Source of the DNA: a virus
DNA: 28,004 bases
Reading direction: 5' to 3' (one strand)
Virus record (IMG/VR): IMGVR_UViG_3300048109_000121
Coordinates: 1 to 28,004 of that record
In this document: positions 1-28,004 of the stretch, piece by piece
Layout: every line of letters begins with the position of its first letter
Position numbering within the stretch: the stretch's first letter is position 1
Notes under the pieces: generated by a model
The model's input: only the letters and a program-made list of their open reading frames with translations
The model's database searches: none
What the model was told of the DNA's origin: nothing
Program-made: the position numbers and the translations under genes

Positions 1-275
1 GTTTCAAATTCATCAACAAACCAATCGATGTGCTGGTCTATGTTATCCAGTTTTTCGACAGTCACTCCCGTTTCTGCCTTGACCATTTCAAGACTTGGGA
101 TAGATGAATATTCATCACTGTGTTCGACTAACTGCTTTACTACGGAACGGATGCCGCGGTCAAAGTATTCAGGCTTAATGATACTACGAACCCTTGAATA
201 AAGTTCTGGATCAGTAAACATGAATTGTACGAATAGTTGCTGTAAATCTGAGCTATAGTTTTTTACTTCTGACAT
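1..275 (-). CDS. 41: Replicative DNA helicase gp41, N-terminal part (cut by window edge)
   Basis: Only the first 91 codons lie in the window; the gene continues beyond base 1. The product begins MSEVKNYSSDLQQLF and contains YSRVRSIIKPEYFDRGIRSV followed by a YSSIPSLEMV stretch. This resembles the N-terminal domain of T4 gp41, the DnaB-family hexameric helicase that unwinds the fork and partners the gp61 primase. The gp61 gene lies just upstream, separated by a ClpP-like gene, which fits the T4 pairing. The ATP-binding domain is outside the window, so the assignment rests on N-terminal similarity and context. The start is chosen because a near-consensus promoter ends exactly six bases before this ATG. 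No Shine-Dalgarno sequence is visible, so the message is predicted to be leaderless. Confidence 0.72.
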   Translation of the reverse strand, partial: MSEVKNYSSDLQQLFVQFMFTDPELYSRVRSIIKPEYFDRGIRSVVKQLVEHSDEYSSIPSLEMVKAETGVTVEKLDNIDQHIDWFVDEFE

Positions 276-281
276 GAGTAT

Positions 282-310
282 ATTATATCACTTTTGTAGT
301 TTAATGTCAA
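282..310 (-). promoter_or_regulatory. Leaderless early promoter of gene 41
   Basis: On the minus strand: -35 TTGACA (305-310), 17-base spacer, -10 TATAAT (282-287) preceded by an extended TGA. Counting the -10 as -12 to -7 puts +1 at base 275, the A of the gp41 ATG. No Shine-Dalgarno lies between. The same geometry recurs at genes 61 and the MIP18-like gene. Confidence 0.8.
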
Positions 311-313
311 TGG

Positions 314-994
314 TTAATAAGTAGTGATGATGTGATCTGCAATTCCATGTTTAACAGTTTCCTCTGGATTCAACCAACAGTCACTTTCTGGAAGTAACCA
401 TTTACGAATATATGCTTCATTTTTACCAGTACATTTCTTATAGTGATCCATCATACGTTCTGTAGATAGTTCAAATTCTTTTACAATTGACATCAATTCA
501 TGTTCTTTACCACGTGAACCCCAAGAGTATTGGTGAGACATTACACTTGTATTCTGTGTGATATAGCGATGTCCTTTTTCGCCTGCCATCATTAGTAGTA
601 CACCACAACTTGCAATCATACCCATACCATATGTATGTACTGGGATTTCACTTTGCTTGATTACATCAATTAGATGAAAAGCACTGTTTACTGCACCACC
701 TGGTGAATTAATATACAGATGAATAACCTCTGGTTTTGTATCTTCTGGCATCATGTTGTATTCCATAATCATTTTGACTAATGGCATACAGTTTTCTTGA
801 TTGAACTCTTTGTCCATGAATATAATGCCGTTATCATATAATGCTTCACCAGGTTTCTTTGGTGGCATCGGAGGTTGTGGCATAGGCATAGGTGGGGGAG
901 CAGGTACCACTTTTGGTGTTGGTATTACTTTGTTAGGCTCTACTTTGTTCGGAGCCTTTTTTGTTACTTTTTTCTTTTTAGGTTCTTTAGCCAT
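314..994 (-). CDS. ClpP-like serine protease with proline-rich N-terminal extension
   Basis: 226 residues. Residues 50-226 read as a ClpP-fold peptidase: INSPGGAVNSA (95-105), nucleophile Ser129 in GMIASCGVLL, His154 in SVMSHQ, and Asp205 in LPESDCWLNPEE, giving a full Ser-His-Asp set. Residues 1-49 are unlike normal ClpP: a lysine-rich start, then a Pro/Met-rich stretch of repeated PPMP-type units with no obvious fold. ClpP needs a ClpX or ClpA-type partner to degrade folded proteins; none is visible here, so it may use the host unfoldase or act alone. ClpP-like genes are known in marine T4-like phages, often suggested as head-maturation or auxiliary proteases. It lies between primase (13 bases upstream) and helicase, probably co-transcribed with gene 61. 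A Shine-Dalgarno AGGA lies upstream of the ATG. Confidence 0.88.
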   Translation of the reverse strand: MAKEPKKKKVTKKAPNKVEPNKVIPTPKVVPAPPPMPMPQPPMPPKKPGEALYDNGIIFMDKEFNQENCMPLVKMIMEYNMMPEDTKPEVIHLYINSPGGAVNSAFHLIDVIKQSEIPVHTYGMGMIASCGVLLMMAGEKGHRYITQNTSVMSHQYSWGSRGKEHELMSIVKEFELSTERMMDHYKKCTGKNEAYIRKWLLPESDCWLNPEETVKHGIADHIITTY

Positions 995-1007
995 GTATTT
1001 TGAATTC

Positions 1008-2006
1008 CTATCCTAACCGCATCTTTACGTTGATCTTTGTACTATTACTTATGCTTCCATCAATTATACTTTTGAGAGTATATAGTTTTCCGTATCTCTG
1101 TATAGCATCTCCTGCATCTTTTAAATCATCTTCCCATCTTGGAAAAGAAACTGACCATCCATTTTCAATCGCTTGTTTGATTAGTTTCTCGCCTGCTTTG
1201 TCTCTATCTGGACATACGATAACTTCACCTTTGAATTGATTGATATAATCAATTTGCATATCACTTGCTTCATTACTCATAATCGCTACTGCATCTAAAC
1301 ATGCCGCATCAATCGTTCCTTCTGTTACTATCAAGTACTTTCTATTTCGTTTGATAGCATCTATATTATAGAGAAAGTCTTTTGGCGTTTTACTCATATA
1401 CTTTGCTTCATTCTTGCCAGTAAAGTCTCTGCCACTATATCCAACAATTCGGTCTCCCTGATAGAAAGGAAAGATAACTCTTTGTCTGAATATGGGATGC
1501 GGAGACCAATAAGTCTTAACGAAATCATATATTCCTCTATCTAGCAGATATTTAGCTGATGATACTGCACGTGCATCTGGTTCATCATCACGTAATATAT
1601 CTTCTAATAATCTTGCTCCTTCTGGCAGTTCACATTCTTTGAATGATGGTATGCGTGTTGTTTGTGTCTTACTAATGAATAGTGTAGGCCCATCTGCTAA
1701 TTCTTTTTCTCTGATAGCATCTAATTGTAAACGTTTAATATCACTTTCTGCTACGCCCAAATTACGCATAAGATTTAACATCTTTTTGTTAATAACTCTA
1801 CCACGTTTGTGTGATGCAGTAAACCCACAGTTAAAACAGTGATATGATATACTCTCATTGTCTGAACGAATACCACCTCTCATACGTGTATCATTACGTG
1901 CTTCACCATTGTCTACGCAACATGGACAATTGAAAGACAGCCAACCTCCGGATGACTGTCTTCGCTGATGCGGCAAATATTGATATATAGACTGTTGTAT
2001 TTCCAT
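1008..2006 (-). CDS. 61: DNA primase gp61
   Basis: 332 residues, close to the T4 gp61 length. It makes RNA primers for lagging-strand synthesis together with gp41. The N-terminal zinc-binding module shows C27, C29/C30, C57 and C60 (CPCC ... HCFNC). The TOPRIM-type catalytic core shows LIVTEGTIDAACLDAV (225-240, E229) and CPDRDKAG (265-272, D267 and D269), the metal-binding acidic set of DnaG-type primases. Weak similarity to gp61 elsewhere is expected. The ATG at 2006 is chosen because the upstream promoter places +1 exactly on it; there is no Shine-Dalgarno. The ClpP-like gene follows after 13 bases. Confidence 0.9.
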   Translation of the reverse strand: MEIQQSIYQYLPHQRRQSSGGWLSFNCPCCVDNGEARNDTRMRGGIRSDNESISYHCFNCGFTASHKRGRVINKKMLNLMRNLGVAESDIKRLQLDAIREKELADGPTLFISKTQTTRIPSFKECELPEGARLLEDILRDDEPDARAVSSAKYLLDRGIYDFVKTYWSPHPIFRQRVIFPFYQGDRIVGYSGRDFTGKNEAKYMSKTPKDFLYNIDAIKRNRKYLIVTEGTIDAACLDAVAIMSNEASDMQIDYINQFKGEVIVCPDRDKAGEKLIKQAIENGWSVSFPRWEDDLKDAGDAIQRYGKLYTLKSIIDGSISNSTKINVKMRLG

Positions 2007-2012
2007 AACTAT

Positions 2013-2041
2013 ACTATATCAGTTTTATGTGTAATTGTCAA
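2013..2041 (-). promoter_or_regulatory. Leaderless early promoter of gene 61
   Basis: Minus-strand -35 TTGACA (2036-2041), 17-base spacer ending TGA, -10 TATAGT (2013-2018), then six bases to the ATG. The predicted +1 is base 2006, the first base of gene 61. The -35 lies inside the 3' end of the HNH gene, so the promoter overlaps coding sequence. Confidence 0.75.
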
Positions 2042-2534
2042 GCCACTCTTTTGCTAATTGAACTAGCAGTGTGTTGTCTTCTACATCATTTGCAAAATCC
2101 ATAATCGTAGCAATTCTTTCTACATCAGAGTTTGTATTATTTTTGTTTTCATTTAATCTACGTGACCTAATTCGGAAGTTGGAAGGGGAATTATCACCTC
2201 CCTGCTCACGTGGTAAAATATGGTCTAAATTAGGCTCATGCATTTTATCAATTGGTTTTTGTTTGTTCTCTCCAGAACCCCAATCATATTGATAAAAGAC
2301 ATTGCCTACATAATATCCACGTGATTCTTCTAAATGAGTTTCAATAAACTCCCAAGCCTGTTCTCTTGTCCACTTATAGTCTTTTGCATACTTTCCTAGA
2401 ATTTTTAACTTAAAGTATACATCTGGATTGTACACATTTTCAACAAAGAATGCATATAGTTCTTTAGTATAATATGTAGATTCATCAAACCCAGTATATG
2501 GAGTACGAGAAGAAATCTGGGAGTTCATTGACAT
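2025..2534 (-). CDS. HNH-family endonuclease
   Basis: 169 residues. A ββα-metal HNH signature is visible: NLDHILPREQGGDN (102-115), then SNFRIRSRRLNENKNN (118-133), giving D104-H105, the central N119 and distal Asn residues N128/N130. The N-terminal 80 residues are helical and unassigned. It could be a free-standing homing endonuclease, common among T4-like phages, or a nicking nuclease used in DNA metabolism. The start is one base after the stop of the ParB-like gene; a second ATG two codons later is possible. An AGGA about 11 bases upstream is a modest Shine-Dalgarno. Its 3' end contains the -35 of the gene 61 promoter, so the nuclease gene cannot be lost cleanly without affecting primase expression. 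Confidence 0.78.
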   Translation of the reverse strand: MSMNSQISSRTPYTGFDESTYYTKELYAFFVENVYNPDVYFKLKILGKYAKDYKWTREQAWEFIETHLEESRGYYVGNVFYQYDWGSGENKQKPIDKMHEPNLDHILPREQGGDNSPSNFRIRSRRLNENKNNTNSDVERIATIMDFANDVEDNTLLVQLAKEWLDNYT

Positions 2535-2535
2535 C

Positions 2536-3786
2536 TTATGCTACCATTCCTAGTTTTGGCATTACTACAAATCCAGGCATTGCCTGTTCTGCAATATCTA
2601 CACCCTTTACCTTGATGGGTTCCCAGTCTAGATTTGGACTAGTCACACGAACCAACTTCAATACACCTGCTGCCCAACGAGTTTGTAGGTCACACAATGC
2701 ATCTGACATCAATGGTGTATCGCTATCATCATTGAAAGGGCCATTAACACAAGCACGATTTGCATCTTTATACAACCCAGTCTTGTCCTTCTTTGGACAC
2801 CAATGCTCAAGTGCCTCTTCAACTGCCATGTCCATTACAAATTCATCAATTGAACTTGCTTGTTGAGACTTCAAAAAACGACATACCATTTCAATCATCT
2901 GTTGTGGAATACGGTTACGAACATTTACTGTTTGTGAAGCAACAATAGATACAGCACGTGTAAAGATTTCAGCGCCATAACGTTCATAGTCTCGTAATGC
3001 ATTAGCAACACCAGTACATGTACGAGGTAAATTCTCACCGCCCTTTTCTACAAACTCAATACCATACGATACTTCAACTATTTGATGCACTGCATGTGCA
3101 GTTTCTACTGCTGGTCCAAGATTATCAACATCAAGACCTTCTCCTTGACGAGTTAAGTACTGTTGTACTCGGTTGCGGTACTTGTCAAACTCACTTGCTA
3201 CAAGGCTACCAATGTTCACACAGCCATACTGTTCAACATCAACACTCTGACTTTCAGACTGTTCAAACTCAACAGGGATATAACGAACACCCAGAATAAT
3301 AGACGCAACATTACGGTGCTGTGCGTCATTCATATAGAAGCGATCCTCGACAACTGAATAACGTGCTAATCCATTAAGTACCTTCTTTGGTTCATATACA
3401 AACAAGATATCTTCTAACAAGTGGCGCAACATAATGCCACGCTGAACTGCGTTGTTCTTGTACATCTTATCAGTAGACTTATACATTTCACGAGGACGTT
3501 CAAGTCCTAACGTCATAAGAGCAGTTTCTTCTTGCCAATTCAAGTCAATGCCGAACAATGCCTTAGACTGCTTCAATACCTTCAATACCTTGTTAACAAC
3601 TTGATAAAGTGAAGGGAACGGACCTAAGTCCTTGGTCGAAACATACTCTGGAACTGACTTGATAATCTCTTGCTTTTCATCATATGACAATTCTGAAATT
3701 GGACGGCGTTCGCCTATTGGTCCAAAAATTGCTATAATATCATTTCCCCAAAGTTGCTTGGGATCTTGTGCGAATGGTACAGACAT
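2536..3786 (-). CDS. ParB/DGQHR-like domain protein
   Basis: 416 residues, cytoplasmic. I do not recognise a named family with certainty. Residues 151-174 (YMNDAQHRNVASIILGVRYI then PVEF) resemble the core of ParB/Srx-fold and DGQHR proteins, where a D-(G/A)-Q-H-R or E-x-HHR box is followed by a helix and an IPV strand. In those families the box binds nucleotide (CTP or ATP) or contributes to DNA handling. The remaining sequence is helical with no further motif I can name. It follows the small winged-helix gene by four bases, with a strong Shine-Dalgarno (AAGGAG, seven bases from ATG) inside the last codons of that gene. That arrangement suggests a paired DNA-binding module, by analogy with ParB systems; this is inference. 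Confidence 0.5.
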   Translation of the reverse strand: MSVPFAQDPKQLWGNDIIAIFGPIGERRPISELSYDEKQEIIKSVPEYVSTKDLGPFPSLYQVVNKVLKVLKQSKALFGIDLNWQEETALMTLGLERPREMYKSTDKMYKNNAVQRGIMLRHLLEDILFVYEPKKVLNGLARYSVVEDRFYMNDAQHRNVASIILGVRYIPVEFEQSESQSVDVEQYGCVNIGSLVASEFDKYRNRVQQYLTRQGEGLDVDNLGPAVETAHAVHQIVEVSYGIEFVEKGGENLPRTCTGVANALRDYERYGAEIFTRAVSIVASQTVNVRNRIPQQMIEMVCRFLKSQQASSIDEFVMDMAVEEALEHWCPKKDKTGLYKDANRACVNGPFNDDSDTPLMSDALCDLQTRWAAGVLKLVRVTSPNLDWEPIKVKGVDIAEQAMPGFVVMPKLGMVA

Positions 3787-3790
3787 AGCG

Positions 3791-4048
3791 TTACTCCTTT
3801 ACTGCTTTGTAGTAAGCCGCAGAACCGACTTTTTTGTATTGAACTTTCCCTTGTTCAACAAGAGACTGTAGTAGTGCTTTGATCTGAGAAGGACCTGATT
3901 TTGCGTCCCGATCAAATTCTTTCAACACTAAGTGCAAAACACGATTTAAGTCTGCGTAGCGTACCCAATCACGTTTGAAACATCCGATCACTTGAAGTAC
4001 ATCAGTTTCAGTGTTTTCTTTCATAATTTTTTTGTTCAACGTAATCAT
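3791..4048 (-). CDS. Small winged-helix-like DNA-binding protein
   Basis: 85 residues. Sequence YADLNRVLHLVLKEFD (37-52) followed by GPSQIKALLQSLVEQGKVQY (57-76) and a terminal AAYYKAV strand reads like the helix-helix-wing pattern of a winged helix (a recognition helix, then EQGKVQYKKVG as a β-hairpin wing). A role in repression or in partnering the downstream ParB-like protein is plausible but unproven. The ATG has an AAGGA Shine-Dalgarno eight bases upstream; a second in-frame ATG eight codons in is a weaker choice. It is first in its transcription unit, under a promoter of the GAATC-spacer family, and its leader contains a 15-base palindrome. Confidence 0.6.
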   Translation of the reverse strand: MITLNKKIMKENTETDVLQVIGCFKRDWVRYADLNRVLHLVLKEFDRDAKSGPSQIKALLQSLVEQGKVQYKKVGSAAYYKAVKE

Positions 4049-4078
4049 CGTTTTTTCCTTTTCGTTTTTACATTGATA

Positions 4079-4093
4079 AGAGAATCATTCTCT
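4079..4093. promoter_or_regulatory. Palindrome in the leader of the winged-helix gene
   Basis: Perfect 15-base palindrome AGAGAATCATTCTCT with one central base, at about +7 to +21 of the predicted transcript. It carries GAATCA, the same hexamer found in the spacers of this promoter family. It could be an operator (perhaps for the adjacent winged-helix protein) or a leader hairpin. Confidence 0.5.
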
Positions 4094-4106
4094 CATTTAC
4101 TTAATT

Positions 4107-4135
4107 AATATAGTGTGATTCGTTACATTTGTCAA
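4107..4135 (-). promoter_or_regulatory. Early promoter, GAATC-spacer family (copy 1)
   Basis: Minus-strand TTGACA (4130-4135), 17-base spacer containing CGAATCAC, -10 TATATT (4107-4112), then AATTAAGTAA. Drives the winged-helix and ParB-like genes. Confidence 0.82.
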
Positions 4136-4138
4136 GCA

Positions 4139-4167
4139 AAAAACGCAAGAAATAATCCTGCGTTTTT
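4139..4167 (-). terminator. Intrinsic terminator after the 4181-4459 gene
   Basis: Hairpin with arms AAAAACGCA and TGCGTTTTT around an 11-base loop, with T runs on both sides. It lies just downstream of the preceding minus-strand stop and directly before promoter copy 1, so it insulates the two units. The symmetric A/T tracts could make it work in both directions. Confidence 0.72.
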
Positions 4168-4180
4168 AATAACTTATAAA

Positions 4181-4459
4181 TTAGTTTGTGTACATCTTAC
4201 GATATGCTTCGATATCTTTTTCATACTGTTTTGAACAGAAATTAGATTGACGTTTCCAAAAATTCATCTTACGCTCACATATGTCTAACTCTTTAGAGGC
4301 ATGATGTTTTTCAACTCTATCGTCACTTTTCAATAAGATAAATTTCAGGAAAAAATAGTTTTCTAAATGCTTACTAATCATATGATTAGCATCATAGTCT
4401 TCTGCAAAAAAAGGTTTAGTTGAACGGCGAACTTCATTATCGCTATAAAAAAACATCAT
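4181..4459 (-). CDS. Small basic protein of unknown function
   Basis: 92 residues from the chosen start. An in-frame ATG six bases earlier (4465) would lie only two bases from the Shine-Dalgarno GGAG. The ATG at 4459 has the usual eight-base spacing, so I take it. The product starts MMFFYSDNEV and is rich in Lys, Asn, Phe and Tyr, with a helical stretch HLENYFFLKFILLKSDD and a basic C-terminal half (ERKMNFWKRQSNFCSKQYEK). No domain is recognised. It is a single-gene unit with its own early promoter and its own terminator, typical of a host-takeover gene. That functional idea is inference from architecture only. Confidence 0.7.
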   Translation of the reverse strand: MMFFYSDNEVRRSTKPFFAEDYDANHMISKHLENYFFLKFILLKSDDRVEKHHASKELDICERKMNFWKRQSNFCSKQYEKDIEAYRKMYTN

Positions 4460-4488
4460 GTGCATATCTCCTTTTAATCACATAAGCT

Positions 4489-4517
4489 GTTATAGCAGTG
4501 ATTCGAAGATTTGTCAA
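4489..4517 (-). promoter_or_regulatory. Early promoter, GAATC-spacer family (copy 2)
   Basis: Minus-strand TTGACA (4512-4517), 17-base spacer with TCGAATCACTG, -10 TATAAC (4489-4494). The region after the -10 has diverged from the AATTAAG block of the other copies. Drives the 4181-4459 gene. Confidence 0.75.
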
Positions 4518-4520
4518 GTG

Positions 4521-5321
4521 TTAATTCCTTAATAATACCTTTGTAATTTCGCCTGCTGTTTTAGTATACGAAATTCTGATCCAGTTTACATTTGCTTGCA
4601 CAACGTAACCCTGTACACCAGTCTCATTGTTTATACGAATATTAGAATCGTACAGTAGTTTCGGTGTCATGTCGAACCAATCTTCATCATTTGTAGATGG
4701 TTGAATTGAAAGGTCGCCTTGAATAGAAACATCGCCTGTAAAGCCATCAAAGTATAGTGCAAATGTATGAATTGAACGTGATTTGATTGTGTTACCACTG
4801 CCATCAAATACAGTTGTTACATACTTCTGTCCATCATTAAAGAATGTAGATGTTTCTTGTGAGTCTTCAAACTCTGGATAAACATCATCGCAAACTTCGA
4901 TAGTGCCTTTAGCATTATCATATGTATCAGTATAAATGATTTGCTCTACACCGTTCTCTACAGTATACATTGCAAATTGATAAAATCCCTCAGGTAACAT
5001 TACAGTATCATTAGTCATAATAGTTAGCGAACACATGCCCTTAGCCGCATTAGTAACAACTGGATACCTGAATAGTACGTTTTCTCTGCTTTCACGATCA
5101 TACATCTTCCAAATGACTGTCTTGTTCGTCAAGTCAATTGGTTTTCTATCGGTGTCTTTAATCTTAAATCGAAGAGTATTATCTATACCCTTGTGTAGTT
5201 TGTGAGTTGCATCATACATTGGCATGTTTCCTAGGTAGGTTGTCATTGTCGCAGTGTTATCTCCATCAACACATACAACTTCGATTTCTCTGTTATACTG
5301 AAATACATTATAATTAATCAT
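4521..5321 (-). CDS. Virion structural protein with BppU-like N-terminal domain
   Basis: 266 residues from the ATG at 5321; a GTG eight codons upstream extends the frame but overlaps the late promoter. Residues about 30-145 resemble the immunoglobulin-like N-terminal domain of baseplate upper proteins (BppU): RFKIKDTDRKPIDLTNKTVI, then a strand-rich segment with LPEGFYQFAMYTVENG and IIYTDTYDNAKGTIEV. In BppU-type proteins this domain attaches a receptor-binding or fibre module to the baseplate. The C-terminal third (GDVSIQGDLSIQPSTNDEDW onward) is β-rich and unassigned. A late-type promoter (5327-5334) directly upstream supports late, structural expression. Predicted +1 falls on or next to the ATG, and the GGGAG further upstream would not be in such a transcript. 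Confidence 0.68.
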   Translation of the reverse strand: MINYNVFQYNREIEVVCVDGDNTATMTTYLGNMPMYDATHKLHKGIDNTLRFKIKDTDRKPIDLTNKTVIWKMYDRESRENVLFRYPVVTNAAKGMCSLTIMTNDTVMLPEGFYQFAMYTVENGVEQIIYTDTYDNAKGTIEVCDDVYPEFEDSQETSTFFNDGQKYVTTVFDGSGNTIKSRSIHTFALYFDGFTGDVSIQGDLSIQPSTNDEDWFDMTPKLLYDSNIRINNETGVQGYVVQANVNWIRISYTKTAGEITKVLLRN

Positions 5322-5326
5322 AGTTG

Positions 5327-5334
5327 TATTTATC
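5327..5334 (-). promoter_or_regulatory. T4-type late promoter (GATAAATA)
   Basis: Minus-strand GATAAATACAACT differs from the T4 late consensus TATAAATACTATT at its first base and near its end. With the element at -13 to -6, +1 is about base 5321, the ATG of the BppU-like gene. Confidence 0.6.
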
Positions 5335-5359
5335 TCCCAAAACACACTTTTCTAATAAG

Positions 5360-5367
5360 CATAAATA
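5360..5367 (+). promoter_or_regulatory. Possible late promoter for the plus-strand gene
   Basis: Plus-strand CATAAATA followed by TATATG. It would start transcription at about 5373, within the tandem ATGATG (5371-5376). This is back-to-back with the minus-strand late promoter at 5327-5334, leaving a 25-base divergent region. One base differs from TATAAATA and the placement is tight, so this is uncertain. Confidence 0.4.
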
Positions 5368-5370
5368 TAT

Positions 5371-5760
5371 ATGATGGAAAAAGAAAAAATTGAATGGATC
5401 CAAGAGAATTACCCATTTTTCTCAATGGTTCGTTACGGGAAAAAAGAATATGAGGATTATCTTGGTATTGTTATTAATACTGATAATGTGATTACCTCTA
5501 TATATAATTTTGAATCTATTCCGACACCTGAATTGAGGAAAGCATTTATTGAACTAGGCGAGCAATGGTGGTGGGAGTCAAATAGACTAATACCTATTAA
5601 CTTGTTCTTGGGATCACAGATTTCAGTTTACAGAAACTGGATTACTAATATGAATTCAAAAGATGTAAAGATCATGTGGGGACCAGAAACGTCACTGAAT
5701 AACATTATTCAAAAACGTATCAAGCGCCGTTCTGTTCAACTTGTTCGCAAAATAGATTAA
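5371..5760 (+). CDS. Unknown protein, the only plus-strand gene
   Basis: 129 residues, no family recognised. The product is compact and aromatic-rich: KIEWIQENYPFFSMVRYGKK at the start, a striking EQWWWES in the middle (about 68-74) and a basic C-terminus (KRIKRRSVQLVRKID). No signal peptide or membrane segment. Two ATGs in tandem (5371, 5374) are possible starts; no Shine-Dalgarno is visible. A late-type promoter element lies directly upstream, suggesting late expression. Its last 41 bases overlap, tail to tail, the end of the DnaE-like gene on the other strand, and no terminator is seen between them, so late antisense RNA across the DnaE-like gene is possible. Confidence 0.75.
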   Translation: MMEKEKIEWIQENYPFFSMVRYGKKEYEDYLGIVINTDNVITSIYNFESIPTPELRKAFIELGEQWWWESNRLIPINLFLGSQISVYRNWITNMNSKDVKIMWGPETSLNNIIQKRIKRRSVQLVRKID

Positions 5761-6307
5761 GCTGAACTACAATACTTACTGCATACGCAACAGCGTGTGC
5801 TTTTTTAAAATAATAAGTATCGTCTGTTGGCTTTGTCCAAACTTGTGAAGTTATAGTTTCTCTGTTTTCATTTAAAAGGTGTCGTTTAGCAGGACGAATA
5901 ATGGCGAGAACTTCTGCCAGTTCTTCAACAGTGTTCGGCTTTAATACCTTTAATACTTCAATATGATTAGAAACATGTGCGAGATTTTTTACAACTTCTT
6001 CATGTTGAAACAATTCCCATACTGGTTCTTGTTCCATAAGTGAAATTAGATGTGCTTCATCACGTACTCCCTCATATAGAGAGTTATTAAGAAAGTCTAA
6101 CTTAAAATAATTTCTTTCTTCTGCTTCTTTATATTCTATACTTGCAAGATTAGTTACTGGATCATGCGGTATCTTACTAACATACACACCGCTATTATGC
6201 TTTACGTATACGCCATTTTTCTCAATACTTGCAGGCACATGACTAATGCAAGATAGAATTTTATTTCTATCAAATAAGTCAATATCAATATCAGTTTGAT
6301 TATTCAT
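5720..6307 (-). CDS. Miniature DnaE/PolC-like polymerase-core protein
   Basis: 195 residues from the ATG at 6307, which overlaps the previous stop as TAATG. The protein reads as a collapsed bacterial replicative polymerase α subunit (C-family). DIDIDLFDRNKIL (6-18) matches the DxDxDF palm motif. KHNSGVYVSKIP ... SIEYKEAEERNYFKLDFLNN (36-75) matches the DnaE/PolC stretch ending KFDFLGL, with D71 at the third catalytic position. LKPNTVEELAEVLAIIRPA (122-140) matches the fingers motif ending in (Y/F)RPG. YYFKKAHAVAYAVSIVVQL (165-183) matches the FxKAHAxAY motif. PHP, tail and β-binding regions are absent; normal DnaE has about 1,100 residues. Activity is unknown: it may be a true minimal polymerase, an accessory factor or a decoy. 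It is last in the UvsW operon. Confidence 0.7.
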   Translation of the reverse strand: MNNQTDIDIDLFDRNKILSCISHVPASIEKNGVYVKHNSGVYVSKIPHDPVTNLASIEYKEAEERNYFKLDFLNNSLYEGVRDEAHLISLMEQEPVWELFQHEEVVKNLAHVSNHIEVLKVLKPNTVEELAEVLAIIRPAKRHLLNENRETITSQVWTKPTDDTYYFKKAHAVAYAVSIVVQLNLFCEQVEQNGA

Positions 6308-6516
6308 TACCAAAGCCCAAGTGTTCTTCCGTTCCCTGCTATAATAGCACAACATGTCACAATATGCAAGACAATCCAGAAAGTTCTGAGTACTAAAGCA
6401 CGTCTTACATCTTTTTGTCTAATAGGTAAAAATTCAGGCTTATCATCATCAGTGATACCGATTGGCATACCAACAGTCCTTGCCCAAGTTTTTAACCATC
6501 TTCGTTGTCCGCTCAT
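6307..6516 (-). CDS. Small single-pass membrane protein
   Basis: 69 residues from the ATG at 6516, which overlaps the previous stop as ATGA; a TTG two codons earlier is less likely. It starts MSGQRRWLKTWARTVGMPIG. Residues about 44-63 (LRTFWIVLHIVTCCAIIAGN) form one hydrophobic helix with a basic segment (RQKDVRRAL) before it, so the N-terminus is probably cytoplasmic. No family is recognised. It sits between an unknown gene and the DnaE-like gene, and its stop overlaps the next start (TAATG), implying translational coupling. Confidence 0.68.
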   Translation of the reverse strand: MSGQRRWLKTWARTVGMPIGITDDDKPEFLPIRQKDVRRALVLRTFWIVLHIVTCCAIIAGNGRTLGLW

Positions 6517-6812
6517 TTCCAAACCATAATAAACAGAGCCGCATCGTTTTCATCTTCGAAATATATATCTCCTCGATGCGCTACGTAGTATCCTTCACAA
6601 TTGCTATTACACCAGTCAATTAATTCCATCAGCATTCCACTTCCTGGCACAAGTTCTTTTTCGAACTTAATGCCATCTTTGGTAACAGGAGTCCACTTTA
6701 GAAACTCGTTGTTATCAAAATCAGAAAAGAATTTACGCCTGTCTCGGATTTCACCTCTGATTGTGCGTAGCTTATCTAGTAATTTGCGGGTATTTGATTC
6801 TCTATGTATCAA
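6513..6812 (-). CDS. Unknown small protein, start uncertain
   Basis: About 99 residues if it begins at the TTG at 6812, ten bases after the phosphoribosyltransferase stop. The frame stays open much further upstream, but that part is the out-of-frame shadow of the phosphoribosyltransferase gene and has a different, low-complexity composition. No ATG lies near the expected start. Two other genes of this operon also use TTG. The product has a basic helical start (RKLLDKLRTIRGEIRDRRKF), a middle with WTPVTKDGIKFEKEL, and a C-terminus LIDWCNSNCEGYYVAHRGDI ending with an acidic strand DENDAALFIMVWK. No domain is recognised. The end overlaps the next ATG as ATGA. Confidence 0.6.
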   Translation of the reverse strand: MIHRESNTRKLLDKLRTIRGEIRDRRKFFSDFDNNEFLKWTPVTKDGIKFEKELVPGSGMLMELIDWCNSNCEGYYVAHRGDIYFEDENDAALFIMVWK

Positions 6813-6822
6813 CTTTAATGTA

Positions 6823-7365
6823 TCACATTTCCCATGGAAACTCAATCCAGTTCTCCTCCTCTTCAGTGAATTCTGCACTCCAATAATCAGTATCAACAAT
6901 TGAATTCGGATTTGAAAGTAGTGAAGCGAAACGAACATTCTCATGCCATACAGAATTCCAAGCATTTTCTTCATTTGGAAAACAACCTGCCTGCCAGTCT
7001 TCCATAATCCATTCCATTGCATCACCGCCACGATTGATATCATCCATGATAAGAATGTTTTTGCGCAATCTAGGATCCCACCGTGCGCCCGTAGTACCAG
7101 TAATATCAGGATCATTATAACCAAATGCTTGTTCTGCCATCCAGCAATTACTTTCAGTATTTTCGTCAAGTCCATCTGCAGCAAGTTGAACGCAAAGGGT
7201 ATGCATTGGAATACTAGTCATATGAGATAACATTACTGCCGGCACTAGTCCACCACGAGTTATACCTACAATATAATCTGGTCGCCAGTTAGACTTAAAT
7301 AATCCCATTGCAATATCACGCACTGCATGTTCTGTTTTATTCCAATCGTAAGTTATAGTTTTCAA
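6823..7365 (-). CDS. Phosphoribosyltransferase-family protein (TTG start)
   Basis: 180 residues. Type I PRTase features: YIVGITRGGLVPAVMLSHMT (31-50) matches the early strand and loop, and NILIMDDINRGGDAMEWI (103-120) matches the PRPP-binding loop (hydrophobics, two acids, then a TGxT-like turn, here NRGGDA). Such enzymes join PRPP to a nucleobase, most often in purine salvage. The substrate hood cannot be assigned from this sequence; a Gpt-like or orotate-type activity is possible. The start is TTG at 7365, fixed by a GAGGAG Shine-Dalgarno eight bases upstream and by the TTGA overlap with the previous stop. The gene may feed nucleotides to phage DNA synthesis alongside NrdAB. Confidence 0.78.
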   Translation of the reverse strand: MKTITYDWNKTEHAVRDIAMGLFKSNWRPDYIVGITRGGLVPAVMLSHMTSIPMHTLCVQLAADGLDENTESNCWMAEQAFGYNDPDITGTTGARWDPRLRKNILIMDDINRGGDAMEWIMEDWQAGCFPNEENAWNSVWHENVRFASLLSNPNSIVDTDYWSAEFTEEEENWIEFPWEM

Positions 7366-7787
7366 AACGGCAACTCCTCTTCTTCGTTATCGTCTCCGTC
7401 GTGCAGCATAGCTTCTGCCGCTTTATACTGTTCGTAAAGACCTTGCAATAGTTCATATTTATCAAGCAATTCTTCATTTGGCTCTAAGATAGATAATCTT
7501 TTTTCAATCCTATCTAATCTTTTGCTTGTTTTATCTTCAGCAGATTCATATGTATAGTTTCCTGATGCATTATCTGCTATAGATACTGTAGTGGTTCCAG
7601 TTAACAACCCAGAAAAATCAATTGTATCATCAGTAATATAGATACTATCATTTGTAGAATAGCTGGTGTCTGCGCTACTTGTACCTGTAGTAATTACGCT
7701 ACTTGTATCCATAGTACTCTTAGTATCCATAGAGTTTTCACTGATATAATCTTTTATCATATCATCTATTTCTTCATTTGTTTTCAT
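7362..7787 (-). CDS. Acidic Ser/Thr-rich protein with C-terminal coiled coil
   Basis: 141 residues, no named family. Residues 20-75 are low-complexity Ser/Thr/Asp (TMDTSSVITTGTSSADTSYS), probably disordered. Residues 85-128 form a charged amphipathic helix likely to be a coiled coil (KRLDRIEKRLSILEPNEELL then YELLQGLYEQYKAAEAML). The C-terminus is highly acidic (DGDDNEEEELPF). The N-terminus KTNEEIDDMIKDYISEN is another helix. The build suggests an oligomeric adaptor rather than an enzyme. The ATG has GGAGG nine bases upstream and overlaps the AbrB-like gene by 14 bases. Confidence 0.7.
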   Translation of the reverse strand: MKTNEEIDDMIKDYISENSMDTKSTMDTSSVITTGTSSADTSYSTNDSIYITDDTIDFSGLLTGTTTVSIADNASGNYTYESAEDKTSKRLDRIEKRLSILEPNEELLDKYELLQGLYEQYKAAEAMLHDGDDNEEEELPF

Positions 7788-7983
7788 CTGTTTGATCCTC
7801 CACCTTCTTAATAGTCCAACTACCGTCAGGCATTTCGACCCATGTTAAGTCATCGCCCTCTTTCCAGCCGAGTTGGTCAAGTAACCTCTGTGGTAGTTCG
7901 ATGAATGCTTCGCCAGTTGTTGGGTCTTCTTGTACTATTAACGTAGAAGAATTTTCAACTTTACTAACTCGTTTTGTACTCAT
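7774..7983 (-). CDS. AbrB/MazE-like DNA-binding protein
   Basis: 69 residues. The segment EAFIELPQRLLDQLGWKEGD then DLTWVEMPDGSWTIKKV (25-61) is the classic swapped-hairpin AbrB/SpoVT fold: strand, LP(Q/P)xLLxxLGWxxGD turn, strand. These proteins dimerise and bind DNA as antitoxins or transition-state regulators. No toxin partner lies next to it, so a phage transcription regulator is more likely than an antitoxin; this is inference. It begins with an ATGA overlap with the zinc-finger gene. It is one candidate for the factor that reads the GAATC-spacer promoters. Confidence 0.82.
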   Translation of the reverse strand: MSTKRVSKVENSSTLIVQEDPTTGEAFIELPQRLLDQLGWKEGDDLTWVEMPDGSWTIKKVEDQTDENK

Positions 7984-8654
7984 AATCCAGCCTCCTTTAA
8001 TACCATCTGTACAAATTCAACATCTTCTTTTCGTGTTGAAAACTTACGTGTCCAGAACGTTGGTTCTAAATATTCATTAATCATATGGTGTTCATTATCT
8101 GTCATTGATGCAATTGCCTTATCACCAGAATTGCAATTAAAAATAATCCAAGGGCTAATGCGTCCGGACTTGATCCAATGTATAAGACGCGGCCTACTAA
8201 TTTCCCTAAAGAATACATTAAACGGTCTATCATGTTCCCTGCCCCATTGTTCCATTAACAAGATGCCTCGTTCAACTGCACGTTCTGATGTTTCTTTCTT
8301 ATTTAACTCACGTATATAACTTTCATATACAGAGTCTTTACACCAACTATCCAATGGAATACTTGCTGTAATAACAAAGTTAATAAACTTCTCTGGCTCG
8401 ATTGCATTAATCTCTAACATGTGTTTACCAAACCTAGTAAATGCTGTATAATAGTTAGACTTAGCAAAGTGTTCATATGTCTTTTGTTTAGTGGCGCCTT
8501 GTGTCATTTCATAAAATCTATTGTATGCAGTAAATCCTAATCGTACATACTTATCGTCTCGGTTAATATGCCTACGTTTCTGTTCACACAGATGCACAAC
8601 AAGGGTATTTTCACGCTTGAATACTTTTCCACAAAACCGACATTCAAAACTCAT
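7980..8654 (-). CDS. Zinc-finger protein of unknown function
   Basis: 224 residues. The N-terminus MSFECRFCGKVFKRENTLVV then HLCEQKRRH is a C2H2-type finger (C5, C8, H21 and H29 or C23), resembling a single eukaryote-style finger. The remaining 190 residues have no motif I can name; they are helical with GRISPWIIFN and several Arg/Lys-rich helices. A DNA- or RNA-binding role is likely from the finger. It is surrounded by recombination and replication genes in the UvsW operon. It starts with an ATGA overlap with the previous gene and ends overlapping the AbrB-like start. Confidence 0.75.
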   Translation of the reverse strand: MSFECRFCGKVFKRENTLVVHLCEQKRRHINRDDKYVRLGFTAYNRFYEMTQGATKQKTYEHFAKSNYYTAFTRFGKHMLEINAIEPEKFINFVITASIPLDSWCKDSVYESYIRELNKKETSERAVERGILLMEQWGREHDRPFNVFFREISRPRLIHWIKSGRISPWIIFNCNSGDKAIASMTDNEHHMINEYLEPTFWTRKFSTRKEDVEFVQMVLKEAGL

Positions 8655-9130
8655 TTTTTCTTACGCTTCTTCTTACCAAATATTTCGTCAATTTGTTCTT
8701 GTGACTTACCTGCATCCTGTGCTAATTGTTTAATTTCTGAATCGTCGTTTATCATCTGATATAGTTCTATTTCATCTGATTTCAGATGCGGAAAGATTTC
8801 AGAAATGAACTGTGAAATTTTGTCTGTTTTCTTCTTTGTATTAGGGCCCTTGATCCATTCATGATACTGCTTTTTACCGGTACCTGTCAAGCAAAAAAGT
8901 TTCCACATCAGTTCATCGTGCTTATATAAATCAACATAATTTTTATTAACAAAATCGTTTGTGTTTAGAAGCGCATCTGATTGACCAGAACCTTTGACAC
9001 TTGATGCGTATCTGAGGAATAACCAACTAGACCATTTCTTTTTCTTTTCATCTGGTAAGCGAGAATACCAACTAAAGTCACGGTTGTCAATTGCAGCAAG
9101 TACATCATTTAGTGGAAGTTTATCACTCAT
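8651..9130 (-). CDS. Unknown lysine-rich protein, possibly a replication accessory factor
   Basis: 159 residues from the ATG at 9130, chosen because AGAGGA lies seven bases upstream; the frame extends 13 codons further but without a ribosome site. The sequence runs LNDVLAAIDNRDFSWYSRLP, a WLFLRYASSVKGSG segment, NTNDFVNKNYVDLYKHDELM, then GTGKKQYHEWIKG and a basic tail GKKKRKKK. It is helical with many Lys residues. I considered the small clamp-loader subunit (gp62), since length and helical character are compatible, but I cannot show a matching motif. It overlaps the preceding gene by 8 bases. Confidence 0.65.
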   Translation of the reverse strand: MSDKLPLNDVLAAIDNRDFSWYSRLPDEKKKKWSSWLFLRYASSVKGSGQSDALLNTNDFVNKNYVDLYKHDELMWKLFCLTGTGKKQYHEWIKGPNTKKKTDKISQFISEIFPHLKSDEIELYQMINDDSEIKQLAQDAGKSQEQIDEIFGKKKRKKK

Positions 9131-9362
9131 TTTTAAATCCTCTTGGCGGTGGTATATATTTACCACCATTTACAAACATAAACATACTACAAATAGACTT
9201 GGATGTAAAGTAAAAACAATCAAAATTATCAAAAACTTCACTTTCCCATTCGTCTTCGAATAGTAAGGCTGTACACCATTGGGTTGCATTGTGCGATTCT
9301 GAAATACCGACTATCTGTACCCTGTGCATTTTTTCTTGTGTTTTAGTATCAGAAGAAGTCAT
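9123..9362 (-). CDS. Small unknown protein in the UvsW operon
   Basis: 79 residues, or 68 from an internal ATG at 9329. Composition is mixed α/β with aromatic residues (FDNFDCFYFTSKSICSMFMF) and a terminal GGKYIPPPRGFKNE. No domain is recognised. It overlaps the genes on both sides by 8-14 bases, which supports a real coding frame in this compact operon. No strong Shine-Dalgarno precedes either start. Confidence 0.6.
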   Translation of the reverse strand: MTSSDTKTQEKMHRVQIVGISESHNATQWCTALLFEDEWESEVFDNFDCFYFTSKSICSMFMFVNGGKYIPPPRGFKNE

Positions 9363-9852
9363 AACTGCTTAGTACATCTGGTATCCTATTCAAATCTTTC
9401 ACAAAATATGCACACTTTGGTTTCTCTTTATGTTCGAGCGGGATAGCAAGAATATGACCATACTTTAATTTCGGGAAGAACCATTTAACATCTGCAAACA
9501 CATTATGAACTTTTACTGGCTCCCATTGCATTGTAAAACCACTTAGTGGATTTGTTAAGATAGTATCAAAAGGTCTTTCGTTAATACTTGTCAATGGAAT
9601 GAATTCTAACTGACCCAAATCCCTATCACCAATCAAAATATTCCAATCAATAGGCATTTCAATTTTATAATTGCCAATGCTCAACGATATGCTCGGAGCA
9701 TTGAATGTTTCGATGAACACTAATGGAATAAAGAAGAAATCAGGCTCTTGTTTATCTGTTACATCTAATACACAATAGCGTATATCTTCTATTTCATTTT
9801 CTGGTAAACTATTCATTTCGAATGTTTTATTTTCTGGTGTTAAAATTTTCAT
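9349..9852 (-). CDS. Conserved-looking unknown protein following UvsW
   Basis: 167 residues, no motif recognised. It begins MKILTPENKTFEMNSLPENE and is strand-rich with several hydrophobic β segments (DFFFIPLVFIETFNAP, YGHILAIPLEHKEKPKCAYF). A soluble, compact β-rich fold is likely. The ATG overlaps the uvsW stop as TAATG, so translation is probably coupled to UvsW. Function unknown. Confidence 0.7.
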   Translation of the reverse strand: MKILTPENKTFEMNSLPENEIEDIRYCVLDVTDKQEPDFFFIPLVFIETFNAPSISLSIGNYKIEMPIDWNILIGDRDLGQLEFIPLTSINERPFDTILTNPLSGFTMQWEPVKVHNVFADVKWFFPKLKYGHILAIPLEHKEKPKCAYFVKDLNRIPDVLSSYDFF

Positions 9853-11297
9853 TAGTATTTGACCTTTTGAATGTTAAATGGATACTCTGCATCCTTATAA
9901 TACTTTTTACGTTCAGTTAAGTGCCGTTTAGAAAATTTACATCGACTCGTAACATCCCAAACTTGAACAAAATCTTTATCTTCTGCTATACGAACTCCAC
10001 GACCGATAGACTGAATTACACGTACAAAAGACTTGCCAGGCTCCAACAGAACCAAGTTAAAGATACGAGGAATGTTAATACCCACGGCAGCCACACCGTA
10101 CGTAGCAACTGTGATTGTATTCGTTCCTTGATTGATTTCTTTGTACGCATCTTTTCGGTCATTTGTTTTCATTTCTCCCTGAACAAATTCTGCCCCCGGT
10201 AATAGTTCTTGTAATAACTGTCCGTTTCTAATTCTTCCTGTCAGCACAAGTGTATTTCCTGTCTTTGACACTTCTTTAATCATTTCTGCAAGGTATTCCA
10301 TTCGCTTTTTGTCTTCTAACAAAAACTTTAACTCACTTTGGTAGCTTGTGTATTCTGCTGTCTCCTGAGTCTGAATAATGTTCACTTCGCAGTTAGCAAG
10401 AACACCTTGATCCTGTAGTTCTTTCGCCGCTAGACGATTAACTACTGTCCCAAGACTTGCTTGAATAGTAGCGAATTCATGGTCTGACTTGGGGATAGTA
10501 CCTGTCAGACCCCATCGCAATGGGACGTTTGCAAACACGCTTGTTAGCAAGTCTTTTAGAACATCTGCTTTAGCTTGGTGTACTTCGTCAACCATAACGC
10601 ATACAACATCTTCGATAAAATCCATGATGTTGTCTTCACCTTTCTTTGTTTTCTTCAACAAACTATTGAGTGATTGCCATGTACAGATAGTGTGCGTCTT
10701 GCCAATATCTTTACGGTCACCGAAGTACACCCCAACGTCTAACCCACAATTAATATAGTCCTCTTCTGTTTGTCGTACCAAATCCTTGTTCGGTACAATG
10801 ACAATAGAGCGTCCATACTTTTCTGCAATTTTAGATAGCGTGGCAGTCATGATAGTTTTACCTGCGCCAGTCGCAATCTCTTGTAAAGCCTGTGGTGTTT
10901 CAAGAAACTTGTTAACTACATCTACTTGATAATCACGTAAACGAATTGGTTGACCTGCGGCGGGGTGCCCTTCAGGCCAGCAAGTATCGCCCCAAAACTC
11001 TGCATCAACCATATCAAATGATAGTTCTGTATGTTCACGCCTATCATCAATATCAATTTCATATCCAGAACTAATTACAATAGGTAGAATATCATCAAGT
11101 AGATTTAGATATGTACGACCGCCCACATCACAAAAGCGCACAGTACCATCCCAGCGCCCTAGCTTATACGCTGGCATATGATATGCATGTGGTAAGAAGA
11201 ACTTTAACTTATCAGAACACTTACGGCGTGTTGCTGGGTCAAGTCCATCTAACTTAACGTTCACTTCATCTTTGATTAATATTGTACATTTCTTCAA
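9852..11297 (-). CDS. uvsW: UvsW-type recombination helicase
   Basis: 481 residues, close to T4 UvsW (about 500). It is a superfamily 2 helicase that remodels branched DNA, dismantles R-loops and helps switch from origin- to recombination-dependent replication. Motif Ia/Q region RLRDYQVDVVNKFL (119-132), Walker A ATGAGKT (142-148), DEVH box (237-240), motif III LTGTIP, and motif VI VIQSIGRGVR near the C-terminus are all present. The first 100 residues (KLGRWDGTVRF) match the small N-terminal DNA-binding domain of UvsW. The start is TTG at 11297, overlapping the previous TGA as TTGA; the only nearby ATG is out of frame. Upstream GGAT is a weak ribosome site, so coupling is likely. Confidence 0.94.
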   Translation of the reverse strand: MKKCTILIKDEVNVKLDGLDPATRRKCSDKLKFFLPHAYHMPAYKLGRWDGTVRFCDVGGRTYLNLLDDILPIVISSGYEIDIDDRREHTELSFDMVDAEFWGDTCWPEGHPAAGQPIRLRDYQVDVVNKFLETPQALQEIATGAGKTIMTATLSKIAEKYGRSIVIVPNKDLVRQTEEDYINCGLDVGVYFGDRKDIGKTHTICTWQSLNSLLKKTKKGEDNIMDFIEDVVCVMVDEVHQAKADVLKDLLTSVFANVPLRWGLTGTIPKSDHEFATIQASLGTVVNRLAAKELQDQGVLANCEVNIIQTQETAEYTSYQSELKFLLEDKKRMEYLAEMIKEVSKTGNTLVLTGRIRNGQLLQELLPGAEFVQGEMKTNDRKDAYKEINQGTNTITVATYGVAAVGINIPRIFNLVLLEPGKSFVRVIQSIGRGVRIAEDKDFVQVWDVTSRCKFSKRHLTERKKYYKDAEYPFNIQKVKY

Positions 11298-11608
11298 TTA
11301 AACATCCAATCCATCATCATTTGCGCTTCTTCTGATAGATGCTCCGGACCCCATTGGGGATCAAACGTAACATCAACGCTTACAAGATCAATACCTTCAA
11401 CAATTTGTGCCGCATTCTTTACATCTGCAATAATATCATCAGCGGATGGACAAAATGCACTTGTGAGTGTCATTACAATATCTGCATAACCTTCACCTAC
11501 TTTTAATTCATAAATCAATCCCATATTATATACATCGATTCCTAAATCAGGATCGTATACTTCTTTAAGATTTTCTATGATTTTTTCTTTTGTTTCTTCG
11601 ATGCTCAT
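11294..11608 (-). CDS. MIP18/PaaD (DUF59)-family Fe-S assembly-type protein
   Basis: 104 residues, the size of a single MIP18/PaaD domain. EVYDPDLGIDVYNMGLIYEL (16-35), VMTLTSAFCPSADDI (45-59, with conserved C53) and VTFDPQWGPEHLSEEA (79-94) are the family signatures. Cellular members (SufT, PaaD, CIA2) help load Fe-S clusters into target proteins. Phage copies are known in marine T4-like phages; targets are unknown. Its own leaderless promoter makes it the first gene of the UvsW operon. Confidence 0.85.
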   Translation of the reverse strand: MSIEETKEKIIENLKEVYDPDLGIDVYNMGLIYELKVGEGYADIVMTLTSAFCPSADDIIADVKNAAQIVEGIDLVSVDVTFDPQWGPEHLSEEAQMMMDWMFN

Positions 11609-11614
11609 TGTACT

Positions 11615-11643
11615 ATAATAACACCTTTTTATATGAATGTCAA
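11615..11643 (-). promoter_or_regulatory. Leaderless early promoter of the UvsW operon
   Basis: Minus-strand TTGACA (11638-11643), 17-base spacer ending TGT, -10 TATTAT (11615-11620). The predicted +1 is 11608, the A of the MIP18-like ATG. An AAGGTG in the spacer would not be transcribed. The -35 begins six bases from the terminator hairpin of the AAA+ gene. Confidence 0.78.
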
Positions 11644-11648
11644 ATGGA

Positions 11649-11696
11649 AAAGACGGATGTTAGGGAGAAAGAGAGAAAATCCTAACATCCGTCTTT
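11649..11696 (-). terminator. Terminator of the AAA+ ATPase gene
   Basis: Perfect 16-base inverted repeat: AAAGACGGATGTTAGG (11649-11664) and CCTAACATCCGTCTTT (11681-11696), with a 16-base purine-rich loop. On the minus strand the stem ends in CTTTTCC. It is immediately after the AAA+ gene stop and before the next promoter. Confidence 0.85.
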
Positions 11697-11714
11697 GGTT
11701 GCGAAGCGGGCGAA

Positions 11715-12689
11715 TCAGACCCGTTTCATGCAAGTTGTTTCTGCTAGACGCTTCCAACGACCTGGTGCCATCTTTACTAAGTCTGCAAGTTTCTGAGCCA
11801 TACGCAATGAGATTTCACGCATCTTTGCTTGATTATTTTCTAAGAAATCAACAATCTCAACTTCTTGTTCTTTGCTAAGACCTTTCTGATCGAATAGACC
11901 ACCATCACGTGCAATCTGCTTAATACGCAAGATTTTGTCACGTGTAGAATCAAGTGTCAAATCAAGATAGTGACAACGAGACATGATAGCTTCTAGGTGA
12001 TCTTTAATCTTTGTTGAACGAACATTGTCGAACTTCAAGTTTGTGATAAAGATTACAGAACCTTTGAATTCAAAACGATCAGGAACACCTTCACGGCGTA
12101 AGAAGTGCGAGTCAGAGTTCCAAGAAATCATACGCTTCTTACCACTGTCAAGTGCTGCTTTGAGAATGTTTAGAGCATTTTCGTCAAACAGAATACTATC
12201 ACAATCGTCAAGTACTACAATGTTTTTTGATTCTGAATACTTGTAAAGCATCGCATACAAACCAATAGGTGACATTGTACCTTTGACAAATGTGTGACGA
12301 AGTGGGTTATCTGCCATCACGTCAAATAGTGAATCTTTCTCAAGTATCTGTTCGACACCATATGTCTTACCGATCCCAGGAGGTCCTGAGACGACCATTC
12401 CACGCACTACACCATCGATAGTAGCTTCTGTCATTTCATCTAAGATAGAGAAACGTTCTGCGATACGATCCATAACTTGTTCATCAGTCTCACGATGTTG
12501 TGAAACTGTTTCGATATTTTCAGGACGCACTTTGACACGCATCTTTGCACGATTGAATTCTGTTTCACTTGCATCAACTGTGATGAAGTGAGTTCCGTCT
12601 TTTGCTTCTTTCAGTTCTTGAACTACTGGGAAGATGCCTGTAACTTCTTCATTGCGATAGAAGCCATTTGTGATTTGTACTACTGACAT
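11715..12689 (-). CDS. AAA+ ATPase
   Basis: 324 residues. Walker A SGPPGIGKT (101-109), Walker B IVVLDDCD (157-164), sensor-1-like VIFITN, and an arginine-finger-like MSRC follow in order. The fold matches AAA+ ATPases of phage origin with a roughly 90-residue N-terminal extension. It may work as a MoxR- or clamp-loader-like remodelling ATPase; its substrate cannot be read. It is a single-gene unit with a GAATC-spacer promoter and a strong terminator, not part of the UvsW operon. The leader carries AAGAGAAAGAGAATC just before the ATG, shared with the 31-residue membrane gene at 22505. Confidence 0.9.
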   Translation of the reverse strand: MSVVQITNGFYRNEEVTGIFPVVQELKEAKDGTHFITVDASETEFNRAKMRVKVRPENIETVSQHRETDEQVMDRIAERFSILDEMTEATIDGVVRGMVVSGPPGIGKTYGVEQILEKDSLFDVMADNPLRHTFVKGTMSPIGLYAMLYKYSESKNIVVLDDCDSILFDENALNILKAALDSGKKRMISWNSDSHFLRREGVPDRFEFKGSVIFITNLKFDNVRSTKIKDHLEAIMSRCHYLDLTLDSTRDKILRIKQIARDGGLFDQKGLSKEQEVEIVDFLENNQAKMREISLRMAQKLADLVKMAPGRWKRLAETTCMKRV

Positions 12690-12718
12690 ATGATTCTCTT
12701 TCTCTTAATTACTTAATT

Positions 12719-12746
12719 AATATAACATGATTCGAGGATTTGTCAA
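12719..12746 (-). promoter_or_regulatory. Early promoter, GAATC-spacer family (copy 3)
   Basis: Minus-strand TTGACA (12741-12746), 16-base spacer with TCGAATCATG, -10 TATATT (12719-12724), extended -10 TGT, then AATTAAGTAATT. Drives the AAA+ gene. Confidence 0.85.
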
Positions 12747-12748
12747 GT

Positions 12749-12943
12749 TTAATCTAATTTATATGCAGTATAAACACCAGAGATAATAAGAAATAATCCA
12801 ATTAGACTGATTGAAATTATTTCACCTAATGTGTTGGCTTGTTCCATACATGCGCCGTCACAATCATTTGCGGACCCAGCAATCATCATAATACCTGCAA
12901 ACGCAGCGAAATAAGCAATACTCTTGATAATAGAATTAAGCAT
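12749..12943 (-). CDS. Two-helix small membrane protein
   Basis: 64 residues with two hydrophobic helices (about 5-23 and 42-60) separated by a short acidic loop containing a Cys pair, ANDCDGACMEQ (C28 and C32). The ends are KLD and a Lys-containing start, so both termini are probably on the same side, with the Cys loop opposite. The Cys-x3-Cys pair could bind a metal or form a disulfide. No family recognised. ATG has AGAGAGG five bases upstream. Single-gene unit under promoter copy 4. Phage small membrane proteins are often involved in superinfection exclusion or lysis timing, but there is no direct evidence here. Confidence 0.7.
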   Translation of the reverse strand: MLNSIIKSIAYFAAFAGIMMIAGSANDCDGACMEQANTLGEIISISLIGLFLIISGVYTAYKLD

Positions 12944-12972
12944 AAGAACCTCTCTTTTTTGATTACTTAATT

Positions 12973-13001
12973 AGTATAGAGTGATTCGGGCTAGTTGTCA
13001 A
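12973..13001 (-). promoter_or_regulatory. Early promoter, GAATC-spacer family (copy 4)
   Basis: Minus-strand TTGACA (12996-13001), 17-base spacer with CCGAATCACTC, -10 TATACT (12973-12978), then AATTAAGTAATC. Drives the two-helix membrane gene. Confidence 0.82.
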
Positions 13002-13004
13002 GTA

Positions 13005-13553
13005 TTAAATATCAATTGTTTGTATTGGTATATTAAACGTTTTTCTATGTGATTTTACTGTAGAAAAAAACCTATGCCAAGTTTGTTTCTCATTGTCTTG
13101 TCCATGGCTACTTTTGAACGCTAGTATTCTATTATGTTGATATGGGATAATCTTTGAGTTTGTCCCATTGGCATCATTTGCAGCTTCAAAATATCCAGTG
13201 TTTTCTTCACTGTCCATATAATATAAAATCTGATAAATTTTATCTGGTCCGTCAATATGCCAATCTTTTTCAACTTTGCCATTATTAGGTAAGTTTCCAC
13301 ATAGATTAGTTTGATACTGATATGGCCCAGTGCTATGGTTAAAAACGCTATCTAATAACTTTACCATATCTTCTAATCTAGATTCATTATATGAAATGAA
13401 TTCATTCCATAAATCAGTTCTAGTATCTGGACTTTGACTTTCTATAAATTGCTCACTTAGCTTATTAGAGAGGTCTAGGTCTAACGCATCATTGATAATA
13501 ATATGAGGCCAAGGGCCTGAAAAGTATTCATATTGTTTTTCAAAAAAATACAT
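13005..13553 (-). CDS. 2-oxoglutarate/Fe(II)-dependent oxygenase-like protein
   Basis: 182 residues. The metal triad is visible: H99-x-D101 in DWHIDGPDK, distal H160 in QTWHRF, and R170 ten residues later as the likely 2-oxoglutarate-binding Arg. The β-rich core IYQILYYM and RILAFKSSHGQ fits a prolyl-4-hydroxylase-like jelly-roll. These enzymes hydroxylate proteins or small molecules and are frequent in marine phages; the substrate here is unknown. Its start overlaps the methyltransferase stop as TAATG. It ends the uvsX-nrd operon. Confidence 0.8.
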   Translation of the reverse strand: MYFFEKQYEYFSGPWPHIIINDALDLDLSNKLSEQFIESQSPDTRTDLWNEFISYNESRLEDMVKLLDSVFNHSTGPYQYQTNLCGNLPNNGKVEKDWHIDGPDKIYQILYYMDSEENTGYFEAANDANGTNSKIIPYQHNRILAFKSSHGQDNEKQTWHRFFSTVKSHRKTFNIPIQTIDI

Positions 13554-14200
13554 TATTCTTCTTCTGGAAGTGTAGGCAAGTTTATATTTTTACGTTTGAC
13601 TAGTGCAAAGAAATTATGCTTTTCTGATTGTTCACCGAAACTTAAAGAAAGGCTATCTGCTTGGATAATCTCAAATCCAGCAGCGATAAACAGTCGTGCA
13701 TATGTTTCACTATGTAATGTTCCCAATGGTACTCCTGCGTTTGAAGTGTCTGGAACTTCAATATAAATCCAACCATTAATACGTAAAATACGATTAAGTT
13801 CTAGCAGTGTGAAAAATGGCTGAAATGAAAATTGTAATGACTGTCTCATCCAAATAACATGAAAAAACTTGTCCATCATTTGAGAAAAGTTATAATTCAT
13901 TAGATGTACACTAAGTTCCTTACCTTTACATATATCAAACTCTTGCTTATGCAATGTGACACCTTGAACATGTTCATAACCAAGATCAATAATTCGTTCC
14001 ATAGCATAGCCATCACCGCATCCGATATCTAAGATGAATTTTTTTTCATCTTCGCCAGTAGCACCTTTAATAAATGCAGGTAATTGTGCATCTATTACTT
14101 TATGATCGATTTCAGTTGAAGGCCTATAAATAGTTTCATTTTCCATAGCAAATTTAAATTGCTTTTGTCTGATCCATGTATCATCGAATACGTGTTCCAT
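13553..14200 (-). CDS. Class I SAM-dependent methyltransferase
   Basis: 215 residues. Motif I FILDIGCGDGYAME (55-68) binds S-adenosylmethionine; HVIWMRQSLQF resembles motif IV of small-molecule type methyltransferases; ILRINGWIYIEVPD resembles the strand after motif V. No DNA-methylase NPPY or DPPY motif is present, so a protein or small-molecule target is more likely. It overlaps nrdB (TAATG) and the oxygenase (TAATG), making an nrdB-methyltransferase-oxygenase unit. The two modification enzymes may act on the same substrate; this is a guess from context. Confidence 0.82.
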   Translation of the reverse strand: MEHVFDDTWIRQKQFKFAMENETIYRPSTEIDHKVIDAQLPAFIKGATGEDEKKFILDIGCGDGYAMERIIDLGYEHVQGVTLHKQEFDICKGKELSVHLMNYNFSQMMDKFFHVIWMRQSLQFSFQPFFTLLELNRILRINGWIYIEVPDTSNAGVPLGTLHSETYARLFIAAGFEIIQADSLSLSFGEQSEKHNFFALVKRKNINLPTLPEEE

Positions 14201-15330
14201 TATAGTGACATACCTCCGAATGTGTTTTTATCAACATCTTGCTTAACACCACCGATAACATAGGATGAAATCTCTGTCTCTTGCGGAGCTACCTGTACTT
14301 CTGCGCCTGCGATCCACTTTTGTGTCCATGGTAGTGGGTTAGCTTGTGGAGTTGTGTATGGACATTTTAGTCCTACTGCCGTCATGCGCTTACAACAAAT
14401 CCATTCAATGTAGTCTGATAGAAGTTGTGTGTTTAGACCAATCATGGAGCCATCTTTGAATAGATATTCAGCCCACTGCTTTTCTTGTTCTACTGCATCT
14501 ACAAACATCTGAATACATTCTGCTTCTGTCTCTTGTGCGATTTTGATGTAATCGGGATCATCTTTTGGTAGAATTTTTAGTAGTGTTTGTGTTGAACCAA
14601 GATGTAAGTTTTCATCACGTGCAATTAGCTTGATAATCTTAGCATTGCCTTCCATCTTCTTCAATTCTGCAAATGCCCATGAACAAGCAAATGAGACATA
14701 GAAACGAACTCCTTCAAGAATATTTACGCTCATAAGAGTTTTATAAAGCAACTTTTTAATTTCGTATTTGTCTACTACTACTTTGTTTCCATTGACAGTA
14801 TGTGTACCTTCACCCAATAGATTAAAGTATGATGTCATATCAATTAGTTGGTCATAGCATTCTGAGATATCATCTGCGCAATCCATAATCTCTTCGATAT
14901 CCATCATGCCATCAAACACTTTAGAAGGATCTGAATATACATTACGAATGATGTGAGTATATGAACGTGAGTGGATTGTTTCACTGAATGTCCAAGTTTG
15001 GATCCATGCTTCTAGTTCTGGAATAGATACTAGTGGACCGAATGCTTCTACTGGCGCACGACCTTGTACACTATCTAGTAGGATTTGACGCTTTAGATTT
15101 GATGTAAAGATGTGACGTTCATGGTCTGTAAGATTTTTAAAATCATTTGAATCTTTAGTTACATCTACTTCTTCTGGACGCCAGAAGAAACCTAGTTGCT
15201 TATCAGTTAGTTTGTCAAACTGTTTATATTTTAGCATGTCAAAACGTTGAATAGCAACTCCGCCATTTGGGTCTAGGAATGCTAGTGCTTTCGTATGATC
15301 TGTTTTGTTTTTTGAATTGAATACTGACAT
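14200..15330 (-). CDS. nrdB: Ribonucleotide reductase class Ia, β subunit
   Basis: 376 residues (T4 NrdB 388). It holds the diiron-tyrosyl radical used by NrdA to reduce ribonucleotides. The metal site is complete: D86, E117, H120, E206, E240 and H243, with radical Tyr124 four residues after H120 (SETIHSRSYTHI). The C-terminus (NTFGGMSL) would dock NrdA. It follows nrdA by 16 bases. The ribosome site is GAGAGAG before the ATG. The E. coli-like spacing of all ligands points to class Ia rather than Ib or Ic. Confidence 0.96.
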   Translation of the reverse strand: MSVFNSKNKTDHTKALAFLDPNGGVAIQRFDMLKYKQFDKLTDKQLGFFWRPEEVDVTKDSNDFKNLTDHERHIFTSNLKRQILLDSVQGRAPVEAFGPLVSIPELEAWIQTWTFSETIHSRSYTHIIRNVYSDPSKVFDGMMDIEEIMDCADDISECYDQLIDMTSYFNLLGEGTHTVNGNKVVVDKYEIKKLLYKTLMSVNILEGVRFYVSFACSWAFAELKKMEGNAKIIKLIARDENLHLGSTQTLLKILPKDDPDYIKIAQETEAECIQMFVDAVEQEKQWAEYLFKDGSMIGLNTQLLSDYIEWICCKRMTAVGLKCPYTTPQANPLPWTQKWIAGAEVQVAPQETEISSYVIGGVKQDVDKNTFGGMSL

Positions 15331-15346
15331 TGGTTCTCTCTCTTTT

Positions 15347-17644
15347 TTAAATCACACAGCTATCGCATGCCGCATCATCGTCTAATTCTGTTGTGGCCAG
15401 TGGGTCATCCACTAGCTTATTTACATCAATTTCGCCTTGGCCGTCAAATGTATTAAAATAGTAAAGTTGCTTACCACCATATTTATAAAACATAATCAAG
15501 TCTTGTAACATTGTTGACATTGGAATCTTCTCATCCTCAAAGAATACCGGATTATATGACGTGTTCACCGAAATACCTTGGTCGATATATTTTTGTAGAA
15601 CTGCCATGATCTTAATATATCCCTGCGGAGACTGTTGGTCCCAAAGAAGTTCATACTTGTTTTTTAGTTTGTGAATACCAGGTACAACCTGCTTCAGAAC
15701 ACCGTGCTTTGACTGTTTTACAGATACATAACTGCGTGGAGGCTCAATGCCGTTTGTAGAGTTAGAAATCTGTGCTGATGTTTCTGCTGGCATTAGAGCC
15801 ATCAGTGTGCTATTTCTAATACCTGTAGTTTTTAAGTCTTCACGTAGTGTCGCCCAATCCTGACGTTCAACATATGTAGTAAGTTCATCCACATCGATTT
15901 TACGTGTATCCATTGGTACAATACCGTCACCGTACCGTGTCTCGCCTGCGCCAGGACATGCTCCCATATCCTGCGCTAGTCTATTTGACGCTTTAATTAA
16001 GAAGTAACTCCATGCTTCTGCCCATTCATCAACTAAGTCTAAGTTTGGATTTGAATAATTAGTATCATTCTTCGCTAACCAATAGGCAAAATTAATAATG
16101 CCGACACCAAGAGGTCTCCGCTTGTTAGTTGATAGTTCTGCTGCAATAATTGGATACTTCTGATAATCTAGTAATGCATCTAATCCGCGTACAGCCAATT
16201 CACACGGCTTTTCAAAATCTGCTGGCGTCTTGATATTACCCCAATTGATAGCACTTAGTGTGCATAGTGAAATCTCACCTTCTTCGTCAAACACATGTTT
16301 CAATGGTTTAGTAGGTAGATTAATTTCACAACATAGATTGGACTGCTTGATAGGAGCAAGATCAGGTTTGAATGACCCATGGTCGTTAGCATGGTCTACA
16401 TTCATCAAGTAGATACGACCTGTGTTCTTACGCTCATTCATAAATGCTGAAAATAATTCAATAGCTGGAATAGTCTTTTTACGTAATCGTGTATTGCGTT
16501 CTGCCGTTTCATATAGTTCACGGAACTTGTCTTGGTCTGCAAAAAATGCTTCGTAAAGTCCCGGTACATCATTAGGAGAAAATAATGTAATATCTCCACC
16601 TTGTAGTAGGCGTTCATACATTACCTTATTAAACTGTACTCCATAGTCTAGATGGCGCACACGATTGTCCTCTGTACCTTTGTTATTCTTTAATACTAAT
16701 AAGTCTTCAACTTCATAATGCCAGATAGGATAATAAAGTGTTGCAGCGCCTCCGCGAACCCCGCCTTGCGAACAAGATTTTACGGAAGCCTGAAACATCT
16801 TATAGAATGGAATAACACCTGTATGTGACGCATCACCATTTCTGATAGGAGAGTTAATAGCACGAATACTACCCGCTCCGACACCAATACCAGCTTTTTG
16901 TGAGACATATTTTACGATTGATGAAGATGTCGCATTGATTGAATCAAGTGAGTCATCTGTCTCAATTAGGACACAGGATGAAAACTGTCTCTGTGGTGTA
17001 CGCACCCCTGCCATAACTGGCGTTGGTAGTGAAATATCAAAGTTGCTAACTGCATCATAATAATCTTTCACCCAACGCATTCTCTCTTCACGAGGATACT
17101 GACTGAAAAGTGTCGCCGCAATAAGAATGTATGTCATTTGTGGTGTTTCGAAAAGTTGTTTCGTTACTCGGTTTTGTACTAGGTACTTTCCACGAAACTG
17201 TTCCATTCCAACGTATGAGATATTGAAGTCACGTTCATGTTTAATGAAACCGTTAATTCTATCCCATTCTTCTTCTGAATAGTCTTCTAGTAATGCTGGA
17301 TCATAGAAACCTCGTTCAACGTTTTGTTGTACAAGTTTGTGTACATGGATTGGTTCAAAATCACCATATACCATTTTACGAATATGATAGTTAATCAAAT
17401 TACCTGCAACCCACTGATAGTTTGGAGTTTCTTCTGAGATTAAATCAGCGGCAGCTTTAATAAGGGTTTCTTGAATTTCAGTACTAGTAATACCATTATA
17501 GAATTGAATACGTGATTTTAATTCTAATTCACTTGCACTTACACCATTGATATCGTTACAAGCAAAGAAAACCACTTTGTGCATTTTTTCTAAGTCTAGT
17601 TCTTCTTTCTTACCATCCCGTTTGGTAACTTGTATATTACTCAT
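15347..17644 (-). CDS. nrdA: Ribonucleotide reductase class Ia, α subunit
   Basis: 765 residues (T4 NrdA about 754). Catalytic subunit that makes deoxyribonucleotides for phage DNA. An N-terminal ATP-cone region (VTKRDGKKEELDLEKMH), the first active Cys in FSSCVLIE, NLCCEINLPT (Asn, radical Cys, Glu) and CTLSAINWGN (partner Cys) are all present, as is the C-terminal CDSC redox pair for thioredoxin or glutaredoxin. I chose ATG 17644 because GGAG is nine bases upstream; the ATG at 17650 is only three bases from it, and the GTG at 17680 lies in a hairpin. No intron or split is seen, unlike some T4 relatives. Confidence 0.96.
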   Translation of the reverse strand: MSNIQVTKRDGKKEELDLEKMHKVVFFACNDINGVSASELELKSRIQFYNGITSTEIQETLIKAAADLISEETPNYQWVAGNLINYHIRKMVYGDFEPIHVHKLVQQNVERGFYDPALLEDYSEEEWDRINGFIKHERDFNISYVGMEQFRGKYLVQNRVTKQLFETPQMTYILIAATLFSQYPREERMRWVKDYYDAVSNFDISLPTPVMAGVRTPQRQFSSCVLIETDDSLDSINATSSSIVKYVSQKAGIGVGAGSIRAINSPIRNGDASHTGVIPFYKMFQASVKSCSQGGVRGGAATLYYPIWHYEVEDLLVLKNNKGTEDNRVRHLDYGVQFNKVMYERLLQGGDITLFSPNDVPGLYEAFFADQDKFRELYETAERNTRLRKKTIPAIELFSAFMNERKNTGRIYLMNVDHANDHGSFKPDLAPIKQSNLCCEINLPTKPLKHVFDEEGEISLCTLSAINWGNIKTPADFEKPCELAVRGLDALLDYQKYPIIAAELSTNKRRPLGVGIINFAYWLAKNDTNYSNPNLDLVDEWAEAWSYFLIKASNRLAQDMGACPGAGETRYGDGIVPMDTRKIDVDELTTYVERQDWATLREDLKTTGIRNSTLMALMPAETSAQISNSTNGIEPPRSYVSVKQSKHGVLKQVVPGIHKLKNKYELLWDQQSPQGYIKIMAVLQKYIDQGISVNTSYNPVFFEDEKIPMSTMLQDLIMFYKYGGKQLYYFNTFDGQGEIDVNKLVDDPLATTELDDDAACDSCVI

Positions 17645-17663
17645 ATTCATTTTCTCCAAAATA

Positions 17664-17685
17664 GCAATGTATTTACACACATTGC
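17664..17685 (-). promoter_or_regulatory. Hairpin in front of nrdA
   Basis: Perfect 7-base inverted repeat GCAATGT / ACATTGC with an 8-base loop, ending about 20 bases before the nrdA start. No T run follows, so it is not a terminator. It could be an RNA-processing site or a translational control element separating nrdA from the upstream genes. Confidence 0.5.
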
Positions 17686-17692
17686 AGCCATC

Positions 17693-18160
17693 TTAATATC
17701 TAGTGTTTATATCTGCGTCTTCCATGCCGGCTACTCTTAGCTTAATAATATTACTCAATTGAAAGTGTTTTATTTCAAACCCTTTTGTAATACCTTGAAA
17801 CTTATTCCGCATAAACGCTACTTGGTTAATTAATTCTGAGATTGCTACAACCTCTTGCTCTCCATCAGCATACTTTTCTGCATCCCGACTAGACAACGCC
17901 TTGTTGTAGTTCTCAAGGTATTTTCTCAGATATTCGCTACGTTTTATTCGCAAACTTATATTTAGATGTTCTAAGATTGCTTCTAATTCTTGCAATTGAG
18001 AAAAGCGTAATTCAACGAATGACGGAAGTTCTGTAGAGTTACGTTCTACATTTCCCTTAATCTTAACCTCTGTACGTGCTTCAGCAAGTTCAGTTTCAAA
18101 ATGGTCAAGACATGCAGGTATATGTTTCCAATCCTGTACTACTTTGCGATACCAACTCAT
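17693..18160 (-). CDS. Helical protein, possibly UvsY-like
   Basis: 155 residues from the ATG at 18160, which overlaps the previous stop as ATGA; a GTG six codons earlier is less likely. It starts MSWYRKVVQDWKHIPACLDH. The rest is nearly all helix, with RIKRSEYLRKYLENYNKALS (about 81-100) and a C-terminal helix ITKGFEIKHFQLSNIIKLRV. The layout resembles UvsY recombination mediators: a basic Tyr-rich helix (xxRxEYxxKY), a Lys/Asp-rich linker and a final 'GFxIKHxQ' helix, as T4 UvsY ends with RGFAIKHIQ. UvsY loads UvsX on gp32-coated DNA, and both genes are close here, but length and overall similarity are not decisive. Confidence 0.6.
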   Translation of the reverse strand: MSWYRKVVQDWKHIPACLDHFETELAEARTEVKIKGNVERNSTELPSFVELRFSQLQELEAILEHLNISLRIKRSEYLRKYLENYNKALSSRDAEKYADGEQEVVAISELINQVAFMRNKFQGITKGFEIKHFQLSNIIKLRVAGMEDADINTRY

Positions 18161-18402
18161 TCCTCGTAAGCATCCCACGAATCATCGTCTTCATCTTCAA
18201 AATCGTCTACAAAATATCTATCAAACGCAGTTTCAAGAATCTTATCATTTTCTGACATTTCTGAGATATCTGTTTTCTGAAAACCAATATCATCACATAG
18301 TTTAATCAAGCGTTCTGCCGCCGCCATTCGTTCTTTCGCTGGGACGAGAGGCTTGAATGCTTCCCAAATATCAAAAATTACATCTGCGTCTACTGCTGCC
18401 AT
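18157..18402 (-). CDS. Small acidic unknown protein
   Basis: 81 residues from the ATG at 18402, where GAGG lies seven bases upstream and the queD stop (TAG) ends one base before. An upstream extension would lie inside queD in another frame. The product is mostly helix (FDIWEAFKPLVPAKERMAAA ERLIKLCDD) with a strongly acidic tail (VDDFEDEDDDSWDAYEE). No family recognised. The acidic tail could contact basic DNA-binding partners such as UvsX or the following helical protein. Confidence 0.7.
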   Translation of the reverse strand: MAAVDADVIFDIWEAFKPLVPAKERMAAAERLIKLCDDIGFQKTDISEMSENDKILETAFDRYFVDDFEDEDDDSWDAYEE

Positions 18403-18403
18403 T

Positions 18404-18850
18404 CTATGCCTCAAAAATTGCGGAGTTACTTCCGTGTTCAGCGCACTCTGCACTTACACAGTAACATCGGTTATCTGTCATTTCACGAACTAGTTGGTCT
18501 GCAAATTTATGTGCATGTTCTGCGAACTTCTCAACACCTACACCATCAAATAATGTAAGTTCTGCAAGTCCACATGATTCTAGTTCACTTAATTTATACA
18601 ACAAAGGATCTTCTCTGTCAACCACTACTTTATGATCAAAACTATCTTCTAGCCATTTCTTTAGCGGTTTTAGACCACCGAAGTCTACTACCCAGTTGCG
18701 TTCATCTAGTTCTTCACAACCGAAAATAAACTTGAATTGTAGGCTATACCCATGCAAGAATTTACAATGGGAGTGGGCTAACGGCTGTCTGAAAACAGCC
18801 GATAGTCCGATATTATGACCATAAGTCTTTGTCGAATAGTACTTAGTCAT
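18404..18850 (-). CDS. queD: QueD/6-pyruvoyl-tetrahydropterin synthase-like enzyme
   Basis: 148 residues. The tetrahydropterin synthase fold is shown by AHSHCKFLHGYSLQFKF (25-41), NWVVDFGGLKPLKKWLEDSF (52-71) and DHKVVVD (72-78). H26/H28 and H33 supply likely zinc ligands and C29 the catalytic Cys. The usual second His of HGH is Tyr (HGY), as in a recognised SHC-type subgroup. QueD makes 6-carboxytetrahydropterin on the route to preQ0, queuosine and 7-deazaguanine DNA bases. No queE, queC or folE lies in the window, so its use is unclear. Shine-Dalgarno GAGG precedes the ATG; the uvsX stop is two bases upstream. Confidence 0.85.
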   Translation of the reverse strand: MTKYYSTKTYGHNIGLSAVFRQPLAHSHCKFLHGYSLQFKFIFGCEELDERNWVVDFGGLKPLKKWLEDSFDHKVVVDREDPLLYKLSELESCGLAELTLFDGVGVEKFAEHAHKFADQLVREMTDNRCYCVSAECAEHGSNSAIFEA

Positions 18851-18852
18851 TT

Positions 18853-19965
18853 TTATACCTCATTAAGTTCAGAGTTTTCGTCAACAATTTCTCCGTTTGC
18901 ATCAACTTCAAGTGATTCTAAACCATGAACTTCTGCATCCAAATCTTCGTTATTCCAATCTGCAATAACTAGGTCTAGTTTATCATCAGTCCACTTCTTA
19001 CGAAACTCTAAGATTTCATCACCAGACTTAGTAATATACTTTAGACGATTACCTTGTTTGGTTAGTAGTCCTTTTGCTTCAAAGAATTCAAGTAATCCTG
19101 AATACGGAGACATACCTGTTTCATACGGAATCTCTACTTGTACACTTTCAAATGGTTTTGAGTAACGTGTCTTAACAACCTTACATGCTGCACGAATACC
19201 ATGCACTTGTGATGTTTTGTTGCCGTCTGCATCTACTTTTAGTTTTAGTTTACGCATAGCGATAACAATAGATGATGCGTAGATAAAGCCTTGTCCACCT
19301 GAAATCTTATCATCTGGATCAAACATATCTTGTGATGCATATGTGTGATTTGTTGCAATCATACCTACATTGAAATCGCCAAACATGTTTACACAGTTAC
19401 GAACAAGTGCTGATAGTGCTTTAGGTTTACGACCCATATCACCTTTCATTTCACCTTTTTCGAACTGATTAACATCTGTCGGTGTTAACATCATACCCAA
19501 ACTATCAAGTACGAACAGAACCTTAGGACGTTCTTCGTCAGGTGTATCTGTGTACTCTTTGCGGTAGTCAGTCATAAAGTCTGAAATGATTTTAGCAACA
19601 TCATCAATCATAGCTACATTCAATTTCAGTAGCTTATCATCCTCTGTACTTACGTTTAGTGCATGTAACCAACTTTCATCTAGGGCGTTCTCACTATCAA
19701 TTAGAACTACAAAGATACCTTGATCTTGTGCGTTCTTAATAATGTTACCAGATGCAATATATGATTTACCTGCACCAGACTCGCCTGCAAGTACTGTTAC
19801 CTTACCAAGTGGAATACCTTTATAAAAGTCGTTTGAGATTAACTTGTTTAGACAGTAGTTACCTGTTGAGATCCATGTATCTGGATCACGAAAGCCCACA
19901 GACATTCCTGGGACTGCTTTTGTAATACTTTTACGAAACTTTGACGCATCAAATGCTCTTGCCAT
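18853..19965 (-). CDS. uvsX: RecA-like recombinase UvsX
   Basis: 370 residues (T4 UvsX 391). It drives strand exchange in recombination-dependent replication and repair, with gp32 and UvsY. Walker A GESGAGKS (61-68), Walker B VLFVLDSLGMM, and a DNA-binding loop region (PDDKISGGQGFIYASSIVI) are in the normal order. The C-terminus is acidic (DANGEIVDENSELNEV). GGAG lies seven to eight bases before the ATG. It follows gene 32 after a strong terminator, and no clear promoter is visible between them, so it probably depends on read-through or processing. Confidence 0.96.
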   Translation of the reverse strand: MARAFDASKFRKSITKAVPGMSVGFRDPDTWISTGNYCLNKLISNDFYKGIPLGKVTVLAGESGAGKSYIASGNIIKNAQDQGIFVVLIDSENALDESWLHALNVSTEDDKLLKLNVAMIDDVAKIISDFMTDYRKEYTDTPDEERPKVLFVLDSLGMMLTPTDVNQFEKGEMKGDMGRKPKALSALVRNCVNMFGDFNVGMIATNHTYASQDMFDPDDKISGGQGFIYASSIVIAMRKLKLKVDADGNKTSQVHGIRAACKVVKTRYSKPFESVQVEIPYETGMSPYSGLLEFFEAKGLLTKQGNRLKYITKSGDEILEFRKKWTDDKLDLVIADWNNEDLDAEVHGLESLEVDANGEIVDENSELNEV

Positions 19966-19989
19966 AGTCTAACTCCATTAAATTTTGTT

Positions 19990-20018
19990 AAAAAAGGGGA
20001 GGACGGTAACGCCCTCCC
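19990..20018 (-). terminator. Terminator of gene 32
   Basis: On the minus strand GGGAGGGCG-TTAC-CGTCCTCCC (19997-20018, one G·U pair) followed by CTTTTTT. A classic strong intrinsic terminator 14 bases after the gene 32 stop. uvsX begins about 25 bases further on, so some read-through is expected. Confidence 0.92.
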
Positions 20019-20031
20019 AATTGACTATTAG

Positions 20032-21066
20032 TTAGTCTGATTTACGAGAACGGATCATTGCGAGAATGTCTGATGCATCTTTTCCTGCACCAGTATCTGC
20101 TGATGCAGTTGCTGCTACAGGAGCTGCCTCCGCCGCTACTTCTTCATCTGACTTGAACGGAATATCATCTACTGCTTTAGGAGCAGGCGTAGCTGCTACT
20201 GGTTTCACAGGTGCTGCTGGTGCAGACTGTGTTGCTGTTCGAGTAGGTGAAGAGTTATTTTTTTCAGCGCCTTCTGGAACATCTAATCCATATGGCTTAT
20301 AAAAATTACCCCAACGCATTGGATCGTATAGTTCACCGTCAACTGATGCTTCAAACATTTCCATGATAACGTTAATTTCGTCTTGTGAAGGACGTTTTGG
20401 CATGAACTCATTCAAGTCAAATAGACCATTTGTTTCGATTGCCTGACGTTCTGCTTCATTCAGGGAGCGTTCTTTACGAGCCCAATTTGATGTAGAATAA
20501 TCTGCATACTGACCTTTTTGTGTCTTAGTCAAACGGAAGTCAGTACCCGCATCATAATCAGTTGGTAGATTTTCCATATCGGGATCCATCAACGCTGCTT
20601 TCAACAGCTTGAAGATTTGTGGACCAATTACGAAACGACGGATAGGATTCTCCGGAGATTCTTCGTTCAGTGGATTAGTAACTACAAACCCTTGAAAAAT
20701 ATATGAACGTTTCTTCCAGTACTTACGACCCAAATCTTCCATCGCAGGATCTTTGAACCAAGGACGGATTTCTGCATGTACGGGACATGTGTCACCCCAC
20801 ATTTCAATGCATGGAACTTGTACGATAATTGGCTTTTGTTCGCCACCAACAACACCTGCGAAAGGCATTTTGATTACTTGTCGTTCACGCCAGAAAAATG
20901 TGTTACCATTATCTTCGTCTGGAAGGAATCGAATAACCGCAGTGCTATCATTTTCCATATTCCAGAACGGATAGATTGCATCTGTACCACGATTTTGATT
21001 AGATTTATTTTCTGCTTTGTTTTCTTGTGCCAGCAGTTTTGCACGGATTTCTGCTAAGGTTGCCAT
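20032..21066 (-). CDS. 32: Single-stranded DNA-binding protein gp32
   Basis: 344 residues (T4 gp32 301). It coats single-stranded DNA and organises replication and recombination proteins. The N-terminal basic LAEIRAKLLAQENK helix matches the cooperativity domain. The core carries a zinc knuckle C86-x7-C94-x2-H97 (CIEMWGDTCPVH); the fourth ligand is not obvious, since T4 uses His-Cys-Cys-Cys. The aromatic core includes NMENDSTAVIRFLPD. Residues 275-330 are an Ala/Pro-rich linker, and the C-terminus is DASDILAMIRSRKSD, more basic at the end than T4's acidic tail. It has its own promoter and a repeat-bearing leader, and GGAG upstream of the ATG. Confidence 0.94.
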   Translation of the reverse strand: MATLAEIRAKLLAQENKAENKSNQNRGTDAIYPFWNMENDSTAVIRFLPDEDNGNTFFWRERQVIKMPFAGVVGGEQKPIIVQVPCIEMWGDTCPVHAEIRPWFKDPAMEDLGRKYWKKRSYIFQGFVVTNPLNEESPENPIRRFVIGPQIFKLLKAALMDPDMENLPTDYDAGTDFRLTKTQKGQYADYSTSNWARKERSLNEAERQAIETNGLFDLNEFMPKRPSQDEINVIMEMFEASVDGELYDPMRWGNFYKPYGLDVPEGAEKNNSSPTRTATQSAPAAPVKPVAATPAPKAVDDIPFKSDEEVAAEAAPVAATASADTGAGKDASDILAMIRSRKSD

Positions 21067-21146
21067 TTTGTTTTCTCCTATATTAGCCTATATTAGCCTG
21101 TGTTAGTTTTTGTATTAGCCTAGATTTACTACCTCTCTAAGTTAAT
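21067..21146 (-). promoter_or_regulatory. Gene 32 leader with TAGGCTAATA repeats (possible autoregulatory site)
   Basis: The predicted 80-base leader is A/U-rich and unstructured in appearance. It holds two adjacent copies of TAGGCTAATA-type units (21081-21100), a degenerate copy (21101-21110) and another copy (21113-21122), ending at the ribosome site TAGGAG. T4 gp32 represses its own mRNA by cooperative binding to an unstructured leader with repeats near a pseudoknot, so these repeats are a likely equivalent. Confidence 0.6.
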
Positions 21147-21152
21147 AGATTG

Positions 21153-21181
21153 ATAATAACAGTTTTATTTATCAAAGTCAA
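21153..21181 (-). promoter_or_regulatory. Early promoter of gene 32
   Basis: Minus-strand TTGACT (21176-21181), 17-base spacer ending TGT, -10 TATTAT (21153-21158, extended TGT). It lacks the GAATC spacer block. +1 is about 21146. Confidence 0.75.
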
Positions 21182-21202
21182 GCATAAAAGTAAGATAATA
21201 CA

Positions 21203-21229
21203 TAAAAAAATGGAGACTAATGCCTCCAT
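21203..21229 (-). terminator. Terminator after the 21236-21496 gene
   Basis: Minus-strand ATGGAG-GCATTAGT-CTCCAT (21210-21229) followed by seven T residues. It lies just after the stop of the preceding gene and before the gene 32 promoter. Confidence 0.85.
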
Positions 21230-21235
21230 ATTTCT

Positions 21236-21496
21236 TTATAGTCTACGCTCAATTTCTTCCAATTGTCGCAAATGTTTCTCATGTTTATCACGAATAAAAA
21301 CATATCGTTCCCATGGTGCTGATTCATAAGTATCCGGACCATTTTTGGCACAACGACTTTCAGCTTCGCCCTGTGCAAGTTTTTCACCAAAAGGATACCA
21401 AGCTACAATTTCTTTACTATCCGCTTTGTATGTTACGAAAACGGGATAGCCCTTATCAAGTGCCCCGTCAATAGTATTGATGCTAGATAATTTCAT
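21236..21496 (-). CDS. Small unknown protein
   Basis: 86 residues. It starts MKLSSINTIDGALDKGYPVF, then a β-rich part (VTYKADSKEIVAWYPFGEKL) and a charged C-terminal helix (RDKHEKHLRQLEEIERRL). No family recognised. The ATG has GAGGGAG eight bases upstream and overlaps the preceding small gene as ATGA. It is the last gene of the early unit that starts at promoter 22469. Confidence 0.7.
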   Translation of the reverse strand: MKLSSINTIDGALDKGYPVFVTYKADSKEIVAWYPFGEKLAQGEAESRCAKNGPDTYESAPWERYVFIRDKHEKHLRQLEEIERRL

Positions 21497-21651
21497 ACTG
21501 CAACTCCCTCAAAATAACAATTAGCTACAAGAGGAATTGCGTCCTCTCCAAATTCTTCTCGTATGACTTCATAAACCTCTTCAACTTCAAAACGCTGTTC
21601 AATGAGATTATGGACCCGTTTCTTAACACGGGCAGAAAATGTTTTATTCAT
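21493..21651 (-). CDS. 52-residue basic/acidic small protein
   Basis: Begins MNKTFSARVKKRVHNLIEQR and ends GEDAIPLVANCYFEGVAV. Residues 1-35 form an amphipathic helix with a basic first half and an acidic second half (FEVEEVYEVIREEFGED). It has a Shine-Dalgarno AAGGTG six bases from the ATG and overlaps the next gene by ATGA, so I take it as real. No family recognised. It lies in the same tightly overlapping early unit as its neighbours. Confidence 0.72.
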   Translation of the reverse strand: MNKTFSARVKKRVHNLIEQRFEVEEVYEVIREEFGEDAIPLVANCYFEGVAV

Positions 21652-21675
21652 GTTTTCACCTTTTCTACTTCAACG

Positions 21676-21867
21676 TTACATTTCGTCAATTAAAAATTCA
21701 TCATCGATGTTCATTAGGTTTGACAAAACCTGAACACCCATACTACCGTATACTTCACGGACCTTATCTTCTACATCACTATAAGGGATTTCAAACTCGC
21801 CATATGCATCCATGAAGTCTAAAGCAAATTCTTCAACTTCTACAACATAATTTCCCATTGCACTCAT
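21676..21867 (-). CDS. 63-residue acidic small protein
   Basis: Starts MSAMGNYVVEVEEFALDFMD and continues with helices rich in Asp and Glu (YSDVEDKVREVYGSMGVQVL), ending DDEFLIDEM. It is strongly acidic, which is typical of phage proteins that imitate DNA or bind basic host factors, but this is only suggestive. The ATG overlaps the previous stop as ATGA; AAGAGG lies upstream. Confidence 0.68.
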   Translation of the reverse strand: MSAMGNYVVEVEEFALDFMDAYGEFEIPYSDVEDKVREVYGSMGVQVLSNLMNIDDEFLIDEM

Positions 21868-21995
21868 GATTTAACCTCTTCAATTATATAGATTGTTTTG
21901 TCAAGTTTTTGACCTGATAGATACGCCATAGCATCTTCTTTTCGGGTAGATATAGCAACAGTTTCGTCCGTTGCTTTATTTTTTACAATATACAT
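21864..21995 (-). CDS. 43-residue small protein
   Basis: Sequence begins MYIVKNKATDETVAISTRKE and ends TIYIIEEVKS. A β-hairpin start, a short helix (REDAMAYLSG-type) and a final strand suggest a tiny folded domain. The ATG overlaps the preceding stop as TAATG, and its TGA overlaps the next ATG as ATGA, which is good evidence for a real frame. Function unknown. Confidence 0.65.
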   Translation of the reverse strand: MYIVKNKATDETVAISTRKEDAMAYLSGQKLDKTIYIIEEVKS

Positions 21996-22438
21996 TATGC
22001 CGCCGCTTTCATTTCACCATAACAAACATAATCACGATCCCAACGACCAACATTAATATCGATATAGAAATCATGATCAAAATAATCAGTCATTGCATCA
22101 CTATTGTTATAGTAGCCAGTTGACTTGATAGCAGCAAGTAGGTCACCAAAGAAACGTTTGATAACAGGATCAACAGCATGTTCCTCACACCAGTAAGGAT
22201 TAACTTGATAATTACCAGTAGTAGAACGAACCTGCTCACCACGCTGTTGTGCAACGTTATGATTGTGAGCATTAATATCACCGATGAAGTCCAATGGACC
22301 TTTAAAGATATTTACAACAAGTGAACTATGGTGTTGTACACCGACAGTAATATCACGACCACTGAAACCATATGATTTAGCAACTGCTTTAACATTTTTA
22401 GCGATTTCTTTTTTGCGTTCTTGAGACATATAAGCCAT
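21995..22438 (-). CDS. LPD29-like unknown protein
   Basis: 147 residues. The first half (ERKKEIAKNVKAVAKSYGFS, then VGVQHHSSLVVNIFKGPLDF) is reminiscent of a small domain found attached to large polyvalent phage and plasmid proteins (LPD29 type), where a helix precedes a β-sheet with a 'vrhHSSLvVni' strand. The middle has HNHNVAQQRGEQ and YWCEEHAVDP; the C-terminus is β-rich (FDHDFYIDINVGRWDRDYVC). No catalytic motif is named. First gene of its early unit, with AAGGA seven bases from the ATG. Confidence 0.72.
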   Translation of the reverse strand: MAYMSQERKKEIAKNVKAVAKSYGFSGRDITVGVQHHSSLVVNIFKGPLDFIGDINAHNHNVAQQRGEQVRSTTGNYQVNPYWCEEHAVDPVIKRFFGDLLAAIKSTGYYNNSDAMTDYFDHDFYIDINVGRWDRDYVCYGEMKAAA

Positions 22439-22468
22439 TTGTTAGTCCTTTTCGTTGATTACATAATT

Positions 22469-22497
22469 ACTATAAAGTGATTCGTTAATATTGTCAA
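22469..22497 (-). promoter_or_regulatory. Early promoter, GAATC-spacer family (copy 5)
   Basis: Minus-strand TTGACA (22492-22497), 17-base spacer with ACGAATCACTT, -10 TATAGT (22469-22474), then AATTATGTAATC. Drives the five-gene small-protein unit 22438 to 21236. Confidence 0.82.
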
Positions 22498-22504
22498 GTA
22501 CTAA

Positions 22505-22600
22505 TTAAGATATAATGTAAATAAAACATCCTATAACTGCAATACCAGACATAAGTGTTGATACTACATCGATTGTTGTTTTAATGATAAACTGTTTCAT
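22505..22600 (-). CDS. 31-residue membrane peptide
   Basis: Begins MKQFIIKTTIDVVSTLMSGI and ends AVIGCFIYIIS. One hydrophobic segment covers residues 10-31, after a short basic start with two Lys. It has its own early promoter and a leader with AAAGAGAAAGAGAATCA, also found in front of the AAA+ gene. The short length lowers certainty, but a dedicated promoter and an uninterrupted frame support it. Function unknown. Confidence 0.6.
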   Translation of the reverse strand: MKQFIIKTTIDVVSTLMSGIAVIGCFIYIIS

Positions 22601-22632
22601 AATTGATTCTCTTTCTCTTTGATTACTTAATT

Positions 22633-22660
22633 AATATAGCACGATTCTCTATGTTGTCAA
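22633..22660 (-). promoter_or_regulatory. Early promoter, GAATC-spacer family (copy 6)
   Basis: Minus-strand TTGACA (22655-22660), 16-base spacer with GAGAATCGTGC, -10 TATATT (22633-22638), then AATTAAGTAATC. The -35 lies inside the 3' end of the next gene upstream (22649-22930). Drives the 31-residue membrane peptide. Confidence 0.8.
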
Positions 22661-22930
22661 GAATTCTATGTATTCTTTTGAATCGAACCATTCTTGTGTA
22701 TTTTCTATGATTTCATATGCAACATCTTTTAATTCTTGTTCAGAATAGATATAAACATACTTGTTTTCTGAAATCAGTTTTTTCTGTAGTTCACGATTGT
22801 ATTCTGTGACTTCAAACGTATCTTCCCCATACACTTGCTTCATAAACTCGTATGTAGAGTGTGACATTTGTTGTCCATGAGAAAAGTGACACAACCCTGG
22901 GTTTGTTACAACATAAGTTTTAGATTTCAT
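22649..22930 (-). CDS. Small unknown protein with its own early promoter
   Basis: 93 residues. It begins MKSKTYVVTNPGLCHFSHGQ and contains two helices (STYEFMKQVYGEDTFEVTEY, YSEQELKDVAYEIIENTQEW). No domain recognised. AAGGAG seven bases before the ATG. The 3' end overlaps the promoter of the 31-residue peptide. Single-gene unit under promoter copy 7. Confidence 0.7.
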   Translation of the reverse strand: MKSKTYVVTNPGLCHFSHGQQMSHSTYEFMKQVYGEDTFEVTEYNRELQKKLISENKYVYIYSEQELKDVAYEIIENTQEWFDSKEYIEFLTT

Positions 22931-22954
22931 ATCAGTTCTCCTTATTACTTAATA

Positions 22955-22982
22955 AAGATAACACGATTCGAGGATTTGTCAA
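22955..22982 (-). promoter_or_regulatory. Early promoter, GAATC-spacer family (copy 7)
   Basis: Minus-strand TTGACA (22977-22982), 16-base spacer with TCGAATCGTG, -10 TATCTT (22955-22960), extended TGT, then TATTAAGTAAT. Confidence 0.75.
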
Positions 22983-22983
22983 C

Positions 22984-23012
22984 AAAAAAAGCGCCCAGGT
23001 GGACGCTTTTTT
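22984..23012 (-). terminator. Terminator of the late unit ending at 23034
   Basis: Minus-strand AGCGTCC-ACCT-GGGCGCT with flanking A and T runs of six or more (one U·G pair). Situated 22 bases after the stop of the large late gene and just before promoter copy 7. Same stem type as the terminators at 26108 and 27574. Confidence 0.88.
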
Positions 23013-23033
23013 ATAATTAATTTAGTGTATAAT

Positions 23034-24476
23034 TTATTCTGGAATGTCAAATCCAGAAAATGCTTCTCTGAGCATGGTGTCAAATTTTAAATCAATTGTC
23101 ATATTCTCTTCTACTGATTCTGTTGGCTGTTTAGACATTTTAAGAAGGAAGCCTGCCAAAGCAACTTTTTGCTTATCTAATGCTTTTGGATTATTTCGGA
23201 CATCTTCGCCAAAATCACGCAGGAAGTTTGATAGTTCTGCCGCTCTATCGTGTCCCTTATTTTTTCGCTTCTTATCATCAATTGTATCAACATCAACACG
23301 ATCTGCCAAATCATCAAACTGTAGAGCAATAGCTAAAGACTTTTGTTCAGCCGCTTGTTTAGAATTTTTAGGATCTGCGTATTGTTTCTTAACTCTATCC
23401 ATATCAAATACTTCGCCTCTTGCTGGGAATGAAATCTTGTTTTTCTTTTCGCCAGTTTTCTTATCGACGCCCATGATAATTTCTTTTACACGTTCAATTT
23501 GATTTGCACGGTTATTTTCCATTTCTTCTTCGTTTACACGATGAACTAATGGTAGAATATCTTTTAGTGATTCTTCGAATGTAGACTTTGTGAATTTTGT
23601 TACATAATCATTTACTGTTTCTTCTGCAAGTTCTTCATCTTGTGTCTTCTCATTAAGAGCCATCGACTCAACAAATGAAGTGTAACCTTTATTACCTTGA
23701 ATACGCTTGATTGATTCTTTGATGCTCGCCATCTTTTGCTTTACATTAGCAATAATAGAACGATTGTTTTCGTTTACAAGGCCTTGCTTGTTTACAACGT
23801 TCATAAATTCTTTTAGTTTTGATAAGTTTGTTGAATGTTCAACAATCGCTTCGCCAACCATATCACTTGGTACACCACCGTGTGCAACGTGTCTAGCCAT
23901 AGCTCTCGCACCATTCAAATGTTTGTGTGGATACTTAAAGCGTTCACCATCAGCATTCTCAATAAAAATAGCTGAGATATTACGTGAACGTGAACCGCGG
24001 CTTTCTTCATTTACTGGGTTGCGGTGTTTTACAATAATTCTTGCAGTTTCTAGTGTTTGGCGACTCGTGCGTGATGATCCTTCTAGTGGTGAAATACCTT
24101 CATTGAATACGTCACTCATAGTCTGCTCCTTATTTTGTTCTATTTTGAAAGCATAGTTTTTTGGTTTAATATGCTTTCCAAATGATTTTGTGTTAAAATC
24201 TAATAGATTACTACGTGCAGTGTCTTTCATCATATTGATAAGTTTCTTAACTTGTGGATCGTCTAAATCAGTACGTTCGCCCAAGTCAACATTCACTTCA
24301 TGTGTTTCTTCGTCAATGAATACCATAATGTTTGGCACTTCTACAAAAAAGTATCGTGCCTTCAATGGGTCAGCAACACTTTTTCCCTGCGATGCATCAA
24401 ACATCTTTGGTTGTAGACCAAGACCCTGAATAATCTTCATTGTCTTTTCTGCGATCTTTTCAATATTTACAGCCAT
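23034..24476 (-). CDS. Large late protein of unknown function, likely virion-associated
   Basis: 480 residues from the ATG at 24476, chosen because GGAG lies seven bases upstream; the frame extends ten codons more. It begins MAVNIEKIAEKTMKIIQGLG. The N-terminal 100 residues are a mixed domain (RYFFVEVPNIMVFIDEE). The middle has KYPHKHLNGARAMARHVAHG (about 190-210), a stretch I recall as conserved in marine T4-like phage unknowns. The C-terminal half is long, helical and charged (KKTGEKKNKISFPARG, KKRKNKGHDRAAELS). No enzyme motif. Late promoter 24497-24504 and position after gp17 suggest a virion or packaging role. Confidence 0.75.
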   Translation of the reverse strand: MAVNIEKIAEKTMKIIQGLGLQPKMFDASQGKSVADPLKARYFFVEVPNIMVFIDEETHEVNVDLGERTDLDDPQVKKLINMMKDTARSNLLDFNTKSFGKHIKPKNYAFKIEQNKEQTMSDVFNEGISPLEGSSRTSRQTLETARIIVKHRNPVNEESRGSRSRNISAIFIENADGERFKYPHKHLNGARAMARHVAHGGVPSDMVGEAIVEHSTNLSKLKEFMNVVNKQGLVNENNRSIIANVKQKMASIKESIKRIQGNKGYTSFVESMALNEKTQDEELAEETVNDYVTKFTKSTFEESLKDILPLVHRVNEEEMENNRANQIERVKEIIMGVDKKTGEKKNKISFPARGEVFDMDRVKKQYADPKNSKQAAEQKSLAIALQFDDLADRVDVDTIDDKKRKNKGHDRAAELSNFLRDFGEDVRNNPKALDKQKVALAGFLLKMSKQPTESVEENMTIDLKFDTMLREAFSGFDIPE

Positions 24477-24496
24477 AATAATCTCCGTATTAGATG

Positions 24497-24504
24497 TATT
24501 TATC
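24497..24504 (-). promoter_or_regulatory. T4-type late promoter (GATAAATA) within the gp17 end
   Basis: Minus-strand GATAAATACATC; +1 about 24491, leaving a short leader with GGAG. The element overlaps the stop codon of gp17 at 24503. Confidence 0.65.
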
Positions 24505-26062
24505 AAAATACTACAGGAAGTGGTTCGTCATCATAGTCTTCATCGCTATCTAGTCTTTCGCCCAATAATTGTTCATATTGTTCATCAAATCGTGTAATAA
24601 CTTGTATCTGTCTTACACATAGCATAGTTGCACTTACTAAGTCATCTGTCTCACCTAATTTTGCTTCGTATGATTTGCCACTTGCTACGAATGTCTTTAA
24701 TTCTCGTATTAAATTCTTTGATAGCGGTGTCATCTTGTCGCTCTCTATCCATGCTTTCATTTTCATACAGGCTGTAATCTTTGATTTATATGTTGTTGTA
24801 AAACCTTTACGACTAGCACGTTGTACCCCACGCTTCTTAGGCTCATGTAAGAACTCTCCAGGAAACTTGTCTTCTTCCATTTCTTCAATGACAATAAGTG
24901 CTGCCTCACCGAGTGAGTTATTTTCTACTGACCAGTATAGCTCAGGTTGGTTATCTCCTAGCTCACGTAGTTCCTGATAGATAATAGTAAGTATATCATG
25001 TAAAGTTTTAACTTGTCCTCTGACATCAGTTTTATTGTGTTGCCACTCAGCTACTTGGTTCATTTCAGGCAAAGACCATACTTCTATTGCCGCATTGTCA
25101 CCACCTGTCCCCATCGCAGGATCAAGACCCACAACGTAAGTATTACCCTTTTTAATTTCGTCATACCAACGAATTTGACCGTATTTCTTTTTAGGTTCGA
25201 TACCTCTAAATTGTGAAAGTTTAATACTGTCAACTAATGTTTCATCAAATGCAATAAACTTACATTCATGTTCACGCATAAATCGTTCAGCGCCTACACG
25301 GCCTTTTTCTTCACTTGCCCACTTTTCATCACGGTCTGGATGTTCTTCCCAGATAGACATATACGGCTTAAAGCCATTGATCCCCACATCCGTTTCATTT
25401 CCGTATTCATCTACTTTTTTATTTGCACCTTGCCAAATAAGAGCAAATTGATCATCATCTAAGTTAGGGGTCGATGTAATAATCGCTTTACCGCCTGTAG
25501 CAAGTGTAGGAGATATAGAAGTCCAGAACTCTTTTGCAATCGTAGGTCTAACAAATGCAAACTCGTCTGCATATAGCAATGATATAGAAAGACCACGTCC
25601 CGTGTTTTCTGTTGTTGCTTGTGCGATAATACGAGAACCATTATCAAACTCAATAGATCCTTTGTTGTATGAAACTACACCGCAACGAATATAATCAGGA
25701 CACATTTCATAAGCATAACGAATTCTATGCATAATCTCTTGCGCACCAGAATATTTGTGTGCAGCAATAAGAATTGTTTGGTCTGGAACATACATACCAT
25801 ACCAAAGAAGATACCCGGCTGCCGTTGTGGACTTGCCCATCTGGCGTCCAAGCATAGAAATAGAATATCGATAGTTGTGATATGAGTTTACAAGTTCATC
25901 TTGGTAATCATACGCTTTGTATATCATACTTCCTTTAATAGGATGTTGAATTGTGAAATAATTGTTTAGAAAGTAATACGGATCAAAACATTTACTAAAT
26001 TCAAGTAATTGTTTATCTGTATATTCTGTTTTTGCATATGCACGTTTTGTTAAGTCTGCCAT
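24503..26062 (-). CDS. 17: Terminase large subunit gp17
   Basis: 519 residues, shorter than T4 gp17 (610). It cuts concatemers and pumps DNA into the head. ATPase: LGRQMGKST (71-79, Walker A), LLYADEF (162-168, Walker B with D166 E167), ITSTPN as the coupling motif. Nuclease: GLDPAMGTGGDNAAIEV (312-328; D314), E380 in SVENNSLGEAAL, D473/D474 in ETDDLVSATM, matching T4 D401, E458 and D542. No obvious Shine-Dalgarno precedes the ATG. A late promoter lies about 28 bases upstream. No gp16 is next to it in this window, unlike T4. Confidence 0.96.
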   Translation of the reverse strand: MADLTKRAYAKTEYTDKQLLEFSKCFDPYYFLNNYFTIQHPIKGSMIYKAYDYQDELVNSYHNYRYSISMLGRQMGKSTTAAGYLLWYGMYVPDQTILIAAHKYSGAQEIMHRIRYAYEMCPDYIRCGVVSYNKGSIEFDNGSRIIAQATTENTGRGLSISLLYADEFAFVRPTIAKEFWTSISPTLATGGKAIITSTPNLDDDQFALIWQGANKKVDEYGNETDVGINGFKPYMSIWEEHPDRDEKWASEEKGRVGAERFMREHECKFIAFDETLVDSIKLSQFRGIEPKKKYGQIRWYDEIKKGNTYVVGLDPAMGTGGDNAAIEVWSLPEMNQVAEWQHNKTDVRGQVKTLHDILTIIYQELRELGDNQPELYWSVENNSLGEAALIVIEEMEEDKFPGEFLHEPKKRGVQRASRKGFTTTYKSKITACMKMKAWIESDKMTPLSKNLIRELKTFVASGKSYEAKLGETDDLVSATMLCVRQIQVITRFDEQYEQLLGERLDSDEDYDDEPLPVVF

Positions 26063-26089
26063 ATATTAAATACTCAGTTAATTTATTAG

Positions 26090-26097
26090 TATTTATA
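26090..26097 (-). promoter_or_regulatory. T4-type late promoter of gene 17
   Basis: Minus-strand TATAAATACTAAT, an exact TATAAATACT match. +1 about 26084, leader about 22 bases. It starts about 10 bases after the hairpin terminator of the gene before. Confidence 0.85.
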
Positions 26098-26102
26098 CAA
26101 AT

Positions 26103-26126
26103 AAAAAAGCGCCCCATTGGGACGCT
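26103..26126 (-). terminator. Terminator between the FG-GAP-like gene and gene 17
   Basis: Minus-strand AGCGTCCC-AAT-GGGGCGCT (26108-26126, one U·G pair) followed by T6. It ends upstream transcription just before the gene 17 late promoter. Confidence 0.9.
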
Positions 26127-26150
26127 TTTGTTCGTAGTAAATCTAATTAA

Positions 26151-26663
26151 TTATTCTTCAAAGACATAGACTGTGCCAGAATTAGATGCATTATAATCTT
26201 CTTCCAGAGCACCAACTGCTGCATACGATTCACTAATCGCTGATGTCCAGCCAAAAGCGTCCCAAAGTCCGGGAGTCGGATTCACAAGTGAGTATTTCAA
26301 TGAACCGTCTGATAAGTCATAAATGTATGCTGCACCAACGTTATTCACGGTTGAGGTGTCCTCGTTATATGCGCCTACAATCGCATACGAGTCACTAATG
26401 TCTACAGATGTACCAAAATTATCATAACTTCCGGTACCAAACATACTTGGATTATCTAGTGTATACTTCACTGAACCGTCTGATAAATTATAAATGAATG
26501 TTTTACCTGAGTCGGTGCCTGCAGCGCCCGCATCGTCAATTTGCATACCACCTGTAATTGCATATGAGTCATTAAGTGCTAAGTTTCTACCAAACATAGC
26601 CCAAGATGATGGAATTGGATTAAGAATTGAATGTTCTAATGTATTTGTTGAAAAGTCAGACAT
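26151..26663 (-). CDS. FG-GAP-like repeat protein, probable surface or fibre-associated
   Basis: 170 residues with three repeats of FGxxxxxSDSYAIVGA type: FGRNLALNDSYAITGG (24-39), FGTSVDISDSYAIVGA (83-98), FGWTSAISESYAAVGA (137-152). Between them LSDGSxKYxLxNP occurs twice (60-72 and 117-129). This is the β-blade pattern of FG-GAP or integrin-type propellers, which bind proteins or sugars. Three blades cannot close a monomeric propeller, so it may trimerise or be part of a larger assembly. No signal peptide. The start at ATG 26663 has no clear Shine-Dalgarno; it follows the fibre-like gene after 27 bases. Late region placement suggests a virion or host-recognition role. Confidence 0.72.
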   Translation of the reverse strand: MSDFSTNTLEHSILNPIPSSWAMFGRNLALNDSYAITGGMQIDDAGAAGTDSGKTFIYNLSDGSVKYTLDNPSMFGTGSYDNFGTSVDISDSYAIVGAYNEDTSTVNNVGAAYIYDLSDGSLKYSLVNPTPGLWDAFGWTSAISESYAAVGALEEDYNASNSGTVYVFEE

Positions 26664-26690
26664 TGGTATAACGGCTTGCGTGGGTTGCGA

Positions 26691-27530
26691 TTAACTACTT
26701 GAGTCTCCCATTACATAGAATATAGTACCGTTCCAAATTCTACTCGTGTATGTTTGACCATTAAATCCAAGGCCCTGTCCTTCATAGATAGATAGGTTAT
26801 CATCGCTGTTTACTATATTACTTATTGATGAACCAGTTGTGTAGGTTACTCTATAATCTACTCCTATAGTTTCAAGGTGTAAACCAATCGTATCACCGGC
26901 CTCAATAGTAATAGATATATCTGATGCGAAAGTTAATACAGTTGGGGTACCTGAACTCTCCGGAGTGAAAGTGCCAGTTACTCCTGCTGTGACCCAATTA
27001 CTACCGCTACTATTATACCCGCCTTCTTTATATTTTACTGTAAATCCTGGATTCTCACCTGTGGCGGTGAAGTTCTGAGCAAGTCCAGTAATAGTAACAG
27101 TATCCGTACCAGTATTTGTAACATTAAATATATTTCCGTTTCCGCTATTACCGCCAGCATACGTAGATTCCAATTCATATACTGTTTGATCCACAGGGAG
27201 AATACCGGTCGGAGCAGATGTTACAACATCTGTGATTGCGCCTGTTGAACTCCAAATTCGATGAGGTGTTGTTGCATCTGCAATCGCACCCATATCTTGG
27301 GTGTCAACTACTGTATCAAATAACCCTTGTAAATCTGTATAACCTCGTGTTGCGGATGTTGATCCGCCCGTTGCTTTACGGTGTGTTGCGCCTGAGGTTG
27401 GCAAATCAGATGGATTTTCGGTGATGTCTCCGAAATCTCCCAACTCTGCCAAATCAATCGATCTTCTTATTTGTATTTTTGGACCAAACCTTGCATTATT
27501 CCAAGTCGTGCCTCTGAATTTATTTGCCAT
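26691..27530 (-). CDS. Fibre-like late structural protein
   Basis: 279 residues. It begins MANKFRGTTWNNARFGPKIQ and is poor in Lys, Cys and helix, rich in Gly, Thr, Ser and Asn, and strand-prone throughout. Segments such as NIFNVTNTGTDTVTITGLAQ and VLTFASDISITIEAGDTIGL look like β-sandwich repeats. A tail-fibre or head-decoration component is likely from composition and from the perfect late promoter, with GGAG eight bases before the ATG. No enzymatic motif is visible. Confidence 0.75.
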   Translation of the reverse strand: MANKFRGTTWNNARFGPKIQIRRSIDLAELGDFGDITENPSDLPTSGATHRKATGGSTSATRGYTDLQGLFDTVVDTQDMGAIADATTPHRIWSSTGAITDVVTSAPTGILPVDQTVYELESTYAGGNSGNGNIFNVTNTGTDTVTITGLAQNFTATGENPGFTVKYKEGGYNSSGSNWVTAGVTGTFTPESSGTPTVLTFASDISITIEAGDTIGLHLETIGVDYRVTYTTGSSISNIVNSDDNLSIYEGQGLGFNGQTYTSRIWNGTIFYVMGDSSS

Positions 27531-27561
27531 TTTAGCATCTCCTAATTTACGGTGTTATATG

Positions 27562-27569
27562 TATTTATA
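27562..27569 (-). promoter_or_regulatory. T4-type late promoter of the fibre-like gene
   Basis: Minus-strand TATAAATACA. It overlaps the end of the T run of the terminator immediately upstream. +1 is about 27556. Confidence 0.82.
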
Positions 27570-27591
27570 AAAAAGCGTCCCGAAGGACGCT
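27569..27591 (-). terminator. Perfect UUCG-loop terminator fused to a late promoter
   Basis: Minus-strand AGCGTCC-TTCG-GGACGCT (27574-27591), a perfect 7-base stem with a stable UUCG tetraloop, then T6, which runs straight into TATAAATA. The stop of the preceding gene is 27 bases upstream of the hairpin. Confidence 0.92.
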
Positions 27592-27601
27592 CTCTTGGGC
27601 C

Positions 27602-27617
27602 GCTCAATTGGTAGAGC
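27602..27617. other. tRNA D-arm-like hairpin
   Basis: Plus-strand GCTC-AATTGGTA-GAGC is exactly the sequence of a tRNA D stem and loop, preceded by GGGCC. No anticodon arm, T arm or acceptor follows. It may be a remnant of a recombined tRNA gene or a chance hairpin. Confidence 0.35.
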
Positions 27618-28004
27618 TTATTGTTTATCTAGCACATTCATAATACGAATGATACCTTGATCTAGGTATGCTGCAGCACGTTCACGAACATCTGTATCTG
27701 TTGCTTCTTCATGCCTTGGGTCTTCTCCCAAATCTTCTAATTCACTGAATAATTTTTTCAGTGCTTCCATACGCAGAGCATCACGGTCGCTATTGCCTGC
27801 GTTTTCTGCTGCATCTTCGAAATCCTTTAGTGTATACTGAATAATGTTTTCAACTTGTGCATTGCCTTCTTTTGAGAACATACCAAATTCTACATCACCA
27901 TGTGCTTCGTCAACAAGACCGAATTCTGCCGCATCTGCCATTAAAGCATCATAGATTTCTTCTTCATTAACTGAATATTCTAGTGGATTATCACCTGCAC
28001 TTGG
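27618..28004 (-). CDS. C-terminal 128 residues of an unknown late-region protein (cut by window edge)
   Basis: The frame stays open to the window end: codons before the internal ATG at 27941 read PSAGDNPLEYSVNEEEIYDA, and they fit the same acidic helical style as what follows, so the true start probably lies beyond base 28004. The visible part is acidic and helical (YTLKDFEDAAENAGNSDRDA, KKLFSELEDLGEDPRHEEAT, ERAAAYLDQGIIRIMNVLDK). No domain recognised. If the ATG at 27941 were the start, the protein would have 107 residues. The perfect terminator follows. Confidence 0.7.
   Translation of the reverse strand, partial: PSAGDNPLEYSVNEEEIYDALMADAAEFGLVDEAHGDVEFGMFSKEGNAQVENIIQYTLKDFEDAAENAGNSDRDALRMEALKKLFSELEDLGEDPRHEEATDTDVRERAAAYLDQGIIRIMNVLDKQ

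Follow-up and report, generated by a model that had tools for sequence, protein, structure and literature searches.

Jumbo phages of group 2.2 are described by Iyer et al. (2021, PMC7824862) as carrying a family B DNA polymerase together with a minimal DNA polymerase III alpha that is encoded by two distant genes. The split Pol III alpha is suggested there to cooperate in making one of the strands or in repair. A truncated Pol III alpha had already been recorded in the genome papers of CBB (172 residues, PMC5259590) and Atu_ph07 (PMC6102473). No biochemical test of the split Pol III alpha was found in the open-access literature. The gene considered here lies in a stretch of 28,004 nucleotides of viral DNA (IMG/VR record IMGVR_UViG_3300048109_000121, hereafter the window), and it is a further member of the computationally described "split minimal DNA polymerase III alpha". 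Relative to that account, the present analysis adds the split point, a map of the deletions, the near-universal pairing of the two halves, purifying selection and the linkage to a gene of the family phrog_11637.

The C-half gene and its family

The window comes from a T4-like phage, in which PHROG matches identify a UvsW helicase, UvsX, a gp32-type SSB and a primase. On its minus strand, an open reading frame of 195 codons plus a stop occupies 5720-6307 (Table 1), and the start methionine of its product aligns with that of its relatives. This protein, the C-half, matches phrog_11778, a family named DNA polymerase, over residues 2-189 (E 9e-69), and as a single sequence it also matches the phage DnaE family phrog_405 (E 5.8e-5). 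Relatives were found in 65 phage records by protein search and in at least 575 IMG/VR contigs by a profile-guided scan. The dN/dS ratios are mostly 0.06-0.2 (0.09-0.21 for the window gene against its relatives); the gene is under purifying selection, and its substitutions are largely silent. A scan of prokaryote genomes further placed the C-half in 11 metagenome-assembled contigs of bacteria and archaea, for instance under Neomarinimicrobiota, Natrialbaceae and Pelagibacter (loci L204-L214). These are probably phage contigs binned under the wrong organism, so that no cellular single-chain version was seen in that scan, which returned these 11 contigs only.

Homology and fold of the C-half

The initial annotation had read this protein as the palm and fingers of a DnaE/PolC-like polymerase with the intervening domains gone. 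An hhalign comparison of 51 family members with seven diverse DnaE proteins supports this reading, giving a probability of 95%, an E-value of 4e-8 and a score of 66; the highest score among 50 column-shuffled DnaE alignments was 24, and the reversed alignment scored 17. Judged by these alignment scores, the likeness between the C-half and DnaE exceeds chance. The DnaE alignment was needed for this result: against the single E. coli DnaE, the alignment was correct and the probability only 3%. Other comparisons were fainter. Pfam and NCBIfam searches with the single window protein returned nothing over the cut-off (PF17657 E 0.08; best E among the 51 members 0.002), and phmmer of the window protein found no match among PDB sequences. 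The family profile, searched against the same PDB sequences, picked out only the Mycobacterium tuberculosis DnaE (E 1.9), in weak pieces, three of which coincide with the expected motifs, in order.

The predicted structure agrees with the alignments. The AlphaFold model of the window protein has a pLDDT of 89.4, and all 12 of its top 12 Foldseek matches are C-family polymerases (best E 2.7e-3). VIA-align placed the model on 14 of 14 C-family entries with Z 5.8-9.4 over 174-192 residues, the best unrelated chain reaching Z 3.5, and the matched range on E. coli DnaE (2hnh) is 397-784. The palm and fingers fold typical of the C-family is thus found in the C-half model by VIA-align, as had been anticipated. 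The window protein is a C-family, DnaE-type palm and fingers core.

Catalytic residues

The four DnaE/PolC motifs that had been proposed are all present in the translated open reading frame and in the order proposed, and they were aligned by hhalign at scores above those of the shuffled controls. A fifth, KHNSG, which corresponds to KHAGG of DnaE, had been overlooked. The complete order is DIDID (residues 6-10), KHNSG (36-40), KLDFLN (69-74), IRPAK (137-141) and YFKKAH (166-171).

D6, D8 and D10 are aspartates in all 60 aligned members, and DxDxD recurs in 91/91 further C-half members. H37 and G40 of the second motif are invariant in the aligned set (60/60), as are K69, D71 and L73, which correspond to E. 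coli K553, D555 and L557 (KxDxL in 90 of the 91 further members). The same is true of I137, R138, P139 and K141, where R138 and P139 correspond to E. coli R639 and P640 (60/60; IRPxK in 91/91), and of F167, K168 and H171 (60/60; FKKxH in 89/91). The invariance of the catalytic Asp, Lys and His residues spans members below 50% identity. The metal-binding aspartates (E. coli D401, D403 and D555) are absolutely conserved across the C-family (PMC3919608), and the aligned members carry all three of them, as D6, D8 and D71, in 60/60 cases. The position of D405 is occupied by Asp in DnaE and by Asn in PolC (PMC3919608). Because the C-half has the additional Asp at this position (D10) in all 60 members, its sequence is classed as DnaE-like rather than PolC-like; the assignment to the C-family in the initial annotation stands, and is narrowed accordingly.

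Table 1. Positions, in window coordinates, of the C-half gene, its motifs and shortened regions, and neighbouring genes
Feature	Position	Strand	Basis
C-terminal half, split minimal DNA polymerase III alpha	5720..6307	(-)	195 aa plus stop; ORF, translation; phrog_11778
DIDID, residues 6-10 = E. coli DnaE D401/D403/D405	6278..6292	(-)	alignment
Residues 11-35, 25-residue stretch replacing 104 DnaE residues including the thumb	6203..6277	(-)	spacing of D405 and K510 equivalents
KHNSG, residues 36-40 = E. coli K510-G514 (KHAGG)	6188..6202	(-)	hhalign
KLDFL, residues 69-73 = E. coli K553-L557, third catalytic Asp D555	6089..6103	(-)	hhalign
IRPAK, residues 137-141, fingers motif = E. coli FRPGP (R639, P640)	5885..5899	(-)	hhalign
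Residues 142-164, short linker in place of ~110 DnaE fingers residues, among them the conserved YQEQ and LRRAMGK segments	5816..5884	(-)	motif spacing
YFKKAH, residues 166-171 = E. coli GFNKSH (F756, K758, H760)	5795..5812	(-)	alignment
Convergent 129-aa gene, phrog_11637, possible partner	5371..5760	(+)	phrog_11637 E 6.7e-30
DNA primase, same replication cluster	1008..2006	(-)	phrog_47 E 7e-43
UvsW-type helicase, same replication cluster	9852..11297	(-)	phrog_16 E 3e-72

Regions missing from the core

Motif spacing bears out the claim that the domains between the conserved segments are gone. The equivalents of D405 and K510 are separated by 25 residues in the C-half and by 104 in E. coli, which indicates, on the alignment, that the thumb has been lost; the AlphaFold model has strands at residues 24-30 and 33-42. 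Similarly, 26 residues against 114 lie between the equivalents of R639 and Y754, and the distal fingers are gone. In DnaE this lost segment holds the invariant residues T680, G682, Q687, E688, A705, R709 and A711, and with their disappearance templated incorporation may be lost as well, even though nucleotidyl transfer could remain. Other parts of the polymerase were sought in the genomes of relatives. The PHP domain (PF02811) was detected in 0/8 of these genomes and in 14/14 control genomes, and HHH_6 (PF14579), the tandem helix-hairpin-helix that precedes the clamp motif, in 0/8 and 11/14, respectively. The Gly-Ser nucleotide-binding motif (GRGS) is absent from the window protein. As far as profiles and alignments tell, the C-half and the partner described below are together without thumb, distal fingers, PHP and helix-hairpin-helix regions.

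A second gene for the N-terminal half

PF07733 was searched against 12 relative genomes or contigs, and in 10 of them it matched one other small open reading frame. Its product of about 180 residues, the N-half, aligns by hhalign with residues 273-392 of E. coli DnaE (E 2e-6; 8e-10 against the DnaE alignment), and in a relative it belongs to phrog_11127, again a family named DNA polymerase. The GRGSS motif is present in 56 of 56 N-halves. The N-half ends 1-3 residues past an EFL motif (56/56), and the C-half begins 2-8 residues before DxDxD (58/60). The two are complementary and do not overlap, the first ending at E. coli position 392 and the second starting at 397. The C-half holds only half of an active site, the Gly-Ser half being placed by these alignments on a separate protein. 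The hhalign match to DnaE does not reach residues 1-85 of the N-half (for example L113:7998-8252), and residues 36-174 bear a weak likeness to phrog_7513 (461 aa, E 0.002).

The two halves occur together with great regularity. Among the records listed, both are recorded in 59 of 60 phage records with a C-half, the exception being a partial record of 109 kb, and every complete relative genome examined encodes the N-half elsewhere than the C-half. All searched C-half contigs of at least 223 kb have an N-half except one partial 242-kb contig; of the shorter contigs, two have it (146 and 155 kb) and four partial ones (79-161 kb) do not. It is likewise absent from the window, a 28-kb fragment. The genes are separated by tens to hundreds of kb; in RaK2, Paride, Atu_ph07 and Phosso the distance ranges from 34 kb to more than 180 kb. 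Neither fusion nor adjacency was seen among some 150 C-halves and 80 loci of the N-half. In RaK2, the N-half gene is located about 1 kb before that of the clamp loader gp44. A distinct N-half group (MKTDELGIPRFTNKD...) is found in many IMG/VR contigs (loci L122-L192), and nine contigs that carry it, 46-112 kb long, gave no C-half match; these contigs are probably fragments, and a more divergent C-half is possible.

Evolutionary distances of the two halves correlate with r 0.91 over 8 genomes, a value that agrees with shared descent and is not itself proof of contact between them. The AlphaFold model of the N-half alone has a pLDDT of 61, falling to about 40-50 at the catalytic end, from a shallow alignment, and fold comparison with it gave no usable match. 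The poor modelling of the catalytic end would fit, weakly, a strand in need of its partner.

Genomic setting

Of 12 genomes or contigs, 8 have a family B polymerase (PF00136) match over the cut-off, among them every one of the six named phages and both of the largest contigs, which bears out the expectation that the main replicase of this lineage is of the B-family. The C-half gene itself resides in a conserved replication cluster. The primase gene lies downstream of it in 53 of the 57 related loci with room, and UvsW upstream in 52 of 64. Closest of all is the convergent phrog_11637 gene, which overlaps the 3' end of the C-half gene by about 40 bp and stands beside it in 82/82 related loci with enough flank; its product is a possible third subunit. 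A DnaQ-type exonuclease, considered as an obligatory partner, was rejected, being present in only 5/8 genomes.

Other genes of the neighbourhood, all on the minus strand, include that of a phosphoribosyltransferase-domain protein shortly upstream of the C-half gene (6826-7365; PF00156 E 1.3e-7), that of a 224-residue protein with a weak N-terminal match to a C2H2 zinc finger (7983-8654; PF00096 E 0.004) and that of an AAA+-like phrog_1250 protein (11718-12689; E 7e-92), which also has a weak clamp-loader match.

Proposed mechanism and alternatives

We propose that the two genes encode a reduced DnaE core, the halves of which would assemble into a nucleotidyltransferase that works beside the family B replicase, and we assign this reading a probability of about 0.8. 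Its basis consists of homology, fold, conserved catalytic residues, the complementary split, co-occurrence and selection; the assembly, the catalysis and the role of the pair we infer. The C-half would form the metal-binding and template-side half, with the DxDxD strand, the KxDxL strand and shortened fingers, and the N-half would supply GRGSS, the motif that binds the nucleotide, along with the stretch of palm that comes before. Non-covalent association of the two would create one Pol-beta-like active site, in which nucleotides would be transferred via two-metal catalysis. As it is without thumb, PHP and clamp-binding regions, the pair alone should be weakly processive. The initial suggestion of an active minimal polymerase comes near the published proposal, but the C-half cannot be complete alone, because the Gly-Ser half is, in relatives, on another protein. 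An active, two-chain, thumbless core of about 375 residues serving as a second polymerase or nucleotidyltransferase, possibly with the phrog_11637 protein as a third subunit, is conceivable, at somewhat less than even odds. Confidence is lowest for the role of the pair. The likeliest role would be that of an accessory polymerase beside the family B replicase; primer extension near the primase-helicase, on the lagging strand, is a tentative assignment, and gap repair an equally tentative one.

The losses from the core are the main cause for caution about this mechanism, and they keep alive the alternative that the halves do assemble, yet into a template-independent or single-nucleotide transferase that, for example, tails or caps DNA or RNA ends. 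The shrinkage of the thumb stretch (104 residues to 25) and of the distal fingers (114 to 26) would suit such an enzyme, and the catalytic triad and Gly-Ser motif that were kept are what a generic Pol-beta-type transferase needs. Both IRPxK and FKKxH are conserved throughout the family, and in DnaE the corresponding motifs sit in the fingers close to DNA and nucleotide; together with the conserved position near primase and helicase, this argues against it, and we regard the transferase as unlikely, if still a serious contender. A catalytically idle subunit, acting as a structural or processivity factor for the family B replicase, is improbable. It would be in keeping with the presence of that replicase in the same genomes and with the incomplete active site of the C-half by itself, but the three catalytic Asp, the Lys and the His are invariant, as is the Gly-Ser motif in the separate N-half, and the predicted fold is that of a polymerase core and not of a clamp. 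The clamp or processivity partner that the initial annotation had also raised is therefore not upheld.

Inhibitors of host replication are known from phages, and a C-half homologous to host DnaE might be imagined as a decoy that mimics part of this protein to disturb the host replicase. Such a decoy, likewise part of the initial annotation, is very hard to reconcile with catalytic residues that are retained without variation under strong purifying selection, with a gene that always lies within the conserved phage replication cluster, with conservation among phages of very different hosts, and with the retention of the N-half partner. Even further from credibility is the joining of the halves post-translationally through a split intein. 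Cyanobacteria do have split DnaE genes whose products are joined in this manner, but neither junction leaves room for an intein, given where the N-half ends (56/56) and the C-half starts (58/60). Of these explanations, the reduced two-gene DnaE core is the one that we prefer.

Comparison with known systems

By itself, the window gene is one added member of its group. The pair is small, consists of two short chains and is widespread, and the prediction made in 2021 is consequently open to direct test. If active, the two-chain core would be, to our knowledge, the smallest C-family polymerase and the first to be built from two non-covalent halves. Activity of the pair would define the minimum of a replicative C-family polymerase that is needed for catalysis, and would place bacterial-type and archaeo-eukaryotic-type polymerases in one replisome.

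The family names of phrog_11778 and phrog_11127 are silent on the fact that they represent two halves of one core. Like the split Pol III alpha of group 2.2 phages, the present pair is encoded by distant, separate genes and is accompanied by a family B polymerase in the genomes of relatives; the phage of the window differs in being known from a 28-kb contig with the C-half alone. The split-intein DnaE of cyanobacteria is also encoded by two genes, but the phage split site differs, intein sequence is absent and the phage pair does not amount to a full-length DnaE. With E. coli DnaE, the pair has in common the palm and proximal fingers fold, and equivalents of D401, D403, D405, K553, D555, R639 and H760 are present in the C-half. 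The E. coli enzyme is a single chain of 1160 residues; the phage pair comprises about 375 in two chains, without the PHP domain, thumb, distal fingers, HhH2, OB and C-terminal domain.

Follow-up and report, generated by a model that had tools for sequence, protein, structure and literature searches.

Does the leader of a gp32-like gene work as the operator through which the protein controls its own translation? This question is raised by a virus sequence of 28,004 bases, the whole of which was analyzed and is called the window here. A gene for a single-stranded-DNA-binding protein (SSB) of 344 amino acids lies on its minus strand (20032–21066), where ribonucleotide reductase, helicase, UvsX, and terminase genes are also found. 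In the original prediction, this gene was regarded as gene 32 and its leader as a possible site of autogenous control. In the accessible text of two papers, the gene 32 operators of T4 and RB69 provide the precedent for autogenous repression by gp32 (PMC535899, PMC3014915). The T4 operator needs both a pseudoknot and UUAAA/UAAA repeats, as far as that part of the former paper describes it (PMC535899).

The SSB and its transcription unit

The SSB scored 31.8 bits against the Pfam gp32 family PF08804 (cut-off 26.8) and matched PHROG 1192 with an E value of 1.4e-64, together with other PHROG SSB families. The best solved-structure matches of its predicted model (mean pLDDT 70.8) were the gp32 cores of RB69 (2a1k; Z 14.3, 196 residues, rmsd 3.1) and T4 (1gpc; Z 13.8, 198 residues, rmsd 3.2). 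As modelled, the SSB has the gp32 core fold; together with the Pfam match above the cut-off and the PHROG SSB match, this bears out the gene 32 identity. A sequence search of the PDB with the SSB did not find gp32, although the fold search recovers it.

The N-terminal KRKST of T4 gp32, which starts MFKRKSTAEL as read from its first codons, is not present in this SSB, which starts MATLAEIRAKLL; we take KRKST at this position to be a mark of the cooperative form of the gp32 family. In the tail, residues at about 300–304 are DDIPF, the tip motif of bacterial SSBs, in the window and in the relatives L002, L015, and L021; the other rows of the alignment do not have this motif. The named relatives are jumbo phages, of which Phosso (54% identical) and PA5oct (52%) are the nearest by SSB alignment. 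On this basis, the window is likely to be part of a jumbo phage genome. A plasmid search for the SSB gene found none.

Three elements, all on the minus strand and recognized from the sequence, delimit the gene. A terminator-like hairpin with a T-run (21210–21229) ends the upstream unit. It is followed by a sigma70-type promoter (21153–21181) with TTGACT and TATTAT separated by 17 nt and TG before the -10 box. Another terminator-like hairpin is located directly 3' of the SSB stop codon (19997–20018). The canonical +1 is predicted at about 21146, and the distance from there to the ATG at 21066 gives the leader length of 80 nt that was originally proposed. The SSB mRNA is shown, by sequence and comparison, to be a one-gene unit with its own putative promoter, leader, and terminator. 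Among the relatives, the promoter score was at least 9 of 12 in 189 of the 216 distinct leaders. In leaders such as those of L361, L395, L202, and similar loci, a terminator-like dyad with a T-run was seen by eye; the SSB promoter has its -10 box within the 5' arm of this dyad, and terminator and promoter overlap.

Repeat units in the leaders

All three copies of GGCTAATA in the window are in the SSB leader (minus strand, 21113–21120, 21091–21098, and 21081–21088). On the same strand, unit 1, TAGGCTAATA, is at 21113–21122, a degenerate unit, CTAACA, at 21101–21106, unit 2, CAGGCTAATA, at 21091–21100, and unit 3, again TAGGCTAATA, at 21081–21090, all as read from the sequence. The tandem 10-mers are CAGGCTAATA and TAGGCTAATA, with one mismatch between the neighbours. 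Thus, the repeats and the degenerate copy that had been described are real; the two exact copies of TAGGCTAATA (21081–21090 and 21113–21122) are not in tandem. The Shine-Dalgarno AGGAG (21075–21079, minus strand) lies within TAGGAGAAAA (21071–21080), which is in the same 10-nt register as the repeats; the repeats reach the ribosome site, as had been claimed. The repeat zone covers 21077–21126, and the folded 5' portion and the promoter occupy 21127–21181.

Dinucleotide shuffles of the leader gave any 8-mer three times in 46 of 20,000 cases and four CTAAYA in 6 of 20,000. Of the 37 minus-strand ORFs of the window, only the SSB gene is preceded by an 80-nt leader that contains at least two AGGC or CTAAYA. 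UUAAA is absent from this leader and UAAA occurs once; the units there are AGGCUAAUA. The description of the units as differing from those of T4 is therefore right: they are (U)AGGC(U)A rather than UUAAA. A blastn search of the leader alone against phages gave no match. Rfam gave nothing at the gathering level in the window, and near the leader it gave only matches far below the threshold.

Relatives were collected by six scans of viral contigs, each of which contributed its best 80 of about 600 matches, so that close relatives of the queries are over-represented. After exclusion of re-fetched contigs and of L312, which is without the gene start, 348 loci were used. At least 90 nt upstream were available in 330 of these, and 216 distinct 80-nt leaders and 100 clusters (90% protein identity) were obtained. 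CTAAT/CTAAC units are present in the leaders of all of the nearest 80 relatives (best 80 of about 600 matches), with one unit visible in L027, which ends at the contig edge. The comparison of relatives that had been proposed as a check thus finds the repeats kept.

In a 62-nt leader segment, GGC[A/T] occurs at least once in 95 of the 100 clusters and at least twice in 76, compared with 6 of 95 control leaders of the next gene having at least two. Two or more AGGC were found in 52 of the 100 SSB-leader clusters (shuffling expects 5.3) versus 2 of 95 next-gene leaders, and in 3 of 100 control segments inside the SSB gene. The complement GCCT occurs at least once in the leaders of 1 of the 100 clusters; therefore, the AGGC motif is strand-specific. 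The commonest spacing of [AT]GGC[AT] is 10 nt, followed by 14 and 12. The (U)AGGC(U)A units are mostly 10–14 nt apart, and the last unit adjoins the Shine-Dalgarno. The original term "lineage-specific" seems too narrow, since the (A)GGC core is common to most of the 100 clusters, down to about 50% protein identity.

A short A/T-rich tandem of this kind might be a functionless product of chance or slippage. The conservation of the units over 100 protein clusters, with the sequence drifting around the GGC core, makes this explanation hardly credible. Alternatively, the units might be bound by another RNA-binding regulator of host or phage, like RegA, instead of by the SSB. RegA of T4 likewise binds initiation regions that are A/U-rich, according to the accessible text of one paper (PMC3014915). 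Regulators of the RegA type have many mRNA targets, whereas the dense units are nearly restricted to the SSB leader, and binding by such a protein is considered quite improbable. In a 342-kb relative, dense unit pairs were found in the leader and in two other places (control, 0).

The leaders of 16 named phages were examined, and the more distant ones have other repeat units (by eye). The Phosso leader has GGCTC repeats (by eye). In Agrobacterium phage Atu_ph07 (L189), a short hairpin upstream of 483 is followed by tandem CACAATTTAG-like units, which lead into CACAACTAAGG at the Shine-Dalgarno (by eye). This is a further kind of repeat in front of the SSB gene. A second dense array, of four GCTAATA and one CTAACA in about 110 nt, is located at about 1610–1720 on the minus strand of L457 (G005:C1). 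No long ORF, tRNA, tmRNA, or Rfam match was found there. This array might be a decoy or else a second RNA targeted by the SSB.

Two helices at the 5' end

In the window clade, the arms of two helices follow each other in the order S1–S2–S1'–S2', which is that of an H-type pseudoknot. In the window, all on the minus strand, the 5' arm of S1, CUAUU (21144–21148), spans the canonical start. It is followed by the 5' arm of S2, CUUAGA (21136–21141), the 3' arm of S1, GGUAG (21129–21133), and the 3' arm of S2, UCUAGG (21119–21124), which overlaps the first repeat unit.

When applied to T4 and RB69 as a positive control, this search finds their known pseudoknots (z -2.43 and -2.79, respectively), with loops of 1, 0, and 5. 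In the SSB leader of PA5oct (EST35_0207), it gives a pseudoknot of 9 bp and 5 bp (z -3.65). For the window sequence alone, the p values were 0.08 and 0.11, which are not significant; the leader of L001 is identical to it. Over 18 window-clade leaders, the mean z was -1.35, with p below 0.05 in 9. The 5' hairpin of the window is weak by energy (z -0.73). A folding check for a pseudoknot had been proposed with the original prediction: in the clade, two predicted helices in pseudoknot order show coordinated changes, and the window by itself does not reach significance.

The 48 promoter-bearing distinct leaders of the window clade gave 31 distinct 5' segments. In S2, the mRNA would pair through its first 12 nt with the first-repeat stretch. 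This helix has 5 bp or more in 30 of the 31 segments and 4 in L021; it is weak in the L021–L046 group. Its pair types differ on both arms at several positions. A first automatic loop-tail swap test, which covered 48 pairs, did not reach significance (3,093 of 20,000). In the later tests, the predicted +1 and the first repeat served as anchors; both the anchors and the 15 subclade representatives were picked after inspecting the leaders. With them, none of 20,000 permutations of S2 arms reached the own-arm energy for 22 distinct pairs, and 4 of 20,000 did so for the 15 representatives. For S1, in which the bases immediately following the -10 box pair with an arm further downstream, the count was also 0 of 20,000 (30 distinct leaders), the energy being -165.4 with own arms versus -112.2 with swapped arms (sd 10.05). 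By this comparison of sequences, the two predicted 5' helices of the window clade are conserved by coordinated change on both arms. This predicted 5' fold, which was missed in the original prediction, is the strongest comparative signal at the locus.

In each of the 30 distinct leaders, the 5' arm of S1 begins 1–4 nt past the -10 hexamer. This position would suit control at the DNA level, with the S1 dyad at the transcription start as the operator of a transcription factor and the repeats as further DNA sites. Such a role is very improbable: arm spacers of 9–23 nt and 26 G-U among 190 pairs are unsuited to a dimer site, and the repeats are downstream of the +1, on one strand only, and variably spaced. 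The G-U pairs and the variable arm spacing of S1, which has 7–8 bp in 20 of the 30 leaders, are as expected of RNA.

Transcription from the canonical start would leave most or part of the S1 5' arm out of the mRNA, and S2 would be a plain 5'-terminal hairpin without a pseudoknot. The coordinated changes in S1 suggest that transcription may begin earlier or that there may be another transcript. In some relatives, S1 (7–8 bp) and S2 leave a loop of 1 nt, which gives too little room for a coaxial fold of the H type. The plain pseudoknot, first recognized by eye, was kept as only one of two folds owing to the position of the S1 arm at the promoter start; the alternative, given the canonical start, is a nested 5' hairpin of S2 and an inner stem. 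Single folds also showed the repeats paired with UUAGC (codons 4–5), but this pairing was rejected: UUA is codon 4 in 8 of 29 leaders of the GCTAA type versus at least 37 of 62 of the GGCA type, and is thus no commoner with the former.

Downstream of the fold, the leader seems to be open. The 5' part folds better than shuffles (mean z -2.08 for 70 clusters and -1.03 for 18 window-type clusters), and the last 40 nt are no more structured than shuffles (z 0.03 and 0.09, respectively). In the window leader, the mean unpaired probability of the last 45 nt is 0.72. Folding thus predicts a single-stranded leader between the fold and the ribosome site. An A-rich, unstructured stretch of 40 nt behind a predicted 5'-terminal hairpin might also be a constitutive element for translation and mRNA stability, in which an A/U-rich unpaired standby region and a protective hairpin serve an abundant protein without feedback. 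This is unlikely, as a standby region does not need a specific GGC core in repeated, strand-specific units, and such units were seen in front of none of the other 36 minus-strand ORFs in the window and rarely precede the next gene in the relatives.

A candidate autogenous operator

The leader is probably a translational operator for the phage's own gp32-like SSB, autogenous and working like that of T4. The elements supported by comparison are a gp32-family protein, a single-gene unit, repeats reaching the ribosome site, and a predicted 5' structured element, and from these we infer autogenous control by the SSB. SSB in excess over the available single-stranded DNA would nucleate at the 5' fold, at the first AGGC unit, or at both. 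It would then spread cooperatively along the units and cover the ribosome site, so that its own translation stops. When single-stranded DNA builds up in replication, the SSB would leave the leader and its synthesis would resume.

Like the T4 and RB69 operators, the window has a protein of the gp32 fold, helices in H-type order (loops of 2, 2, and 4 versus 1, 0, and 5 in T4), and repeats 3' of the fold that are single-stranded, in the window by folding, up to the ribosome site. It differs from them in its units, (U)AGGC(U)A instead of UUAAA/UAAA, and in having its own sigma70 promoter, the start of which is overlapped by S1. The absence of UUAAA means that the operator would work like the UUAAA class but is not a member of it; the difference in units points to a different type, most likely with the same working. 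PA5oct has an SSB of the same family and a strong H-type pseudoknot followed by an A-rich leader, but its pseudoknot is wholly inside the predicted transcript and its leader is without AGGC tandem units. The STAXI motif, as presented in the accessible text on it, also combines tandem elements and pseudoknots near ssb and related genes, but consists of repeated pseudoknots and belongs to Enterobacteriales (PMC2864571). No STAXI match was found in the window, and no paper on the gene 32 leaders of this clade was found in the literature searched, which was mostly open-access.

A broader proposal is more tentative, and we hold it with somewhat less than even confidence: a large, mostly uncultured clade of SSBs may read a (U)AGGC(U)A code in its own mRNA, together with a 5' switch that overlaps the promoter start. 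If this is true, a fold that binds single-stranded DNA without specificity would, in many lineages, have come to recognize RNA specifically by a new code. For T4, the accessible part of one account considers it unclear how an SSB that binds any single-stranded DNA recognizes its own mRNA (PMC535899). The 216 distinct leaders with their matching proteins form a natural series in which a short, conserved RNA core stands in varied contexts, so that the question of SSB specificity is directly testable by leader and protein swaps. The comparison suggests that autogenous control of SSBs may be far wider than the T4 group.
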